This document shows positions 1-64,000 of a stretch of 64,000 nucleotides of DNA, in pieces. Positions within the stretch are counted from its first letter, which is position 1. The number at the start of each line of letters is the position of its first letter. The stretch is taken from contig NC_017059.1 in NCBI RefSeq assembly GCF_000284415.1, forward strand, positions 2,280,690 through 2,344,689. The letters are read 5' to 3'. Source of the DNA: Pararhodospirillum photometricum DSM 122 (GTDB lineage Bacteria > Pseudomonadota > Alphaproteobacteria > Rhodospirillales > Rhodospirillaceae). A program made the translations under genes and the position numbers. The notes under the pieces are model-generated. The model did no database searches. It was given only the letters and a program-made list of their open reading frames with translations, and was not told the origin of the DNA.

Positions 1-1
1 G

Positions 2-298
2 CGCCAACGTCTGATGCTGGCCCGCGCCTTCCTCAAGGACGCCCCGATCCTGATCCTGGACGAAGCCACCAGCGCCCTCGACCCCGAGAGCGAACGCGGC
101 GTGCGTCAGGCCTTCGACCGGGTGCGCACCGGCCGCACCTGTCTGGTGATCGCCCACCGTTTGGCCACCGTGCGCAACGCCGATGTCATCCACGTGCTGG
201 ATCAGGGCCGGATCATCGCCTCGGGGCGGCACGACACCTTGCTCACGTCGTGCCCGCTTTATGCCCGGCTGTGCGCCTCCGGTACCTTGGAGGCCTGA
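2..298 (+). CDS. ABC transporter ATP-binding domain, C-terminal part (5' end outside window)
   Basis: The last 98 residues of an ABC exporter nucleotide-binding domain are visible. The reading frame is open from base 2 with RQRLMLARA, the tail of the ABC signature. It then shows Walker B ILILDE with the following ATSALD (D-loop) and the H-loop histidine in VIAHRLATV. The order and spacing match MsbA/LapB-type exporters, where this domain is fused to a membrane domain, but that part lies outside the window and the substrate cannot be inferred. The gene ends just before a palindromic repeat that could terminate its transcript. Confidence 0.85.
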
Positions 299-302
299 AG
301 GA

Positions 303-328
303 TCTGGGGAGGTCCCTCCCTCCCCAGA
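303..328. repeat. Divergent copy of intergenic palindrome family A
   Basis: Inverted repeat with arms tctggggagg and cctccccaga between the ABC gene and the convergent EamA gene. It is a variant of the palindrome found in most intergenic gaps of this window, here with a longer loop and no GCCTTCC tail. A bidirectional terminator role is inferred from its position between two stop codons. Confidence 0.6.
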
Positions 329-335
329 CCAGCGT

Positions 336-1211
336 TTACCCGCGCCGACTCATCATGGCGGTGCCGATGGAGGCCCCGACCACGGCGACAATGCCCAGCC
401 AGTGCGACAGCGGCAGCATTTCGCCCAGAAGCAGCATGCCCATCACCGCGCCCACCGCCGGCTCGCCGCTGGTCAGGATGCCAAAGCTGCGGGCCGGCAG
501 GCGGCGCAGGGCAATCATCTCCAGCGAGTAGGGAATGGCGCTCGACAGCACGGCCACGGCCAGACCACTCATCAAGATGGCGGGCTGGAGCAGGGCCGTT
601 CCCGCTTCCCACACCCCAAACGGCGCCACGGCCAGGGCGGCGACAATCATCCCCAGCATCGGTGCCTGGGCGCCCAGCACAGCGCCGGCCCGCTGGCCGG
701 TGACAATGTAGGCGGCCCAGAACACCCCGGCCGCTAGGGCCAGGGCAACGCCCAGCGGATCCAAGGCCGCGTCGCTGGCCTCCAAGGGCAGCAGCAGCAA
801 CAGACCGGCCACCGCCAAGGCGATCCACACAAAGTCGGTCCGCTGGCGGGAATAAAACAGGGCCAGCGCCAAGGGGCCGGTAAACTCGATGGCCAGGGCG
901 ATCCCCAGCGGCAGGCGCTGAATGGAGAGATAAAACAGTAGGTTCATCGCGCCCATGACCAAGCCATAGGGCAGCGCGGCGACCACAGTGCGGCGGGTCA
1001 GGCGCACCCGCCAGAGTCCCAGAACCAACGATAAAATCACGGCGGCCAGGGCCAGACGCAAGGTCGTGGTTCCAGCGGCACCAATCGCGGGGAACAGCCC
1101 CTTGGCAAACGACGCCCCCAGGGTGATCGACACCATGGCCAAAACAGCGGCGCCAAGGGGGGCCAGCGTCGCCACCGAGGACGACGGCAGGGCAAGGCTA
1201 CGGACAGTCAT
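336..1211 (-). CDS. EamA/DMT-family exporter (RhtA-like)
   Basis: A 291-aa polytopic membrane protein with about ten hydrophobic segments in two repeated halves, as in drug/metabolite transporters of the EamA family. The segment GAAGTTTLRLALAAVIL and the later SAIPYSLEMIALRRL resemble RhtA, the threonine/homoserine exporter. Amino-acid export is therefore the likeliest role, but the substrate is not certain. The start is taken at ATG 1211, which follows GAGG by seven bases; a TTG two codons upstream is possible but lacks that spacing. It is convergent with the ABC transporter gene. Confidence 0.85.
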   Translation of the reverse strand: MTVRSLALPSSSVATLAPLGAAVLAMVSITLGASFAKGLFPAIGAAGTTTLRLALAAVILSLVLGLWRVRLTRRTVVAALPYGLVMGAMNLLFYLSIQRLPLGIALAIEFTGPLALALFYSRQRTDFVWIALAVAGLLLLLPLEASDAALDPLGVALALAAGVFWAAYIVTGQRAGAVLGAQAPMLGMIVAALAVAPFGVWEAGTALLQPAILMSGLAVAVLSSAIPYSLEMIALRRLPARSFGILTSGEPAVGAVMGMLLLGEMLPLSHWLGIVAVVGASIGTAMMSRRG

Positions 1212-1337
1212 CTTCAATCCTCAAACGCAGGGATCCGGCAATCCTATCGGTCCCCCACGATAAGAACGGTTGATATTAGCGCCGAAGCGATAAACTTTAT
1301 CCCTTTCCTCCCTCCCCTTGAGAATTTTGGAGGGGGC

Positions 1338-1412
1338 TTCGCTTCGGGGCAACCGGGGCTGTCGCCCCGGACCCCACCTGGAGGCTGACGCCTCCAGACC
1401 TCCGCTTTCTTT
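1338..1412. repeat. Intergenic repeat family B
   Basis: A compound hairpin block. A GC hairpin (ccggggctgtcgccccgg) is followed by ctggaggctgacgcctccag and a pyrimidine tail. The 33 bases 1378-1410 recur exactly as the reverse complement at 19089-19121, so this is a dispersed repeat distinct from family A. Together with the next feature it fills a gap of about 350 bases without a supported gene. Confidence 0.7.
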
Positions 1413-1424
1413 TATTTATTGGCC

Positions 1425-1476
1425 CCCTTCCCCCTCCCTTTTGAAAAGCACGCTTTTCAAAAGGGAGGGGGAAGGG
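1425..1476. repeat. Long perfect inverted repeat (25-bp arms, 2-base loop)
   Basis: Each base from 1425 to 1450 pairs with its partner on the other arm to 1476 without mismatch, centred on gaaaagc-ac-gcttttc. The outer arms are pyrimidine-rich on the left and purine-rich on the right. A small ctggggc/gccccag hairpin (1505-1521) follows. The structure could act as a terminator, a cruciform or a remnant of mobile DNA; nothing in the sequence decides between these. Confidence 0.7.
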
Positions 1477-1568
1477 AGGGCCATGAACAGAAGAAAAAGG
1501 GGGTCTGGGGCATCGCCCCAGGCGGGGCCCGGGGCGGCAGCCCCGTGTTCCCCGGTCCGGCCCCTCGC

Positions 1569-1724
1569 CTAGGACGACAGGCGAGGCATGAGGGGGCGTC
1601 GCTCGCAGGCGAGGGCGCGATCAAAGGCGGCCTCTTCCGAGGGGGCGTGCTCGGCCCAGTGGCGGGAGAAAGCGAAGGGGCGGCACAGGCCCAGGGCCTC
1701 GGCGGCCAGGAAAAAGCGGTTCAT
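1569..1724 (-). CDS. Small protein, 51 aa, tandem paralog A
   Basis: A short ORF beginning MNRFFLAAEALGLCRP and ending MPRLSS. It is supported because the next ORF upstream (1754-1918) encodes a clear paralog with the same length and pattern: M-x-RFFL-x-A-x-A-x-GL-x-RP, then RHW-x-EH, SEE-x-AF-x-RAL. The ATG is preceded by AAGGAT. No signal peptide or membrane segment is evident; the sequence is short, mixed charge and probably helical. I do not recognise the family. Two adjacent copies on the same strand suggest duplication and co-expression from the promoter region above 1918. Confidence 0.6.
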   Translation of the reverse strand: MNRFFLAAEALGLCRPFAFSRHWAEHAPSEEAAFDRALACERRPLMPRLSS

Positions 1725-1753
1725 CGTATCCATCCTTCAGGACAAGAACTGGC

Positions 1754-1918
1754 TCACAACCACGTCCAGGGCACTGGCGCAAAGGGGTGACGTTTGCTCG
1801 TCAACGCCCGGGTAAAAGCGCCCTCCTCCGAGGCCGTATGCTCATCCCAGTGACGACCGTAAGTCGCGGGGCGCGAGAGCCCCATGGCCTGGGCAACCAG
1901 AAAAAACCGGCTCATCAT
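1754..1918 (-). CDS. Small protein, 54 aa, tandem paralog B
   Basis: Starts MMSRFFLVAQAMGLSRP and continues YGRHWDEHTASEEGAF, then ends in PVPWTWL. A GGAGG lies about eight bases before the ATG, a good ribosome binding site. It is the paralog of the 51-aa ORF 29 bases downstream: identical residues cluster in the first 17 positions and in the RHW..EH..SEE..AF..RAL core, while the C-termini differ. Conservation between the two copies is the main argument that both are translated. The function is unknown. A 15-base palindrome lies 128 bases upstream. Confidence 0.65.
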   Translation of the reverse strand: MMSRFFLVAQAMGLSRPATYGRHWDEHTASEEGAFTRALTSKRHPFAPVPWTWL

Positions 1919-2045
1919 GACGCGGTCCTCCAGTTGTTTTGTTTTTGTCGTCCGGCCCTTGGCCGGCAGCGAAGAACGACCGGTGTGTTTGCCTTTCCTT
2001 CCCGGGATCAGTTTCGACCCGTGTCGTTGTCATAAAGGGGATATA

Positions 2046-2060
2046 GCGCACAATGTGCGC
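2046..2060. promoter_or_regulatory. 15-base perfect palindrome, possible operator
   Basis: The sequence gcgcaca-a-tgtgcgc is a perfect 7+1+7 inverted repeat in an AT-richer stretch upstream of the two small paralogous ORFs. Short spacer and exact symmetry suggest a dimeric repressor site, but no regulator can be named. The rest of 1919-2249 holds no gene I can support. Confidence 0.4.
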
Positions 2061-2249
2061 GGCCGCAAGGGGCGAGGCAAAAATTAAATCCTGGGGCCTC
2101 AAGCGCTTAACCGTTGGATGTCATCGGGTTGTCATAATTCTGACGCTGACGCCGAAAAGAATCAGTCCAAACAAGCCTCTGGGCTCCACGCCCAACCAAG
2201 GGGCGGGGCAAGGCAGGGGGTTGTGAAATCTGGGGTGAAGAAAGAAGAA

Positions 2250-2276
2250 GGCTGGGGAGGCGCGGCCTCCCCAGCC
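2250..2276. repeat. Palindromic repeat family A, single copy
   Basis: Perfect 27-base palindrome ggctggggagg-cgcgg-cctccccagcc just beyond the stop codon of the 2292-3233 gene. This is a typical position for a transcript 3' end. Confidence 0.8.
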
Positions 2277-2291
2277 CCCTCGCCAAGGGCG

Positions 2292-3233
2292 TCAGGCGGG
2301 GAGCGTCTCGGGCAGGCGGGGAAAGACTGGGCCCAGGAGATCACGCCACACCGCGCTGGCTGGCCCAACCTCGCCGCTGGCCGCTAGATGCCGGGCGCGG
2401 ACGCAACGCCAGTAGGCGGAAACGGTGGCGCCCTGGAGGCCCTTGCCCAGAAACAAGCGGCGAGACGCGCCGGGCAAGGCAAAGGCACCGGGCAAAGCGT
2501 CGCGCGCCCAGGCCATGAACATCTCGAACAGCAAAGGCAGGCCGGCGGGGGTTCGTGTGCTCTGGAAGTAGGCGCCGACCAGGATCTCCAGGGCATAGCC
2601 CGAAACCGGCACCCGGTTACGCACCCGCCACGCCTTCAGCAAGCACAACAAGCGCCGAGGGCGCGGGCCCTCCAGGTGATCCAAACGACGCAAGCAGGCG
2701 ACCTCGGCCCCCGGGTCATGCTCCACCCACTGGGGCAGCCCCTCGGGATCGCGGCCGGGAACCAGCAGGCGTGCCCCCTGGCGGCACACCGGCAGCAAGG
2801 CGATGGGCAGGTCCTCCAGGCGCAAGACGATTGCCCGACCGTCCGGGCGCGGCACGGCACGGCCCAGCCCGGTTTCCACCACGGCCCGCGCCAGGCAGGC
2901 CAGGGCAGCGGCCGGGGTTTCGCTGTCGGCGTCCGAGACCAGGGGCAAAAACAAGTCGGCGGTCGGCGGCAGGGCCTCGATCTGGATCGCCGTACAGCGT
3001 CCCACCGCCCCCCCACCCACGGCTGATCCCCATCGCCCGGCGTGGGGGGACAGCAACCCCCGGGCCTGAAGACAAGCCACCACCCGCTGGCTGGCGCCAT
3101 AAAGGCGGTTGATCACGAGATCGCTGGGCCGCAGGCCGTTGACCGCAGCCAGAAAGGCGGCGGCCACCGCGTCCGAGGCATCGCCGGGGCCGGCCAACGG
3201 ATTAATCCAGGAAATCACGCCGTCGTCGGGCAT
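2292..3233 (-). CDS. CD-NTase-like (cGAS/DncV-type) protein with degraded catalytic site
   Basis: A 313-aa protein whose landmarks follow the order of the OAS/CD-NTase fold. A GS-containing turn precedes GRCTAIQ and TADLFLPL, the place of the GS...DxD motif. Then comes LRLEDLPIALLPV, the strand that normally carries the third aspartate. After that come QWVEHDP and LLCLLKAWRVRN...SGYALEILV, which resembles the helical spine KxWR...LE. In this alignment the first and third metal-binding aspartates appear as Thr and Ala, so nucleotidyl transfer is doubtful. No effector, Cap2/3 or CBASS gene lies next to it. The family assignment is from pattern memory and is only moderately secure; otherwise it is a conserved unknown. 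Confidence 0.45.
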   Translation of the reverse strand: MPDDGVISWINPLAGPGDASDAVAAAFLAAVNGLRPSDLVINRLYGASQRVVACLQARGLLSPHAGRWGSAVGGGAVGRCTAIQIEALPPTADLFLPLVSDADSETPAAALACLARAVVETGLGRAVPRPDGRAIVLRLEDLPIALLPVCRQGARLLVPGRDPEGLPQWVEHDPGAEVACLRRLDHLEGPRPRRLLCLLKAWRVRNRVPVSGYALEILVGAYFQSTRTPAGLPLLFEMFMAWARDALPGAFALPGASRRLFLGKGLQGATVSAYWRCVRARHLAASGEVGPASAVWRDLLGPVFPRLPETLPA

Positions 3234-3325
3234 GGCCGCCGTGTCCTCCCAGGGCCAAACTCAGGAAGGGTCATAACACGCCGGGAAGATGAACATTCCG
3301 TTGCTTCGGGAGTGACTGGGACAAA

Positions 3326-3442
3326 GGAAGGCTGGGGAGGCTTGCCTCCCCAGACCCCTCGGTCCCGCTGGCCCTTCGCGTTGAGGGAAGGCCTCAGGAT
3401 CGGAGGGGTCTGGGGAGGCGAGCCTCCCCAGCCTTCCCTTTT
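3326..3442. repeat. Inverted doublet of family A palindromes (REPIN-like)
   Basis: Two copies face each other: 3326-3361 reads ggaaggctggggagg... and 3403-3442 reads gaggggtctggggagg...ending gccttccctttt. The pair lies between two divergent genes. The roughly 40-base spacer shows no other feature. The gap 3234-3534 contains nothing else I can support. Confidence 0.85.
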
Positions 3443-3534
3443 GCCCGCGTTCCCGGCCTGTGCTCCAGAACTTGACCCAAGCCGCCCCCCTCCCCTTCTA
3501 TGAAGCCCAGACCTTCGCGCCAAGGATCCCGCCG

Positions 3535-4101
3535 ATGGCCCGCACCGAGACCCCCGATGTCGAGATTGACCGCCCCTGTCCCCCCTTCAGCCTGCCCGAA
3601 CCCCTCACCGGGCGCTTGTGGTCGCAAGACGACGTCCGCGGCCCCCGGGGCCTGCTGGTCGCCTTTTTGTGCAACCACTGCCCCTATGTGAAAGGCATGA
3701 TCGGGCGCTTTGTCGCCGATGCCCGGCTGTTGCAGGCCGAGGGCGTGGGGGTGGTGGCGATCATGCCCAATGACATTGAGGCTTATCCCGAGGACGCGCC
3801 GGATCTGATGAAAGTCTTTGCCCGGGACCACGATTTTTCCTTCCCCTACCTCTATGACGAGACGCAGGCAGTGGCCCGAGCCTTTGGCGCGGTGTGCACC
3901 CCCGATTTCTTTGGCTATGACCGGGGACTGCGCCTTAAGTACCGGGGCCGGCTGGACGAGGGCCGCAAGGACCCACCGCCGCCCGACGCCCCGCGCGAGT
4001 TGCTTCAGGCCATGCGGACGGTAGCGGCCGATCCCACCCACGTGCCAACCCCCCAGGTGCCCTCCCTGGGATGTTCCCTCAAGTGGCGGGGGGAGGCGTG
4101 A
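3535..4101 (+). CDS. Thioredoxin-family protein (AhpC/TSA-like, CNHCPYVK motif)
   Basis: A 188-aa cytosolic protein with a thioredoxin/redoxin fold. The sequence LLVAFLCNHCPYVKGMI carries a CxxC active site at the expected end of the first strand. Further on it has DETQAVARAFGAVCTPDFFGYD, with the cis-proline TP of the thioredoxin fold. This matches the widespread thioredoxin-family/peroxiredoxin-like group of about 180-190 aa, a thiol reductase or peroxidase of unclear substrate. The start is ATG 3535, preceded by AAGGA; longer upstream readings lack such a site. Its stop overlaps the GTG of ubiX (GTGA), so the two genes are translationally coupled. Confidence 0.8.
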   Translation: MARTETPDVEIDRPCPPFSLPEPLTGRLWSQDDVRGPRGLLVAFLCNHCPYVKGMIGRFVADARLLQAEGVGVVAIMPNDIEAYPEDAPDLMKVFARDHDFSFPYLYDETQAVARAFGAVCTPDFFGYDRGLRLKYRGRLDEGRKDPPPPDAPRELLQAMRTVAADPTHVPTPQVPSLGCSLKWRGEA

Positions 4102-4691
4102 CCCGCCGAGTGATCGTGGCCCTGTCCGGCGCGTCGGGAGCGATTTACGGGGTTCGGCTCTTGCTGGCCCTGAGCCGAGTCCCTGACGTGGAGCGGCACT
4201 TGATCTTGTCGCAGGCGGCCTTGCGTACCCTGGCCGCCGAAACCGATGTCTCGCCCGTTGCCCTCCGCGCCTTGGCTGACGTGGTGCATGACCACCGCGA
4301 CATTGGGGCATCGCTGGCCAGTGGATCGTTCAAGACCTTGGGGATGATCGTGGCGCCGTGCTCGATCAAGACCTTGTCGGGCATTGTGAACTGCTATAGC
4401 GACAACCTCACGGTGCGCGCCGCCGATGTCTGCCTCAAGGAGCGCCGCCGGCTGGTTCTGCTGGTTCGTGAAACGCCCCTTCACCTGGGCCACCTCGACC
4501 TCATGACCCGGGCCACTGCCGCCGGCGCCATTGTGATGCCGCCGGTCCCGGCTTTCTACCAGCGCCCGACCACGCTTTTGGAGATGGTGGATCAGACCGT
4601 GGGCCGGGCGCTCGACCTGCTCGATATCGACAGCGGTTTGGTTCAGCGGTGGACGGGCACCTCCCCGTGTCCCCCTGCCCCAAGGGAGTAA
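4098..4691 (+). CDS. ubiX: Flavin prenyltransferase UbiX
   Basis: A 197-aa UbiX/Pad1 enzyme that makes prenylated FMN, the cofactor of the UbiD decarboxylase in ubiquinone biosynthesis. It shows the N-terminal FMN-binding ALSGASGAIYGVRLL, then SGSFKTLGMIVAPCSIKTLSGI, and RRLVLLVRETPLHLGHLDLM, all hallmarks of the family, and full family length. The start is set at GTG 4098, which overlaps the preceding stop and follows GGGAGG; a start at 4071 would overlap the upstream gene by 31 bases. Another ubiquinone gene, coq7, lies at 19.2 kb. Confidence 0.92.
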   Translation: MTRRVIVALSGASGAIYGVRLLLALSRVPDVERHLILSQAALRTLAAETDVSPVALRALADVVHDHRDIGASLASGSFKTLGMIVAPCSIKTLSGIVNCYSDNLTVRAADVCLKERRRLVLLVRETPLHLGHLDLMTRATAAGAIVMPPVPAFYQRPTTLLEMVDQTVGRALDLLDIDSGLVQRWTGTSPCPPAPRE

Positions 4692-4693
4692 AA

Positions 4694-4730
4694 GGCAGGC
4701 TGGGGAGGCGCGGCCTCCCCAGACCCCTCA
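4694..4730. repeat. Palindromic repeat family A, single copy
   Basis: aggctggggagg-cgcgg-cctccccaga followed by cccctca, immediately after the ubiX stop codon. It probably ends the ubiX transcript before the ccoG promoter region. Confidence 0.8.
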
Positions 4731-4830
4731 TTCTGTTGGGGCTTCAATTGTAATGATTAAAATTGATCTTGTGACCCCAGCGTCGCTGCCGTATACCTCC
4801 TAAAGGAGATTGAAACGGAGGGATGCCAGG

Positions 4831-6262
4831 GTGACACAGGATCTCCAGCCCTCCACCCCCGACGACGCCGGGGTTTATGCGGCGCACCGCAAGATTTATC
4901 CCCGCTCCATCACCGGTCCCTTTCGCCGCCTGAAAACCCTGGCAATGGTTGTGTTGTTGGGGATTTTTTGGGGGGGACCGTGGTTGCGCTGGGATCGCGG
5001 CCCCGGGGTGCCAGATCAGGCGATCTTTTTGGATCTGCCGGGGCGCCGGGCCTATCTTTTTAATCTTGAGTTGTGGCCTCAGGAGGTTTACTACCTGACG
5101 GCTCTTTTGGTGTTCGCCGCCTTGCTGCTGTTTTTCGCCACGGCCCTGGCGGGTCGGGTGTGGTGCGGCTTTGCCTGCTTCCAGACGGTGTTCACCGATT
5201 TGTTCGTGATGCTGGAACGGAAGATCGAAGGCGAGCGGCCGGCGCGCATCGCCCTCGACAAGGCGCCGTGGACCTTGAAAAAACTGGGGCGCAAGGGGCT
5301 CAAAACCTTTGTGTGGGCGCTGATCTCGGCCGGGGTGGGCGTTGGGTTCACCCTCTATTTCCTGCCCGACCCGGCGGCCGCCTGGATCTCGGTCCTAAGC
5401 GGACAGGCCGGGCTGCTCCCCTATACCAGCATTGCCGTGGTCGGCGGCTTTTGCTTCTTGCTGGCCGGCTACGCCCGCGAGCAGGTGTGCATTTACATGT
5501 GTCCCTATGGCCGCTTTCAAGGGGCGATGACCGACGAACACTCGCGGGTGGTCACGTATCTGGCGGCCCGGGGGGAACCGCGCGCGCCGTATCGCAAAAA
5601 CGCCGATTTCAGCCAACGCGGCCACTGCGTGGACTGCGGTTTGTGCGTGCAGGTCTGCCCGACCGGCGTGGATATCCGGGCGGGTCAGCAACTCGCCTGC
5701 ATTCGGCTGTGCCTTGTGCGTGGATGCCTGTGCCCAGATCATGCGCCGCTACGACCTGCCCGAGGGCCTGATCGCCTACGACTCCCAGGCGCGGATCGCG
5801 GCCCGCGCGGCCGGGCGGCCCGAGCCCCGGGGCTGGCGGCGGCCGCGACTCCTGATCTATGCCTTGGTTCTCGGGGCCCTGGCGACGGCGCTCGCCTGGA
5901 GCTTGGCGACGCGCGCCCGCTTGGATCTCACGGTATTGCACGAACGCAGCCCGTTGTTCGTGACCCTGGCCGATGGCTCGATCCGCAACGCCTACACCCT
6001 CAAGATCCTGAACATGGCCCGCCAGGACGCACGCTTTCGTCTGGAAGTGGACGGCCCGCTGGGAGCGCGGCTCGAAACCCCCGACCACCCCCAGCCGGCC
6101 CAGGGACCTCTTGAGATCGCGGTGGGCCCGGCACGGGTCGGCCAGTTTCGTGTGTTCGTCTCCCTACCCCGGGGCACGGGGGACACGGAGGTGACCTTGA
6201 TCTTGACCGACACCGCGACCGGCCAACGCCTGGAAGCGCCTAGTTTGTTTGCGCGCCCGTGA
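4831..6262 (+). pseudogene. ccoG: Cytochrome cbb3 oxidase accessory protein CcoG (FixG), frameshifted
   Basis: CcoG is a membrane-bound ferredoxin-like protein with a Cu reductase role in cbb3-oxidase assembly. The first frame gives membrane segments, WCGFACFQTVFTDLF, REQVCIYMCPYGRFQGAM and the cluster motif CVDCGLCVQVCPTGVD. At about 5703-5707 one extra base shifts the frame: the next cluster motif would read CIGCALCVDACAQIM if one C of attcggctg were absent. The rest, with the Ig-like C-terminal domain (NAYTLKILNM), continues in the second frame to 6262. The start is taken at GTG 4831 behind GGAGGG, because TTG 4810 has its Shine-Dalgarno too close. Either the gene is broken or the base is a sequencing error. 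Confidence 0.85.
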
Positions 6263-6274
6263 TGGGAGGTTCTG

Positions 6275-6796
6275 ATGAGCGCATCTTCTTCCTCGGTCTC
6301 CCCCCTGGCCCGGGGGCGCTGGATTCCTTGGGTCCTGGGGGGCGGCTTCGCGGTGGTGTTGGCGGTCAACGCCACCTTGCTCTTCCTGGCCAACGCCACC
6401 TTCGGCGGCTTCAGCACGACCTCGGCCTACACCGAGGGCCTGACCTATAACCGCGAAATCGCCCGCGCCGAGGCCCAGGAGCGCCTGGGGTGGACACCAC
6501 AGGTGCGCGTCGTTCCGGGCCAGCCGACAAACGGCGGTTGGCCGGTCCACGTCACGGCAGAGGTTGATGACCCGCACGGCACGCCCATCACCGGCTTACA
6601 GGCGACGGCGGATCTGCGCCGCCCGGCCGACGCCCGCTTAGACCGCGCCTTGCTGCTGGCCGAGACCACGCCGGGACGCTGGCAAGGCACGGTCAACCTG
6701 CCGGCGCCGGGACTGTGGGAGATCCGCTTCGCGGCGGGACGCGACGACGGCAGCGTGGCCCGCCTGCGCCAGCGGGTCGTGGTGCCGGCCCCGTGA
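6275..6796 (+). CDS. ccoH: FixH/CcoH family protein
   Basis: A 173-aa membrane-anchored protein needed for assembly or stability of the cbb3 oxidase. It has one N-terminal transmembrane helix (WIPWVLGGGFAVVLAVNATL) followed by FGGFSTTSAYTEGLTYNREI, a conserved stretch of FixH, and a periplasmic beta-sandwich domain ending in RQRVVVPAP. GGGAGG precedes the ATG. It lies 12 bases after ccoG and before ccoI, the standard order ccoGHIS. Confidence 0.88.
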   Translation: MSASSSSVSPLARGRWIPWVLGGGFAVVLAVNATLLFLANATFGGFSTTSAYTEGLTYNREIARAEAQERLGWTPQVRVVPGQPTNGGWPVHVTAEVDDPHGTPITGLQATADLRRPADARLDRALLLAETTPGRWQGTVNLPAPGLWEIRFAAGRDDGSVARLRQRVVVPAP

Positions 6797-6842
6797 CCTT
6801 GGGCCATCGGGTGAGGAGGGGGCTGACCAGAAACGACAAAAA

Positions 6843-6960
6843 AGGAAGGCTGGGGAGGCGGGCCTCCCCAGACCCCTCCATTCCTGGGGCATCCCTCACC
6901 GTGAAGGGCGACCATGAACGAGGGGTCTGGGGAGGCCCGCCTCCCCAGCCTTCCCTTTTT
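6843..6960. repeat. Inverted doublet of family A palindromes (REPIN-like)
   Basis: Copies at 6843-6879 and 6920-6960 are in opposite orientation, separated by about 40 bases. They lie inside the ccoGHIS operon between ccoH and ccoI, so a processed or attenuated transcript is possible. Confidence 0.85.
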
Positions 6961-7023
6961 CTTACACCTGATGTCCTACCGTGACCCCAAGGGGGCCTTG
7001 AGCAAGCCCCTCGGATAGCGCTA

Positions 7024-9510
7024 TTGACGGCAGTCCCCTGCACCCTGGGAGCAACGCTCTTGCGCGCCTGTCTTCATTGCGGTCAGCCGGTCCCCCCGGG
7101 GTCGGCGGGCGGCCCCGACTACTGCTGTGCCGGCTGCCAAGCCGCGCGTGCCCTGATTGAGGGGAGCGGCCTTGGGGGGTATTACGAGCGCCGCTGCCTG
7201 GACCCCACGGCGCGCCCCCTCACCCCCGATCCCCTGGAGATCCCGGGCTTTGAGGGTCACCTGCGCCTGGAGCCCCGCCCTGATGGCACCGCCGAGGCGT
7301 CGCTGGCCCTGATGATCGAGGGCCTCCAGTGCGCCGCCTGCGTCTGGTTGATCGAGCATCTCCTAGCGCGCCAGCCCGAGGTGCTGTGGGCCCGGCTTAA
7401 CATGACGACGCGCCGCCTGACCTTGCGCTTCATCCCCACCCCCAGTGATCCCCTGACCGCGACCGCCGCCTTGGAGGCCGGCGCCGACCTGGGGGTGGGA
7501 CGGATTTTAGAGCCGGTGTGGCGCATCGGCTATCGCCTGATCCCTTTTGACCCCGAACGCCTCGACCGGGCCGAGATCACCCAGTCGCGGCGCCTGATGC
7601 GAGCCCTGGCCGTGGCCGGGTTTGCGGCGGGCAACATCATGATGCTTTCGGCCGGGGTGTGGTCGGGGGCCGGCATGGGGCCGCTGACCCGCGACCTGAT
7701 GCACTGGCTCTCGGCCCTGATCGCGGTGCCGGCGGTGCTATATGCCGTGGGACCCTTTGCCCGACCCGCCCTCCAGGCCTTGCGGGCTGGCCACGTGACC
7801 ATGGACGTGCCCATCACCCTGGCCGTGGTGCTGGCCACGGCGGTCAGTCTGGCCGAAACGGCCCAGGGCGGCGAACACGCCTACTTTGATGCCGCCACCA
7901 TGCTGTTGTTCTTCTTGCTGGTGGGACGGGTGCTGGAAAACCGGGCGCGCAGCCGGGCGCGGCGCATGGCGGGGCAGTGGCTGGGCCTGGAGGCGGCGGC
8001 CCTGACCGTGCTGGATGCCGAGGGTCGTCCGGTGCAGCGCCCACCGGGGAAGGTCCGGCGCGGCGATATCGTGCTGGTGGCCACGGGCGAGCGCATCGGG
8101 GTGGATGGCACGGTGCTGGAGGGCCTGTCCTCGATTGATGCCAGCATGCTGACCGGCGAAAGCCTGCCCCAGCCGGTGGGACCAGGAAGCCCGGTGTTCG
8201 CCGGCACCGTTAACCGCGAGGGCCCCTTGCGCCTGCGGACCGAGGCCTTGGGGCCCGACACGGTGCTGGCCGATATCGTTCGCCTGATGGAAACCGCGAC
8301 CCAGGGCAAGGCGCGTTATGTGGCGCTGGCCGACCGGGTGGCCCGCCTGTATGGCCCGGGGGTGCACCTGCTGGCGCTGGCCACCTTTTTTGGCTGGTGG
8401 CAAGGAGCGGGGGCGGCGCTCTCCGAGGCGGTGATGATCGCCACCGCGGTTTTGATTGTCACCTGCCCCTGCGCCCTGGCCCTGGCGGCGCCCGCCGTGG
8501 GGGTGGTGGCCTGTGGCCGCCTGCTGCGCCGGGGCATCTTGGTGAAATCCCCGACCGCGCTAGAGCGTCTGGCGCGCATTGACCATGTGGTGTTCGACAA
8601 GACGGGCACCTTGACCACCGGCACCCCAGACCTGCATCCGGCGACCCCCTCCTTGCCCCTGGGCTGGGACGCGGCCGACCTGCTGGCGGCGGCGGCGGTG
8701 GCCGCCAACAGCCGCCATCCCCTGGCCCGCGCCCTGGTGCGCGCCGCGGGTCCGGTGGCCCCCCTGGCCGGGGTGCGCGAGCATCCGGGGGAGGGGCTGT
8801 CCTGGGCCGGGCCGCTGGGCCAAACCCACCTGGGGGCCCGGGCCTTTTGCCTGGAGGCCGGGGACAGCGTGGTGTTGCCGGCCCAGGATCTTCTCGATCC
8901 CGAGGAGGCCGGACCGCCTGGACCCGAACTGTGGTTCGCCCGACCGGGCCGCCCCTTGGTGCGCTTTGTGTTCGAGGACCGGCCGCGCGCCGATGCCCGC
9001 GAAACCATCCGTGCCTTGCGCCGCCAGGGTATGGGCGTTGAGGTGCTCTCGGGCGATCGCCCGGCGGTGGTGGCCACCATCGCCCAGCAAGTGGGCTTGG
9101 GGGTGTGGTGGGCGGGGCGCTCGCCGGCCGACAAGGCGGCCCGGCTGGCCGATCTGGCCGCCGATGGACACCGGGTGCTGATGGTGGGCGATGGGCTTAA
9201 CGATGCGCCGGCCCTGGCGGGGGCCTCGGTGTCGATGTCGCCGACCACGGCCCTTGATCTGGCCCGCACCGTGGCCGACATCGTTTTCCAGGGCGAACGG
9301 TTGATCTCGGTGATGGAGGCGTGGCAGGTGGCACGCCAGAGCGAAGCGGTGATCCGACAGAACCTCGCGTTCTCTCTGGTTTATAACCTCGCCCTGGTCC
9401 CGCTTGCGATGCTAGGCGAGGTCACGCCGTTGATCGCGGCCGCGTTGATGAGTGGGTCGAGTCTTGTCGTCACCCTCAACGCCCTGCGGGTGGGGCGACG
9501 CTTGGCATGA
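7024..9510 (+). CDS. ccoI: Cu+-exporting P1B-type ATPase CcoI (FixI)
   Basis: This 828-aa ATPase moves copper for cbb3 cytochrome oxidase maturation. Visible parts in order are an N-terminal CLHCG and YCCAGC cysteine region, a heavy-metal domain with GLQCAACVW, and membrane helices. The actuator loop carries MLTGES, the transport motif is TCPCAL, phosphorylation is at DKTGTLTTG, and the hinge is GDGLNDAPAL. No ATG is available near the N-terminus. TTG 7024 is the first start in the open frame, but TTG 7060 has a better site (GGGAG, eight bases away) and would shorten the protein by 12 aa. It is followed 16 bases later by ccoS. Confidence 0.9.
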   Translation: MTAVPCTLGATLLRACLHCGQPVPPGSAGGPDYCCAGCQAARALIEGSGLGGYYERRCLDPTARPLTPDPLEIPGFEGHLRLEPRPDGTAEASLALMIEGLQCAACVWLIEHLLARQPEVLWARLNMTTRRLTLRFIPTPSDPLTATAALEAGADLGVGRILEPVWRIGYRLIPFDPERLDRAEITQSRRLMRALAVAGFAAGNIMMLSAGVWSGAGMGPLTRDLMHWLSALIAVPAVLYAVGPFARPALQALRAGHVTMDVPITLAVVLATAVSLAETAQGGEHAYFDAATMLLFFLLVGRVLENRARSRARRMAGQWLGLEAAALTVLDAEGRPVQRPPGKVRRGDIVLVATGERIGVDGTVLEGLSSIDASMLTGESLPQPVGPGSPVFAGTVNREGPLRLRTEALGPDTVLADIVRLMETATQGKARYVALADRVARLYGPGVHLLALATFFGWWQGAGAALSEAVMIATAVLIVTCPCALALAAPAVGVVACGRLLRRGILVKSPTALERLARIDHVVFDKTGTLTTGTPDLHPATPSLPLGWDAADLLAAAAVAANSRHPLARALVRAAGPVAPLAGVREHPGEGLSWAGPLGQTHLGARAFCLEAGDSVVLPAQDLLDPEEAGPPGPELWFARPGRPLVRFVFEDRPRADARETIRALRRQGMGVEVLSGDRPAVVATIAQQVGLGVWWAGRSPADKAARLADLAADGHRVLMVGDGLNDAPALAGASVSMSPTTALDLARTVADIVFQGERLISVMEAWQVARQSEAVIRQNLAFSLVYNLALVPLAMLGEVTPLIAAALMSGSSLVVTLNALRVGRRLA

Positions 9511-9526
9511 GCCGGGGAGGCCCCGC

Positions 9527-9715
9527 ATGGATGTCTTGCTGTTTTTGATTCCCTTGGCCCTGGGCATGGGCGCCCTGGGACTTTTGGCCTTTTTGTGGGC
9601 CCTGGGCAACGGTCAGTTCGACGATCTGGACGGGGCCGCCGAGCGCATCTTGTTCGACGATCCGCCGCCGCCGCCCAAACCCCCTTGCACCCCGGACCCG
9701 GGCGCGCCAAATTGA
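9527..9715 (+). CDS. ccoS: cbb3-type oxidase assembly protein CcoS (FixS)
   Basis: A 62-aa protein with one transmembrane helix at the N-terminus (MDVLLFLIPLALGMGALGLL) followed by the diagnostic FLWALGNGQFDDLDGAAERILFDD pattern of CcoS. It works with CcoI in delivering metal to the cbb3 oxidase. The tail is rich in proline. GGGGAGG precedes the ATG. The stop codon TGA is embedded in an FNR-type site that serves the next gene. Confidence 0.93.
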   Translation: MDVLLFLIPLALGMGALGLLAFLWALGNGQFDDLDGAAERILFDDPPPPPKPPCTPDPGAPN

Positions 9716-9725
9716 CCTGGATCAA
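9712..9725. promoter_or_regulatory. FNR/FixK box (TTGAC-N4-ATCAA)
   Basis: The 14 bases ttgac-ctgg-atcaa differ from the consensus TTGAT-N4-ATCAA at one position. The site overlaps the stop codon of ccoS and lies about 50 bases before the ATG of the fnr gene. It probably lets FNR control its own transcription; whether it activates or represses depends on the unknown transcription start. Confidence 0.65.
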
Positions 9726-9774
9726 CCGGATCATGATCCCCCTCTCTCCCCCCCCAGACCCAGGAGGAGCGGCC

Positions 9775-10518
9775 ATGGCGTCAGCGCCTCCCCCCGCCGG
9801 CCCGCCGGACAACGCCCCCTTTGATCCCTGCCAGCCCTGCGGCCTGGGAGGCTTGGCCCTATGTCGCGACCTGCCCGAGCGCGAACGCCTTGCCTTGATC
9901 GCCCTGCAAACCACCGTGCGCCTGGATGCCCATGAAACCTTGTTCACCGAAGGCGACCGGGCCCTTTACCTGTACACCCCGGTGGCCGGCGCCATAAAAC
10001 TCTACAAAATGATGCAAGACGGCCGGCGTCAGATTACGGGCTTTTTCTTTCGCGGCGACCTGTTCGGCTTTGCGGCGGGGAGCGTACACGGCGCAACGGC
10101 GGAAGCGGTGACGCCGGTGGAGTTGTGCCGGTTTCCCTTGGCCCGCCTGGAAGCCCTGTTGCCGCAGGCGCCCACCTTGGAGCGCCTCGTGTTGCGCCGG
10201 GCGCTTGCGCGTCTGGCGCGCTATGAGGACCAAGTCCTGTTGCTGGGACGCAAGAGCGCCCCGGAAAAGCTGGCGTCGTTTTTGGTGAGCCTTGCGGAGC
10301 GGGCCCAGGAGCGCGGGGAACCGGCAAGCCCGGTGCTGGTCCCCATGGGCCGGGCCGACGTGGCCGACTACCTGGGCCTGACCATCGAAACCGTCAGCCG
10401 GACCTTGACCCGGTTTCGCCAGGACGGCCTGATTGGGCTGCCCCGCTCGGGCACGGTGGTGGTGCTTGACGCGGCCCGCCTGCGGCGCTTGGCCGAGGGT
10501 GCCGAGATCCCACGATGA
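9775..10518 (+). CDS. fnr: FNR-type oxygen-sensing transcriptional regulator
   Basis: A 247-aa CRP/FNR-family regulator. The N-terminal cysteines C19, C22 and C30 (CQPCGLGGLALC) plus a central cysteine in VELCRFPL match the four ligands of the FNR [4Fe-4S] cluster, so it should sense oxygen directly, unlike cysteine-free FixK. A cyclic-nucleotide-like beta-roll follows, then the helix-turn-helix VADYLGLTIETVSRTLTRF, whose ExxSR residues recognise TTGAT half-sites. AGGAGG precedes the ATG. Its position behind ccoGHIS and its own FNR box point to control of microaerobic respiration, probably also of photosynthesis genes. Related names are FnrN and AadR. Confidence 0.88.
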   Translation: MASAPPPAGPPDNAPFDPCQPCGLGGLALCRDLPERERLALIALQTTVRLDAHETLFTEGDRALYLYTPVAGAIKLYKMMQDGRRQITGFFFRGDLFGFAAGSVHGATAEAVTPVELCRFPLARLEALLPQAPTLERLVLRRALARLARYEDQVLLLGRKSAPEKLASFLVSLAERAQERGEPASPVLVPMGRADVADYLGLTIETVSRTLTRFRQDGLIGLPRSGTVVVLDAARLRRLAEGAEIPR

Positions 10519-11024
10519 CCGGTTGCCGGATGGATTTTTATCACCTGCGAACCTTGCCGCTGGAAGAAGCGCTGCCACGTCTTCTTCTGAAGGCAACACA
10601 AGGGGGACGCCGGGCGGTGGTGCGGGCCGGATCGCTGGAGCGCGTGGAAGCCCTGGATGGCCTGCTGTGGACGTTTGACCCGGCGTCGTGGCTGCCCCAT
10701 GGTGCAGCACGCGATGGTCAGGCCGCGCGCCAGCCGATTTGGCTCACCTGCGATGAGGACGTCCCCAACGGTGCTTGTTTTTTGTTTTTGCTCGACGGAG
10801 TGTGGCCCCGCACCTTTGAGGGCTTTGAGCGCTCTTTGGTGTTGTTTGATGGCCGGGATGACGACGCCGTGGCCCGGGCCCGCAGCCAATGGCGTGAGGC
10901 CCGCGACCTGGGGCTGGCCTTGCACTATTGGCAACAGACCCCAACGGGAGGCTGGGAAGAGAAGGCTCATTCCCCAGGAAAACAGGCGAGTCCCCCCAAA
11001 GACTTCACCCCGGAGGGGTCTTGA
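10515..11024 (+). CDS. holC: DNA polymerase III subunit chi
   Basis: A 169-aa protein of the HolC family, which links the clamp loader to single-strand-binding protein. Characteristic stretches are MDFYHLRTLPLEEALPRLL, the central LDGLLWTFDPASWLPHG and the later PIWLTCDEDVPNGACFLFLLDG. The ATG overlaps the fnr stop (ATGA); an internal ATG at 10530 (MDFYHL) would match the family start equally well. The link to fnr seems to be only positional. Confidence 0.85.
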   Translation: MTGCRMDFYHLRTLPLEEALPRLLLKATQGGRRAVVRAGSLERVEALDGLLWTFDPASWLPHGAARDGQAARQPIWLTCDEDVPNGACFLFLLDGVWPRTFEGFERSLVLFDGRDDDAVARARSQWREARDLGLALHYWQQTPTGGWEEKAHSPGKQASPPKDFTPEGS

Positions 11025-11233
11025 CCGATTCTTGTGCACGAACAGCGCGTAAACTCCGGTTAAACACGCCGGGACCATTCAAAGCCTGACCGAGAAGTCA
11101 TCGGGACGATTGTCTCTTTTGCCCACCTCCGTTTATCCTTAGGTCGAGCACGGCACGAGGCAGCAAACGGAGCAGCCCTGGGCAGGGGCTGGACCGGGCA
11201 GAAGGCATTGAGGCCAACGCGGGGGACAAAGCG

Positions 11234-12940
11234 GTGTCTAAATACGAAGTCCAGATCTACAAAGACAAACGCTGGATCACCGAGGAAATCTACGACGATG
11301 AATCCGGCGCGACCACCGCCGCCCGCCGCCATGCCAAGAGCGGACAGGTTGACGGCGCTCGCGTTGTGAATGATCGTGTGGGTCCCGATGGCCTGCATCG
11401 TGAAAAGGTTGTGTTTGAGGAAATGGTTCGCGAAGTCTCGCAGCAGCCCTTGCGCATCACGCCCATTGACGATGTTCCCTTGTGTCAGGCCGCCGAGGAT
11501 CTTTATCGCCTCGAAAGCCGGATGGCGATGGGGCGCCTGATCAAGAAATACCTGGAGCAACAGTTCGTGATCCCCTCCGAACTGTTGTATTGCTATTCGC
11601 CATTGTCGCGGTTCCAGGACATGGACGCCATGCTCCTGCCCGCCGCCGTGGACCGGGTGGTCACCTTGCATTGCCGCATGACCCCCGACCTCGACCCCAA
11701 GCAGCGCCGTGACGACATCTATCGCTGGATCGACGAAATCGGCCGTCGCTCGCGCCGCAACGAGGGCGAAAAACTCCTGTGGCGCCTGGAACTCTCCGAG
11801 TTTCGCAAGGTGCTCGCCGCGGTTGGTAAGTGCGCCTTTGTCCACGACGAACAAGAAGCGCTGCTACGCCATGTCATCGCCCGCGAGTGCTACAAGGAAC
11901 GCAACTTCCTGGGCAAGCTTGAGATCCTCCTCAACTGCCTGACGGACGACTTGTCGCGCGACGTGCTGCTGATCCTCGACGGCTTCATCGCCGACGTGCT
12001 GGCGGTGAGCCAAGTCGTGCAGGAACTCCTGGGCTCGCGCCCCAACCTCTCCTCGGCCCTGATCGGCCTGCTCGACCTGATCGACGGCAAACCAGACAGC
12101 ACCGGGGTCCAAGCCGAGCCCGACACCATCAAGGTCCTGCGCCGGTTGTTCCAAGAAGGCCGTCTGCCCGCCGGCCTCACCGTCTTGCTCGACCGCGTCA
12201 CCCGCGAGTTGGGCGGCCGCCAACCCCTGTCCCGCAACGACCCAACCAAGGAACACGAGGCGTTCTGCGCCCTGGTGCTGCGTCTGGTGGGCCGCGAGGG
12301 CGTGGTGGGCGGCGCGGCGGTGGCCGGCGCCCTGACCCGACGCTATGCCCTGCGCCTTGAGCAAGGTGGTCAGGTCGGCTGGCGCATGTCCATTGAGGGC
12401 GTTTCCAACCTGCTGCGCGACAATGCCCGGCGCATGCACTACCTGATCGCGGTGGCCCAGGCCGGCGACGGGGATCAGCACATGACGGCGGTGTCCGAGG
12501 AAATCGTGCAGGTCGTCAAACTGGCCGCCGATATCCACCACTTCGTGGACGCCCGCCTCTCCACCACGGAAAAACTGCGCATCGTCACCAGCATCCAGCG
12601 CGCCCTCGACGCCTCGTGCCTGCCCGAGGTCCTGCGCACCCGCGTGATTGGTCGTCTCGACGACCTGCTGGCCCGCTACCTTATCGACAACGAAGTCGTC
12701 GAGCGCCTCGATGCCCCGGGCGATCCCTTGCGCATGCGCGCCCTGCGGCTGGTCAAGTTCTGCGGCTCGGGCGTGCTCATGGAGGGCAAGGCCCTGTCCA
12801 TCGCGCGCATGCGCGTGCTGCACCACTTGCGCCAGCCCAGCTTTGTCGAAAACTTTACCCTGGATATTGCCGAGCCCGACCGCGACGCGGCCGTGCGCGA
12901 CTTCTATCGCCTGCTCGCCGAAGCCGGCTTTAGCACCTGA
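11234..12940 (+). CDS. Conserved unknown protein, 568 aa
   Basis: A long intact ORF starting at GTG 11234 (VSKYEVQIYKDKRW) with GGGGGAC upstream. The first 60 residues look like a small beta/alpha unit (YEVQIYKDKRWITEEIYDDE). The rest is largely helical and leucine-rich, with several LLxxLxDLLxxx repeats and no membrane segment, signal peptide or recognised catalytic motif. Codon use matches the neighbours, so it appears native rather than acquired. I do not recognise the family. It is monocistronic, between holC and a convergent gene, and follows a 209-base gap in which no other feature is seen. Confidence 0.7.
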   Translation: MSKYEVQIYKDKRWITEEIYDDESGATTAARRHAKSGQVDGARVVNDRVGPDGLHREKVVFEEMVREVSQQPLRITPIDDVPLCQAAEDLYRLESRMAMGRLIKKYLEQQFVIPSELLYCYSPLSRFQDMDAMLLPAAVDRVVTLHCRMTPDLDPKQRRDDIYRWIDEIGRRSRRNEGEKLLWRLELSEFRKVLAAVGKCAFVHDEQEALLRHVIARECYKERNFLGKLEILLNCLTDDLSRDVLLILDGFIADVLAVSQVVQELLGSRPNLSSALIGLLDLIDGKPDSTGVQAEPDTIKVLRRLFQEGRLPAGLTVLLDRVTRELGGRQPLSRNDPTKEHEAFCALVLRLVGREGVVGGAAVAGALTRRYALRLEQGGQVGWRMSIEGVSNLLRDNARRMHYLIAVAQAGDGDQHMTAVSEEIVQVVKLAADIHHFVDARLSTTEKLRIVTSIQRALDASCLPEVLRTRVIGRLDDLLARYLIDNEVVERLDAPGDPLRMRALRLVKFCGSGVLMEGKALSIARMRVLHHLRQPSFVENFTLDIAEPDRDAAVRDFYRLLAEAGFST

Positions 12941-12945
12941 GGCCA

Positions 12946-12985
12946 AGGAGGCTGGGAAGGCGGCGCCGCGGCCTGCCCAGCCTTT
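12946..12985. repeat. Degenerate family A palindrome
   Basis: aggctgggaaggcggcgccgcggcctgcccagcct keeps the outer arms of the family with mismatches. It separates the convergent ends of the 568-aa gene and the kinase/FliK chimera and may terminate both. Confidence 0.6.
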
Positions 12986-14394
12986 CAAGCAATCAGCCCG
13001 CGCCCCTCTCCCCCCAAGGGAGCGACAGGAACCGGCGGGGCCGGGGGCCGGGTGGTCTCAAAGCGCAGACTGCCGCTTAGTCCCAAGGCTGTCACCGCCT
13101 CATGCGTCAAGGCCGTGAGCCGCTGACGGTCGGCGGTGGGAAACGGCCGGGCCGTGCGGATCACCAAGTCAAGCTGACGGCCCGTCCGCCGATAAAGCCC
13201 ATCAATTTGCAAGGGCCCCAGGCGCGACAAGCTCACCTCGACCCAAAAGCGCTCCCCCTCTCGCCCCGCACCGCCTGTCCCCTCCTCGTCGGCCTCGGCA
13301 CCGCCGCGCCGGGTGATCAGGCGAATGGGCGTGATCTCGCCCGCGTGCCAAAGCGGCACGGTGTGGACAACCCAGGATGCCCCGTCGCGCTCCAAAGGCT
13401 GCGGCCCCAGGTCTTCGGCCTCCCGGACCAGCGCCCGAGCGAGGTCGGCGCCGCGCCGGCCGGTACGCTCCAACGCCCGCACGGCCTCCTCCCCCGGCCA
13501 GCGCCCCCCCTCGGCGCCCGGACGCTGGGCTGCCACAAAGCTGGTCACGGCGGCGGTCAAGGCTGGCCCCAGGCGCGGCACCTTGTCGAGCAGGACCGAG
13601 GCCTCGCCCTCCAACAGCGCCAAACTTTCCTGCAAGGCTGGCCAGCCGGCGGAGGGCGTTTGAAACGGCCCGGTCGCGCCGGCCGGGGGGGGAGGCGCGG
13701 AAACCACCGGAGGCTGGACCGCCACAACCTGAAGCACAACCGGCGTCCCGGGCGCCGCACTCAGGGTCCCGCGCAAGGCGAGGACGCCAAGGGGTGTCTC
13801 CACCAGCGGCAAAGCGCCGCCCCCGGTCGCGCGCACCGCCCCAGTCAGCGCCGGCGCTTCCTCGACCCCGCTGTCCCCTCCCAAATCAGCCGTCCCCCCA
13901 GGCGCAAGGGAAGCCGAGGCCAGGGCCGGCCCCGCACCGGACACGAGCGGCAGGGCGGACGACAGGGGAGCGGCAGCGGGAGCCTCCCCCACCTGGAGCA
14001 AGCGCACGGTCAGACGGGTGCCCACCGGGAATGCGGTCACAGGTTTGTCTCCGGCCCCGGAGAACGAAGGGGAAAGGGTCTCGGTCTCGGCGGCGTCAGC
14101 CAGCAAGAACACCGAGCGGGCCTCGCCGGCCAGCCGGGCGCGGCGCACCACCAGCCCGGCCACCGCCCGCGGCCCCCGCTCGCGTGCGGCATTGAGCAGG
14201 AGCGCCACGTCTTCCTCGATGGCCTGATCGACCTGGGCCAGCAAAAACCGCGAGGTGGCAAAAAACACGCCGCCCAGCAGCAAGGCCGAGCCGCCGCCGA
14301 ACAGCAAGATGAAGCTCAGGGCAATGCGCAGCGTGGTGCTGCGCGGCATCAGGCGCCAGCGCCAACGGTCAGGCTTCGCCGGTAAGGAGGACAT
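12985..14394 (-). CDS. Chimeric protein: histidine-kinase N-terminus joined to FliK-like C-terminus
   Basis: About residues 15-110 look like the start of a membrane sensor kinase: a transmembrane helix in TLRIALSFILLFGGGSALLL, then FLLAQVDQAIEEDVALLLNA, as in kinases paired with OmpR-type regulators. The expected second helix, HAMP, HisKA and ATPase domains are absent. Instead the chain passes into VGTRLTVRLLQV, a long Ala/Pro-rich region, and an end with VEVSLSRLGPLQIDGLYRR and LDLVIRTARPFP. That end resembles the C-terminal domain of FliK-like hook-length proteins. Its ATG overlaps the upstream response-regulator gene by 26 bases, as a kinase gene would. A deletion joining two unrelated genes, or an assembly error, best explains it. 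Confidence 0.6.
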   Translation of the reverse strand: MSSLPAKPDRWRWRLMPRSTTLRIALSFILLFGGGSALLLGGVFFATSRFLLAQVDQAIEEDVALLLNAARERGPRAVAGLVVRRARLAGEARSVFLLADAAETETLSPSFSGAGDKPVTAFPVGTRLTVRLLQVGEAPAAAPLSSALPLVSGAGPALASASLAPGGTADLGGDSGVEEAPALTGAVRATGGGALPLVETPLGVLALRGTLSAAPGTPVVLQVVAVQPPVVSAPPPPAGATGPFQTPSAGWPALQESLALLEGEASVLLDKVPRLGPALTAAVTSFVAAQRPGAEGGRWPGEEAVRALERTGRRGADLARALVREAEDLGPQPLERDGASWVVHTVPLWHAGEITPIRLITRRGGAEADEEGTGGAGREGERFWVEVSLSRLGPLQIDGLYRRTGRQLDLVIRTARPFPTADRQRLTALTHEAVTALGLSGSLRFETTRPPAPPVPVAPLGGEGRGLIA

Positions 14395-15052
14395 AGCCGG
14401 CACCCCGCACGGTTTCCAAGAAGGGCTTGTCGAAGCCCTCATCAATTTTGCGCCGTAGCCGACTGATATGCACATCCACCACGTTGGTCTGGGGATCGAA
14501 GTGATAATCCCACACGTTTTCCAGCAACATGGTACGCGTCACCACCTGCCCGGCGTGGCGCATCAGGTATTCCAGCAAGCGGAATTCGCGGGGTTGCAGG
14601 TCGATGACCTTAGCCGCCCGGGTGACGCGCCGCGACAACAGGTCCATCTCCAACTCGCCGGCCCGCAAACGGGTGGGCTCGCCCTCGGTGTTTTGGGCGC
14701 GGCGCGCCAGGGCATCGAGGCGGGCCAGCAATTCGGAAAAGGCAAAGGGCTTGACCAGATAGTCGTCGCCCCCGGCCCGCAAACCCTTGACCCGATCATC
14801 CACCTCGCCCAAAGCCGAGAGGATGAGAACCGGCACCGTGTTGTCGGAGGCCCGCAACGTGCGAATGATGGTGAGACCATCCACCCCCGGCAGCATGCGA
14901 TCGACGATGAGCAGGTCATAAGCCTCGGTGGCCGCCTGAAACAAGCCGTCGCGCCCCTGGGTCACGCCATCGACCACATGCCCGGCCTCGCGCAGACCTT
15001 TGAGAAGGTGGGCCGAAACCTCGGGGTCGTCCTCGATCACCAGAATACGCAT
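14369..15052 (-). CDS. OmpR/PhoB-family response regulator
   Basis: A 227-aa DNA-binding regulator with an N-terminal receiver domain: acidic pocket VIEDD, phosphoacceptor Asp in LLIVDRMLPG, conserved Lys in LVKPF. A winged-helix domain follows, with LQPREFRLLEYLMRHAGQVVTR and RRKIDEGF...TVRGAGYVL. The second ATG (15052) is chosen because AAGGAA lies eight bases before it and only one base before the first ATG at 15058. The following gene should encode its kinase but has lost the catalytic domains, so the input to this regulator is unclear. The PepSY gene upstream is a plausible member of the same locus. Confidence 0.9.
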   Translation of the reverse strand: MRILVIEDDPEVSAHLLKGLREAGHVVDGVTQGRDGLFQAATEAYDLLIVDRMLPGVDGLTIIRTLRASDNTVPVLILSALGEVDDRVKGLRAGGDDYLVKPFAFSELLARLDALARRAQNTEGEPTRLRAGELEMDLLSRRVTRAAKVIDLQPREFRLLEYLMRHAGQVVTRTMLLENVWDYHFDPQTNVVDVHISRLRRKIDEGFDKPFLETVRGAGYVLLTGEA

Positions 15053-15074
15053 CGCCATGCTTCCTTAAAGAAAG

Positions 15075-15112
15075 GAGGGGTCTGGGGAGGCAAGCCTCCC
15101 CAGCCTTCCCTT
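15075..15112. repeat. Palindromic repeat family A, single copy
   Basis: gaggggtctggggagg-caag-cctccccagccttccc sits between the PepSY gene and the response regulator, both on the minus strand, and may separate their transcripts. Confidence 0.8.
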
Positions 15113-15119
15113 CTGGGGC

Positions 15120-15887
15120 TCAGTTCCAGCCGCGCCCCGGCCCCATGCCGGGCTGACGTTCCTGGGTATTCAAGATCGCGCCACTCTCGGGGTCAACAAA
15201 GACCAGGGTAAACGCTGCCCCCGGGCCCGCCCCCTCGGCCGGAGCCGTGTCGGCCTGCGTGGCGATGCCCACCAGCCACGCCTTGTCGCCGTCGCGCTCG
15301 ACCCCCTTGACCATCGCCACCTTGCCTCCCTTGACGGCCTTGGTAGCGGCCTCGACGGCCTGAAGCGCATCAATCTTGGTGCCGGTCAGATCGACGGGCG
15401 GCCCGAACGGCCCGCGGCCCTGACGCCCGCCCGGCATGCCCATCCCCATGCCCATCCCCGGATGGCCGGGCTGGGCCAGAATTCCGGTGGCGGTGCCGGC
15501 CACGCTGGCCTTGCCGGTGGCCCCATCGACGCTCACCACGCTCCGCACGCCTTTGTCGAGAATGGTGACCATAAAGGTGGGAGCCAGCGGCGGCTGGGCG
15601 AAGCTGTTGCCACGCGGGGCGGCCGGCACGGCGAACGGCACGAGGTGGGCGGCGATGACGGGGCCGGGGGCGACCTCGCGAGCCGCGGCCAAGGCACGCA
15701 CAAGATCAATCTTGGTCGCGGCCACGGCCTCGCGCATCAGGCCAGGATCGCCACCGGGCCCACCAAGGCCGCCGGGGCCGCCCATGGGGCCGGGGCAATT
15801 GCCGGGGCCGCCAAAAGCAAAGGCAAGCGCGGGAAACGAAACGGCCGAAGCGGTCAGGGCCGAGATGAGAAAAGCGTTGCGTTTCAT
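15120..15887 (-). CDS. Secreted protein with two PepSY-type domains
   Basis: A 255-aa protein with a cleavable signal peptide (KRNAFLISALTASAVSFPALAFA). Two repeats follow a PepSY-like pattern: IDLVRALAAAREVAPGPV...VTILDKGVRSVVSVDGATGKA and IDALQAVEAATKAVKGGKV...TLVFVDPESGAIL. The domains are separated by a Gly/Met/Pro-rich linker. PepSY proteins act in the envelope and often accompany two-component systems. GAGGAGA precedes the ATG. The low-complexity PGGxGGPGG region near the start is unusual. Confidence 0.75.
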   Translation of the reverse strand: MKRNAFLISALTASAVSFPALAFAFGGPGNCPGPMGGPGGLGGPGGDPGLMREAVAATKIDLVRALAAAREVAPGPVIAAHLVPFAVPAAPRGNSFAQPPLAPTFMVTILDKGVRSVVSVDGATGKASVAGTATGILAQPGHPGMGMGMGMPGGRQGRGPFGPPVDLTGTKIDALQAVEAATKAVKGGKVAMVKGVERDGDKAWLVGIATQADTAPAEGAGPGAAFTLVFVDPESGAILNTQERQPGMGPGRGWN

Positions 15888-15978
15888 GGCGGGTCTCCTC
15901 TTGTCCGCAAGATCGCTGACAAGAAGGATCATGACGCCCGGCCCCTGACCGGGCGGTGGCCGTTTCCTTAAACCTTTG

Positions 15979-16404
15979 TCATGCCGCTGGCGCCCCGACA
16001 TCGCGGATGAAGCGCAGGAAAATGCGCCGCACGGCCTCGCCCTGGGCCTCGACGGCGGCCTCCAGTCCCGGATCGGCCAAAGGCACGGTCTCGGTGTAGG
16101 TGGCACGCACGCGCACGGTGTCGGTGGCCGGCTCGTACAACGAAAGTTCGAGGCTCACGGTGATCCCGGGGGCACTGGGCGAGACGTAATGCTGGAAGCG
16201 CAGCAGCCTCGGGGTCAGCACCAGGGTCTCGGCCGGTGCGCTGGCGGCCTCGCCGACCAAAACCCCGGCAAACGGCCCGACAGCGCGCAGGAAGCCCACG
16301 AGATCGCGGGTCAGACGCGGCGCCAGGGGTTCGTCCCAAAAAGCGTAGGGCGTGGACCACACGCTTTCGCCGCCGGGGGAGGAGAGCAAGGCGGTACCGG
16401 TCAA
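15979..16404 (-). pseudogene. ABC-type transport auxiliary lipoprotein (PqiC/DUF330-like), N-terminus missing
   Basis: The 141 residues from TTG 16404 match the second half of PqiC/YmbA-type lipoproteins. They carry VWSTPYAFWDEPLAPRLTRDL, then RLLRFQHYVSPSAPGITVSLELSLYE and a C-terminal helix. The frame stays open to 16461 but has no other start and then meets TAG. The signal peptide, lipobox and first strands, usually about 60 residues, are absent. No Mla/Pqi permease gene is nearby. It looks like the remnant of a truncated gene on the divergent side of iorA. A short non-lipidated protein is the alternative. Confidence 0.5.
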
Positions 16405-16539
16405 GGCGCCTTCGGCTCCCCCTCCCCGCCGCAGAAGGATTGCGGCCCCAAGGCGATTGAGCTAAGGGATCCTGCCGCCCCAAAACGGTCATGAAGCTTT
16501 GGGGGGCCAAGGGACCCAAGGACCAGGGGAGAGCAGCCA

Positions 16540-18396
16540 ATGAACGCAGTGACCGAGACCGGGGCCAAGCGCCTCCTGTCCGGCAACGAAGCCGTGGCGC
16601 ATGCGGTATGGGAAGCAGGAGCGGCCTTGGCCAGCGCCTATCCCGGCACGCCGTCCACGGAAATCCTGGAAGTCCTGGGCGGCTACCCCGACCTGGAAGC
16701 CCAGTGGGGCGTCAACGAAAAAGTCGCCCTCGAAGTGGCCATCGGCGCCTCGCTGGCCGGGGCGCGGTCGTTCTGCGCCATGAAGCACGTGGGCCTCAAT
16801 GTCGCAGCCGACGCCCTGATGAGCCAGACCCTAGCCGGCGTCAACGGCGGTCTGGTCATCGCCGTCGCCGACGACGTCGGCCTGTCGTCGAGCCAAAACG
16901 AGCAAGACAGCCGCTACTGGGGCCGCTTCGCCCACCTGCCGGTGCTGGAGCCCGCCGACGCCCAGGAAGCCCACGCCTTTACCCTGGCCGCCTTCGTCCT
17001 CTCCGAAGAATACTCCTGCCCGGTGCTGCTGCGCCTGACCACCCGGGTCTGCCACGTCAAGACCCTGGTCACCGTCGGCCCGCGCCGTCCCGCGCCTGAG
17101 CGGCACTTCATCCGGGAGTCCCGGCGCTGGGTCATGCTGCCCGGCAACGCCCGGGCCATGATCCCCGCCCAGTTCAAGCGCGAAGCCGCCCTCGCCGAGT
17201 TCGCCGAAACCACCGACCTGACCCAGGTCTGGGAAGGGAGCGATACCTCCCTGGGCGTGATCACCAGCGGCCCCGCCGCCCTCTCGGCCCGCGAGGCCCT
17301 CCCCGACGTGCCGCTCCTCAAGCTGGGCCTCGGCTACCCCCTGCCCCTGGAGCGCATCCGAGCCTTCGCCGCCGGGGTCGAAAAGGTGCTGGTCATCGAG
17401 GAAACCGAGCCCCTCATCGAGCAGGAACTGCGCGCCGCCGGCCTCAGCGTCCACGGCAAAGACGTGCTGCCCCGCTTCGGCGAACTCTCGGTCACCGTGC
17501 TGCGCGCCGGCGTGCGGACCTTGCGCGGCGAACCCGCCCCAACGCCCCCGGCCGAGACCCAAACCGCCGTCGCCGCCGCCGCCCAGGTCTTCCCCCGCCC
17601 ACCCACCATGTGCCCCGGCTGCCCCCACCTCTCGCCGTTCTACTGCCTATCGCGCCTGCGCAACTCCATCCTCATCAGCGGCGATATCGGCTGCTACACC
17701 CTGGGCGCCGGCCAGCCCTGGGACGCCATGGATACCTGCACCTGCATGGGCGCCTCGCTGACCCTGGCCAACGGTCTCGCCGTCGGCAAAAGCGGCCCCG
17801 ATGCCAACAAAGCCGTGGTCGCCGTCATCGGCGATTCCACCTTCTTGCACATGGGCATGCAAGGCCTGCTCAACCTCGTCTACAACCGCGCCAACGTCAC
17901 CGTGCTCCTCCTCGATAACCGCGCCGTCGGCATGACCGGCGGCCAAGAGCACCCCGGCACCGGCCTCGACCTCTACGGCAAAGACGCGCCCCGCGTAGAC
18001 TTCGCCGCCCTGGTCAAAGCCCTCGGCGTCAAAGAAGAGCGCCTGCACACCGTGGATCCCTACCAGCTCCCCGAGCTGTTCAAGCTGATCCGCAGCGAAA
18101 TCCAGGTGGACGACGTCTCGGTCATCCTCACCAACCAACCCTGCGTCCTCACCCATCGCCACAAGGCCCGCCCCGCCCTCAAAGTCGAAGAAGACCAGTG
18201 CACCGGCTGCGGCAACTGCCTGCACGTCGGCTGCCCAGCCATCCAAGTGGTTCGCCGCGACCAGCGCACCACCGCCAGCGGCGCGGTCAAGGATCTCGCC
18301 TTCGTGCGTATCGACAGCGCGTTCTGTACCGGCTGCGGCGCCTGCCTCGGCCCCTGCGGCGCCAAGTGCATCGTTCCCGTGACGGCGGAGGCCTAA
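16540..18396 (+). CDS. iorA: Indolepyruvate ferredoxin oxidoreductase, alpha subunit
   Basis: A 618-aa thiamine-diphosphate enzyme that oxidatively decarboxylates aryl pyruvates (indolepyruvate, phenylpyruvate) to aryl-acetyl-CoA with ferredoxin as acceptor. It shows AYPGTPSTEILE near the start, the TPP/Mg region GDIGCYTLGAG...GDSTFLHMG, a MCPGCPH motif, and C-terminal clusters CTGCGNCLHVGCPA and CTGCGACLGPCGAKC. The length is full for the family. iorB follows after five bases. The usual context is aromatic amino-acid breakdown or, in phototrophs, reversible carboxylation of aryl-acetyl-CoA. Confidence 0.93.
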   Translation: MNAVTETGAKRLLSGNEAVAHAVWEAGAALASAYPGTPSTEILEVLGGYPDLEAQWGVNEKVALEVAIGASLAGARSFCAMKHVGLNVAADALMSQTLAGVNGGLVIAVADDVGLSSSQNEQDSRYWGRFAHLPVLEPADAQEAHAFTLAAFVLSEEYSCPVLLRLTTRVCHVKTLVTVGPRRPAPERHFIRESRRWVMLPGNARAMIPAQFKREAALAEFAETTDLTQVWEGSDTSLGVITSGPAALSAREALPDVPLLKLGLGYPLPLERIRAFAAGVEKVLVIEETEPLIEQELRAAGLSVHGKDVLPRFGELSVTVLRAGVRTLRGEPAPTPPAETQTAVAAAAQVFPRPPTMCPGCPHLSPFYCLSRLRNSILISGDIGCYTLGAGQPWDAMDTCTCMGASLTLANGLAVGKSGPDANKAVVAVIGDSTFLHMGMQGLLNLVYNRANVTVLLLDNRAVGMTGGQEHPGTGLDLYGKDAPRVDFAALVKALGVKEERLHTVDPYQLPELFKLIRSEIQVDDVSVILTNQPCVLTHRHKARPALKVEEDQCTGCGNCLHVGCPAIQVVRRDQRTTASGAVKDLAFVRIDSAFCTGCGACLGPCGAKCIVPVTAEA

Positions 18397-18401
18397 GAAG
18401 C

Positions 18402-19034
18402 ATGAACACCTGTGTAAGCGTTCCCCCAGCGACCCTGGCCGACACCGTCACCAACGTCATGCTCTGCGGCATCGGCGGCCAAGGCGTCCTCACCGCCGCC
18501 GAAGTTCTGGCCGCCGCCGCCGTCCGCGAAGGCTTCGATGTCAAAAAAACCGAAGTCGCCGGCATGGCCCAGCGCGGCGGCGTCGTCACCTCCCATGTCC
18601 GCATGGGCCCGCGCGTCCTCGCCCCCGCCATCGCCCCCGGCGAAGCCGATATCCTGATCGGCTTCGAGGCCGCCGAGGCCCTGCGCGGCGCCGCCCACCT
18701 GCGCCCCGGCGCCGTCATCGTCGTCAGTGACCTCCAGGTCAAACCCCCAGTCGTCCACCAAGGCCTGTTCGCCTACCCCGACGACCCCATCAGCGCCCTG
18801 CGCGCCCAGGGCTGGACCGTCCGCGCCATCCCGGCCCGCGATATCGCCGAGCGCCTGGGCAGCCTCCGCCTGATGAACACCGTCATGCTCGGCGCCATCG
18901 GCGACCTCCTCCCCGTCCCCGCCACCGTCCTGCGCGCCCAGGTCGTGGACAACTTCCGCAAACGCAAACCCGCCCTCGCCGACCTCAACGGCCAAGCCTT
19001 CGACGAAGGGCGTGCGGCGGCGGAGCGGGGGTAA
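18402..19034 (+). CDS. iorB: Indolepyruvate ferredoxin oxidoreductase, beta subunit
   Basis: A 210-aa gamma-type subunit of the 2-oxoacid:ferredoxin oxidoreductase. It starts with VMLCGIGGQGVLTAAEVL, the nucleotide-loop motif of the family, followed by KKTEVAGMAQRGGVVTSHVR. It forms the complex with IorA, five bases upstream. The ATG at 18402 follows a weak AGAAG; earlier in-frame starts would lie inside iorA. Confidence 0.92.
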   Translation: MNTCVSVPPATLADTVTNVMLCGIGGQGVLTAAEVLAAAAVREGFDVKKTEVAGMAQRGGVVTSHVRMGPRVLAPAIAPGEADILIGFEAAEALRGAAHLRPGAVIVVSDLQVKPPVVHQGLFAYPDDPISALRAQGWTVRAIPARDIAERLGSLRLMNTVMLGAIGDLLPVPATVLRAQVVDNFRKRKPALADLNGQAFDEGRAAAERG

Positions 19035-19156
19035 GGGGAAGGGCAGAGGGGAAGGGGAAGGGAAGGGGAAGAAGGAAAAATTAATGAAAGAAAGCGGAGG
19101 TCTGGAGGCGTCAGCCTCCAGGCGGGTTCGGGCGGCAGCCCGACGCTCCCGAAGCG
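19035..19156. repeat. Purine-rich run plus reverse copy of repeat family B
   Basis: The gap between the convergent iorB and coq7 begins with a GGGGAA-type purine run (19034-19080). It then carries 19089-19121, an exact reverse complement of 1378-1410, followed by a gggcggcagccc-type hairpin. No gene is seen. It probably ends transcription from both sides. Confidence 0.65.
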
Positions 19157-19726
19157 CTACACCCGCTCAGAGAGCCAGATCGCGAGGCGGGTGCCGGATT
19201 TGATGGCGCCGCGCAGGAGGGGATAGGCGGGGGCTTGTTCGGCGCCGTGGGCGAGGGCTGTGGCGCGGTGGTGAGCTTCCTCGGCGCGGAAGGTTTCCAA
19301 GGTATCGCGCAGCGGGGCCTCGTCGTCGTCCAGGCTGTGAACTTGGTCCAGATAGTGGCCGTCGATGACTTCCTCGACGGCGGCGGTGCAGGCCATGGCG
19401 GCGCGATCGCCGAGAAGGGCGGTGCCGGCGCCCAGGGCAAAGCCGGCGACATGCCACAAGGGGGCTAAGAGCGTGGGGCGGGCCCGGCGTTCGACCATGA
19501 GGGTGGTGAAGGTGGCGAGGTGGTGTTCCTCGGCGGCCTGCATTTCGGCAACGACGCGGGCATGGGGCGAGCCGCGCCACGCCAAGACAGCCTGCTGGCC
19601 TTGGTAGATCCGAACGGCTCCGTATTCCCCGGCGTGATCGACTCGCAGCACGCGGTCGATGTGCTGGGCTTGGGAGGGGTCGCCGGGGCGGCGCCGGCGG
19701 GGGTGGGAACGCGAGACGGAAGGCAT
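19157..19726 (-). CDS. coq7: 5-demethoxyubiquinol 6-hydroxylase Coq7
   Basis: A 189-aa di-iron monooxygenase for the penultimate hydroxylation in ubiquinone biosynthesis. Iron ligands of the ferritin-like fold are visible: Glu in RVDHAGEYGAVRIY, ExxH in AAEEHHLATF, Glu in AAVEEVIDGHY, and ExxH in RAEEAHH. The length fits alphaproteobacterial Coq7. It starts at ATG 19726 behind GGAG. The gene lies on the same strand as the DUF2142 gene upstream but 87 bases away, so linkage is uncertain. Confidence 0.92.
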   Translation of the reverse strand: MPSVSRSHPRRRRPGDPSQAQHIDRVLRVDHAGEYGAVRIYQGQQAVLAWRGSPHARVVAEMQAAEEHHLATFTTLMVERRARPTLLAPLWHVAGFALGAGTALLGDRAAMACTAAVEEVIDGHYLDQVHSLDDDEAPLRDTLETFRAEEAHHRATALAHGAEQAPAYPLLRGAIKSGTRLAIWLSERV

Positions 19727-19813
19727 GGGGGGAGGCTCCTTGACGGTCCAACGCTCTGCCCGATATGGGGCGCCACACAGCGCCCCACCAGGACCGGATC
19801 AAGGGAAGAGGCG

Positions 19814-21322
19814 CTAACGGGCGTAAAAGGCCGTGACCACGGCAAGGGGCGCTGCGACCAATCCCAAAACCGCGGCCGCGACCGGTGCCAGGGCGAGGAA
19901 AGGCCACCCCCGACGCCCCTCGCGCAGCGCGGGCAGGAGAAACAGGGTCAGGGGAAGCAGAGGGAGAAGGTATCGGCCCTGTGGCCCCTGAACACTGGGA
20001 TAGTGAAGGTGGGTCCACACAAGATACTGAGAGAGATAGATTCCCTCAATACAGGCAAACAGCACGAGCAAAGCCAGGGCAGCCTCGGCCCACGCGATGC
20101 GCTTTACCGCCTCACGGCAGCTATCCCCCACCATGGCCACGGCCAGGGCGCCATAGCAAAACCCGTAATACCACGTGGGCATGAGGACCTGGAGCCATCC
20201 CAGCACCCCGATCATGGTCAAGGGGATGGTGGCATCTGCCAGCAAGGTTTTCCAGGGAAGGGTGAGGATCAACGCGGGGTGGGCCAGGAGGTAGCGGGCC
20301 TGTTCCTTGGGGTTGGGGCCTGGATAGACGAGATCGGGGCCTCCGGCCGGATTGGGCAGCACCGCCGGCGGGTGGATAATCTGTCCTCCCATCGTTCCCT
20401 GGGCGAGGATGGCCCACCCGATGGCCAAGGCGCACCCGCCGGCGATGACCAGAAGGCGGCGCGTCAGTTCCTGGCGCACGAGGCCCGGCCACGGCAGCAG
20501 CAGGAGAGCGAGGAGGGGAAAGTAGGGGGGCTTGGCCAAGGCCACGGCCAAAAATGCCGCTCCCGCCCCCCACCAGGCCCCCTGGTGCAGGGCTGGGCGG
20601 CTGGGGTCTTGGCGGGTGAGGAGAGCGGCTCCGAGAACACTGGTGGCGATGATCACCCCGTCTTGGTTCAAGGATCCGGCCAGCGACAAGGTCATGGGGA
20701 CGCACAGTGTGCAAAGCAGCACAAGATGCCCCCGCCGGGCCACGGTTAGAGCCGCCGCGCCGAGGGTCACAAACGCCAGCAAGGAGCCCAAGCGTCCGAT
20801 GATGAACACGCCATAAGGGGAATCAACAACTGGCCGGGCCAGCGCCACCAGAGCCGCCGAGGGCAGGTAAAAATGAGGGAGATAGGTGGCAATCGGGCCG
20901 ATTTCGTAAAACTTTTTTTCCCCTGTCCAGGGCGTGAGCGGCAAGGAGAGGAGCTGATTTCGGCTGATGACCTCTCCTCGCAGGATGATAAATCCCATGT
21001 GATAGAGCGCAGGATCACCCTTGATGCCCGATCCGATGAATTCTTGTCCGCTGATGTGAACGGTTGAGGCCCGGTGGCCAAAGACAACGCCGTGCGAGAG
21101 CGCGTGGACCCGCAGGGCATGCGCCGTTTCGTCAGCCACTTGGCCCGGGGGGACGATGTAGGTGTAGAAAAGGCAGGCCGGGACGGCAACTCCTAGAAAA
21201 AGGATGGCGAGAAAAGGGCCTCGACGCCTCTCGAAGCGGTCAGAGAGGCTGATCAGTCGAGTAAAAATATTTTTTAACAAAGCAACGCCCTTCGCTCCCG
21301 AAGCGCTCTCCCTTCCGGGCAT
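19814..21322 (-). CDS. DUF2142-type polytopic membrane protein
   Basis: About 502 aa with roughly ten to twelve membrane helices. After the first helix comes PPGQVADETAHALRVHALSHG, the conserved entry of DUF2142 proteins, with an external loop containing KKFYEIGPIATYLPHFYLPSA. The architecture resembles GT-C glycosyltransferases, so polyprenyl-linked sugar transfer to envelope glycans is possible. The divergent GT2 gene next to it fits that idea. The start is taken at ATG 21322, eight bases after AGAGGA; ATGs at 21448 and others upstream would intrude on the shared AT-rich promoter region. Confidence 0.75.
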   Translation of the reverse strand: MPGRESASGAKGVALLKNIFTRLISLSDRFERRRGPFLAILFLGVAVPACLFYTYIVPPGQVADETAHALRVHALSHGVVFGHRASTVHISGQEFIGSGIKGDPALYHMGFIILRGEVISRNQLLSLPLTPWTGEKKFYEIGPIATYLPHFYLPSAALVALARPVVDSPYGVFIIGRLGSLLAFVTLGAAALTVARRGHLVLLCTLCVPMTLSLAGSLNQDGVIIATSVLGAALLTRQDPSRPALHQGAWWGAGAAFLAVALAKPPYFPLLALLLLPWPGLVRQELTRRLLVIAGGCALAIGWAILAQGTMGGQIIHPPAVLPNPAGGPDLVYPGPNPKEQARYLLAHPALILTLPWKTLLADATIPLTMIGVLGWLQVLMPTWYYGFCYGALAVAMVGDSCREAVKRIAWAEAALALLVLFACIEGIYLSQYLVWTHLHYPSVQGPQGRYLLPLLPLTLFLLPALREGRRGWPFLALAPVAAAVLGLVAAPLAVVTAFYAR

Positions 21323-21504
21323 CTCACAGTTCCTCTTTTTCGGATCATCACGCAGACATAAAGCAAGCATCTCCAGGTCTTTGTCTGAAGTCTGGATTTG
21401 CTTGATTTCGTGTTTTGTCAATGCTATCAAAGACGGCGCCCTGGCCATGATAAGCCCGGCAGGACGAACCTCTTGAAAATGAACGAGGAAGGATAAAACT
21501 CCGC
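21323..21504. promoter_or_regulatory. AT-rich divergent promoter region
   Basis: The 180 bases between the DUF2142 gene and the GT2 gene are visibly richer in A/T than their surroundings. They probably hold promoters for both directions. I see no clear operator. Confidence 0.35.
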
Positions 21505-22293
21505 ATGGTCGAAGGCAAGCGCGTTGCCGTCGTTCTCCCGGCATACAACGCGGCGCGAACCCTGGCGCAAACCGTTCAGGAAATTCCCCGCGACCTCGTC
21601 GATGACATCATCCTGACCGACGACGCCAGTACGGATGATACCCTCGCCGTTGCCAAGGCGCTGGGAATCACCACCGTGCGCCATGACCAAAACCGGGGCT
21701 ATGGCGGCAATCAAAAGACCTGTTATCAGGCGGCCCTTGCGGCGGGAGCCGATGTTGTCGTCATGCTCCACCCTGATTACCAGTACTCCCCACGTCTGAT
21801 CCCGGCGATGGTCGCCATGATCGCGTCCGGGCATTACGATGTGGTGTTGGGGAGCCGGATTCTCGGAACGGGGGCCCTCAAAGGGGGGATGCCCCTTTAC
21901 AAATATATTGCTAACCGCGCATTGACTTTCTTTCAAAATATTATGGTTAAGCAAAAGCTTTCAGAATACCACACGGGCTATCGAGCTTTTAGTCGCAACG
22001 TTCTGGAAGAGTTGCCTCTTCTTCGTTGTTCAGACGATTTTGTCTTCGACAACGAGATGTTGGCTCAGGCGATCTTGCGAGACTACAGAATCGGCGAAAT
22101 TTCCTGTCCGACCCGCTATTTTGCCGAGGCTTCGTCCATCAACTTCCGCCGCAGTGTGGTCTATGGTCTGGGCGTGGTCGCGACCTCGCTGCGGCTGTGG
22201 GCGCACCGCCTCTCCCTGCGCCAGGACCCCCTCTTCGCCCCCGGCGACGAGGGTCGGCTCCCCAGCGCCTCAAAGGCTCCGGTCACCCCATGA
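21505..22293 (+). CDS. Glycosyltransferase family 2 (polyprenyl-phosphate sugar transferase type)
   Basis: A 262-aa GT-A enzyme without membrane anchor. It begins [15 protein letters not shown], has the nucleotide-sugar site [14 protein letters not shown] and [12 protein letters not shown], and a metal-site region [10 protein letters not shown]. This is the layout of DPM1-like transferases that load a sugar on a polyprenyl phosphate. AGGAAGGAT lies upstream of the ATG. Its stop overlaps the ATG of the next gene (ATGA). With the divergent DUF2142 protein it may form a cell-envelope glycan modification unit. The middle (21900-22100) is AT-richer than typical here. Confidence 0.85.
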
Positions 22294-22985
22294 TGCAGGC
22301 CTTGCGGATCGCCCTCGCGGCGACGGTCCTTCTGCTCGCCCTCGGCGGTGCGCTCTACCAAGCCGGGGGGGGGCTCGATCCCACGGCTCTCGCCGTGTGG
22401 GCCCAATCCCTCGCACAAACCAGCGGCCATGCCTGGGTGCTGCTCCTGCTCGCCCAGGTTCTGATCGCCGCCGCCGGGATTCTTCCGGCCTCGCTTCTGT
22501 GCTTGTTGTCCGGCACCCTCTTTGGGTTTTGGGCCGGGTTTGGTCTGTCGTCCGTGGGCACCTTCTTGGGGGCATTCCTGAGCTTTGCCCTGACGCGCTC
22601 CTTTTTGCGGCCTGCTCTGGTTGCCCGTCTGGAACGTCTGCGCCGCTTTCGTCGGGTTGATACCGCCTTCGCCGCTGGCGGCTGGCGCCTCGTGTGTTTG
22701 GCCCGCCTCTCCCCGGTCATGCCCTTTGCCCTGACCAGTTTGTCGTTGGGGCTTTCTTCCGTGCGGTTTCGCGAGTATGCCCTGGGCACGCTGGCTTGCC
22801 TGCCCGCCATGGCCGGCTATGTGGCGGCTGGCACCTTGTTGACCGAGGGCCTGGGCGCTTGGCAGGACCAGCAGGAAACCTTGGGATGGCTCAGTGCCGG
22901 GGTTGGCGCCGTGGCCACCGTGGGCCTTGTCGCCTATGGCGGCCACCTTCTGGCGCGGGCCCTGCGCGGGGCCGAAGCCTCTTAA
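22290..22985 (+). CDS. TVP38/TMEM64 (VTT-domain) membrane protein
   Basis: A 231-aa integral membrane protein with five or six helices. The segment [22 protein letters not shown], followed by [14 protein letters not shown] and the re-entrant-type [20 protein letters not shown], carries the pattern of the VTT/DedA-like superfamily. These proteins move or flip phospholipids or polyprenyl lipids. It starts at ATG 22290, overlapping the GT2 stop, so coupled expression with the glycosyltransferase is likely and a lipid-carrier role would make sense. Confidence 0.85.
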
Positions 22986-22991
22986 GAGACC

Positions 22992-23030
22992 GAGGGGTCT
23001 GGGGAGGCCGCGCCTCCCCAGCCGTCCTTT
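22992..23030. repeat. Palindromic repeat family A between convergent genes
   Basis: gaggggtctggggagg-ccgcg-cctccccagccgtcc followed by six T. It fills the 46-base space between the VTT gene and convergent dsbB and has the form of an intrinsic terminator for the plus strand. Confidence 0.85.
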
Positions 23031-23031
23031 T

Positions 23032-23550
23032 TTAGGCCGTGCGCCGAGCGACCCCCGCGCTCACCGCCGCCAGAATCAAACACAGCCCAAAATTATACCC
23101 AGCAAAACTGATCCCCCCCAGCGTCCACCCGGGCTCGTCGCAGCGCGGCGTTTCCGGCTTGGCCTGCGCCAAGGCCGCCCGAAGATCGGATAGCGAGGTC
23201 GCCGCCGGCGGTTTGGGGCCCGCCCCACAGGCGGCCGTGCCAGCCCACCAATGCGCCTCGACCCCGACATGGTAGCCCGCCACCACCATGTTCACGCCCA
23301 GAACCACGGCGATCGCGCCCAGCAGGCGCCGCCGCCAGAGGTCCGAAAGCGTGGGCTGGAAGGCGAGGGCGGCCAAAACGGCCACGGCAACCCAGGGGCC
23401 CCGCTGAACCAAACAAAGGATGCACGGCTCAATCCCCAGACCGACCTGGGCATACACGACCCCGAGCAGCACGCCGCCCGCGACCAGAAGCAGCGCAAGA
23501 GCCAGGGCACGGACCCGATCGAACGGGGCCAAGGAGACGCGGGAGGTCAT
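23032..23550 (-). CDS. dsbB: Disulfide bond formation protein B
   Basis: A 172-aa inner-membrane protein with four helices that reoxidises DsbA by passing electrons to quinone. The first periplasmic cysteine pair is in GIEPCILCLVQRGPW. The second pair is formed by the cysteines of TAACGAGP and TPRCDEPGW. The start is ATG 23550, with GGAG ten bases upstream; a TTG lies one codon before it. It follows aat with 15 bases between, so the two may be cotranscribed. Confidence 0.88.
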   Translation of the reverse strand: MTSRVSLAPFDRVRALALALLLVAGGVLLGVVYAQVGLGIEPCILCLVQRGPWVAVAVLAALAFQPTLSDLWRRRLLGAIAVVLGVNMVVAGYHVGVEAHWWAGTAACGAGPKPPAATSLSDLRAALAQAKPETPRCDEPGWTLGGISFAGYNFGLCLILAAVSAGVARRTA

Positions 23551-23565
23551 CAATACATGCTCCGG

Positions 23566-24213
23566 TTAAAAGCCGCAGGGCCGTTCCAAGATCCCCAGGA
23601 CCTCCTCGTCCGGCACCGGAACGTGGAATTCGCCGCGCTGGGCCAAGGCGGCCTCCAGGCGCTGGTGGTAGTCCTGACGGGGGATCTCGACAGCCCCCAG
23701 CGAGCACAGGTGGTCGGTGGTGAACTGGGTATCCAGAAGGTGGAAGCCGCCGCGCTTGAGGCGGGCCACCAGATGGCACAGGGCTACCTTGGACGCATCG
23801 GCCATGCGCGAGAACATGCTCTCGCCAAAAAAGGCCCCGCCCAGGGCCAAGCCATAGAGGCCGCCAACCAGCGAGCCCGACGACCAGCACTCGACGCTGT
23901 GGGCCATCCCTAAGCGGTGAAGGTCGCTGAAAACCCGGGTAATGCGGTCATTGATCCAGGTTTCGCGCCGTACCGGAGTGAGGGAGGCGCAGCCCTTGAG
24001 CACGGCGGAAAAGGCGCTATCGACGGTGACGCTAAAGGCGCCCTTGCGCAGGACCTTGCGCAACGAGCGCGACACCTTGAGCCCGTCGAGGGGCAAGATG
24101 CCGCGTTTTTCGGGGTCAACCCAATACAAGCGGGGATCGTCATGGGCCCGGGCCATGGGGAAAACGCCACTGGCGTAGGCCCGCACAACAACCTCGGGAG
24201 TCAGGGTGAACAT
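23566..24213 (-). CDS. aat: Leucyl/phenylalanyl-tRNA-protein transferase
   Basis: A 215-aa enzyme that adds Leu or Phe to N-terminal Arg/Lys of proteins, marking them for ClpAP degradation. Family landmarks are [54 protein letters not shown] and [17 protein letters not shown]. The length is normal. It lies on the minus strand between bciB and dsbB. Confidence 0.95.
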
Positions 24214-24287
24214 GGCGGAGGTCCTTGCTGGGTGACGGGGCGGTGGTCCTCGGGGAGGAGAGAGAAAAAAGACGGCGACGCCGGGGT

Positions 24288-25481
24288 TCAGGCCCGTTCA
24301 TCCGGTCCCGGGGTCAGGCCATAGGGCGCAACCAGCGTCCACAGGTGGGGAGGGATCATGGCTTTGAGGCGCTTGGGGTAATGCTGGCGCAGGTGGACAA
24401 TCGCCTCCAGGGCCTTCATCTCGACGCGGGTGCGGGCGAATTCCAGACCGCGTGGGCCGGTGCGCGGCATCAACCACGCGACAATGGGCCGGGCCCAATC
24501 GGGCATGGAACGCAGCGGCAGGCCGCCGGCCGCGCGCTCGACGTTGGCCAGGAAGCCCTTGACCGCGCTAAAGCGCTTGCCCGCCGAGGTGGGGGCGGAC
24601 AGCCGGACCTCGTCGCCCAACAGGTCGAGCACCGCTTGGCCCCGGGCGTTGCGCACCAAGACCCACTGTTCGCCCCGGCCGCCCATATAGCCCACCGTCA
24701 GGTCGGCCAAGGCATTGGTGTAGTCCACGCAGGCCCGGCAGGTCAGGGGGAAGAAGTCGGCGGGCAGGGTGGACAACGGCAGCTTGAGGAAGGGGATGTG
24801 GCGGACCCGACCATCGGTGAAGCGCATTTCCACGTGGTAGTTGGCCAGGAACTCCAGATACGTCACCGTCTCGGGGGCCGGGGTCAGGACGCCCAGGAAG
24901 CGGTGGAAATTCTCGGTGGTGGTGTTGTCCGAGCACGGAATGCCGATCACCGTGATCTCGTCGAAGCCCAGGCTCTCTTCCAGTTCCCGCAAGGGGTAGA
25001 TCTGGCAGGGCACGCCGATGACCGCCAGCCGACGGATCCCCCGGGCCCGGGCGGGTTCCAGTTCGGCCAGCAAGGGGGCATAGCCCATGCGCATGCCGCG
25101 ACAGCGCTTCATGTCGGCGGGATCAGTCACCAAGGTGGGCACCGGCCGCCAGCGGTCGGCGGGGTCGGCGGCCATGGCCAGCACGGCCTCCACCTGTCCG
25201 CTCTCCAGAAGGCGCTCGGCCAGACGGGTGGTGATGCCGGTCCACTGGGCACCCTCGCGCGGCTCCTTGAGAGCGGCTTGAACCATGGCCGTATAGGGGC
25301 CGAAAAACAGCTCGTCGGCGCGCTCGGGGTCGCGGGCGCGGCCGTGGATCCGCGCTTCCAGGCGGGCGTAATCGGGGTGGATGAACTGGCACGCCCGGCC
25401 ACAGCGGCGGGGATCGCTGCTGCGCGAGACGCCGCAGTCGGTGCACAAGGCGCGGGCGGGGGCGGTCGTTTCTGCCGTCAT
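24288..25481 (-). CDS. bciB: Divinyl (bacterio)chlorophyllide 8-vinyl reductase, BciB type
   Basis: A 397-aa iron-sulfur flavoprotein of the F420-hydrogenase beta-subunit family. The N-terminus carries CTDCG...RRCGRAC, the first cluster site. Downstream are [45 protein letters not shown] and [22 protein letters not shown], the last two providing more cluster cysteines. These stretches match BciB, the ferredoxin-dependent 8-vinyl reductase, better than FrhB, and no F420 pathway gene is near. This implies bacteriochlorophyll synthesis in the organism. FrhB-family enzymes with other substrates are the alternative. Confidence 0.72.
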
Positions 25482-25567
25482 GGAAAGGGTCCCTGGGGTG
25501 GAGCCAGCGGCGCGACCTTAGGGCATGACTGGCTGGGACGCCAGTCCCCTCGGGGGGGGGAAGAAAG

Positions 25568-25646
25568 GGAAGGCTGGGCAGGCGGGCCTCCCCAGGAGTG
25601 GAGGGGTCTGGGGAGGCCCGCCTGCCCAGCCTTCCCTTCCCTTTTT
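25568..25646. repeat. Inverted doublet of family A palindromes (REPIN-like)
   Basis: Two opposed copies almost touch here, with about ten bases between them. The pair lies between the divergent bciB and trpB2. The outer arms carry a matching ctgggcagg substitution on both sides (25575 and 25623 regions), which suggests compensating change and a hairpin formed by the whole doublet. Confidence 0.85.
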
Positions 25647-25757
25647 CCGACGGGTTGCGCCACTTCATGGCAATCCTGTGGCAGGAGGGTTGGCAGAGGC
25701 CACGGCAAAGGCGTAGAAGGGCGGTGTTTTCCCCCCAGAAAGCGAGGGCTTTCGTTG

Positions 25758-27119
25758 ATGAGTGACAGCACCAAATACCTTCTGCCGGAAGAGCAGATGC
25801 CCAAGGCTTGGTACAACCTCGCTGCGGACTTCCCCCAGCCGGTGCCGCCGCCTCTTCACCCCGGCACGATGAAGCCGGTGACGCCCGACGATCTCGCTCC
25901 GATCTTCCCCAACGCGGTGATCGAGCAGGAGATGAGTCTGGAGCGCTGGATCGACATCCCGGAGCCTGTGCGTGAAATCTACCGTTTGTGGCGTCCCTCG
26001 CCCCTGATCCGGGCCCGGCGCCTGGAGAAGGCCCTCGATACCCCCGCCAAGATCTTCTTCAAGTATGAAGGGGTGAGCCCGGCGGGCAGCCACAAGCCGA
26101 ACACGGCGGTGCCCCAGGCCTTCTACAACAAGCAAGAAGGCGTCAAGCACCTCTCGACCGAGACCGGCGCCGGTCAGTGGGGCAGCTCGCTGGCGTTTGC
26201 CGGCTCGCTGTTCGGGCTGGAAGTGTCGGTGTACATGGTGAAGGTCTCCTATCACCAGAAGCCCTACCGCCGCGCCTTGATGGAAACCTATGGCGCGAGC
26301 TGTGTGCCCAGCCCCTCGCCGCTGACCAACGCCGGGCGCGCCATCTTGGCCCAGGACCCCGACTCCAACGGCTCGCTCGGCATCGCCATTTCCGAGGCGG
26401 TCGAGGTCGCGGCCAGCCGCGATGACACCAAGTATGCCCTGGGCAGCGTGCTCAACCACGTGTGCTTGCATCAGACCATCATCGGCGAAGAGGCGATGCT
26501 CCAGCTCGCCATGGCCGATGCCGAGCCCGATGTGGTCATCGCCTGCACCGGCGGCGGCTCCAACTTCGCTGGTCTGGCTTTCCCTTATGTGCGCGAGAAG
26601 CTGAAGGGCAGCAAGGTGCGAATCCTGGGCGTCGAGCCGGCCTCGTGTCCGACTCTCACCCGGGGCCGCTATGCCTATGACTTCGGCGACACCGGCAAAC
26701 TGACGCCGCTCGTCAAGATGCACACCCTGGGCGCGACCTTCATGCCCCCCGGCTCCCACGCCGGCGGCCTGCGCTACCACGGCATGGCGCCGATGGTCAG
26801 TCATGTGAAGGAACTGGGCCTGATGGAGGCGCGCTCCTTCCACCAGACCGAATGCTTCGCCGCCGCCGTGCAGTTCGCCCGGGCCGAGGGCATTGTTCCC
26901 GCCCCGGAATCCTCGCACGCCGTCAAGGGCGCCATCGAGGAAGCCCTGCGCTGCAAGGCCGAAGGCCGGGCCGAGACGATTTTGTTCAACCTCTCGGGTC
27001 ACGGTCACTTCGACATGCAGGCCTACACCGACTATTTCGGCGGTCGCCTGATCGACCCGCAGTTCGAGGAAAGCCTGCTGGAAGAGGCCCTGGCCTACCT
27101 GCCGCAAATCCCCGACTAA
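25758..27119 (+). CDS. Tryptophan synthase beta-like protein TrpB2
   Basis: A 453-aa PLP enzyme of the TrpB2 class. The N-terminus has the extra segment with [19 protein letters not shown] and the [17 protein letters not shown] motif. The PLP lysine lies in AGSHKPNTA, and the phosphate-binding loop is [10 protein letters not shown]. TrpB2 makes tryptophan from indole and serine independently of TrpA, and usually coexists with a canonical trpAB pair elsewhere. GAGGG precedes the ATG. The gene stands alone, divergent from bciB. Confidence 0.9.
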
Positions 27120-27121
27120 AC

Positions 27122-27158
27122 GAGGGGTCTGGGGAGGCCCGCCTCCCCAGCCTTCCTT
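27122..27158. repeat. Palindromic repeat family A between convergent genes
   Basis: Single copy, gaggggtctggggagg-cccg-cctccccagccttcctttt, occupying all of the 39-base gap between trpB2 and the convergent solute-binding protein gene. Confidence 0.85.
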
Positions 27159-28721
27159 TTATGTTCCCGCCCGCACATAGGTAACGGCCCGCACATCGAG
27201 CACACCATCGGCCCGGATCGGCAGCCGGATCCGGTCGCGCTTGCCCCAGACCACCGGGGGATTGAGCAAGGGAACATAGGCAAGGTCGTCGCGCACCATC
27301 AGCATGGCCCGCGCGGCGAAGGCTTGGCGCTGCACCGGGTCGGTGGTCACGTTGAGACGGCGGATCAGGCGGTCCGCTTCTTCGTTGCAATAGCCGCCAA
27401 GATTGAGCGCGCCCGGTCCCGGCTCGGCGGCCTCCCCCGGACGGGTCGCCTGGGGACAGGCGGCAAGCGACGACAAACTGGCCCCGATCTCCAAGGTGGC
27501 CGGCTGCCAGCCCAGCAGATAAAACCGGCTTTCCCGTCGCAAGATCTTGTCAAAATACCCCTCGGCCGGCTGGGTCGCCACACGGATGGGCAAGCCGGCC
27601 TGGGTCAGCATATCAGCGACCGCGCCGCACAGGCTGGCATCGTGGGCATAGTGGCCGCTGGGGCAGTCAAGGGTCAGGGGAGAGGGACGGCCCGCCGGCC
27701 CGGCGAGGCTGCGGGCCCGGGCCGGATCCGGGGCCGGGCGCATTCCCACCGCCCGGGGGAAGCCGGCGATGGCCGGGCTGGCGATGATCGCCGCCGGGGT
27801 GGCCATGCCATTGTAGAAGCGTCGGTTCAGGGCCTCGACATCGACCGCCCGCAACACCGCTTCCCGTATTTTTTGGTCGCGAAACGGCGAGCCCGCCGAT
27901 ACCACATCCATGCCCAGGATCAAGGTTCGGGCGCCGCCGCTGGTGAGAGGCTCGACCCCGGCGGCGTTGCGCAAGGCCGGGAGGGCCTCGGGATCAAGGT
28001 CAAGGGCGATGTCCACCCGGTCTTCCATCAAGAAGCGCAGGCGCTCGGCAGGGCTGGCGGCGGGATAAAACGCCGCCGAGGTCAGGGCCGGGTCAAGGCG
28101 ATCCCACCACAGGGGATTGACATCAAAGGTAATGGGGCCGTTGGGGGTGAAAGACGTCACCACGAAGGGCCCGGTGCCATTGGCCTTGGTGCTCTCGGGC
28201 TTGGCGTCGGGCCCCATCTGGTCGCGCGGGGCGATGGGGACCAGGGCCAAGCGCTCGGGCAGGTCGGGGATCGGATGGGTGGTGAACAGGTCTACGGTTT
28301 GGCTGTCAACGGGTTTGACCCGGCGCACCCCGGCCAGCAGGTCGGCCAGGGCCGAGCCGGGGCCCCGGGCGTGATCGAGGGAGGCCACCACGTCCTCGAC
28401 CTCGAACGGCGCCCCGTTATGAAAACGCACCCCTCGGCGCACGCTGAAGCGCCAGCGGGTGTCCGTCAGGGAGCGCCAACTGGTCGCCAGTCCGGGTTCC
28501 AGGGTCAGGGCGGGGGTGCGTCGGGTCAGGCCCTCGTACACGGTGGCCAAGAGCCCTTGCTGGTCTTGGCCGGGCAGGGCGTGGGGGGCGAGGGTGGGCA
28601 GGCCGGTGGGCGCTGTCCAGCGCAGTTCGGCGGCAAAGGCCGGACCAGCGCCCAGAAGCGCGGCGAGGCCCAGGCTAGCGGCAAGAAAAACGCTGATGGG
28701 ACGACGGATGGCGCGAGCCAT
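27159..28721 (-). CDS. ABC transporter periplasmic peptide/solute-binding protein (SBP family 5)
   Basis: A 520-aa exported protein with a signal peptide (ISVFLAASLGLAALLGAGPAFA). It shows the family 5 signatures LATVYEGLTRR, RWRFSVRRGVRFHNGAPFEVEDVVASL and TGPFVVTSFTPNGPITF, with the C-terminal lobe DDLAYVPLLNPPVVW. DppA/OppA-like proteins bind peptides, nickel or other solutes; no permease genes flank it, so it is an orphan and its ligand is unknown. The start ATG 28721 gives the signal peptide and follows GGGAGAG. Confidence 0.85.
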   Translation of the reverse strand: MARAIRRPISVFLAASLGLAALLGAGPAFAAELRWTAPTGLPTLAPHALPGQDQQGLLATVYEGLTRRTPALTLEPGLATSWRSLTDTRWRFSVRRGVRFHNGAPFEVEDVVASLDHARGPGSALADLLAGVRRVKPVDSQTVDLFTTHPIPDLPERLALVPIAPRDQMGPDAKPESTKANGTGPFVVTSFTPNGPITFDVNPLWWDRLDPALTSAAFYPAASPAERLRFLMEDRVDIALDLDPEALPALRNAAGVEPLTSGGARTLILGMDVVSAGSPFRDQKIREAVLRAVDVEALNRRFYNGMATPAAIIASPAIAGFPRAVGMRPAPDPARARSLAGPAGRPSPLTLDCPSGHYAHDASLCGAVADMLTQAGLPIRVATQPAEGYFDKILRRESRFYLLGWQPATLEIGASLSSLAACPQATRPGEAAEPGPGALNLGGYCNEEADRLIRRLNVTTDPVQRQAFAARAMLMVRDDLAYVPLLNPPVVWGKRDRIRLPIRADGVLDVRAVTYVRAGT

Positions 28722-28812
28722 GATGCTCTCTCCCGGTTTGCCCAGCCCTTGACAAGAATAGCGCATCTTTTTCCTGGGGCTCAATCCTTGGGATGCGGGG
28801 GAGCCGGAAAGA

Positions 28813-28925
28813 TAAGGCTGGGGAGGCTGGCCTCCCCAGACCCCACAGCCATGCAGGCCCCTTCGCAGGCGGCACGCCCTCAGGAACGAGGGGTCTGGGG
28901 AGGCCAGCCTCCCCAGCCTTTCTTT
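28813..28925. repeat. Inverted doublet of family A palindromes (REPIN-like)
   Basis: Copies 28813-28848 and 28888-28925 face each other in the divergent gap between the solute-binding protein and pagL. Nothing else is recognised in 28722-29067 except the probable promoters. Confidence 0.85.
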
Positions 28926-29067
28926 AAGCCCGCTCAAGCCCTTTCCTCCCTTGGTCTGGAGTTTTGTCGCGGGACCCTGGAAAAGCCCTCGGGCTGTCGC
29001 TATCGTGCCCACGAACGCCAGTACACCAAACCAACCGGCGGCGGATGCGGCAAGCGAGGGAGAGACC

Positions 29068-29703
29068 ATGCGTTTTCGTGCTCTGATAGGGGTCAGTCTG
29101 GCGGCGGCCCTGGCGGCGGCCCCGGTGGCCCGACCCGCCCATGCCGATCAGGCCTTCAATCTGATCTGGATGTCGAGCGCGGCCCTGCTGGCGGCCGGTG
29201 CAGTCGGCGATCTGGTGCGCGGCAACGACATCTCGTCCAACACCATGCCGCGCGAGGTGGACCTGCTGACCTTTGGCGCCGGCATGCACAATGTCTGGTC
29301 GGACAACGAGGACGACGGCAAGCTGCGTTCCGCCCTGGCGCGCTTCGAGTACCGCCCCAGCTACTATCTGTGGATTACCCATCCCATCGCCGGCATTGAG
29401 GTAACGTCGAAGGGCGCCACCTATCTCTATGGCGGCTTCATGGCCGATGTGCGCTTTGGCAAACACTTCATCGTGTCGCCGAGTGCTGCCGTGGGCTGGT
29501 ATAACCAGGGCGACGACCGCGAGATGGGCTCTCCCTTGGAGTTTCGCACCGGTCTTGAAGCCGCGTGGCGCTTTGACGACGGCTTGCGCGTCGGCGCGGC
29601 CTTTCACCATCTGTCCAATGCCGATCTTGGGGAGTCCAACCCCGGCGTCGAGGAAGCGACTCTCAATGTTTCCCTGCCGATCCAGTATTTCGTCGGACGT
29701 TGA
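29068..29703 (+). CDS. pagL: Lipid A 3-O-deacylase, PagL family
   Basis: A 211-aa outer-membrane beta-barrel enzyme. A signal peptide ending PVARPAHA is followed by alternating strands and a C-terminal aromatic strand ending YFVGR. The catalytic triad pattern of PagL is present as H181, S183 and E195 in HHLSNADLGESNPGVEE, with the same spacing as in Pseudomonas PagL (H126, S128, E140). It would remove the 3-linked acyl chain of lipid A. The length exceeds PagL slightly by an N-terminal extension. It is monocistronic before rpmJ. Confidence 0.8.
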   Translation: MRFRALIGVSLAAALAAAPVARPAHADQAFNLIWMSSAALLAAGAVGDLVRGNDISSNTMPREVDLLTFGAGMHNVWSDNEDDGKLRSALARFEYRPSYYLWITHPIAGIEVTSKGATYLYGGFMADVRFGKHFIVSPSAAVGWYNQGDDREMGSPLEFRTGLEAAWRFDDGLRVGAAFHHLSNADLGESNPGVEEATLNVSLPIQYFVGR

Positions 29704-29847
29704 CCGAATTAGGGCAAAAAGGCTTTGACTCTCGGCCAGGGGGCTCATAAGGTCCCGGCCTTCCTTTCCTGAAAAAGGGCCGGCGTGCCGGTCGGGGCTT
29801 TCGGGTTCCGTCGCGCGCCTCGGCCAGATCCGTTAAAGGGCTGACCT

Positions 29848-29973
29848 ATGCGTGTTCGGAATTCCTTGAAGTCGGCCAAGGTGCGCGACAAGAACTGCCG
29901 CATCGTGCGCCGTAAAGGCCGCGTTCTTGTGATCAACAAGAAGAACCCCCGGCTGAAGACCCGCCAGGGCTAA
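29848..29973 (+). CDS. rpmJ: 50S ribosomal protein bL36
   Basis: A 41-aa ribosomal protein: [16 protein letters not shown], then [20 protein letters not shown] ending KTRQG. It retains only one cysteine, so it is the zinc-independent form of bL36 common in alphaproteobacteria. Two hairpins follow it as terminators. Confidence 0.95.
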
Positions 29974-29981
29974 GGCCGTTT

Positions 29982-30015
29982 CCGTCGGGACTTTGTTTGG
30001 GTCCCGGCGGCTTTT
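29982..30015 (+). terminator. Intrinsic terminator after rpmJ
   Basis: Stem ccgtcgggac / gtcccggcgg with one G-T pair, nine-base loop, followed by ctttt. Confidence 0.75.
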
Positions 30016-30028
30016 GACTTGCCAAGCT

Positions 30029-30074
30029 CACACGGCCCCCGACCGGTTGACTCCGGTTGGGGGCCGTGTGTTTT
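30029..30074 (+). terminator. Second strong hairpin with T-run after rpmJ
   Basis: Arms cacacggcccccgaccgg and ccggttgggggccgtgtg pair along 18 positions with one G-T, then TTTT. It lies in the convergent gap to leuA and is followed by a family A palindrome. Confidence 0.8.
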
Positions 30075-30081
30075 CGCGACC

Positions 30082-30122
30082 GAGGGGTCTGGGCAGGCCG
30101 CGCCTCCCCAGCCTTCCTTTTT
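30082..30122. repeat. Palindromic repeat family A between convergent genes
   Basis: gaggggtctgggcagg-ccgcg-cctccccagccttcc plus a T-run, directly at the leuA stop codon. One arm has gggcagg instead of ggggagg. Confidence 0.82.
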
Positions 30123-31793
30123 TTACGCGTCGCCCAACACCGCATTCGCGGCACTGACCACCGCCCGCAAGGCGGCAAGCGTGGTGTCGGTATCGAGGCC
30201 CACGCCAAACACGCTCCGGCCCCCGGCCGCCTCGGCCTCTAAAAAGGCGATCGCCCGCGCCTCGGCCCCACGCTCCAGACTCTGCTCACTAAACGCCCGC
30301 ACCGACAGGCACACACCCACCGACGCCAAGGCCGCCAGCGCACTGGACAGCGAGCCATTGCCCCGACCCTCCACCGCGTACGGCGGCTCCTGACCGCGGC
30401 TCACCGTCCCGCGAAACACACAGGTCTCCCCATCCCGGCTCAGGTGGTGGTCGATCAGGCGCAAAGCCGGGCTGTCCTCGACGAAATAAGCGCGGGCAAA
30501 CAAGGCACAGACCGCCTCGGCGTCCAACTCGCCGCCCTGGGCGTCGGCCAAGGCCTGCACCCGCCGGCCAAAGTCGGCTTGCAGCCCCTTGGGCAAGCTG
30601 ACCCCCAAGGCGCGCTCGACCACCCAGGCGGCGCCCCCCTTGCCCGACTGGCTGTTGACCCGGATCACCGCTTCGTAGGAGCGCCCGACGTCAGCGGGAT
30701 CAAGGGGGAGGTAGGGGATCTCCCATCGCGCCTCGCCCCGCGCCTCGCGTGCCGCAAAGCCCTTGCGAATGGCGTCTTGGTGCGAGCCGGAAAAGGCCGT
30801 GTAGACCAGCGCGCCGGCGTAAGGATGGCGGGCCGGCACCGGCAGGCCGGTACACCACTCCAGCACCTCCTTGACCTCGTCGAGCGCCGAGAAATCAAGG
30901 CCCGGGTCAATCCCCTGGGTATAAAGGTTGAGGGCCAGGGTCAGCAGATCGACGTTGCCGGTGCGCTCGCCATTGCCAAACAAACAGCCCTCGATCCGCT
31001 CGGCCCCGGCCAGCAAGGCCTGCTCCGCCGTGGCGACCGCCGTGCCCCGGTCGTTGTGGGGGTGGACCGAGAGGGTGACGTGCTCGCGCGAGGACAGGTG
31101 GCGGTGAAACCACTCGATCTGGTCGGCAAAGGCGTTGGGCATTGCCACCTCGACCGTGGTGGGCAGGTTAAGGATCAAGGGCCGCTCCGCCGTGGGGCCC
31201 CAGGTTTCCCGGACCCGCTCGCAGATCTCCAGGGCAAACTCCCACTCGGTAAAGCAGAAGGTCTCCGGCGAATACTGATAGGTCCAGCGGGTCTCTGGCC
31301 GCGCCTCGGTCAACTCCCGGATCAGGCGCGTGCCCTCCACCGCCAGCGCTACCGTCTGCGTCTGATCAAGGCCAAAGACCACGCGGCGGAACAAAGGCGC
31401 CGTCGCGTTATACAGATGCACAATGGCCCGGGGCGCTCCGGCCAGAGCGGCGATGGTCGTGGCGATCAGCGGCGGCCGGGCCGGGGTCATCACTTGGAGG
31501 GTGACGTCGGCCGGAATCCGGTTGTCGTCGATCAAGGACCGGACAAAAGCCTGTTCGACCGCCGACGCGGCTGGAAACGCCACCTCGATCTCCTTGAAGC
31601 CCAGCCGGACCAGGAGGTCGTAGAGGCGATTCTTGCGCGCGAGGTCCATGGGCTCGACCAGGGCCTGGTTGCCGTCGCGCAGGTCGGTGCTGCACCAGCG
31701 CGGCGCCCGTTCCAGGCGGCGGTCGGGCCACGTGCGGTCGGGATAGGTCGGGGGGAGGAAGGGAGGATACTTGACGGCGGGGGTCTTCAGCAT
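30123..31793 (-). CDS. leuA: 2-isopropylmalate synthase
   Basis: A 556-aa enzyme condensing acetyl-CoA and 2-oxoisovalerate in leucine synthesis. The TIM-barrel start WCSTDLRDGNQALVEPM, the metal-binding SVHPHNDRGTAVA, FGNGERTGNVDL and the C-terminal regulatory LeuA domain (FRGTVSRGQEPPYAVEGRGNGS region) identify the long type II form. The start is ATG 31793, giving MLKTPAVKYPPFLPP. It is divergent from an AraC-type regulator with about 100 bases between starts; a regulatory link is possible but unproven. Confidence 0.94.
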   Translation of the reverse strand: MLKTPAVKYPPFLPPTYPDRTWPDRRLERAPRWCSTDLRDGNQALVEPMDLARKNRLYDLLVRLGFKEIEVAFPAASAVEQAFVRSLIDDNRIPADVTLQVMTPARPPLIATTIAALAGAPRAIVHLYNATAPLFRRVVFGLDQTQTVALAVEGTRLIRELTEARPETRWTYQYSPETFCFTEWEFALEICERVRETWGPTAERPLILNLPTTVEVAMPNAFADQIEWFHRHLSSREHVTLSVHPHNDRGTAVATAEQALLAGAERIEGCLFGNGERTGNVDLLTLALNLYTQGIDPGLDFSALDEVKEVLEWCTGLPVPARHPYAGALVYTAFSGSHQDAIRKGFAAREARGEARWEIPYLPLDPADVGRSYEAVIRVNSQSGKGGAAWVVERALGVSLPKGLQADFGRRVQALADAQGGELDAEAVCALFARAYFVEDSPALRLIDHHLSRDGETCVFRGTVSRGQEPPYAVEGRGNGSLSSALAALASVGVCLSVRAFSEQSLERGAEARAIAFLEAEAAGGRSVFGVGLDTDTTLAALRAVVSAANAVLGDA

Positions 31794-31893
31794 GGCACAT
31801 CTCAGGATGTCAGTGGGGAAGACACCCAAGGTACGCTCCGGGCGAGTCGTCTTCTCCCGACGTTATGACAAAGACAATCGAGATCATGCCATC

Positions 31894-32667
31894 ATGCTGG
31901 AGCTTCCCGCCCGCCCCCCGGGCTGTCCCTGGCTGCCGGTGATCCCGGTGGCCCTCGACGTGCCCCAGGCCTTTCGGGGCGTGCCGCATCAGCACGCCGA
32001 GGCTCAGTTGGTGTATGCCTGCCAGGGCGTGGTGCGGGTCTCGGTGGCGGCCGGCACCTATGTGGTCCCCCCGCAGCGCGCCGTCTGGGTGCCGCCCGGG
32101 GTCGAGCACCACACCAGCAGCCGGGCCGCCGTGCGCTTTCGCACCCTCTACTTCCCGCCCCATAGCCTGCCGCCCCTGCTGCCGGAAGCCTGCGCGGTGG
32201 TCGAGGTCTCCGAGCTGATGCGCGCCTTGATCCTGCGCTGCGTGAGCTTTGCCACCACGGCCCCGACCGAGGGCTTCGCGGTGCGCGTGCTGGGGCTGTT
32301 GTTCGAGGAGTTTCGGGTGTTGCCCGCGATCCCTCCGTTGTGCCTGGGCATGCCCGTGAGCCCGCGCCTGTTGCGCTTGGCCGAGAGTTTTTTGGAAACC
32401 CCCACGCTGTCCTTGGACATCGACACCGCCGCCGCCCGGGTTGGCCTGTCGCGCCGGACGTTCTTGCGCCAGTTTCAGGGCGAGACCGGTCTCAGTTTTG
32501 GTCAATGGCGCCAGCAGGCCTTGGTCCTGGCCAGCCTGTCGCGCTTGGCGGCGGGCGAGTCGGTGTTGGGGGTGGCGCTTGATCTCGGCTACCAGAGCCC
32601 CAGTGCTTTTAGCGCTATGTTTCGTCGTGTTCTAGGCGTCGCGCCGCGAGAGTATTTTGTGCCGTAA
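31894..32667 (+). CDS. AraC-family transcriptional regulator with N-terminal cupin domain
   Basis: A 257-aa regulator. The N-terminal half is a cupin (HQHAEAQLVYACQGVVRV...VWVPPGVEHHT) for ligand sensing. The C-terminal half has two helix-turn-helix motifs, DTAAARVGLSRRTFLRQF and VALDLGYQSPSAFSAMFRR, ending GVAPREYF. The start is ATG 31894 (MLELPARPPG); a longer reading begins inside the leuA start region. Its effector is unknown. Confidence 0.88.
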   Translation: MLELPARPPGCPWLPVIPVALDVPQAFRGVPHQHAEAQLVYACQGVVRVSVAAGTYVVPPQRAVWVPPGVEHHTSSRAAVRFRTLYFPPHSLPPLLPEACAVVEVSELMRALILRCVSFATTAPTEGFAVRVLGLLFEEFRVLPAIPPLCLGMPVSPRLLRLAESFLETPTLSLDIDTAAARVGLSRRTFLRQFQGETGLSFGQWRQQALVLASLSRLAAGESVLGVALDLGYQSPSAFSAMFRRVLGVAPREYFVP

Positions 32668-32670
32668 AAA

Positions 32671-32697
32671 AGGAAGGCTGGGGAGGCGCGGCCCCCC
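32671..32697. repeat. Truncated family A palindrome at a junction
   Basis: aggaaggctggggagg-cgcggcc is the left half of the repeat. It then runs into CCCCCGG-rich sequence instead of the expected right arm, and phage-like coding sequence follows. This marks the left breakpoint of the prophage fragment. Confidence 0.65.
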
Positions 32698-33043
32698 CGG
32701 ATCCCCCCCGGCGCCCGTCGAACCCGTGGCCTTCCCCGGCTGGTCCCTTTACGCCAACCCGCCCCCCGCGCCCTCGCCCGAAAAGGCGCCCCCCAAGGCG
32801 CCAGCGGCCGACGACGCCAGCGCCTCGTCTTCGCCGACCGATCGGGCGCGGGAGATCACCGAGCTGTGCGCCCTGGCCGGCCAAAGCGCGGCCGAGGCGG
32901 CGGCCCTGATTGCCTCGGATCAGAGCGTGGAGCAGGTCCGCCATGCCCTGATCACCGCCCGGGCCACCGCGTCCTCGCCGCCTCTGGCGGCTTCCCTGTC
33001 TTCCCCCGTGGCCACCGCGCTTCCCCGGCGGGAGCGCTTCTGA
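32693..33043 (+). pseudogene. 3' end of a phage head-maturation (S49-type) protease gene
   Basis: About 115 residues without their own start. The end ITELCALAGQSAAEAAALIA...VEQVRHALITARA, preceded by an Ala/Pro linker, resembles the tails of phage S49/ClpP-like capsid proteases, which lie just upstream of gpD and the capsid gene in lambda-like phages. The catalytic part is missing and the frame enters directly from a broken palindromic repeat. The identity rests mainly on gene order. Confidence 0.5.
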
Positions 33044-33056
33044 AAGGGTCCCCCTC

Positions 33057-33431
33057 ATGTCCCGAGTTCTGACCGAAGCCCCCCGCGCGGGGGCTTTTCT
33101 CGTTTGGGAGGTTCACCCCGATTTCTGCCGCGAGACCGTGACCGTCGCTGCCGGACAAACCCTGGCCGCCGGGGAGATCGTCCAGAAGGCGGCGGGCGAC
33201 ACCGTGATCGCGGCCGATGGCGTGTTGGACGAGCAAGGCGCCCTGGTCACGCCCGTGGCCGGGATCGTGGTCACGGCGGTGGATGCCTCCGACGGAGCGC
33301 GTCCGGGTGTGCTGATTGCGCGCGGTCCCGCCCTGGTGGACGGCGCCGACCTGATCTTTCCCCCCGAAACCAATGGGCAGCGGGCGGCCGTCCTGGCCTC
33401 GCTCGCCACGCTGGGCCTTCGGGTTCTTTAA
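33057..33431 (+). CDS. Phage head decoration protein (lambda gpD-like)
   Basis: A 124-aa protein with VWEVHPDFCRETVTVAAGQTLAAGEI, a stretch typical of D-family decoration proteins that bind the capsid three-fold axes. It then has VVTAVDASDG..PGVLIARGPALVDGADLIF. It sits directly before the major capsid gene as in lambda. It starts with ATG 33057, 13 bases after the protease remnant. Confidence 0.82.
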   Translation: MSRVLTEAPRAGAFLVWEVHPDFCRETVTVAAGQTLAAGEIVQKAAGDTVIAADGVLDEQGALVTPVAGIVVTAVDASDGARPGVLIARGPALVDGADLIFPPETNGQRAAVLASLATLGLRVL

Positions 33432-33444
33432 ACAGGAGAAGGCC

Positions 33445-34470
33445 ATGCCTGAGCTGGTTTTGGATATCTTCAACGAGGACGCCTTTTCCCTCTCCCAGTT
33501 GATCCTGGGCCTGGAGAAGGTGCCTTACCTGCCCACCACCCTGGGCGACATGGGCTTGTTCGAGGCGGTCTATCTGGTCGGCACCGATCAGGCGGTGATC
33601 GAGCGTCAGGACTCGGTGTTGTCCCTGGTTCAGACCTCGGAACGCGGGGCGCCGGTCCAGCGCGCCGACGCGCCGTCATCCCGGCGGGACATCCGCTCGT
33701 TCAGTTGTCCCCGGCTGCACGAAACCGACGAGGTCACGGCGGCGGAATTGTTCCGCATGCGCGCCATGGGCGTGGCGGCGGGAAGCCAGACCCTGGAAGC
33801 CGAGGTGCAGACCCGCTTGCTGCGTCGCCGGCGCAACATCGAATACACCTGGGAGAACATGCGGCTGGGGGCGCTCCAAGGCGTGGTGCTGGACAAGGAC
33901 GCCAGCGTGATCCGCGACTGGTACCAGGAATGGGCGATCGCCAAGCCGGCCGAGATTAACTTCGCCCTGGGGACCGAGGCCACGGACGTGCGCAAGAAGT
34001 GCAGCGATGTTCGCCGGGCCATGATCCGCGCCGCCAAGGGGGCTTTTGTCGCCAACACCACGGTTCACGCCCTGGCCGGCGATGGCTTCTATGATGCCTT
34101 GATCAATCACCCCCAGGTGCGCCGCACCTACGAGGGATGGAGCGCGGCGGCCGACCTGCGGGGCGGCGCGGCGTTCGAGAGCTTTTCCTATGCCGGCATC
34201 ACTTTCCACAACTACCGGGGCTCGGACGATGCCACGTCGGTGGCCGTGGCGTCGGAGAAGGCGCACTTCTTCCCCATGGGGGCGGTGGAGGTCTTCAAGG
34301 TGGTGTTTGCCCCGGGCGAGAAGTTCGCCCACCTGGGGCAGCAGGCCGTGCCCCTGTACCCCGTGGTCAAGCGCGACGAAGACGACGAGAAGCTGTCGTT
34401 GGATTTGCGCTCCTATCCCTTGTTCATGTGCCTGAAACCCGAGGTGCTTCAGCGGGCCAAGGCGGGATGA
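33445..34470 (+). CDS. Phage major capsid protein E
   Basis: A 341-aa capsid protein of the lambda gpE family. It begins with LDIFNEDAFSLSQLILGLEKVPYLP and contains RRRRNIEYTWENMRLGALQGVVLD, later YRGSDDATSVAVASEKAHFFPMG and a C-terminal LRSYPLFMCLKPEVL. The length is normal and the frame intact. AGGAGAAGG precedes the ATG. Its intactness in a fragment lacking terminase, portal and tail tip is notable. Confidence 0.92.
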   Translation: MPELVLDIFNEDAFSLSQLILGLEKVPYLPTTLGDMGLFEAVYLVGTDQAVIERQDSVLSLVQTSERGAPVQRADAPSSRRDIRSFSCPRLHETDEVTAAELFRMRAMGVAAGSQTLEAEVQTRLLRRRRNIEYTWENMRLGALQGVVLDKDASVIRDWYQEWAIAKPAEINFALGTEATDVRKKCSDVRRAMIRAAKGAFVANTTVHALAGDGFYDALINHPQVRRTYEGWSAAADLRGGAAFESFSYAGITFHNYRGSDDATSVAVASEKAHFFPMGAVEVFKVVFAPGEKFAHLGQQAVPLYPVVKRDEDDEKLSLDLRSYPLFMCLKPEVLQRAKAG

Positions 34471-34473
34471 TCC

Positions 34474-34800
34474 ATGATCCGGGACGCCTTGTTGTTTGAC
34501 CCGGTTTACACCCTCCTGGGGGTGGATGCCGCTTATACCCCGCCGGGGGAGGGAAGCTCGTCTCGCGCCTTGCGGGTCATGGATCATTCCCAGGGCGAGA
34601 GCGTGGACGACGGGGTGGGCGCGTTTGTCGTGCGGCCCACCGTCCACGCGCGCGCCACCGACCTCGACGGCTCGCCCACCGGGGGCACTCTGGTGGTGGG
34701 CGGGGTGGCCTACCGTATCGCCTCCCATGGTGCTGTGTTGACCCGCTCGGGGCGGGCCGGGGGACAGCGCCGCCTGATCCTGGAGCGTCTGGATGACTGA
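34474..34800 (+). CDS. Phage head-tail joining protein
   Basis: A 108-aa protein located between the capsid gene and the next tail gene. Its pattern (early FDPVYTLLGVDAAYTP, then a beta-rich end GGVAYRIASHGAVLTRSG..RRLILERL) matches gpFII-type joining proteins of lambda-like phages, but similarity is weak and position carries most weight. Its stop overlaps the following start. Confidence 0.6.
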   Translation: MIRDALLFDPVYTLLGVDAAYTPPGEGSSSRALRVMDHSQGESVDDGVGAFVVRPTVHARATDLDGSPTGGTLVVGGVAYRIASHGAVLTRSGRAGGQRRLILERLDD

Positions 34801-35158
34801 CCAACTCGACCGCCGCGAGGCGGTGCTGGATGCCCTGTTCGCGGTGCTCAACCGCCTGCCGGGCGTGGACCTGACCGACCGCAATCGGGCTACCCCGATC
34901 CCCGAGGGCACCCGCGTTGCCCTGGTGCTGATGGACGGAGCCGAAGACGCCGACGAGGGGCGGCCGGGGGGCCGGGTGGTGGTGATCACCGCGCGGCCGT
35001 CCGTCTGGCTGTACGTGGCTGCCACGCAAGCGGCGGTGTCGGATCGGGTCGCTCATTGGCGCCGGCTTGTGGTGTCGGCGGTACGGGGCGAGCGGGTCGA
35101 GGCCGCTGCCGAGTTCCGCTTCGCCCTGACCTTTCCCGATACCCTGATGGAGATGTGA
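34793..35158 (+). CDS. Phage minor tail / tail terminator protein
   Basis: A 121-aa protein starting eight bases before the previous stop. It has a helical start (REAVLDALFAVLNRLPGV), a beta strand region (GRVVVITARPSVWLYVA) and an end EFRFALTFPDTLMEM. Length and position after the joining protein fit a gpU/gpZ-like tail terminator. The sequence itself is not strongly diagnostic. Confidence 0.55.
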   Translation: MTDQLDRREAVLDALFAVLNRLPGVDLTDRNRATPIPEGTRVALVLMDGAEDADEGRPGGRVVVITARPSVWLYVAATQAAVSDRVAHWRRLVVSAVRGERVEAAAEFRFALTFPDTLMEM

Positions 35159-35223
35159 GCGAGACCCGTACCGATCCCTGATTCACTCTTTTCGCTCCAG
35201 GCGGGACGGGAGGGGGATGCTTC

Positions 35224-35526
35224 CTACCGAGGCCCCAATCCTGCTGCGTCACGCAAAATGAGATTGATGCGCGTCTGCCATCCCGGTCCCTGGGCGCGGA
35301 AATGGTCGAGGACGTCGGGGTCCAGGCGCAAGTTCACGGTTTTCTTGGGGGTCGGGGATCGCGGCCGTCCTCCCTTGCTGGCCGTGCCCTGCACCCGAGC
35401 GACGATTTCTTCCACGCTTTCGCCGCCCTTGAACCGGACGGCGTCGGCAAACCACGCCTCGGTCAATTCGGGAGCATCGTCGGGGTCAATCCAGGCGGCC
35501 TTCGAATCGCTTCCGTTCTTTGTCAT
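35224..35526 (-). CDS. brnA: BrnA family antitoxin
   Basis: A 100-aa antitoxin. The N-terminal part PDDAPELTEAWFADAVRFKGGE binds the toxin in the family. The C-terminal ribbon-helix-helix KKTVNLRLDPDVLDHFRAQGPGWQTRINLIL binds DNA and represses the operon. The gene overlaps the toxin gene upstream by 41 bases, the usual brnTA order. It lies antisense to the phage tail genes on both sides. Confidence 0.88.
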   Translation of the reverse strand: MTKNGSDSKAAWIDPDDAPELTEAWFADAVRFKGGESVEEIVARVQGTASKGGRPRSPTPKKTVNLRLDPDVLDHFRAQGPGWQTRINLILRDAAGLGPR

Positions 35527-35755
35527 GGCCGTACCTCATGGAAATGATGCGTTGCCCGCCGTCGCGCTCTGTCCAGACGACAATCACAAAACGACCGCGC
35601 AGCCATCCCGCCGTGATGAAGCGTGTCTCACCATAGGCAAAGCGATCGTCAAGCCGCGTGTCGTTCGGCCCGGCGAACACCTGAGCCGCATCGGCGAAAT
35701 CAAGGCCGCGTTCTTCAAGCGTCTTGGCGCGCTTGGCTTCGTCCCAGCTGATCAT
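35486..35755 (-). CDS. brnT: BrnT family toxin (RelE-like RNase fold)
   Basis: An 89-aa toxin: WDEAKRAKTLEERGLDFADAAQVF, DDRFAYGETRFITAGWLRGRFVIVVW and RIISMRYGHDKERKRF are the family signatures; BrnT cleaves RNA in the ribosome-independent manner known for the family. The C-terminal YGHDKERKR differs slightly from the common RxANKRE. There is no obvious Shine-Dalgarno; the operator palindrome begins only five bases before the start codon, so the mRNA may have a very short leader. Confidence 0.88.
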   Translation of the reverse strand: MISWDEAKRAKTLEERGLDFADAAQVFAGPNDTRLDDRFAYGETRFITAGWLRGRFVIVVWTERDGGQRIISMRYGHDKERKRFEGRLD

Positions 35756-35759
35756 ATGG

Positions 35760-35779
35760 GTTTTTGTAGATACAAAAAC
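35760..35779. promoter_or_regulatory. brnTA operator: perfect 9+2+9 palindrome
   Basis: gtttttgta-ga-tacaaaaac is an exact inverted repeat, strikingly AT-rich for this genome, immediately upstream of the brnT start. It is a natural target for BrnA, whose ribbon-helix-helix dimers bind palindromes at their own promoter. Confidence 0.7.
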
Positions 35780-35884
35780 AAGGGGGAGTCAAGGCCTTCG
35801 CCAGACTGAAGGAGCGGGGGATAACCAAGCTCACGGCCTTTCCCACGCTTGGGGGGAAGGCCTCACTTTTATGGAGAGCATGCC

Positions 35885-36412
35885 GTGGCAGGGACTGACA
35901 ATTACTCGATCCTGAAGGGCATCGTGTCCTTCACCCCGGCCGGAACCGGGGCCACCGCCCGCGACCTGGGCAACTGCACCGCACTGACCTACCAGCCGAG
36001 CGTCGAATACCTGGACCACTACAGCAGCCGGAGCGGGGTCAAGGCCAAGGACAAGTCCGTGGCGTCGCAGGTCGGGGCCACCGTCGCCTTCACGCTGGAC
36101 GAGTTCACCTTGGAAAACTTGGCGCTGGGTCTGGGCGGGATCTTGGATGCGAGCAAGAAGGTGCTGACCATCCTGGGAACCGATGGGGTCGAAGGGGCGC
36201 TGAAGGTGGTGGGAACCAACGACGTGGGACGGCGTCTGCAACTGGACGTGCCCAGCGTCAAGCTCAAGGCGGGGTCGTCGGTGGGGTTTATCACGGACGA
36301 ATGGGCGGAAATCGAGATCGAAGGCGAGGTTCAGCGCGCAGACGGCGCGTTTCCCTGGGGCAAGATCACCGATATCACCGACGGTCTGCCGACCGAAGGA
36401 GGTGCGGGATGA
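35885..36412 (+). CDS. Phage tail tube (major tail) protein
   Basis: A 175-aa protein. The N-terminus TDNYSILKGIVSFTPAGTGATARDLGNCTALTYQPSVEYL is typical for tail-tube proteins of siphophage-like elements. It is followed by a beta-rich core (VAFTLDEFTLENLALGLGG, EIEIEGEVQRADGAFPWGKI). The start is GTG 35885 with GGAGAG seven bases before. Its stop overlaps the ATG of the next gene (ATGA). Confidence 0.75.
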   Translation: MAGTDNYSILKGIVSFTPAGTGATARDLGNCTALTYQPSVEYLDHYSSRSGVKAKDKSVASQVGATVAFTLDEFTLENLALGLGGILDASKKVLTILGTDGVEGALKVVGTNDVGRRLQLDVPSVKLKAGSSVGFITDEWAEIEIEGEVQRADGAFPWGKITDITDGLPTEGGAG

Positions 36413-36825
36413 CCACGCTTCTGGACATCGCGCCCGCCACTCGGTCGGTGGCCGTGGGCGACACCTCCCTCACCGTGGGCGGGCTGACCGTCACCGACAT
36501 TGCCGGCTTGGTCCGGCCTTTTCACGGCCTGGCCTCGGCCTTCGACGGTGGGGAGATAGATGCCGAGGCCCTGCTGGCCCAGGGGCCGGCGGTGGTGGGG
36601 GCCGTACTGGCCTGCGCCACCGGCACCCCGGGCAACCCCCAGGCCGAAGCGATCGGCGCCCGCTTGCCGGCCGGGCACGAAGTCGAGCTTCTGGCGGCGG
36701 TGGTGGAGATGACGTTTCCGGGGGAAGACCCGGCCGGCGTGGTCGAGCACCTCGCCGGCCTGCTCAAAAAGGCCGGCCCGGTGATGGCGCAGGTGCCCTC
36801 CTCGCCGTTGCCGTCGAACGCCTGA
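36409..36825 (+). CDS. Phage tail assembly chaperone (gpG-like), candidate for -1 frameshift extension
   Basis: A 138-aa protein between tail tube and the place where a tape-measure gene should follow. It has a beta-rich start and helices ELLAAVVEMTFP and VVEHLAGLLKKAG. Overlapping its 3' end in the -1 frame is an open stretch RLIAAGHPALGYTPRQVVAFAALL..RREARER, which looks like the T domain of a G/GT pair. A possible slip site is c-aaa-aag at 36765-36771. The extension runs into non-phage sequence near 36930, where the element is cut. Confidence 0.6.
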   Translation: MTTLLDIAPATRSVAVGDTSLTVGGLTVTDIAGLVRPFHGLASAFDGGEIDAEALLAQGPAVVGAVLACATGTPGNPQAEAIGARLPAGHEVELLAAVVEMTFPGEDPAGVVEHLAGLLKKAGPVMAQVPSSPLPSNA

Positions 36826-36850
36826 TCGCGGCGGGCCACCCCGCCCTGGG

Positions 36851-37093
36851 CTACACCCCGCGCCAAGTGGTGGCCTTTGCCGCGCTGCTGGAGCGGCGCG
36901 AAGCCCGGGAGCGGGCCGCCGGGGTTTCGGCCAGTAAGCCGGATAGGTCGGCGCGCAAGATCTCGCCTCCTAGCGTAGTGATTTCCAGGACTGCCCCGGG
37001 CAGGCCTCGCGCTGCCGTAACGGTGGGATGCCAGTCTTCGGGATTGGTCGGGCCGGGACCAGGAAGGGCATTGAAGACCGTGGCAATGGTCAT
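36851..37093 (-). pseudogene. DUF2442-like protein, 3' part replaced by phage antisense sequence
   Basis: The gene starts well: AGGAGG before ATG 37093, then VTAARGLPGAVLEITTLGGEILRADLSGLLAE, like the core of DUF2442 proteins (beta strands ending in vDls-ll). After about residue 57 the reading is simply the reverse strand of the phage tail gene, so the native C-terminus has been lost at the junction near 36925. DUF2442 genes are often adjacent to DUF4160 genes and the pair is suspected to be a toxin-antitoxin-like module; the partner lies just upstream. Confidence 0.5.
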
Positions 37094-37105
37094 AGCGTGC
37101 GCCTC

Positions 37106-37340
37106 CTATCGCTTGGGGGTGAGGGCGTTGAAGGTATCGAGGGCGGCGGCCCCCTGATCGGTGAGCCAGTCGGCAACCACGCGACGGGTGGCCGGCGACA
37201 GATCTCCCGCCAGAATGGCCCCTGTCTCAAGGCAAACCAGGGCTTTTTCCCCAGCGGCGATGACATGAATATGGGGAGGGGGGATGATCCCCGGAGAAGA
37301 CCTTGAAGGCCACGCCGCCGACGATCCCCAGTTTGACCAT
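37106..37340 (-). pseudogene. DUF4160 family protein, one-base frameshift in a C-run
   Basis: From ATG 37340 the frame reads VKLGIVGGVAFKVFSGDHPP. One base later it would continue PPHIHVIAAGEKALVCLETG to the stop at 37106; together this is a DUF4160 protein of about 78 aa with the signature DHPPPHIHV. The break is an extra C in a run of six (plus-strand G-run near 37277). This is either a sequencing error or slippage. The gene lies directly upstream of the DUF2442 remnant on the same strand. Confidence 0.6.
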
Positions 37341-37419
37341 CCGCCTTCTCCGCTCTTGATGACAGGGCTATGCGGACAAAATGCCCGCACGACAAGGGAA
37401 CGGTGGGCAAAAAGAGACC

Positions 37420-37455
37420 GAGGGGTCTGGGGAGGCCGTGCCTCCCCGGCCTTAT
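37420..37455. repeat. Palindromic repeat family A, single copy
   Basis: gaggggtctggggagg-ccgtg-cctccccggcctt between the DUF4160 remnant and lrgA, with one substitution in the right arm. The remainder of 37341-37583 shows no gene. Confidence 0.75.
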
Positions 37456-37583
37456 CCTCAAAGCCCCAAAAAATCTGCCCGTCCCTTTTTGGCAACAGAC
37501 CTTTCCCGGCTTCGCTCTTCCCGATCTGGGCGGGGCTTCTTACCCTTGAGGGATCTAAGACGTTTTAGGGACGGGTTAAGGCG

Positions 37584-37964
37584 ATGGTGTCTTCCTTTTT
37601 CTTGTTGTTGGCGGTTCAACTGGTGGGGGAGGTGGCCCGCGAAGTATTGGGGGTGCCGATTCCGGGGCCGGTGCTGGGGATGTTCGGGCTCGCATTGTTC
37701 TTGATTGCCCGGCAAACCCTCACGAGCAAGACCGTGTCGGCCTCCCTGTCCCACACCTCGGAAACCTTGATTGGGCAGATGGGCTTAATGTTCGTGCCGG
37801 CCGGCGTGGGCTTGGTGGCTCAAGGACCGTTGCTGGCGCGGGAGTGGTTGCCGCTGGTGGCCGGGGTGGTGGGATCGACGGTGATTGGGGTGGTGGTGAC
37901 CGGGGCGGTCATGCACTGGACCTTGCCGGCTGTCGAGGAGGACGCCGATGCAAGCCGTTCTTGA
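37584..37964 (+). CDS. lrgA: CidA/LrgA family membrane protein
   Basis: A 126-aa holin-like protein with four helices. The stretch LGVPIPGPVLGMFGLALFLIA is the family signature, followed by QMGLMFVPAGVGLVAQ. With LrgB it controls murein hydrolase activity or organic-acid movement across the membrane in other bacteria. The start at ATG 37584 gives the full family length. The stop lies 17 bases into lrgB, so the two genes are coupled. Confidence 0.88.
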   Translation: MVSSFFLLLAVQLVGEVAREVLGVPIPGPVLGMFGLALFLIARQTLTSKTVSASLSHTSETLIGQMGLMFVPAGVGLVAQGPLLAREWLPLVAGVVGSTVIGVVVTGAVMHWTLPAVEEDADASRS

Positions 37965-38664
37965 GAGCCTGTGGGCGCCCTTGGCGGCGACTCCCCTGGT
38001 CTGGCTGGTGGTGACGCTGGCGGCCTTTGTTTTGGGGCGCCGGGTTCAAACCTGGGCCGGCAACCATCCGCTGGCCACACCGGCCCCGCTGGCCATGGCG
38101 GCGGTGGCCTTGGTGTTGGTCCTGACCGGGACCTCTTATGATACCTACGCCTCTGGGGCGCAGTTCATCACGTTCTTGTTGGGTCCGACCACCATTGCCC
38201 TGGCCATCCCTCTGGCGCGGCATGTCGAGGCGATCCGAAAGAACTTTCGCGGGATTTTTCTGGCGCTGCTGGCGGGGTCCCTGGCGTCGATTGCCAGTGG
38301 GGTGGCCATCGTGATCCTGCTGGGCGGCTCGCGTGACGTGGCCTTGTCGATGGCGCCCAAGGCGGCGACAACGCCGATCGCCATGGCGGTGGCCCAGGAG
38401 ATTGGCGGCGTCCCCGCCCTCAGCGCGTCCTTGGCCATTTTGGGGGGCGTGGTCGCGGCGATCACCGGGCCGCAGATGCTGCACCGCCTCAAGATCCGCG
38501 ACTGGCGGGCCCAGGGCTTGGCGGCCGGAGTGGCGGGCAGTGGCCTCGGCGCCGCCCAGGTCGCTTCGCGCCACGAACTGGCCGCCGCCTTTGGCGCGCT
38601 GGGCATCGGCCTCAATGGCCTCCTGACCGCACTCGTCCTCCCCCTCCTGGCCCGCTTTCTTTAA
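37948..38664 (+). CDS. lrgB: LrgB family membrane protein
   Basis: A 238-aa polytopic partner of LrgA. Family stretches are GAQFITFLLGPTTIALAIPL, GSRDVALSMAPKAATTPIAMAVAQEIGG and AITGPQMLHRLKI..WRAQGLAAGVAGSGLGAAQ. It overlaps lrgA by 17 bases. It has an intact frame and normal length. Confidence 0.92.
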   Translation: MQAVLESLWAPLAATPLVWLVVTLAAFVLGRRVQTWAGNHPLATPAPLAMAAVALVLVLTGTSYDTYASGAQFITFLLGPTTIALAIPLARHVEAIRKNFRGIFLALLAGSLASIASGVAIVILLGGSRDVALSMAPKAATTPIAMAVAQEIGGVPALSASLAILGGVVAAITGPQMLHRLKIRDWRAQGLAAGVAGSGLGAAQVASRHELAAAFGALGIGLNGLLTALVLPLLARFL

Positions 38665-38671
38665 AAAAGCC

Positions 38672-38706
38672 GAGGGGTCTGGGGAGGCCGCGCCTCCCCA
38701 GCCTTA
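38672..38706. repeat. Palindromic repeat family A between convergent genes
   Basis: gaggggtctggggagg-ccgcg-cctccccagcctt fills the 46-base space between lrgB and hpnH, both of whose stop codons touch it. Confidence 0.85.
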
Positions 38707-38710
38707 AAAA

Positions 38711-39769
38711 TCAAGCCGGTCGCTGGTTATCGAAAGACACTTCGGGCGCCAACGGCCCCTCGGTGCGAATGCCCTCGCGGGTCACCTTCCAGGCCTTCAG
38801 CGGATGGGCGATGGTGTCGGCAACGGCGGTGGCTTCATAGCCGCAGTGCATCATGCAGTTGGCGCACTTTTCGTAGCGGCCGGTGCCGTAGGCGTCCCAG
38901 TCCGTGGTCTCCATCAATTCCTTGAACGAGCCGACCGTGCCTTCGTTGAGCAGGTAGCAAGGCCGCTGCCAGCCAAAGACGTTGCGTGTTGGGTTGCCCC
39001 AGGGCGTACAGGCGTAGGTCTGATTACCGGCCAGGAAATCGAGATACAAACTCGACTGGTTGAACCGCCACGAGGGCTGACGCAACCGGAACAACGACCG
39101 GAACAGCTCCTTGGTGCGCTCGCGCCCCAAGAAGACATCTTGCAGCGGAGCATGCTCGTAGGCAAAGCCCGGGGCCACGGTCACGCCCTCGACGCCCAGG
39201 TCGTCGCAGGCAAAGGCAATGAACTGGGCCACGCGCTCGGGCGGCGCGCCGTCGAACAAGGTGGTGTTGCAGGTGACACGAAAGCCCCGGGCCCGGGCGG
39301 CGCGAATGGCCGCCACCGCCTTATCAAACACGCCTTCTTGGCACACGGCGGCGTCGTGGTGCTCGCGATCGCCATCGAGGTGGATGGAGAAGGTTAGGTA
39401 GGGCGAGGGCGTGAAGTCGTTGAGGCGCTTTTCCAGCAACAAGGCGTTGGTGCACAGGTAGACAAAGCGCTTTTGCGCCATCAGGCCCTCGACGATGGGC
39501 ACGATGTCGTGATGGATCAGCGGTTCGCCGCCGGCGATCGAGACGATGGGGGCATCGCACTCGCGCGCGGCGTTCAGGCACTCCTCGACCGAGAGACGGC
39601 GGTTGAGGATCTCGGCGGGGTAGGCGATCTTGCCGCAGCCGGCGCAGGCGAGATTGCAGCGGAACAAGGGTTCCAGCATGAGAACCAAGGGGTAGCGGGT
39701 CCGGCCGAGCAGGCGTTGCTTGACGAGATAGGCCCCAAGGCGGACCTGCTGAATCAGGGGAACTCCCAC
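38711..39769 (-). CDS. hpnH: Adenosyl-hopene transferase HpnH
   Basis: A 352-aa radical-SAM enzyme adding adenosine to diploptene, the first step of extended hopanoid side chains. The 4Fe-4S site is CNLACAGCGK, followed by SIAGGEPLIHHDI, and the C-terminus holds CANCMMHCGYEATAV. The start is GTG 39769 (VGVPLIQQVRLGAYL) with AAGGA ten bases before. It follows ispH directly, linking isoprenoid precursor supply with hopanoid synthesis; the pair often appears in hpn gene clusters. Confidence 0.92.
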   Translation of the reverse strand: MGVPLIQQVRLGAYLVKQRLLGRTRYPLVLMLEPLFRCNLACAGCGKIAYPAEILNRRLSVEECLNAARECDAPIVSIAGGEPLIHHDIVPIVEGLMAQKRFVYLCTNALLLEKRLNDFTPSPYLTFSIHLDGDREHHDAAVCQEGVFDKAVAAIRAARARGFRVTCNTTLFDGAPPERVAQFIAFACDDLGVEGVTVAPGFAYEHAPLQDVFLGRERTKELFRSLFRLRQPSWRFNQSSLYLDFLAGNQTYACTPWGNPTRNVFGWQRPCYLLNEGTVGSFKELMETTDWDAYGTGRYEKCANCMMHCGYEATAVADTIAHPLKAWKVTREGIRTEGPLAPEVSFDNQRPA

Positions 39770-39774
39770 GGCAC

Positions 39775-40770
39775 TTAATCCTTCAGGGTTTCTTCGCGGT
39801 GTGCCGGATCGGCGGGGCGCTGGCGATCGCCAATCTGGGGCAGGCGGGGCAGCTTGAACTGCATGTGCTCGTCCACTCCCTTTTGCTCGACCACCTCGAC
39901 GCGGCCAAAGTCGCGCAGGCGATTGACAAGGTCGCGCACCAAGCCTTCGGGAGCGGAGGCGCCGGCGGTGACGGCGACGGTGGCCACGCCGTCGAGCCAC
40001 GCCGGGTCAAGGCCCGAGGCGTCATCGATCAGGTAGGACGGCTTACCCATCTGGGTGCCGATTTCCCGCAGGCGGTTGGAGTTCGACGAGTTGCGCGCCC
40101 CCACCACCAGCAGCAAGTCGGCCTCGCGGGCGATCTCGCGCACCGCCGATTGCCGGTTTTGGGTCGCGTAGCAGATGTCCTTGACGTCGGGCCCCTGGAT
40201 GTTGGGGAAGCGACGCTTGAGCGCCTCAATGACCTCGCGGGTGTCATCTACCGAGAGGGTGGTCTGGGTCACGTAGGCGATCTCATTGGGATCGCTGATG
40301 GACAGCCGTTCCACGTCCTCGGGGCGGCTGACCAGATGGACGCCGCCCGGGATCTGGCCCTGGGTGCCCTCGACCTCGGGGTGGCCTTCGTGGCCGATGA
40401 GGACGACCTCGCGGCCCTTGGCCACATGGTTTTGGCCTTCCTTGTGGACGCGCGAGACCAGGGGGCAGGTGGCATCCACCACGGGGAGGGTGCGCCGGGC
40501 GGCTTCGTCCACCACGGCCTTGGGCACACCGTGGGCGCTAAACACGGTCAAGGCGCCATCGGGGATTTCGTCGAGTTCATCGACAAACAGGGCGCCCTTG
40601 CTGCGCAAGCTCTCCACGACGTGCTTGTTGTGCACGATTTCATGGCGGACATAGACGGGGTGCTCGTAAAGGTCGAGGCACTTTTCCACAATCTCGATGG
40701 CCCGGGTGACACCGGCGCAAAAGCCGCGTGGGTTGGCCAGGATGACGCGAAGAGTCCTTTCATCGCTCAC
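39775..40770 (-). CDS. ispH: 4-hydroxy-3-methylbut-2-enyl diphosphate reductase
   Basis: A 331-aa last enzyme of the MEP isoprenoid pathway. Cluster cysteines are visible in [22 protein letters not shown] and [10 protein letters not shown], with the substrate-binding [13 protein letters not shown] and NSSNSNRL. The start is GTG 40770 behind AAGGAA; an upstream ATG at 40944 would add 58 low-complexity Pro/Ala residues and is unlikely. hpnH follows after five bases. Confidence 0.94.
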
Positions 40771-40931
40771 GGCGGGACGTTCCTTGTCGGGGGGCGTGGG
40801 GATGCCCGCGCGGCGCGGGGCCGGGGCATGATCTGGGGCCGCACCATACGGGGTTTCGGCGGGCGCGTGCAATGGTCCCAAGTCCCTCGCCTCTTCGGGG
40901 ATATGGCCGGCCGCTGCCTGCCGTGGCTCGG

Positions 40932-41714
40932 TCAACGACGCCACGCGTTTTCAGTCCAGGCGACGCGGCTCGCCTCGAACACCCGGCGCAAGTCGGCGAT
41001 CAAGGGGGGGCAATCGCCCAAGCGTCCCTCGCGGCAGGCGAGTTCAATCTGGGTGGCGGCGGCGGCGATGGCGCAAAAGCCGAGGTTGCCCGACGCCCCC
41101 TTCAAGCGATGGGCCACGCGGCTGGTCACGGCCGCCTCTTCCTCTGTGGTCGGGGGCTGCAAGCTCGCCGAGATGGGCATCTCCCGCTCGAAGAACAAGG
41201 CGGCCAAGCGCTGGATTTCTTCGTCGCCCAGCACATCAAGCAAGTCGGCTACGATGTCGGGGTCAATCAAGCCAGTCTCCGGGGGAGAGGGATCGGGAGG
41301 GGGCGCGGGAAGGGCTGGTTCGGCGGCCTCCGGGGGGAGGCCCCACAGATCCAGCATGGTCTGCAAGGTATGTTGCTGGAAGGGCTTGGCGATGTAGTCG
41401 TTCATCCCTGTCGCCAAGCAGCGTTCTCGATCCGAGGCTTGGGCGTTTGCAGTCATGGCAACGATCGGCAGGCGCCCTTGTGGTCCCGGCAAGGCACGGA
41501 TCAAGGCGGTGGCCTCGTAGCCGTCCATCTCCGGCATCTGGATATCCATGAACACCAGATCGTACGGGAAAGCTTGGACCGCCGCCACGGCTTCGGCGCC
41601 GTTGGCGACAATATCCACGCGGTGGCCCATTTTGCGCAGGCGTCCGGCGGCAACTTGTTGGTTTGTCACGTTGTCTTCGGCCAGCAGAATTCGCAAAGGC
41701 CGAGTCTCGATCAC
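40932..41714 (-). CDS. Receiver-HPt phosphorelay protein
   Basis: A 260-aa protein with a receiver domain ([16 protein letters not shown], phospho-Asp in [14 protein letters not shown], Lys in YIAKPFQQ). A proline-rich linker follows, then a histidine phosphotransfer domain with [13 protein letters not shown]. This is the usual C-terminal half of a hybrid kinase, so it may be a free phosphorelay intermediate or the remainder of a truncated kinase. No ATG is suitable; GTG 41714 is chosen, though it lacks a clear ribosome site. A longer reading would cross the tRNA gene on the other strand. Confidence 0.75.
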
Positions 41715-41788
41715 CTGTGGCTTTTTTTGTATAAGCCGATGTCTCGGAAGGCATCCCCCTCTTTCGGTTTGTCCGAGAGAGTTTTGAT

Positions 41789-41865
<77 letters not shown>

Positions 41866-41873
41866 TTTTTATG

Positions 41874-41907
41874 AAAAGGCAGATCCCTCTGGGGGCCTGC
41901 CTTTTTT
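41874..41907 (+). terminator. Intrinsic terminator after tRNA-Pro
   Basis: Stem aaaaggcag / ctgcctttt with a loop of 14 bases and a continued T-run, nine bases after the tRNA. The following 41908-42090 is AT-richer and shows no gene. Confidence 0.8.
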
Positions 41908-42090
41908 CATGGAATCTTCCAATTTTTTTAAGGATTCTTGAGGGAACCTCGGGCATTGTAACTTAGCTGCTCTTGATATTGATTAATTCTAGGGTGCGTT
42001 CTAAGTTTTTAGGCAAGACTCCCTCCAAAATGGACACGTGACCGTGGACCGAAAAAAAGCGGGGAGACTCACTGGCGGGGAGATCAGGCC

Positions 42091-42285
42091 ATGGCAGAGC
42101 CCACCGAAGGAACGATGGGCCGGTTGGCGGCCCTTTTTGTTGATCTGTACGGGGAAGAAGCGCCCGACCAAGCATCGCAGGTTGCCGACAGTATGGATCG
42201 CCAAGGAGACCAAGGGGCGGCCCGTCTCTGGCGGGATGTATCGCGCCGAATTGCGATGGAGCGCGGGCAGGGCCTCTCTTCTTGA
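42091..42285 (+). CDS. Small hypothetical protein, 64 aa
   Basis: A short ORF with GGGAG eight bases before ATG. The core LAALFVDLYGEEAPDQASQVADSMDRQGDQGAARLWRDVSRRI is split here for length: a helix, an acidic patch and a second helix with the pattern GDxxGAxxWRxVxxRI. This resembles small alphaproteobacterial proteins of the DUF6961 type. The function is unknown. It lies downstream of a tRNA gene, a common insertion spot, but codon use is native. Confidence 0.6.
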   Translation: MAEPTEGTMGRLAALFVDLYGEEAPDQASQVADSMDRQGDQGAARLWRDVSRRIAMERGQGLSS

Positions 42286-42400
42286 CGTCATCGTTGCTCC
42301 CGCTGTGAAAACTAAGGAATTTGGAGGTGCTTCAGGGTTTGTTCACCCTTCTTCCCCCAGGATGGGTCTCCACCATCGACTGGTCAGGAGGAACCGACCC

Positions 42401-42610
42401 ATGGTCTTTGACAGAGTCGACTCCGCCGCCGTGATTCGACGTGCTTTGGCCCTGTTGGGGCATGGTGCCGAGCGGGCCCCTGAAGGGACCACCGCCCGGC
42501 ACGAACGGGAGGTGAGCGTGATGCGCGCCCTGCGCCCCGATCTGAGTCGGCGTCAGGCGGAGGCGCTGTTACGCGGCGATCACGACGGCGTGTTCCTGCC
42601 CCGGGTTTGA
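42401..42610 (+). CDS. Small hypothetical protein, 69 aa
   Basis: AGGAGG precedes ATG 42401. The protein (MVFDRVDSAAVIRRALALLG..., then RHEREVSVMRALRPDLSRRQAEALLRG) is basic and helical with no membrane segment. It ends seven bases before the next ORF, so the two probably form an operon. Family not recognised. Confidence 0.6.
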   Translation: MVFDRVDSAAVIRRALALLGHGAERAPEGTTARHEREVSVMRALRPDLSRRQAEALLRGDHDGVFLPRV

Positions 42611-42616
42611 CCCCCC

Positions 42617-42898
42617 ATGACCGACGACAGGACGCTTCCCGAAATTCTCGTGTGTGTGCGCGATCGCGGCGAGGGAGGATCGTCTTGTGTGGGGCGCGGG
42701 GCCCGGCAGACCCTGGACGCCTTAACCCGTCACCCCCGTGTGCTGGCGGGGCAGGTTCGGGTAGGCACGGTGACGTGCTTTGGCCGGTGCATGACGGGAC
42801 CGGTGGTGCGGGTGCGCGCAGGAGCGTTTCAAGCGCCGCTGCATGCCGCCGACGTAGACGCGTATCTGGACGCGGTGGTCAACGATCAGACGTCTTGA
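42617..42898 (+). CDS. Thioredoxin-like [2Fe-2S] ferredoxin-type protein
   Basis: A 93-aa protein with cysteines in ILVCVRDR, SSCVGRGAR and VTCFGRCMTGP. The arrangement of an early Cys, then SC-x-GRGA, and a C-x3-C close to a GPVV-type strand is that of small thioredoxin-like [2Fe-2S] proteins (as in the NuoE/Fdx-like group). An electron-transfer or metal-handling role is inferred. Its 3' end overlaps the convergent next gene by 13 bases. Confidence 0.65.
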   Translation: MTDDRTLPEILVCVRDRGEGGSSCVGRGARQTLDALTRHPRVLAGQVRVGTVTCFGRCMTGPVVRVRAGAFQAPLHAADVDAYLDAVVNDQTS

Positions 42899-43164
42899 GG
42901 ATCCTGGGCCACGGAGCGACCGGCGGCGGTCAGCTTGCACACCAGCCAGTCCGGCTTCAGGCTATTGGTAAACCAGGGCTCGGCCCAGCCCCGGTCGAGG
43001 CAGGCGCGCACAACCCGGCCATCGACCTTGCGGCCGTTTTCATCGAAGAGGGGGAGCTTGCCGCCCGGTTGATCGAGCCCCCGCCGCAACCAGCGCCGTT
43101 GGGATGGTGTTGGGCGGACGGAGCACGTCGCCTCCGACGCCGCCGGTTCCCTTGCCTCGCCCAT
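42886..43164 (-). CDS. Hypothetical protein, 92 aa
   Basis: Starts MGEAREPAASEA behind AAGGAG. The core TPSQRRWLRRGLDQPGGKLP, then DENGRKVDGRVVRACLDRGW and DWLVCKLTAAGRSV, has the look of a winged-helix-like or small DNA-binding protein found in Rhodospirillales, but I cannot name the family. It is divergent from cutA with 68 bases between starts. Confidence 0.6.
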   Translation of the reverse strand: MGEAREPAASEATCSVRPTPSQRRWLRRGLDQPGGKLPLFDENGRKVDGRVVRACLDRGWAEPWFTNSLKPDWLVCKLTAAGRSVAQDPQDV

Positions 43165-43232
43165 GGTTGCTCCTTTGCCCCGGGTTCGCCGACACTGGAC
43201 GCCGATGGTACGAAGCACAGGGAGATGTGTCC

Positions 43233-43547
43233 ATGACCCAATGCCGGCTTGTGTACATGACCGCCGCCAGCGAGGAAGAAGCCCGGCGGCTGGGGGCCGT
43301 GCTGGTCGGCGAACGGCTGGCCGCCTGCGTCAACGTGCTGGGCCCCATGCGCTCCATTTATACCTGGGACGGTGTGGTGCGTGACGAGCCCGAGGTGGCC
43401 TTTCTCGCCAAAACGACCGAGGCGAAGGTCCCGGCCTTGCAGGCCCGGATCCTTGAGCTGCATTCGTATGACTGCCCGTGTGTCGTGGTGCTGCCGATTG
43501 TGGATGGCGCGCCCGCCTTCCTCGATTGGGTCGCGGCCAGCGTTTAA
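43233..43547 (+). CDS. cutA: Divalent-cation tolerance protein CutA
   Basis: A 104-aa trimeric PII-like protein. Family signs are YMTAASEEEARRLGAVLVGERLAACVNV, SIYTWDGVV, FLAKTTEAKVPALQ and the C-terminal hydrophobic DWVAASV. It is linked in other bacteria to copper tolerance, though the biochemical role is unsettled. The start is ATG 43233 behind GGAGATG. Confidence 0.93.
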   Translation: MTQCRLVYMTAASEEEARRLGAVLVGERLAACVNVLGPMRSIYTWDGVVRDEPEVAFLAKTTEAKVPALQARILELHSYDCPCVVVLPIVDGAPAFLDWVAASV

Positions 43548-43552
43548 AAAAG

Positions 43553-43592
43553 CGAGGGGTCTGGGGAGGCCCGCCTCCCCAGCCTTGCCTTT
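43553..43592. repeat. Palindromic repeat family A between convergent genes
   Basis: gaggggtctggggagg-cccg-cctccccagccttgcc plus T-run between cutA and ispDF; the stop codon of ispDF overlaps its end. Confidence 0.85.
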
Positions 43593-44746
43593 TAGAAGGG
43601 CAGCGCAACCAGCGCCGTGGCCTGAGCCGCAATCCCTTCTTCCCGCCCGGTGAACCCCAAGGTCTCCGTGGTGGTCGCCTTGATGGAAATCCGGCTGGCG
43701 GGGATGCGCAGGATCTCCGCGAGCTTGTTGGCCATGCGGGCGCGGTGCGGGCCAATCTTGGGGCGCTCGCACATCATGGTGATATCCACATTGAGGATGC
43801 GTCCGCCGAGGGCATCGATCAGAGCCCCGGCGTGGGCCAGGAAGATCGACGAGGGCGCCCCCTTCCAGCGCATGTCCGAGGGCGGGAAATGGCGGCCGAT
43901 GTCGCCGGCATTGATGGTGCCGAGGAGTGCGTCGGTGAGGGCGTGCATGGGCACGTCGGCGTCCGAGTGACCGATCAGGCCCTGGTCGTGGGGCAGCTCG
44001 ATCCCGCACAGCGTCACCGAGGACCCCGGGCCCAGGCGATGCACATCGAAGCCCGACCCAATGCGCGGCTCCCCCGGCCCCCGGAACAAGGACTCGGCGC
44101 GGGCAAGGTCGATGGGCGTGGTGATCTTGACGTTGTCCTCCGCCCCTTCGACCAAAGCCACGCTGGCGCCGGCGGCTTCCAAAACGGCGGCGTCGTCGGT
44201 CAGGGTACGGCCGGCGGCGGCGCGGTGGGCGGCCAGCAGGTCGGGGAAGCGGAAACCCTGGGGGGTCTGGGCGCGCCAGAGGTTGGCCCGCTCCACGGTC
44301 TCGCCGATCAGGCGGCCGTTGCCGCGCTTGAGGGTGTCGGCGACGGGGAGGGCGGGAATGGCGCCGGGCTGCTCACCCAGGGCAGCGATCACCCGATCGA
44401 TCAGGGCGCCGTCAATCAGCGGGCGGGCGCCGTCGTGGATCAGAACCACGTCCGGGGCGGCCTCAACCAGGCTTTCCAGGCCCAGGCGCACGGAATCTTG
44501 CCGTTCGGCACCGCCCGGGACCGGCTCCAGCAAGGTGGTCAGGCCATGGGCGGCCGCGTCATACAGATCCCGATCGTCGGGATGAATGACCGCGCGCACC
44601 AGGGCCACGTCGGGATGGGCAGCAAAGCGGGCGAGGGAATGGCGCAAAACCGGCCGCCCGCCAAGGGGCAGATACTGTTTGGGCAGTTCACCGCCAAAGC
44701 GCTTGCCACGCCCGGCGGCCACGATCAGCGCCGCAACCTTGACCAT
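43592..44746 (-). CDS. ispDF: Bifunctional IspD/IspF (MEP cytidylyltransferase / cyclodiphosphate synthase)
   Basis: A 384-aa fusion of two MEP-pathway enzymes. The IspD half starts with AALIVAAGRGKRFGGELPKQYLPLGGRPVL and has DGARPLIDGALID. The IspF half begins IGSGFDVHRLGPG with HSDADVPMHALTDALLGTINAGDIG and ends KATTTETLGFTGREEGI. The fusion is typical for alphaproteobacteria. It complements ispH at 40 kb. Confidence 0.96.
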   Translation of the reverse strand: MVKVAALIVAAGRGKRFGGELPKQYLPLGGRPVLRHSLARFAAHPDVALVRAVIHPDDRDLYDAAAHGLTTLLEPVPGGAERQDSVRLGLESLVEAAPDVVLIHDGARPLIDGALIDRVIAALGEQPGAIPALPVADTLKRGNGRLIGETVERANLWRAQTPQGFRFPDLLAAHRAAAGRTLTDDAAVLEAAGASVALVEGAEDNVKITTPIDLARAESLFRGPGEPRIGSGFDVHRLGPGSSVTLCGIELPHDQGLIGHSDADVPMHALTDALLGTINAGDIGRHFPPSDMRWKGAPSSIFLAHAGALIDALGGRILNVDITMMCERPKIGPHRARMANKLAEILRIPASRISIKATTTETLGFTGREEGIAAQATALVALPF

Positions 44747-44821
44747 GGGATCCCTTTCCTTCTCAAAGCGTCCTTGGGGGACGGGAGCCTAGCAGCCTTC
44801 CGGTCGGCGAAGGCAAAAAAA

Positions 44822-44858
44822 AGACAGGCTGGGAAGGCAGCCCCCTCCCTTCCTGGGG
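44822..44858. repeat. Decayed family A repeat
   Basis: gacaggctgggaaggcagcccc keeps the left arm only. It lies in the divergent gap between ispDF and the membrane protein gene. Confidence 0.45.
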
Positions 44859-44907
44859 CATGCTTCACCCGATTGCCCTGCCTTAGGCCCATCTATATAC
44901 TGGAGCC

Positions 44908-45717
44908 ATGATCGGATTTCTCGCCTTGCACGTGGTTGGTCTCGCCAGCCTGTTGCCCGCCGCCTTGATGCCCCTGCGCCACCCGCCTCGGCGCGATGGG
45001 GTTTTTTGGCTTTCCCTGATGTTGGCGGCGATGGGGGCCATGGCCGTGGCCTTGGTGCCAGCCACCCTGGAAGGCGGGTGGAACACAAGTTTTTCCAATG
45101 CGTTGTGGGCGAGTATTGCCACGGCGCTGTGCCTTTATGGCGTGATGTGTGTGGTCAAGCCGGCGGCGTGGCGCTTGGTGCCCATCTTGCTGCCTTACCT
45201 CATGGGCCTGGGGCTCATGGCCAATGTCTGGGCCGGGTTCGAGACCACGCGGGTTCTGGTGGCTTCGGGAACCCCCCCGTTTTGGACTATGCTGCACATC
45301 GCCATCGCCCTTCTGACCTATGGCTTGCTGACCAATGCGGCCATGGCCGCCGTCGCCGGGCTGATCCAGGAGCGGGCCCTCAAGGCCAAGCGGCCCACCG
45401 ATCTCACCCGCCGGTTGCCCGCTGCCGCCGAGGCCGATGACCTGACCACCTTGTTGCTGTTTGGTAGCGAAGGGGTTCTGGCGTTAGGCCTGATTTCGGG
45501 CATGGGCTTGCAGTATGTGGAATCCGGGACCTTTCTGGTTCTGGATCACAAGACAACCCTGTCTCTTCTCGCCTTTTTGGTGATTGGTGGTCTGTTGTAT
45601 GCCCGCTATCGCTGGGGGGTGCGCGGGCGGCTGGCGGCTCGGCTGTTGATGCTGGCCTATCTGCTTTTGACCCTGGCCTTTCCCGGCATCAAATTCATCA
45701 CCGATTTCCTACTGTAA
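44908..45717 (+). CDS. Cytochrome c assembly (CcsA/HemX-like) membrane protein
   Basis: A 269-aa protein with eight helices matching the CcsA/YpjD type. The central LHIAIALLTYGLLTNAAMAAVAGLIQERALK and late GLQYVESGTFLVLDHKTTLSLLAFLVIGGLLYARYRWG are similar to HemX/YpjD-like members. The CcsA WWD motif itself is not obvious, so a heme-handling role is inferred from the family only. It is monocistronic, followed by dusB after 118 bases. Confidence 0.75.
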   Translation: MIGFLALHVVGLASLLPAALMPLRHPPRRDGVFWLSLMLAAMGAMAVALVPATLEGGWNTSFSNALWASIATALCLYGVMCVVKPAAWRLVPILLPYLMGLGLMANVWAGFETTRVLVASGTPPFWTMLHIAIALLTYGLLTNAAMAAVAGLIQERALKAKRPTDLTRRLPAAAEADDLTTLLLFGSEGVLALGLISGMGLQYVESGTFLVLDHKTTLSLLAFLVIGGLLYARYRWGVRGRLAARLLMLAYLLLTLAFPGIKFITDFLL

Positions 45718-45835
45718 AAGGGCGTCGTGGCGCCGGCGAGGCGGGGGAAGACGCCTTCGCCATCGGCGGGCCTGGACGCGCGCCTTCTTTTGTGCAATTG
45801 CCTAACGAATGATCAGGTGTGATTCGAGGATTCGC

Positions 45836-46834
45836 GTGCGCATGCTCCCCCAGCTCGACGTCCTCTCTTCGTGTTTTCCGGTGATGCTGGCTCCCATGGC
45901 CGGTGTGACCGATCGCCCCTTCCGGCGCTTGGCCCGACGGTTTGGCTGTCCCGTGACCTGGACCGAAATGGTGGCCAGCGCCGAGCTGCTGCGCGGTCGG
46001 GGCCGGGGCGTGTTCGATGCCCCAGAGGAAGACGGTATCCTCGCGGTGCAACTCGCGGGGCGCGATCCCGAGGTGCTGGCCGACGCGGCCCGTCTGGCCC
46101 AGGACCGGGGGGCGGCTTTGATTGATCTCAACATGGGCTGCCCCGTGCGCAAGGTGGTGGGCGGCTTGGGCGGCGCCGCCTTGATGCGTGACGAATCCCT
46201 GGCCCAGCGCCTCATGGAGCGGGTGGTGAGCGCGGTCTCGGTGCCGGTCTCGGTCAAAATGCGCCTGGGCTGGGATGACACCACCCGCAATGCGCCCGCC
46301 CTGGCCCGTTTGGCCGAGGCGGCCGGGGTGCGTCTGATCACCGTGCATGGCCGCACCCGGGCGCAGCAGTACGAGGGGCGGGCCGATTGGGCGGCAATTG
46401 AGGCGGTCAAGGCGGCGGTGCGTGTGCCTGTCATCGCCAACGGCGATATCAAAACGACGGCGGATGCCCAGGAAGCCTTGGCCCGCTCGGGCGCCGATGG
46501 CGTGATGATCGGTCGGGCCAGCTTGGGCGCGCCCTGGGTGGCGGGGAACATCGCCCGCGCTCTCGCCCAGCCTGACGCTTCCCCGGCCGAACCGACCCTG
46601 GATGAGCGGTGCATGATCATGGAGGAGCATCTGGAGGGCTTGCTTGATGCCCATGGCCCCCATCGAGGGCTGCGGGTTTCGCGCAAGCACATGGTCTGGT
46701 ATGGCGCCGGTCTGCCCGAGGGGGCGGCCTGGAGCCGGCGGTACATGGCCGCCGACACCCCCGACGAGGCCAGGCGGCTGATCCGCACCCTGGCCTCCTT
46801 CGTTTCTTCGGGTCCCGGAAGGTGCTTGCCGTGA
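45836..46834 (+). CDS. dusB: tRNA-dihydrouridine synthase DusB (NifR3)
   Basis: A 332-aa FMN enzyme reducing uridines in tRNA. It shows LAPMAGVTDRPFRRL, the catalytic cysteine region LIDLNMGCPVRKV, SVKMRLGWDD and VHGRTRAQQYEG, and VIANGDIKT with GADGVMIGR. GTG 45836 follows GAGGA by five bases; ATG 45842 is an alternative. It overlaps ntrB (GTGA), giving the classical nifR3-ntrB-ntrC operon. Confidence 0.94.
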   Translation: MRMLPQLDVLSSCFPVMLAPMAGVTDRPFRRLARRFGCPVTWTEMVASAELLRGRGRGVFDAPEEDGILAVQLAGRDPEVLADAARLAQDRGAALIDLNMGCPVRKVVGGLGGAALMRDESLAQRLMERVVSAVSVPVSVKMRLGWDDTTRNAPALARLAEAAGVRLITVHGRTRAQQYEGRADWAAIEAVKAAVRVPVIANGDIKTTADAQEALARSGADGVMIGRASLGAPWVAGNIARALAQPDASPAEPTLDERCMIMEEHLEGLLDAHGPHRGLRVSRKHMVWYGAGLPEGAAWSRRYMAADTPDEARRLIRTLASFVSSGPGRCLP

Positions 46835-47934
46835 AGACCACCCTGTTGCGCCGCCGCCTTGCCTCCCGGCCGGCTCCCTTGGATCCGGCCTTGGTCCTGA
46901 ACGCCGTTGCCGCCGTCATCATCGTCATTGATGAGACGGACACGGTGGTTCACATCAACGCCGCCGGCGAGCAGATGTTCGAGGCGACCGCTCCCCATTT
47001 GCTGGGCAGTGCGCTCGTTGATCTCATTCCCGGCGACAACCCCTTGTTTGGCCTCATCGATAAGGTGCGGCGCAATCACTCGACCTTTTCCGAGTACGGG
47101 GTCCCCCTGGACACCCCGCGCACCGGCCCCCGGACCCTGACGGTCCAGGTGTCCCCCCTGGTCGAGCATGAAAACTGGGTGACGATCTCGCTTAACGAAC
47201 TGTCCATGGCCCTCAAGATTGGCCAGCAGATGAGCCACCGCAACGCGGCGCGCTCGGTCACGGCCATGGCCGCCTTGCTGGCCCATGAGGTCAAAAACCC
47301 GCTCTCGGGCATCCGGGGCGCGGCCCAGTTGCTGGAAAGCAGCCTGCCGCCCGAAGACGGTCCCTTGCTGCGCCTGATCTTGGATGAGACCGACCGCATC
47401 GTCGCCCTGGTGGACCGCATGGAGGTGTTCTCCGAGGGCCACCCCCTGGACCGCGAGGCTGTCAACATCCACCGGGTGTTGGAACATGTCCGCATGGTGG
47501 CGGAGAACGGCTTCGCCCGGCATGTGCGCTTTGTCGAGGCCTATGACCCCTCTTTGCCGGCGGTCCTTGGCAACCGCGATCAGTTGATTCAGGTGTTTTT
47601 GAATTTGGTGAAGAACGCGGCCGAGGCGGTGCCGGCGGTGGGCGGCGAGATCGTGCTTTCCACCGCCTATCAGCACGGTTTGCGCCTGAGGGTGCCGGGG
47701 GGCGAAGTCACCGATTTGCCCCTGGTGATCAGTGTGCGCGATAACGGGACTGAAGGCATTCCCGATGACTTGCGCAACAATCTGTTCGATCCTTTTGTGA
47801 CCACCAAGCCCAAAGGAAGCGGGCTTGGCCTGCCCTTGGTCGCGAAGATCGTCAACGATCACGGCGGGATCATCGAGTTTGACAGCCTGCCCGGGCGCAC
47901 GGTGTTTACCGTGATCTTGCCCATGGCCCGCTAG
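46831..47934 (+). CDS. ntrB: Nitrogen regulation sensor kinase NtrB
   Basis: A 367-aa soluble histidine kinase. An N-terminal PAS domain (VIDETDTVVHINAAGEQMFEA) is followed by the phosphohistidine motif LLAHEVKNPLSGIRGAAQLLE. The ATPase N box is NLVKNAAEAVP, the G1 box VRDNGTEGIPDD and the G2 box KGSGLGLPLVAKI. With PII it phosphorylates NtrC under nitrogen limitation. GTG 46831 overlaps the dusB stop and has GGAAGG seven bases before. Confidence 0.94.
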   Translation: MKTTLLRRRLASRPAPLDPALVLNAVAAVIIVIDETDTVVHINAAGEQMFEATAPHLLGSALVDLIPGDNPLFGLIDKVRRNHSTFSEYGVPLDTPRTGPRTLTVQVSPLVEHENWVTISLNELSMALKIGQQMSHRNAARSVTAMAALLAHEVKNPLSGIRGAAQLLESSLPPEDGPLLRLILDETDRIVALVDRMEVFSEGHPLDREAVNIHRVLEHVRMVAENGFARHVRFVEAYDPSLPAVLGNRDQLIQVFLNLVKNAAEAVPAVGGEIVLSTAYQHGLRLRVPGGEVTDLPLVISVRDNGTEGIPDDLRNNLFDPFVTTKPKGSGLGLPLVAKIVNDHGGIIEFDSLPGRTVFTVILPMAR

Positions 47935-47943
47935 AAGGCAAAG

Positions 47944-47968
47944 AGGGAAGGCTGGTCAGCCCCCTCGC
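47944..47968. repeat. Decayed family A repeat
   Basis: gggaaggctggtcagccccctcg: short remnant with collapsed centre, between ntrB and ntrC. Confidence 0.45.
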
Positions 47969-48012
47969 TCCTTCTTATCTCCATCCTTTTATTTCCCCCC
48001 CCTGCTGTTGGG

Positions 48013-49467
48013 ATGAACAGTAGCATGTCTGTTATCCTCGTTGCCGATGATGATCGCGGGATCCGCACGGTTTTAAGTCAGGCCCTAACCCGCGCGGGCC
48101 ACGAAGTACGCAGCACGGGGACGGCCTCGACGCTGTGGACGTGGGTCGCGGACGGCCAGGGCGATCTGGTGATTACCGATGTGATCATGCCCGACGAAAA
48201 CGGGCTCGACCTGATTCCCCGCATCAAGAAAATTCGCCCCGACCTGCGCATCGTGGTCATGAGCGCCCAAAATACCTTGCTGACGGCGGTCAAGGCGACC
48301 GAGCGCGGGGCGTTTGAGTATTTGCCCAAGCCCTTTGACCTCAACGAAGTGGTCAACGTGGTGCGCCGGGCCCTATCCTTGCCGCGCGGCCCGCTGCCGG
48401 AGGCGCCCGATCCCGAGGAGGGCGAGCGCCTGCCCCTGATTGGCCGCTCGCCGGCCATGCAAGACACCTACCGGACCTTGGCCCGCCTGATGAACACCGA
48501 CTTGACGGTGATGATCAACGGCGAGTCGGGCACGGGCAAGGAACTGGTGGCCCGGGCCCTGCACGACTACGGCAAGCGCCGCAACGGGCCGTTTGTGGCG
48601 GTCAACATGGCGGCCATCCCCCGCGACCTGATTGAAAGCGAGCTGTTCGGGCACGAACGCGGCGCCTTTACCGGAGCCCACACCCGGGTGGCCGGGCGGT
48701 TCGAGCAGGCCAACGGCGGCACCTTGTTCCTCGACGAAATCGGCGACATGCCCCTGGAAGCCCAGACCCGGCTGTTGCGGGTGCTCCAGGAAAGCGAATA
48801 CACGGCGGTGGGCGGCCAACGGGCGATCCGGGTCAATCTGCGTATCGTGGCGGCCACCCATCGGGATCTGCGTCAGTTGGTGCACCAGGGCCTGTTCCGC
48901 GAGGACCTGTATTATCGGCTGAACGTGGTGCCCTTGCGGTTGCCGCCCTTGCGCGAGCGGAGCGAGGATATCCCGGAGCTGATCCGCCATTTCTTTACCC
49001 AGGCAGCCGAGACCGATGGCCTGCCGCTCAAGTCCTTGGAGCCGGCCGCCCTGGAGCGTTTGAAGCGTCATCGCTGGCCGGGCAACGTCCGCGAGTTGGA
49101 GAATCTGGCCCGGCGCTTGGCCGCCTTGTACTCCCAGGAAGTGATTGGCGTCGATGTGATCGAGGCCGAGTTGTCGCAAGCGGCGCCGCTGCCCACGCCC
49201 GAAGGGGAGGGGGGGACCGAGAGCCTCTCGGCCATGGTCGATCGCCATTTGCGCCACTACTTCGCGGCCCACGGCGATGCCTTGCCGCCCCCTGGCTTGC
49301 ATGAGCGCATCAGCCGCGAGGTGGAGCGCCCTATGATTACCTTGTGCTTGGAGGCGACGCGCGGCAACCAGATCCGCGCTGCTCACTTGTTGGGTTTGAA
49401 TCGCAATACCTTGCGTAAAAAGATTCGGGATCTGGACATCCAGGTGATCCGGGGGGTCAAGGTCTGA
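48013..49467 (+). CDS. ntrC: Nitrogen regulation response regulator NtrC
   Basis: A 484-aa sigma-54 activator. The receiver domain has [18 protein letters not shown] and YLPKPFDL. The AAA+ domain has Walker A GESGTGKE, the sigma-54 contact loop GAFTGA and Walker [15 protein letters not shown]-terminal Fis-type helix-turn-helix is seen in [25 protein letters not shown] 48013 or ATG 48025 (MSVILVADD) may be the true start. It activates nitrogen assimilation promoters, and in diazotrophs nifA. Confidence 0.95.
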
Positions 49468-49513
49468 CGGGGGGAGACCCTGGGGCTGAGGTTCTGGCGA
49501 GGAAAGACAAAAA

Positions 49514-49546
49514 GGGAAGGCTGGGGAGGCCCCAACCTTCCTTTTT
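49514..49546. repeat. Compressed family A repeat
   Basis: gggaaggctggggaggccccaaccttccttttt: the left arm is intact and the right arm shortened, so the hairpin still forms via ggaagg/ccttcc. It probably terminates ntrC. Confidence 0.6.
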
Positions 49547-49582
49547 ACCCTTGCCCCCCCCGATCCAGCGAGGAGGCATCAG

Positions 49583-50548
49583 ATGCGTGCAATGGTCTGC
49601 GAAGCCCTGGGGGAAGACCTGCGCCTTCGGGAGGTCGAAAGCCCCCCCCTCGGCCCGAACGACGTCCGCCTGCGCCTGATCGCCGCTGGCGTCAACTTCG
49701 CCGACGGCCTGATGCTGGAAGGGCGCTACCAATTCAAGGCCGCGCCCCCGTTCACCCCGGGCCTCGAAGGCGTGGGCGAGGTGGTCGAGGCCGGAACCGA
49801 CGTTCCCCTGGCCCTTGGTACCCGAGTCCTGGCCGTGCCCGATCGCGGCGCCTGGGCCGAGGACCTGGTCCTGCCCGCCCGCTATGTCGTCCCCCTCCCC
49901 CCAACGCTCGACCCCGTCGCCGCGGCCGGCTTCCCCGTCACCTTTGGCACCGCCCATTTCGGGCTGGTGGATCGCGCCCGTTTGGCCCCAGGGGAGGTCG
50001 TGCTGGTCCATGGCGCGGCGGGCGGGGCCGGGCTGGCCGCCGTGGCCTGCGCCAAGGCCCTGGGCGCCCGGGTCATCGCCACCGCCAACGGTCCCGACCG
50101 CTTGGCCATTGCCGCCGCCGCCGGGGCCGATGCCCTGATCGACGCCGGGGCCTCGGATCTGCGCGAGCAGGTTAAGGCCCTGACCGGCGGCGAAGGGGTC
50201 GATGTGGTCTATGACCCGGTGGGCGGCGCCTTGTTCGAAACCTCGCTGCGCTGCACCGCCCCCGATGGCCGCCTCCTGGTGGTGGGCTTTGCCAGCGGCA
50301 CGGTGCCGGCCCCGCCGGCCAATTTGCTGCTGGTCAAAAATTTATCGGTCATCGGCTATGACTGGGGCGGGTACCGTCGGCGTTTTCCCGATCGCGTCAT
50401 GGCCTCCTTGACCCAGGCGCTGGACGCGTGGGCCGGGGGGCGCCTTGAGGTTCATGTCGGCGCGACCTTTCCGCTGGGCGACGCCATGGAGGCGCTCGCG
50501 GCTCTCAAGGCCCGGACCCACACGGGGAAACTGATCCTGACTGTTTGA
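49583..50548 (+). CDS. NADPH:quinone oxidoreductase-type medium-chain reductase
   Basis: A 321-aa enzyme of the zinc-free MDR superfamily. It shows GVNFADGLMLEGRYQFKAA..PFTPGLEGVGEV, the cofactor loop VLVHGAAGGAGLAAVACAKALGARVIA and YDPVGGALFETSLRC. No zinc ligands are seen in the catalytic domain, which fits quinone or enone reduction. GAGGAGGC precedes ATG. The GST remnant follows 11 bases later, so the original operon was probably reductase-GST. Confidence 0.9.
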   Translation: MRAMVCEALGEDLRLREVESPPLGPNDVRLRLIAAGVNFADGLMLEGRYQFKAAPPFTPGLEGVGEVVEAGTDVPLALGTRVLAVPDRGAWAEDLVLPARYVVPLPPTLDPVAAAGFPVTFGTAHFGLVDRARLAPGEVVLVHGAAGGAGLAAVACAKALGARVIATANGPDRLAIAAAAGADALIDAGASDLREQVKALTGGEGVDVVYDPVGGALFETSLRCTAPDGRLLVVGFASGTVPAPPANLLLVKNLSVIGYDWGGYRRRFPDRVMASLTQALDAWAGGRLEVHVGATFPLGDAMEALAALKARTHTGKLILTV

Positions 50549-50559
50549 GGCGAGGACGC

Positions 50560-50679
50560 ATGAAACTCATCGGACTGTTCGACGCGCCGTTTGTCCGGCG
50601 CGTTGCCGTTAGCTTCCCGACCCTGGCCGAGCGCGCCGAGGCGTTGCCGATCTTTCAGGCGGTGCCCTTCCACGGCTAA
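50560..50679 (+). pseudogene. Glutathione S-transferase gene with large internal deletion
   Basis: The 39-residue ORF starts MKLIGLFDAPFVRRVAVS, the first strand and helix of a GST. It then passes without break into FPTLAERAEALPIFQAVPF, which resembles the last helix of the same family (usually about 200 aa in total). Roughly 160 residues, including the glutathione site, are missing, yet the frame is kept. A gcgttgcc direct repeat lies on both sides within the ORF. It is not expected to be functional. Confidence 0.6.
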
Positions 50680-50701
50680 ACAGGGGCTTGGCAGCAAGAG
50701 C

Positions 50702-50738
50702 AAGGCTGGGGGAGGCGCGGCCTCCCCAGACCCCTCGG
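50702..50738. repeat. Palindromic repeat family A, single copy
   Basis: aaggctgggggagg-cgcgg-cctccccagacccctcg with one extra G in the left arm, between the GST remnant and rpsD. The rest of the gap to 50900 should hold the rpsD promoter. Confidence 0.75.
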
Positions 50739-50900
50739 GTCCTGGGGCCGAGAGATCCTTGTTGACAGCCGGAAAGAACGGGCCATACTCCCGCCCCTTG
50801 ACTTCCGGGAACGCGGGTCCACGGGACCCCGCCCTGTGGCTGAACGCCGACAGGGACTACCGGGCCAAAAAACAACAATCCCAACGAGGATGACCCAGCC

Positions 50901-51515
50901 ATGGGCAAGCGCCTTAACTCGAAGCATAAGATTGACCGCCGTCTTGGCGTTAACCTGTGGGGCCGCCCCAAGAGCCCGCTGAACCGCCGCGAGTACGGCC
51001 CGGGGCAGCATGGCCAGCGCCGCCGCAAGCCCTCCGATTTCGGCACCCAGCTGATGGCCAAGCAGAAGCTCAAGGGCTACTACGGCAACATCAGCGAGAA
51101 GGCCTTCCGCAAGTACTACGAGGAAGCCGTGCGTCGTCGTGGCGACACCTCGGAAAACCTCATTGCGATCCTGGAAACCCGCCTGGACGCCGTGGTCTAC
51201 CGCTTGAAGTTCGTGCCCACCGTGTTCGCCGCCCGTCAGGTGGTGAACCATGGCCACGTTCTGGTCAACGGCCGGCGCGTGACCATTCCGTCCTTCCGCG
51301 TGCGCGAAGGGGACGTGATCGAGGTCAAGGAAAAGTCCCGCCAGATGCCCCTGATCATCGAAGCCATCCAGTCGCCCGAGCGTGACGTGGCCAGCTACTT
51401 CGAGGTCGATCACTCGGGCATGAAGGGCACCTTCTTGCGTCTGCCCAAGCTGGAAGACGTGCCCTACCCGGTCCAGATGGAACCGAACCTGGTGGTCGAA
51501 TTCTACTCGCGTTAA
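50901..51515 (+). CDS. rpsD: 30S ribosomal protein uS4
   Basis: A 204-aa primary 16S rRNA-binding protein. It begins [20 protein letters not shown], has the S4 RNA-binding motif around [34 protein letters not shown] (quoted in part as [11 protein letters not shown] and [12 protein letters not shown]) and ends VEFYSR. GAGGATGACCC lies before the ATG. A terminator follows. Confidence 0.97.
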
Positions 51516-51535
51516 TCGAGCGCGCCGCCGCCTTC

Positions 51536-51584
51536 ACCGCCGCTTCGCTCCGGGTCTTCCGGGGGGAAGCGGCGGTTTTGTTTT
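51536..51584 (+). terminator. Intrinsic terminator after rpsD
   Basis: Arms accgccgctt and aagcggcggt with a GC-rich inner part, followed by ttttgtttt. Confidence 0.8.
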
Positions 51585-51605
51585 GGGGGGAAGGGGGAGC
51601 AAGGC

Positions 51606-52820
51606 ATGAGCGTCTTCGTCGTCGGGGTCTTCATCGTCACCTATCTCGGCATGGCTCTGGGCCGGATCCCGGGCTTGGGCGTGGACCGGGTCGGCATCGC
51701 CCTTCTCGCCGCCATCGCCCTTGAGGTCGTGGCGCCCCGGCCGGCCTCGGCCCTGGTCGCCGCCATCGACTTCGAGACCCTGGGCATCCTGTTCGGCCTC
51801 ATGGTGGTGTCGCTCCAGTTCTCCGGCTCGGGGTTTCATGACTGGTGCGCTTACCGCTTGGCCCATGCCCGCCTGCGGCCGCTCGCCTTGCTGGCCCTCA
51901 TCGTTGGCGTGACCGGCGGGCTGTCGGCCCTGTTGACCAACGACGTGATCGTGCTCGCCCTGACCCCCATTCTGGCCCAGGGCCTGCGCGAACGCGGCTT
52001 GGATCCTCGCCCCTATCTCCTGGCCCTGGCCGGGGCCGCCAATGCCGGCTCGGCCGCCACGGTGATCGGCAACCCGCAGAACATTCTCATCGCCCAAAAA
52101 GGCGCCCTGGCCCTCGGCCCTTTCCTGGCAGCCTGCGCCCCTCCGGCCCTGATGGCCCTGGTCGTCGTGTGGGCCGTGGTGGCCGTGGTCTGGCGCCGGT
52201 CGCTGCGCCCCAGCGACACCCCGCCGCCGGCCGTGGCCGCGCCCTTGGTGCACCCCTGGGGCCTGACCAAGGGACTGTTGGCCATCGCGGTGATGCTGGC
52301 CCTGTTCCTGACCCCGCTGGACCGCGCCACGGCGGCCTTGGTGGCGGCCGGCTTGGTGCTGACCAGCCGCTCTTTGCATACCCGCGAGGTCCTGGGGCAC
52401 GTGGACTGGCCCTTGCTGGTGCTGTTCACCGGCTTGTTCGTTGTGGTCGATGCCCTGGCCGCGACCGGCTTGCCGGCTCAGGCCCTGGCCTGGGGCGTGG
52501 CGCACGGCCTTGATCCTCAAGCGCCGGCTGCCGTGCTGGGCCTGACCGTGCTGGGGTCCAACACCATTGGCAACGTGCCGCTTATCACGTTGTGGCTGGC
52601 CGTGGTGCCCGAGCGGACGCCCGAGGTTTTGCACCAGCTTTCAGTTTATGCGACGTTGGCCGGAAACCTTCTGTTGATCGGCAGCCTTGCCAATTTGATT
52701 GTGGCTGATCAGGCGGCTCGGGTCGGGGTGCGGCTGGGGTTTTGGGAGCATGCGCGTTGCGGCATTCCCATGACCTTGGGCTCCTTGGTGTTGGCGTGGC
52801 TGTGGTTTGCCTTGAGGTAA
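51606..52820 (+). CDS. SLC13/ArsB-type ion transporter
   Basis: A 404-aa transporter of the IT superfamily with about eleven helices. The two signature hairpins are visible: LLTNDVIVLALTPIL with AGAANAGSAATVIGNPQNILIA in the first half, and LTVLGSNTIGNVPLITLWL with GNLLLIGSLANLIVAD in the second. Substrates of relatives include arsenite, citrate, sulfate and Na+/H+; no ars or cit gene flanks it, so the substrate is open. GGGGGAGC precedes the ATG. Confidence 0.85.
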   Translation: MSVFVVGVFIVTYLGMALGRIPGLGVDRVGIALLAAIALEVVAPRPASALVAAIDFETLGILFGLMVVSLQFSGSGFHDWCAYRLAHARLRPLALLALIVGVTGGLSALLTNDVIVLALTPILAQGLRERGLDPRPYLLALAGAANAGSAATVIGNPQNILIAQKGALALGPFLAACAPPALMALVVVWAVVAVVWRRSLRPSDTPPPAVAAPLVHPWGLTKGLLAIAVMLALFLTPLDRATAALVAAGLVLTSRSLHTREVLGHVDWPLLVLFTGLFVVVDALAATGLPAQALAWGVAHGLDPQAPAAVLGLTVLGSNTIGNVPLITLWLAVVPERTPEVLHQLSVYATLAGNLLLIGSLANLIVADQAARVGVRLGFWEHARCGIPMTLGSLVLAWLWFALR

Positions 52821-52827
52821 GGGAAGG

Positions 52828-52866
52828 GAGGGGCCTGGGGAGGCGAGCCTCCCCGCCTTCTCTCTT
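52828..52866. repeat. Family A palindrome abutting a transposase fragment
   Basis: aggggcctggggagg-cgag-cctccccgccttct, with two substitutions relative to the consensus. IS5 transposase coding sequence begins directly at its end, so the repeat marks the breakpoint. Confidence 0.75.
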
Positions 52867-52869
52867 TCT

Positions 52870-53358
52870 TCCAAGAAGGCGGAAGGCGCCAAGGGCGTCG
52901 AGATCGCCATCCCGATATTCGGTTACAAGAACCACATCTCGACCGACCGGCGCCACGGCTTCATCCGGCGCTGGGCGGTGTCCTCGGCCGCCGAGCACGA
53001 CAGCCGCCGCTTCCGCGAGGTGCTCGACAGCGGCAACACTGGTGCCGACGTCTGGGCAGATACCGCCTATCGCTCGCGCAAGAACGAGGAGTTCATGGCG
53101 AAACGGGGCCTGCGCTCGAAGGTCCATTTCCGCCGGGCACCGGGCAAGCCACTGTCACAGGCCCAAGCTAAGGCCAACGCCGCCCGCTCCAAGGTGCGCT
53201 CGGCCGTCGAGCATGTCTTCGCGTGCCAGAAAGGGCCGATGGCCCTCTTCGTCCGCACCATCGGCATCGCCAGGGCCAAAACCAAGATCGGCATGGCCAA
53301 TCTCGTCTACAACATGCGCCGCCTAGTCTGGTGGGACGGGAGAACTGCGCCCGCATGA
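52870..53358 (+). mobile_element. IS5-family transposase, 5'-truncated
   Basis: An open frame of 163 codons without start gives the C-terminal half of an IS5-type DDE transposase: EIAIPIFGYKNHISTD, the second catalytic Asp in VWADTAYRS, and the Glu region SAVEHVFACQKG, ending NLVYNMRRLVWW. The N-terminal part with the first Asp and the left inverted repeat are absent. The right end probably lies within 53359-53500, where no gene is seen. It is a dead remnant flanking the Mrr-STAND gene. Confidence 0.85.
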
Positions 53359-53529
53359 CGGCCGAAAGGCCGAAGAGGGGGCCGTAACGGCCCAAATACC
53401 ACGGAATTCAGACCGAAATAGCCCCCAGTCTCAGCTCGGGCGCCCCGTTTTCCTATCCAAACCGTCCAAAAACTCGGTTCTTCGAGGTGTCCGGTCGGGT
53501 TTGGAGGTGGGGAGCGATAACGCAACCTT

Positions 53530-53550
53530 CGAATTAAGTGCAGTGGCACG
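53530..53550. repeat. Left inverted repeat of the Mrr-STAND module
   Basis: cgaattaagtgcagtggcac. Its reverse complement, with three mismatches in 20 bases, lies at 56453-56472 beyond the start of the 921-aa gene; GGAGCGA motifs lie just outside both. This could be the terminal repeat pair of a mobile unit. Confidence 0.5.
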
Positions 53551-53572
53551 GGAACCCGCCGGAACCAGGAAC

Positions 53573-56338
53573 CTAGGCCGCCTTCAGCGTGCGGCTGCGG
53601 ACGTGAGCCATCTCAACTCCAGCCTTCTTCGCCCAGTCAACAAGGATTTTGGCTACAAGCTTTGCCGTTCCTTCAGTCCAATTAGCCGCGAGCCTCTCGT
53701 TCAACGCAGCCCCGAGGTCGTTGTGTGAATAGCGTTGGTCCTTAGGCAACTCTGAGAGCATCGCCACGAACTCGGAGAAGCTGGACAGTTTTGATGCAGC
53801 TGCTCGGAACAGCTCAGGCCGCCGCGTCTCCTCCCTCATGAACTCCTCGCCAGCCGCTGTGAGCTTTGCATCCTTTGTTGGGCCGGAGAGGAACGACAAG
53901 GCGAATGCCATGTTTATTGCTTTGGCTGTAGTTGAAGATGCCATGCCCTCGAAACTCGGCTTTTGTCTGCTCTTGGCCGCAACGATGAAGCGCGACAGCA
54001 CCTCCTCGATTGGTGCCACTTGGACGGTGGGAAGTGTGCCAGAAAGGCGACGTCCTGCCGAACGACGAGGCCTTTCGGGCGCTGTCCCGTCGTCCTTAGC
54101 GAGCTTTGCAACATTGCGTCTGGCGTCAAAGCTGACCAAGTCAGCGAAATCCATCCATCCGAGAAAGCAGACGACATATGTGTTCCACGTCTTGTCGTTC
54201 GCTTGAATATATGGGCACGCTTCCCTCATGACCTCAATCAGACGCACAGTGCCAACCTCGCCCTCGGCGTCAACGATCTCTTTGATAAGGTTGGTCACGC
54301 GGTTTTGACTAAGTTTCTGCTTGACGTGCGCAGCCACCGCTATATCGCGTCTAACGGCATCGACCGGGAGGGCGATGCGCGGGGTGATCACTTCGTTAGT
54401 GAAGTCAACAAGGCCAAGAAGGCGCATGTCTCGCAATACATTGTAAAATGTTTTTCCTGTAATGTCGCTATCGGCAATGAACTCAGAGGCAGAAATAGGC
54501 CCCTGCTTCGCCGCTATGACATTGAGTGCATTGCTAACCGATCCGACCTGCATCCTGAGAACATAGTTCTCCTGAGCTGGCAGCAAGCCTGTATTTAGGT
54601 AATCTCTGAATATGTCCCAGTATATGTCGTATTTGTGGCCTACGCGCACAATCAGGCGCTTGTGGATCAGGCTCTGGATTAGTTCGCGAGAGAAAGAATC
54701 TTGGAGGTCCTCACTGTCCACGGGGGCCACTCGAGCGATGCGCCGGAGAGCCGCTTCCTGCTCAGGGGCAAGCGACTGGAGATCCGTTCGAAACAACTCC
54801 TCGATGTTCAGGAGGCTTGACGCAATGCGCACCTGAGTAACGCCAGCATCTCGCTGCATCTTCACATGGGCGCAAAGTTTCTTCAGAAGCCAAGGATATC
54901 CCTGAGAAAACTCTGTCAGAAGGAAGGCAAGGTCTTTCCGCAGAGGCGCTTTAATCTCTCGACTGAGTTCATCTAACGTGAGCTGTATTTCTCGCTCGCC
55001 AAACTTTTTCAGCTGCAAACGCTGCGAGAGGTTTGCAATCGTGTCGCGGAGATGGTAGGGGAACGTGGAATGCGCCCCATACATATCCGTCTTCCACGAA
55101 AAGCCGAGGATGACGTTAGCTCCTGCGTCAGAGAGGCCAAGCAACAAATCATGGATGGGCTTCAGTGCTGGCGGAGCATAAAATAGGTTTTCAAACTGAT
55201 CGAAGAATATTATCAGGGATTTTTCGCGGGCCTTCAGTTGTTCTCCAGCTGCTGCGAGGCAGGACTTGACGGTCTCGAACCCGCTGATTGTATGGGTGCC
55301 GGAGATAGCACCTTCTGCCACGAGAGAGTGGAGGACGTGATCAGCGGCCTTCAGGACGAACTGAGAACTTGAAGCTGTTCGGGTGTCGATTGCAAAGCAG
55401 AGATGCCCTTCTTTCTTTAATGCGTCTACGCACCGAAGCACCAACGAACTTTTTCCCCAACCGGAGTCGGCCTCGAAAAGAATACCCCTGGAAGAGGCCT
55501 TGTTTTCCGCGACGCTTTTAACGAAATCGACAACTCGGCCAAGCTCCTCTTCTCTGCCAACAAAAAACTGTGGGGAGGCGGGAAACTGGTACTCAAAATA
55601 TGACGAACTCCCCCTTACCTCCACGATTTCTTCGGACACACCATGAAGTGCTGGGGCAATCTGGCCCTGCGGGATGTGAGCGGAAAAGCTGGCAAGTTCG
55701 TCGCTCAACTCACGGATTTTTGCGTGAAACGCCTGATCCGTAACGACGTTGCCCCTGTTATCATACAGTATGTAATGGCTTGGGGTGGTGCTACCATGCT
55801 GTATAAGAAAGAATACAGTAAATGCGCCCTCATTCGAGTAAATCACCCTGTACTCGCCACAAGAGAAATTATCAATGCGCACAGACGTAGACAGCTGCTG
55901 CGGGTCGATCATCAATTTGCTCTCTGAGAGCATATTAATGACATCGCCCTCATTCATATATCCTATCTCGTTGCCATCTCCAAAATTATCTTTGTAGAAG
56001 GTATAAGCGGATCCATTTAGCTCCGGAACAGCCACAAACAGGCCATTGCAATCACTATTTTTCCTTGAAAAAGCGAAGTACTTCCCAGTAAACGACTGAA
56101 TTTTTGGTGAATCAAGTGGGGTGCTACAGAACTTGCACTCAGCGTAAAGCGCTCGTTTGGTGAGCTTGTGCTCGCCTTCGATATCGATCTCCATGCCGCC
56201 GTGATTGGCATTCCGCTGGAGCACTCGGTAGCCTTGTTGCTCGATGATCGCATCCACAAGGCGCTCGAACAAATGGCCACGCTGATTTGCTCTCGCTGAA
56301 GAGGTGTCTCCGCTTCCAAGAACGATCAATCGCCCCAT
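53573..56338 (-). CDS. Mrr-type nuclease / STAND-NTPase fusion, candidate antiphage protein
   Basis: A 921-aa multidomain protein. Residues about 20-110 form a PD-(D/E)xK nuclease of the Mrr type, with E25, D52 (GGMEIDIEG) and E67-C-K69 (YAECKF). After an uncharacterised beta-rich segment (150-255) comes a STAND-like NTPase: FVGREEEL entry, Walker A ADSGWGKSS (K296) and Walker B SLIIFFDQFEN (D380, E383). The C-terminal half is helical with winged-helix-like segments and no obvious TPR or WD repeats. The domain order is that of nucleases switched on by an NTPase sensor, as in Avs proteins, but the chain is shorter. Base composition is clearly more AT-rich than the chromosome, and IS remnants flank it. 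ATG 56338 is chosen; GTG 56347 is possible. Confidence 0.7.
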   Translation of the reverse strand: MGRLIVLGSGDTSSARANQRGHLFERLVDAIIEQQGYRVLQRNANHGGMEIDIEGEHKLTKRALYAECKFCSTPLDSPKIQSFTGKYFAFSRKNSDCNGLFVAVPELNGSAYTFYKDNFGDGNEIGYMNEGDVINMLSESKLMIDPQQLSTSVRIDNFSCGEYRVIYSNEGAFTVFFLIQHGSTTPSHYILYDNRGNVVTDQAFHAKIRELSDELASFSAHIPQGQIAPALHGVSEEIVEVRGSSSYFEYQFPASPQFFVGREEELGRVVDFVKSVAENKASSRGILFEADSGWGKSSLVLRCVDALKKEGHLCFAIDTRTASSSQFVLKAADHVLHSLVAEGAISGTHTISGFETVKSCLAAAGEQLKAREKSLIIFFDQFENLFYAPPALKPIHDLLLGLSDAGANVILGFSWKTDMYGAHSTFPYHLRDTIANLSQRLQLKKFGEREIQLTLDELSREIKAPLRKDLAFLLTEFSQGYPWLLKKLCAHVKMQRDAGVTQVRIASSLLNIEELFRTDLQSLAPEQEAALRRIARVAPVDSEDLQDSFSRELIQSLIHKRLIVRVGHKYDIYWDIFRDYLNTGLLPAQENYVLRMQVGSVSNALNVIAAKQGPISASEFIADSDITGKTFYNVLRDMRLLGLVDFTNEVITPRIALPVDAVRRDIAVAAHVKQKLSQNRVTNLIKEIVDAEGEVGTVRLIEVMREACPYIQANDKTWNTYVVCFLGWMDFADLVSFDARRNVAKLAKDDGTAPERPRRSAGRRLSGTLPTVQVAPIEEVLSRFIVAAKSRQKPSFEGMASSTTAKAINMAFALSFLSGPTKDAKLTAAGEEFMREETRRPELFRAAASKLSSFSEFVAMLSELPKDQRYSHNDLGAALNERLAANWTEGTAKLVAKILVDWAKKAGVEMAHVRSRTLKAA

Positions 56339-56452
56339 GCCTATCACCGTGAATCAGCCTTGAAGAACGCCTAACGTGATAACTCAGACTTTGGGGCAAG
56401 GCCAGTCTAGGCTTCGTTTTAAGCGAAAATTGAGGGGCTGCTATGGGGGGCT

Positions 56453-56472
56453 GTGTCAGTCCACTTAATTCG
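56453..56472. repeat. Right inverted repeat of the Mrr-STAND module
   Basis: gtgtcagtccacttaattcg is the imperfect inverted counterpart of 53530-53550 (11 bases exact, 17 of 20 overall). The space 56339-56558 holds no gene I can support. Confidence 0.5.
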
Positions 56473-56559
56473 CTTTTCGCTCCAAATGGCCGCTTTCGAG
56501 CGCCGTGTTCGGGTGGCGGAACGACCACCATGAGGCGCAATCCGGGATCGCGTCCCTGG

Positions 56560-57966
56560 GATTGGTGTAACAGCGGTGTCGCCGTTTGATCTCCGGCAGG
56601 GTTGGCCGGATTGATCAGGCTGCCGCGACGGGCGGCAGGCTGGTGAGAGGATCATCACCCATGGTTGCGATGGTTTCCAGGGTCATGTATCGGGCTCTCG
56701 CCCATTCGTCGTTCTGCTCCAGCAGGATGGCGCCGATCAGGCGGGTTATGGCGGCTTCGTTGGGGAAGATGCCGACCACCTCGGTGCGGCGTTTGATCTC
56801 GCCGTTAAGGCGCTCGATGGGATTGGTCGAGTGCAGCTTGGCGCGATGAGCCTGCGGGAAGTCCATGTATGCCAGGACGTCCATCTCGGCCCGGTCCATC
56901 AGATCAGCCAGTTTGTGCGCCCTGGGGCGCAACTGATCGGCAACCTGGCGCCATTGGGCGTGAGCTGCCGTGGCGGTTTACTGGGCGAAGGCGGTGCCGA
57001 TGAAGGCGGAGACGACGCGGCGCCCCTGCTTTCCGGCATGGGCCAGCACGTTGCGCATGAAGTGGACGCGGCAGCGCTGCCAGGTGGCGTTCAGCACTTT
57101 GGCGATGGCCGCCTTCAGGCCCTCGTGGGCATCGGACACCACCAGCTTGACGCCGCGCAGGCCACGGCGGGCCAGCTTGCGCAGGAAGTCGATCCAGAAA
57201 GTTTCGGCTTCCGACGGGCCGACGGCCATGCCCAGCACTTCGCGCCGTCCGGCGGTGTTGGCACCCACCGCGATGGTCACCGCCACGCTGACGATGCGGC
57301 CATCCTGGCGCACCTTCACATAGGTGGCGTCGAGCCAGACATAGGGCCAATCGCCCTCGATGGGCCGCTCCAGGAAGGTGGCGACCTTGCCGTCGATCTC
57401 GGCGCACAGGCGCGAGACTTGGCTCTTGGAGATGCCGGTTATGCCCATGGCCTTGACTAGGTCATCCACCGCCCGCGTCGAGATGCCCTGGACATAGGCT
57501 TCCTGAATGACGGCGGTCAGCGCCTTTTCCGCCATGCGGCGCGGCTCCAGGAAGCACGGCAGGTAGCTGCCCTTGCGCAGCCTGGGGATGCGCAGTTCCA
57601 CCGTTCCCGCCCGGGTCTCCCAGTCGCGATCACGGTAGCCGTTGCGGTGGGTTAGGCGGTCGGCGGGATTGCGCTCGCCATGCCCGGCGCCGGTCAGCGC
57701 GGCCACCTCCAGTTCCATCAGCCGCTCGGCGGCAAAGCCGATCATCTCGCGCAGAAGATCGGCATCGGCGCTCTTTTCCAGCAGGCCACGAAGGCTCATC
57801 ATCTCGTTGATCATCGTTCTGGTCCTTGGTTCGGTTGACGTCGCAAGCAAACCCTACCGAAGATCGACGATGACCACCCCGGTTTCGGGGCCGCCTGGGA
57901 ATGATGCCTCCGGGCGCTCCGCCCCCTGCACCATCATCCCAAGGCAAACGCTGCTACACCACTCAA
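56560..57966 (-). mobile_element. IS256-family insertion sequence
   Basis: The ends carry imperfect terminal inverted repeats: ggattggtgtaacagcg near 56560 and, on the other strand, gagtggtgtagcagcg from about 57964. They enclose a single mutator-type transposase gene. I could not see a convincing direct target duplication, so the precise ends are approximate. Confidence 0.7.
56615..57814 (-). pseudogene. IS256-family (mutator) transposase with in-frame stop
   Basis: From ATG 57814 ([15 protein letters not shown]) the protein shows [20 protein letters not shown] and [13 protein letters not shown] (first Asp). [13 protein letters not shown] (second Asp) follows, then a TAA at about 56978 after IGTAFAQ. 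Reading on in the same frame restores AHAQWRQVADQLRPRAHKLA and the catalytic Glu in STNPIERLNGEIKRR up to 56615. A single nonsense change therefore removes the third catalytic residue; the copy is inactive unless the stop is read through. Confidence 0.85.
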
Positions 57967-58835
57967 CGGGACGTGACCCAATCCGGCTGTAGAAGAAGGG
58001 TCTCCATGGGGGAAAATCATGGAGATGCGTCCATATTAATGATGGCGTCCGCGTGGAAAAACCCCCGCGCCGGGCTTTCGTAAACCGAGCCGCCCTGCGG
58101 CGTCTCGGCCCTTCGGGCTTCAATCCCTGACGCAATAACAGCCCGCTGGCGGCCAAGCTGGACGGTATTTCCGGCTCCGAACCCGGCCGTGATTTCGATC
58201 GCGCATATCGAGTCCAGACCGGTCCGCCATGCCGATTTCCAGGGGATGATGGGGGGGCCTATCGGCGCGGGTTTCGCTCCCAGCGGCCAAGGATTTCCTC
58301 CCTCATCTGGCGTTTGTTTCTGATGCCCAGACCGTCCCCACGGTTCGATTCTCGGCGCGCCAACCGCACGGATCAGACGGCTCGCCAGGTTCATGATCAT
58401 CCTGTCCCTGCGTCTTTGTCCCCGCACTGCCCATGACGACAGGGGGGCTCGGGCGGTCGCTGTGACCCTCGGCCGGAAAGGGGAGACGGGCGGTTGCCCC
58501 GGGTCCCGGATGCCGGTTTCCCTCCATCAAGCCTGGGATGAAGGCGGTGGTGACGGGCCATTGTCTCCTCGGCTCCGGTCTGCGCGAGGCCGTCCCTTGC
58601 ATGTCTCTCCCAGCGCTGGATCCCGCGCCGCCCCCGTCCAAGCGGTCCGCCGGAAGAATTTCCCCGGCCGGCACGCCGGCCTCCTCGCGGCCGCTGCGCT
58701 GCAAATTCTCCCGTCTCCCCGGTCCTCCCCTGCGGTCTGGCCGCGCCATGGCGCGGTGGGCGGGGGCGGCTGGCGGGCTCCTGGCGCGAGCCATCGCAAG
58801 GACGGTCCTGCGACACACCGGCAAGGAGAACGATC
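57967..58835. other. Non-coding or unassigned stretch at the start of the conjugative element
   Basis: About 870 bases without a gene I can support. Open frames here lack conserved motifs and plausible ribosome sites. The base composition is mixed, with a few short hairpins. An attachment site or the lost start of the conjugative element could lie here. Confidence 0.4.
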
Positions 58836-59168
58836 ATGGAGATCACGCTGGGCACCTTCACCAAGCTCGACGACGGCAGCTTCACCGGCACCCTCAAGAC
58901 CCTCAACATCACCGCCGCGCTGACCATCGTTCCGACCGAAAAAGTCTCCGAGCACGCCCCCGACCACCGGGTCTATGCCGGCCAGCGCACCGAGGTCGGC
59001 GCCGCCTGGAGCCAGGTCGCCAAGTCCAGCGGCGAGACCACTCTGAACCTCAAGATCGGTGCGCCGGAATTCGGTCCGAACTGGGTCCGGGCCCGGCTGG
59101 TCAAGCTCGAACGCCCCACCGACGAGGGCATCACCCACATTGCCCTGTGGGAGCCGCGCGACCGGTAA
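58836..59168 (+). CDS. DUF736 family protein
   Basis: A 110-aa protein: EITLGTFTKLDDGSFTGTLKTL, then VPTEKVSEHAPDHRVYAGQRTEVGAAW and KIGAPEFGPNWVRARL. This is the DUF736 pattern, carried by many integrative conjugative elements and plasmids of alphaproteobacteria near the transfer genes. AAGGAGAACGATC precedes ATG. The biochemical role is unknown. Confidence 0.88.
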   Translation: MEITLGTFTKLDDGSFTGTLKTLNITAALTIVPTEKVSEHAPDHRVYAGQRTEVGAAWSQVAKSSGETTLNLKIGAPEFGPNWVRARLVKLERPTDEGITHIALWEPRDR

Positions 59169-59352
59169 TCCCCCCAAACAGCCCCGCTGCGGATCGCCGT
59201 GGCGAGGCTTTTCCTGTGGTGCTGCGGGGGATCGAAAACCAGGGGGGCCGGTTTTCGAGCGTCCCGCCCGCCGTCCCATCACGTCCATCCTTGCCCCGGA
59301 TCAGGCGACCTGCGCCGTCGCCGCCGGGACCCAGATTCAAGGAGGAAACGCG

Positions 59353-59601
59353 ATGGATGACGAGATTCTTCGAGCCGCCAACGCCCGCAAAGGCAGCCCG
59401 TTTCTCAACACCGACCAAGCCGCCCATTACATCGGCCTGTCGCGGCGGACGCTGGAAAAGATGCGCACCACCGGGGACGGACCGCGCTTTCGCAAGCATG
59501 GTCGCTATGTCCGTTACCACATCGACGACCTTGACGATTGGTCGCGCGGCCATGGCAAGGCCTCGACCTCCGACGCCGGAATCCGGGGGACACGGCGATG
59601 A
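59353..59601 (+). CDS. Helix-turn-helix (excisionase-like) DNA-binding protein
   Basis: An 82-aa MerR/excisionase-type protein: PFLNTDQAAHYIGLSRRTLEKM forms the helix-turn-helix and GPRFRKHGRYVRYHIDDLDDW the wing. Such proteins regulate excision or transfer genes of conjugative elements. GGAGG lies ten bases before ATG. Its stop overlaps the start of traF (ATGA). Confidence 0.88.
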   Translation: MDDEILRAANARKGSPFLNTDQAAHYIGLSRRTLEKMRTTGDGPRFRKHGRYVRYHIDDLDDWSRGHGKASTSDAGIRGTRR

Positions 59602-60149
59602 TCGGCCCCCGGCTGTTTCGGATCGGGGGGCGCCGGCGCGGGCGGTCCCGCCCGCAACGCATCCTCGCCCTGGCCCTGGCCGGGCTCGTCTACCTCGGCC
59701 TCGCCGAGCTCGGCCGAGCGGCGCCCGGGCTGGTGTGGAACAATACCGCCAGTGCCCCGATCGGCTTGTATCGGCTGATGCCGTCCGCGCCGATTCATCG
59801 TGGCGACAGGGTGCTGGCCCGCCTGCCCGATCCGATGCGCCGACTGGCGGCGGAACGAGGCTATCTGCCGGAAACCGTGCCGCTGGTGAAGACGGTCGGC
59901 GGGGTCAGTGGCGACCTGATCTGCGCCGAGGGTGACACCATTCTCATCAACGGCCAACCGGTCGTCCTTCGTCTGCGCCAGGATCGCTGGGATCGTCCTA
60001 TGCCCACCTGGACCGGGTGCCGTCGTCTCGATGCGGACAAGGTTTTCCTGCTGACCGGCGATGTCGCCACATCCTTCGACGGTCGCTATTTCGGGCCGAT
60101 TCCGCGTTCCAACGTTCTCGGACTCCTGGTGCCGCTATGGACCGAATGA
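59598..60149 (+). CDS. traF: Conjugal transfer signal peptidase TraF (S26 family)
   Basis: A 183-aa membrane-anchored S26 protease: an N-terminal helix (RILALALAGLVYLGLAELG), the nucleophile Ser in NTASAPIGLYRLM, the general-base Lys in VPLVKTVGGVSGD, and LLTGDVATSFDGRYFGPI. TraF processes pilin in conjugation systems. It is translationally coupled to the HTH gene before and the transglycosylase after. Confidence 0.88.
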   Translation: MIGPRLFRIGGRRRGRSRPQRILALALAGLVYLGLAELGRAAPGLVWNNTASAPIGLYRLMPSAPIHRGDRVLARLPDPMRRLAAERGYLPETVPLVKTVGGVSGDLICAEGDTILINGQPVVLRLRQDRWDRPMPTWTGCRRLDADKVFLLTGDVATSFDGRYFGPIPRSNVLGLLVPLWTE

Positions 60150-60712
60150 CCCTCGCTCTTCTCGTCACCCTGGTGCTGGTGCCGACAGTTTCGACCGCGT
60201 CCGATCTGGATCGCTGGAACGCTGACATCGCTGAGGCGTCGCGCCGCTTCGCCATCCCGGAAGGGTGGATTCGCTCGGTGATCCGGGCAGAAAGCGGCGG
60301 TCATGCCGAGCGCGCTGGACGTCCGATCACCTCGCCGGCCGGGGCGATCGGGCTGATGCAACTGATGCCCGACACCTATCGCGAGATGCGCGAGGCCCAC
60401 GGTTTGGGCTCCGATCCGGCCGATCCGCGCGACAACATCCTGGCCGGGACCGCCTATCTGCGGGCGATGCTCGACCGCTTCGGTCCAACCGGGGTGTTCG
60501 CCGCCTACAATGCCGGGCCGGGGCGCTACGAGCAGAGTCTGCGCGGTCGACCCTTGCCGGCCGAGACCCGGCATTACCTGACCGGGATGTCCGTGTCCGC
60601 CTCGTCCCAGCCCGCGCCATCGATCCGGCTGACGCGGTCATCGGGGACGCTGTGGCCGTCGCCGGGCGATCTGTTCGTGCCGCTCGGTCAGGCGGCCGGG
60701 GGCGGGAAGTGA
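60137..60712 (+). CDS. Conjugal transfer lytic transglycosylase (SLT domain)
   Basis: A 191-aa exported wall hydrolase. A signal sequence (LALLVTLVLVPTVSTA) is followed by IPEGWIRSVIRAESGGHAE, with the catalytic Glu, then SPAGAIGLMQLMPDTY and VFAAYNAGPGRYE. It opens peptidoglycan for the transfer apparatus. ATG 60137 overlaps traF by 13 bases; ATG 60146 is an alternative with an ATGA overlap. Confidence 0.88.
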   Translation: MDRMTLALLVTLVLVPTVSTASDLDRWNADIAEASRRFAIPEGWIRSVIRAESGGHAERAGRPITSPAGAIGLMQLMPDTYREMREAHGLGSDPADPRDNILAGTAYLRAMLDRFGPTGVFAAYNAGPGRYEQSLRGRPLPAETRHYLTGMSVSASSQPAPSIRLTRSSGTLWPSPGDLFVPLGQAAGGGK

Positions 60713-60803
60713 CCAGCGGAGCCTCCTGCGGAGGCGGGGCCTCGTCTCGGCCTTTTGATTCTACCAGCCAGGGCGACGCACCGGTCAAGGATGCGCGGTC
60801 CCC

Positions 60804-60825
60804 CCAAAATGCGGGCGCATTTTGG
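60804..60825. repeat. Perfect 10-bp inverted repeat
   Basis: ccaaaatgcg-gg-cgcattttgg between the transglycosylase gene and the 112-aa gene. A regulatory or processing role is possible. Confidence 0.5.
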
Positions 60826-60933
60826 CTCCCCCACGCCCCGCTGCGCGGCGCCTGCGGCGTCCCTGACCGACGCGTCCCCGGCTGCTCCCGGGAGGTGTCC
60901 TCGCTCAGGAGGACATCATTTCAGGAGGGTGCC

Positions 60934-61272
60934 ATGTCGCAGACCTTCGTTCATCCGCACGCCGAATTCGATCGTTTTCCGGCGCTGGCCGAGGAATTCG
61001 GCGCCGATGTCATCGCGGACATCATCGCCGCGGAAGTCGCCGATTTCGCCTGGGACAGTCGCTTCGCCGAACGCAATCTCGGGGCCTGGGACGGCTTCGA
61101 GGACGAGGATTTCGACGCAGATATCGTCCGCATCATCGGCTATTTCCGCAGCCGTTACATCGTCGCGACCTGCCTCGTCGATGCCAACCGGCGCGTCCGG
61201 GCGATGCTGACTCAGCGTCATTTCGACAGCTTCGAGGATGCCGAACAGGCGTTCCTGGACGGCGGGGGGTGA
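60934..61272 (+). CDS. Conserved hypothetical protein of conjugative elements, 112 aa
   Basis: An acidic protein: FGADVIADIIAAEVADFAWD, GAWDGFEDEDFDADI and RRVRAMLTQRHFDSFEDAE. CAGGAGGGTG precedes ATG. Similar small acidic proteins are found between the transglycosylase and relaxase genes of alphaproteobacterial ICEs, but I know no function. Confidence 0.65.
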   Translation: MSQTFVHPHAEFDRFPALAEEFGADVIADIIAAEVADFAWDSRFAERNLGAWDGFEDEDFDADIVRIIGYFRSRYIVATCLVDANRRVRAMLTQRHFDSFEDAEQAFLDGGG

Positions 61273-61390
61273 CCCTCGCCGGGCCGGTATTCGGCCCTTT
61301 GTCCGAGTCTCGGCCCGGAGAAGACAGCGTAGGACAGCGCAGATGGGACAGGGGGAACCAGGGTTTGATGGAAAGCAAGATTAAAGGGCT

Positions 61391-61403
61391 GTCTCGTCGA
61401 GAC
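61391..61403. promoter_or_regulatory. Palindrome upstream of the relaxase gene
   Basis: gtctcg-t-cgagac, a perfect 6+1+6 palindrome about 110 bases before the relaxase start, in the 238-base gap 61273-61510. It is a candidate operator or part of oriT, which commonly lies near the relaxase gene. Confidence 0.4.
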
Positions 61404-61510
61404 GCCAAGTCATTGTCTGCACATCGTTATTTCGCGAGATAGATCCGGACGGTCACGAGACGGCACCCCGCCAACGCCTTGATTCTTATATAGTCGCAGG
61501 AGAGCCGACC

Positions 61511-63490
61511 ATGAATCAGGATGACGACTTCAAGCCGAAGCTCGGCAAGATCCGGGCTGGGGGCGGACCGCGCGGCCGCAAATTTCTGCATCAGGTCCTG
61601 GTGGCGGCCAACCGTGCCGGTGGGCAGAGTCCGGGCGCTCGGCCGTCAAAATTCCACGGCGGCCAGATTGGACGCGGTGCCGGCATCGGCCGGATGCTGT
61701 CGTCGCGCGATCGCCATGCCGCTTTTCGCAGCCGCCGCGTCGTCGTCAAATCCCGCATCGTCAAACTGGCGGGGAAGGGCGTCGCCGGGGCGAAGGCCCA
61801 TCTGCGCTATATCCAGCGGGACTGCGTGACCCGCGATGGCTCCCCGGGGCAGCTCTATAGCGCCGAGCAGGACCGGGTTGACGGCAAGCCCTTCCTCGAC
61901 CGCGCCGAGGGCGACCGCCACCAGTTCCGTTTCATTGTCGCTCCCGAGGACGGCGACCAGTACGACGATCTGAAGCCGCTGACCCGTCGGTTGATGGCGC
62001 AGATGGAGCAGGATCTCGGTACCCGGCTCGATTGGGTCGCGGTCGACCATTACAACACCGGCCATCCGCACAGCCATATCATCGTCCGGGGGCGCGACGA
62101 CCGGGACCAGGATCTGGTGATCGCCCGGGAGTATATCACCACCGGCCTGCGCGAGCGGGCCACCGACCTGGTGACCCTCGACCTTGGTCCCCGTACCGAT
62201 CTGGAGATCGAGAACCGGCTGCGGCACGACATCGAGCAGGAGCGCCTGACCTCCATCGATCACCGACTGCTGCGCGATGTCGATCCCGACCGGCTGGTCT
62301 GGTCCACAGACAAGGATGTCTTCCAGCAGAGTCTGCGCGCCGGTCGTCTGCAAAAGTTGAAGCGGCTCGGTCTGGCCGACGAGGTCGCGCCGGGGCGATG
62401 GCGGCTGGCCGATGATATCGAGAACACCCTGCGCCGGATGGGCGAGCGTGGCGATATTCTCAAGACGATGAGCCGCGAGATGACGGCCAAGGGGCTGGTT
62501 CGCTCCGGTGCCGATCTCGTCCTGCACGATCCGGCGGCACCACCGACGCGACCGATTGTCGGCCGCCTCGTCGCGCGCGGTCTGTCCGACGAGATCAAGG
62601 ACCGCCATTACCTGATCGTCGATGCGGTCGATGGTCGCACCCATTACGTCGAAATCGGCAAGGGCGATGCCATCGCTCCCATTCCCGACGGTGCAATCCT
62701 GCGGCTCGATCCCAGATCGGTCGAGCCCCGTGCCGTCGATCACACCATCGCCGAGATCGCGGCGGCGCATGGTGGGCGGTACGGCGTCGATATCCATCTG
62801 CGTCATGACCCAACCGCCAGCGAGGCGTTTGTCGAGACCCATGTCCGGCGGCTGGAGGCGATGCGGCGGTTGACCGGGGCTGTCGAACGCGAGGCCGACG
62901 GCGCCTGGATCATCGCTCCCGATCATCTCGAGCGCGCAACAGCATTCGAGCGAAGACAAGCCCAGGATGCTCCGGTGGTGGTGCGAACCCTATCGGCGCT
63001 GCCGTTGGACCGTCAGATTGCCGCCGATGGGGCAACTTGGCTCGACCGCGAACTGGTCGCCGCGACTCCCGAGCCGTTGCGCGATGCCGGCTTCGGCCGC
63101 GACGTTCGCGCCGCCCTGGTCCAGCGGCGGCAATGGTTGATCGAGCAGGGACTGGCCCGCCAGGAGCCGAACCGTGTCCTGTTCCGCGCCGACCTGCTCG
63201 ACGTGCTGCGCCGGCGCGAATTGCTCCGCGTCGCCGGCCAGCTTTCCGACGAACTCGGCCTCGCCTTCGTCGAGACCAAGCCCGGCCAGCCAGTCGAGGG
63301 CGTCTATCGTCGCGCCGTCGATCTCGTTGGCGGCAAGGCGGCGCTGATTGAGAACAGCCGCGAGTTCACCCTAGTGCCGTGGCGCCCGGTGCTCGACCAC
63401 CATATCGGCAAGCAGGTCTCCGGCATCCTGCGCGGCGACGACATTTCCTGGACCATCGGCCGCCAGCGCGGCGGGCCAAGCGTGTCGTAA
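61511..63490 (+). CDS. VirD2-type relaxase/mobilization nuclease (DUF3363)
   Basis: A 659-aa relaxase that nicks oriT and pilots the strand in conjugation. It has GAGIGRMLSSRDRHAAFRSRRVVVK, AKAHLRYIQRDCVTRDG and the histidine triad region DHYNTGHPHSHIIVRG that binds the metal. The C-terminal DUF3363 part includes AALVQRRQWLIEQGLARQE and ends GGPSVS. GGAGAGCCGACC precedes the ATG. The coupling protein gene normally following is not seen; an oppositely oriented MBL gene lies there instead. Confidence 0.92.
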   Translation: MNQDDDFKPKLGKIRAGGGPRGRKFLHQVLVAANRAGGQSPGARPSKFHGGQIGRGAGIGRMLSSRDRHAAFRSRRVVVKSRIVKLAGKGVAGAKAHLRYIQRDCVTRDGSPGQLYSAEQDRVDGKPFLDRAEGDRHQFRFIVAPEDGDQYDDLKPLTRRLMAQMEQDLGTRLDWVAVDHYNTGHPHSHIIVRGRDDRDQDLVIAREYITTGLRERATDLVTLDLGPRTDLEIENRLRHDIEQERLTSIDHRLLRDVDPDRLVWSTDKDVFQQSLRAGRLQKLKRLGLADEVAPGRWRLADDIENTLRRMGERGDILKTMSREMTAKGLVRSGADLVLHDPAAPPTRPIVGRLVARGLSDEIKDRHYLIVDAVDGRTHYVEIGKGDAIAPIPDGAILRLDPRSVEPRAVDHTIAEIAAAHGGRYGVDIHLRHDPTASEAFVETHVRRLEAMRRLTGAVEREADGAWIIAPDHLERATAFERRQAQDAPVVVRTLSALPLDRQIAADGATWLDRELVAATPEPLRDAGFGRDVRAALVQRRQWLIEQGLARQEPNRVLFRADLLDVLRRRELLRVAGQLSDELGLAFVETKPGQPVEGVYRRAVDLVGGKAALIENSREFTLVPWRPVLDHHIGKQVSGILRGDDISWTIGRQRGGPSVS

Positions 63491-63562
63491 TGGCAAATTT
63501 TGAAAAGCCGACCTCGACTGGGTCTGGGAAGGACGGCAGTTCTGCAGCCATCAAGCGGCACG

Positions 63563-64000
63563 TCAAACCTGCTCGATGGACAGTTGGCACATACTCCCAC
63601 CGCAGGGGACTTGGCGCGGTGCGCCGAGCGATTGACCCGGGAATTCCAGCCTTATGTGTGCGGGTCTGCCGGAACGACGATTATCGGTTCGGAGCATTCG
63701 GTTCCATCCTGCATTTGCGTGGAGTTCCATTGCCCTCCAACGCGGATGATCATAACGGTTAGGATCGCCGCAGGAATAAGCGACCCGGCTTTCCGCATGT
63801 CCGGTTGTCGTCGGTACATGGGCACTGTGCATGTTCGCACCATGATGGGGCGCCACCACGGAAAGAACCGCCCCCGCACCAGGCCTACCGCTTGGAAATG
63901 CGGTATAGCGGGCATCACCGGGCAACAGGATCGTATGGCTACCGTCAGAAACGATCAATGCCAGTCCTGTATGGTTCCGGTTCTTGCCCCTGGATGTGCA
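63563..64000 (-). CDS. MBL-fold metallohydrolase, C-terminal part (5' end outside window)
   Basis: The open frame on the minus strand continues to the window edge. It reads NHTGLALIVSDGSHTILLPG-DA, then VVAPHHGANMHSA and VAYSCGDPNRYDHPRWRAM. This resembles the C-terminal part of ComEC-type MBL-fold proteins, in which a GDA aspartate and an HHG histidine bind metal. It ends at 63563, 73 bases after the relaxase stop, convergent with it. MBL-fold proteins of this kind occur in several mobile-element cargo loci; the N-terminal part needed to judge lies outside. Confidence 0.65.
   Translation of the reverse strand, partial: CTSRGKNRNHTGLALIVSDGSHTILLPGDARYTAFPSGRPGAGAVLSVVAPHHGANMHSAHVPTTTGHAESRVAYSCGDPNRYDHPRWRAMELHANAGWNRMLRTDNRRSGRPAHIRLEFPGQSLGAPRQVPCGGSMCQLSIEQV

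Follow-up and report, generated by a model that had tools for sequence, protein, structure and literature searches.

The question raised by this locus is whether a gene lying between transposase remnants in Pararhodospirillum photometricum DSM 122, and joining an Mrr-type nuclease to a STAND NTPase, encodes a distinct anti-phage defence system carried as a solitary cassette, as proposed in an earlier note made from the DNA letters alone. The window, i.e. the whole stretch analysed, comprises 64,000 nucleotides of contig NC_017059.1, and its relevant features are collected in Table 1. The open frame is uninterrupted and gives 924 residues from a GTG start or 921 from an in-frame ATG at 56338, three codons 3' of the GTG. 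Residues are numbered here from the GTG and exceed those of the earlier note by three, its E25, D52, E67-x-K69, K296 and D380/E383 being recovered as E28, D55, E70-x-K72, K299 and D383/E386. Both domains that had been named are borne out by Pfam profiles above their curated cut-offs (Mrr_cat, 25.8 bits versus 21; nSTAND1, 37.9 bits versus 27.1), with the catalytic PD-(D/E)xK residues present and both Walker motifs intact. Residues 421-590 we take to be the lid and winged helix of the STAND module. A C-terminal half free of TPR or WD repeats, likewise claimed earlier, agrees with the lack of any Pfam TPR or WD match anywhere in the protein, and the AT-richer composition is also real, GC being 0.50-0.60 in the four kilobase steps with which the gene overlaps versus about 0.66-0.68 in the adjacent steps.

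Table 1. Features of the locus (positions in the window; residues counted from the GTG start).
Feature	Position	Strand	Basis
DDE (IS5/IS4-type) transposase, 3' remnant	52978..53358	+	PF01609, 2.7e-8, profile positions 56-200 of 200
Inverted repeat, left arm, 20 nt	53530..53549	+	Flank comparison; brackets gene
Mrr-nSTAND gene	53573..56347	-	Open frame, translation, relatives aligning over nearly the whole length
C-terminal half, residues 591-924, putative sensor	53576..54577	-	Conservation profile and HTH-type matches in relatives
AAA_assoc_C-like segment, residues 808-906	53630..53926	-	PF09821, 4e-5, below cut-off in the window protein
Remainder of STAND module, residues 421-590, motifs SQGYPWLLKK and YWDIFRDYL	54578..55087	-	Alignment
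nSTAND1 NTPase, residues 258-454	54986..55576	-	PF20703, 2.1e-9, above cut-off
Walker B, IFFDQFE, residues 380-386	55190..55210	-	D383, Q384, F385 and E386 invariant in 22 members (set A2)
Walker A, ADSGWGKSS, residues 293-301	55445..55471	-	G298-K299-S300 identical in 39/39 rows
Linker domain without assignment, residues 146-250, family-wide, weakly conserved	55598..55912	-	Alignment of 16 members (set A1)
Mrr_cat nuclease domain, residues 23-120 (E28, D55, E70, K72)	55988..56281	-	PF04471, 1.2e-5, above cut-off
Inverted repeat, right arm, 20 nt	56453..56472	-	Flank comparison; brackets gene
Mutator/IS256-type transposase, split over two frames	56615..57850	-	PF00872, 2e-87 for 56978-57850; ORF 56615-56932 by open frame alone
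Conjugative/mobilisable element genes (DUF736, HTH_17, S26 peptidase, DUF3363 relaxase)	58836..63490	+	Profile matches

A search of genome contigs confirmed 17 relatives, of which 16 are almost complete in length and one is truncated by the end of its contig, and since these exist the gene cannot be explained as a chance open frame. The relatives are 22-40% identical, typically about 900-950 residues long and spread over at least five phyla, and all 16 members of alignment set A1 match nSTAND1 at E up to 0.01. Across 22 aligned members E28, K299, D383 and E386 are invariant and K72 almost so; D55 and E70 are missing from this list because one branch, treated below, has altered them. Among the scattered members, the whole set E28-D55-E70-K72 and the Walker residues checked are kept in 20 of 20 non-identical proteins, the one in the window included. 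The distribution is sparse: a search with the single protein found the gene in none of 60 other relatives and none of 397 others in the phylum, while a profile search found it in one of 384 others of the class and one of 297 others in Pseudomonas. Members are labelled 'restriction endonuclease' in public records. An apparent split of nuclease and STAND parts in one genome (G767) was rejected as a separate arrangement, the halves being parted by an ORF which resembles, and which we presume to be, an IS66-type transposase, so that this is a broken copy. The family is mobile, widely scattered and barely described.

Conservation is uneven along the protein. The segment at 150-255 had been offered as the mark of a distinct family; the corresponding domain (mean identity 0.18 among scattered members) is indeed a family-wide segment, common to all aligned members, though weakly conserved, and the difference from Avs may instead lie in the C-terminal half. 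That half is the least or near-least conserved part in the scattered subclades, residues 761-924 falling below the NTPase in every scattered set compared (identity 0.26-0.51 versus 0.54-0.76). HTH-type matches, mostly below cut-off, occur in five of the ten relatives' C-terminal halves scanned, and the Pfam scan gave no HTH match in those of L013, L015, L022 and L031. The AAA_assoc_C profile (PF09821) rises above cut-off in three relatives (L004, L009 and L017).

The insertion-sequence remnants reported on both sides of the gene are indeed there, a DDE_Tnp_1 transposase on the left and a Mutator/IS256 transposase on the right. As the flanking types differ, a composite transposon carrying the gene as cargo is not supported. 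The description 'solitary cassette' holds for the gene itself and fails for its setting, as the gene adjoins a conjugative-type element (one ORF of which, 60265-61272, gave no match in the domain scan) whose continuation beyond the window's end carries a SIR2-HerA defence pair, 8.5 kb from the gene. Nine relatives yielded no empty site to set beside the locus: the left-neighbour pair lay far apart or on separate contigs in G013 and G027 and on separate contigs in G001, and in the six others just the first left neighbour was matched. Closer in, the boundaries 53530 and 56472 given to the island earlier coincide exactly with the outer ends of an inverted repeat of 20 nt, the arms of which pair at 17 of 20 positions, a value reached in one of 2000 dinucleotide shuffles of both flanks. 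Allowing up to 3 mismatches, the genome contains the repeat sequence just twice. Similar sequences are dispersed through further genera of the same family: with up to 2 mismatches allowed, 14 of 72 other genomes have 19 matches between them, versus 6 for the backward control. Twelve stretches with such copies were inspected: some copies stand close together and back to back, and no transposase was recognised by eye beside them. In the flanks of 22 relatives only the AT-rich L002 has an inverted pair above its shuffles (17/20; 4 of 200 shuffles). The repeat as transposon ends is accordingly not established, and a REP-like repeat fits these observations better. The repeat pattern is also matched by three viral contigs.

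The surroundings of the relatives are more telling. Mobile or defence neighbours accompany 14 of the 20 scattered members, by a count in which neighbours were hand-picked and partly scanned and which has no random-gene baseline; none was recognised in the other six (L001, L002, L012, L016, L020 and L070), two of which are on short contigs. The Escherichia coli homologues, present in 54 of 5426 genomes, lie in the P4-like psu-int defence hotspot, where WP_000113630.1 occupies the slot between psu and int. According to Rousset et al. (2022, PMC9122126), this slot is an anti-phage hotspot with experimentally tested genes, and STAND proteins with an Mrr_cat effector are mentioned there in P4. Another homologue, L079, sits between PglX and BrxHI inside a BREX operon, L080 is near a type III methyltransferase, and other members are found among prophage and satellite genes and on plasmids. 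Two genes from L079 is a separate PDC-S02 protein with YhcG nuclease domains. PADLOC gave no match for seven of ten neighbours in one scanned set and for three of ten in a second. From the locations of many relatives, a nuclease under a STAND switch acting in anti-phage defence is well supported. The anti-phage role proposed earlier thus gains from the survey (psu-int, prophages, BREX and the SIR2-HerA element) and is qualified by one branch that sits at a conserved locus.

That branch is the Desulfobacterales, whose members (18 rows) are monophyletic and all lie in one chromosomal block, with no recurrent defence or mobile location seen for the group. The earlier note had counted homologues at a conserved non-defence locus against its proposal, and here such homologues are found, with a decaying nuclease: the nuclease residues have been altered repeatedly and are canonical in one of 18 rows. 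Walker A is unbroken, the branch is under purifying selection, and the C-terminus, elsewhere among the least conserved parts, is the most conserved. The window gene and the two relatives closest to it (L001 and L002) still have a complete active site and diverge immediately outside the group. Because the Desulfobacterales branch, its nuclease decayed, stays at one chromosomal position, defence is not the only role of the family. The pattern looks as if the protein had been domesticated to serve as a regulator that does not cut. A fuller account, tentative and to our mind short of even odds, is a single domestication of a mobile immune receptor in the Desulfobacterales, a phage sensor becoming an ATP-switched, non-cutting DNA-binding regulator that is vertically inherited, has lost its nuclease site repeatedly and kept the ATP switch, its C-terminal winged-helix/AAA_assoc_C region passing from fast to slowest evolving. 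If domesticated, the branch would offer a natural before-and-after of an immune receptor losing its effector and gaining another use.

For the family at large, the reading we favour, with a probability of roughly 0.7, is a single-gene anti-phage STAND nuclease system. At rest the STAND NTPase would restrain the N-terminal Mrr-type PD-(D/E)xK nuclease; the fast-evolving C-terminal half would sense an invader-derived trigger, upon which ATP-dependent rearrangement and, presumably, oligomerisation would juxtapose the nuclease domains, so that DNA, the probable substrate, is cut and infection stopped. Support at the level of sequence and genome comparison comes from the domain order, the kept catalytic and nucleotide-binding residues, the sporadic spread, the mobile or defence neighbourhoods of many members and the fast C-terminal divergence. 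The same C-terminal half might instead contain winged-helix-type domains that read foreign or modified DNA, the NTPase driving translocation or assembly as in McrBC, in a type IV-like, modification-dependent restriction without cell suicide. The Mrr_cat domain, the HTH-type matches in some relatives, the public labels and the member adjoining PglX within BREX would suit this. The NTPase is, however, of nSTAND1 type and not AAA+ like that of McrB, four relatives have no HTH match, and fast C-terminal divergence suits recognition of a protein trigger at least equally, so that we regard type IV-like restriction as unlikely.

Members beside an ICE-like element, on plasmids and in satellites and prophages could also be guarding the element that carries them against other mobile elements, as a competition or addiction module, rather than the cell against phage. 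This we judge improbable, as one member is inside a BREX operon and the psu-int slot of P4-like elements also holds genes whose anti-phage action is proven (PMC9122126). The least probable alternative by our estimate is a regulator or housekeeping protein family-wide, the nuclease fold serving DNA binding; the fixed locus, broken active sites and purifying selection of the Desulfobacterales are what it would predict, yet every scattered member examined (20/20) keeps the whole active site and the spread is sporadic.

Among known systems, the Mrr-type (type IV) restriction endonucleases share the Mrr_cat fold and the PD-(D/E)xK residues, to which the present family adds a complete STAND module as well as an extended C-terminal half. 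The PADLOC candidate family PDC-S02 resembles the nuclease domain of the window protein (residues 20-121, 4.9e-6), but is matched by only one of 22 members and in the nuclease part alone. Some P4 psu-int STAND proteins share the Mrr_cat effector, and WP_000113630.1 occupies the same slot; PMC9122126 describes C-terminal repeats in its proteins, which may or may not belong to the present family. Searches of open-licence PMC papers listed no named family, and no PADLOC model (2.0.0, 2023) covers this one. A phmmer search of the protein against PDB gave no match, and the family profile gave 35 weak ones, including RFC5, AF1548, AfsR, RuvB-like and SmtB.

The closest parallel is with Avs (AVAST). 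In Avs1-5, some with Mrr-type effectors, a phage protein triggers oligomerisation and nuclease activation, and the sensor is a C-terminal TPR-like repeat region. PADLOC 2.0.0 includes Avs models and PDB holds Avs structures. At E up to 0.01 the 22 members compared matched 11 PADLOC families between them, none of which is an Avs family, in a comparison run without a positive control, and no Avs chain is among the 35 PDB sequences matched at E up to 1. The likeness consists in an N-terminal nuclease effector, a STAND NTPase and a divergent C-terminal sensor half, while the family differs in its length of about 900-950 residues, its nSTAND1 type, and the absence of TPR matches with some HTH-type and AAA_assoc_C matches. 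Any separation from Avs may lie in this C-terminal half, with no Pfam TPR and some HTH-type matches. A widespread single-gene STAND nuclease family lies outside the PADLOC 2.0.0 (2023) models, the E. coli P4-like satellites offering a ready test subject for it, and the best reading of the comparisons is that it probably works like Avs but, by the tests made, is not Avs.

The gene under study, a single open frame of 924 codons as called and translated, is present in one copy in its own genome, and its product joins an Mrr-type nuclease domain to an nSTAND1 domain (see table). The catalytic and Walker residues listed in the earlier note are all present, at E28, D55 and E70-x-K72 (nuclease), K299 (Walker A) and D383/E386 (Walker B), their numbers being three higher because a different start codon (GTG) is used. 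The AT-richer composition described there also holds, GC being 0.50-0.60 in the kilobase steps overlapping the gene compared with about 0.66-0.68 in the adjacent ones, as do the insertion-sequence remnants on both sides. To the left these comprise the 3' part of a DDE transposase, accompanied by a CitMHS-type transporter gene and rpsD (the latter named by eye), and to the right a Mutator-type transposase in two frames, followed by genes for DUF736, HTH_17, an S26 peptidase and a DUF3363 relaxase.

Coordinates of features in the window, in the encoded protein and at homologous loci
Feature	Coordinates	Strand	Remarks
Mrr-nSTAND gene	window 53573-56347	minus	
Inverted repeat, left arm	window 53530-53549		20 nt
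Inverted repeat, right arm	window 56453-56472		20 nt
Mrr_cat	residues 23-120		Pfam
nSTAND1	residues 258-454		Pfam
AAA_assoc_C	residues 808-906		Pfam, under its cut-off
HerA and SIR2	L097:1507-4334 = G000:C1:2345506-2348333		same genome; L097 starts at G000:C1:2344000
865-aa protein	L098:17184-19781		same genome
BREX operon with homologue	L079:17-12455		homologue L057/L079
Truncated homologue	L036:8001-9548		E. coli MB53
Broken homologue	L037:8831-13341		genome G767
90-aa protein	L003:8115-8384		downstream of Desulfobacterales genes
Cas1 and Csx1-type genes, CRISPR-like repeats	L009:1113-9254		upstream of homologue

Beyond the right end of the window lie trbB- and trbE-like genes, named by eye, for which PADLOC yields only mads_8-type and weak ATPase matches. 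PADLOC also identifies HerA (1.4e-225) and SIR2 (1.2e-96) just past that end, between the relaxase and the trb-like genes and 8.5 kb from the window gene, which therefore appears to border a conjugative-type element also carrying the known defence pair SIR2-HerA. The gene is bracketed exactly by an inverted repeat matching at 17 of 20 positions, a match attained by one of 2000 shuffles. With up to three mismatches allowed, the genome contains no match other than its two arms, the backward control likewise giving two. As similar sequences are dispersed among other genera of the host's family, the repeat is probably REP-like rather than a proven pair of transposon ends. Another part of this genome region encodes an 865-aa protein whose N-terminus is TIR-like and which matches PDC-S66 and SAVED_TIR.

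The family is sporadically distributed. Single-protein searches, of lower sensitivity than profile searches, gave no match among 60 other relatives or 397 other genomes in the phylum, and the profile matched one of 384 others in the class and one of 297 others in Pseudomonas. A scan of genome_contigs recovered 17 relatives, 16 of them nearly complete and the other interrupted by a contig end; plasmid records gave 15 matches (six covering at least 80% of the protein), viral contigs nine and phage records none. Aligned members are 22-40% identical to the window protein and span at least five phyla (Pseudomonadota, Thermodesulfobacteriota, Cloacimonadota, Actinomycetota and Bacteroidota).

Mobile or defence neighbours were recognised for 14 of the 20 members scattered outside a Desulfobacterales branch, the window gene among them; these neighbours were chosen by hand, without a random-gene baseline, several were named by eye, and MAG contigs are short. 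The 20 remain after dropping L026 and L029 (like L030), the truncated L036 and rows sharing identical last 300 residues, L025 and L028 still being mutually close. One homologue (L057/L079) starts immediately after PglX within a BREX operon, with the end of BrxC upstream and a HEC-02A-type ATPase and BrxHI following, in agreement with the PD-(D/E)xK nucleases noted as auxiliary effectors of BREX loci in PMC12839542. Others are found near a phage portal gene (L025, L028), with terminase and holin (L023), with integrase, primase and PDC-S20 (L024), near a type III methyltransferase (L058/L080), 0.6 and 5.3 kb from an integrase (L013 and L015) and on plasmids (L019, L021, L022); the weakest case, L060/L081, adjoins one SoFic-type gene (5.8e-51). 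No such neighbour was recognised among those picked for L001, L002, L012, L016, L020 and L070, and 7 of 10 chosen neighbours in one set and 3 of 10 in another gave no PADLOC match. A few phage-like genes, seen by eye around L070 (L085), were left out of the 14. In G767, an IS66-type-looking transposase frame parts the nuclease and STAND portions of a broken copy.

The remaining case, L030, is P4-like, lying (via its like L031) between psu (phrog_6366, 7e-100) and an integrase gene, and in E. coli it adjoins ssrA. Homologues occur in 54 of 5426 E. coli genomes, all chromosomal and at least 99% identical, and 53 cover at least 80% of the query, the sole exception being a copy truncated beside IS1. 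An integrase gene lies beneath the match in all 20 E. coli rows among the matches listed (of 54), and the two regions inspected both adjoin ssrA, one being IS1-truncated with no psu in view. The psu-int slot is an anti-phage hotspot examined experimentally in PMC9122126, where, besides P4's own genes, 18 further systems were cloned and seven systems gave protection; STAND proteins with an Mrr_cat nuclease are also mentioned there.

The Desulfobacterales branch differs from these scattered members in its nuclease. The strict E-D-E-K set is kept in 20/20 scattered members and in 1/18 rows of the group (1/19 with L014, assigned by similarity). Nine of the 18 group rows are broken even when D/E exchange is tolerated, with E28 and K72 still required, K to R being the sole such change in L006 and L017; the other eight non-canonical rows have D/E exchanges only, and nuclease activity may persist in them. 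When the nuclease columns are left out of the tree, the minimum number of changes is one at E28, four at D55, three at E70 and five at K72. Every changed row falls in the group, which accounts for 4.58 of the 21.96 units of branch length. Were changes spread evenly by length, the chance of 13/13 in the group would be near 1e-9, and near 4e-6 for the eight non-D/E changes, figures computed after the pattern was seen and assuming independent changes. Walker A is unchanged in 39/39 rows, and E386 of Walker B is altered in two. Whole-gene dN/dS is 0.19-0.30 in seven pairs from the group, one row being part of two pairs, versus 0.07 in the one scattered pair tested; the group genes are therefore not pseudogenes, yet less constrained than that pair.

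In a midpoint-rooted tree of residues 20-600, a branch supported at 100/100 separates the 18 group rows from the rest, L001 and L002 being adjacent (96/92) and the window gene just outside. Profile matches were found in 30 of 291 Desulfobacterales genomes, these being a draw, and comprise 17 full-length group members, two contig-cut (L056/L014, L059/L086), three scattered-type (L057, L058, L060) and eight weak short matches. All 17 (G1042 being equated with L007 through coordinates), plus L003, carry one or more genes of a common block in the available flank, namely an acyl-CoA synthetase on one side and a 90-aa protein, histidine kinase, response regulator and LolA-, NadA- and LepA-like genes on the other, all named by eye. 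The block is not uniform: upstream genes differ in L004 and L009, the only loci at which the LepA-like gene was seen, the synthetase of L072 is 3.9 kb away, and L077 lacks the 90-aa gene. No block gene lies on the short contigs of L014 and L086. In one genome (L129) the synthetase, 90-aa gene, LolA and NadA are present without the family gene or kinase pair, and L130, encoding a 68% identical 90-aa protein, shows none of the other block genes. The 90-aa protein has no Pfam match and many diverged relatives in the order (62/194 genomes). The Cas1 and Csx1-type genes and repeats (by eye) at L009 were not seen at other group loci examined.

C-terminal conservation is also reversed in the group. 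Residues 761-924 are its most conserved segment (0.667 versus 0.437-0.508 in the others; 85 pairs below 60% identity over residues 251-590), whereas in the scattered sets (three subclades, one of them taken with and without Mycobacterium, and the window gene with L001 and L002) they stand at 0.26-0.51, always under the NTPase module, if not always the very lowest. AAA_assoc_C exceeds its cut-off in the C-terminal halves of L004, L009 and L017, as does HTH_IclR in L004. Of 10 halves scanned, 5 have HTH-type matches, weak ones included (L002, L004, L009, L020, L079); L013 gave no match, and those of L015, L022 and L031 were all weak and unrelated.

nSTAND1 proteins are discussed as putative antigen sensors in PMC10907252. 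For the scattered members, including the window gene, the most economical reading is an ATP-switched nuclease freed by an invader signal, in which the trigger, oligomerisation, substrate and outcome are all putative. PADLOC holds Avs models, and none was among those matched by family members in its 2023 version. The proposed mode of action would nevertheless be like that of the Avs systems.
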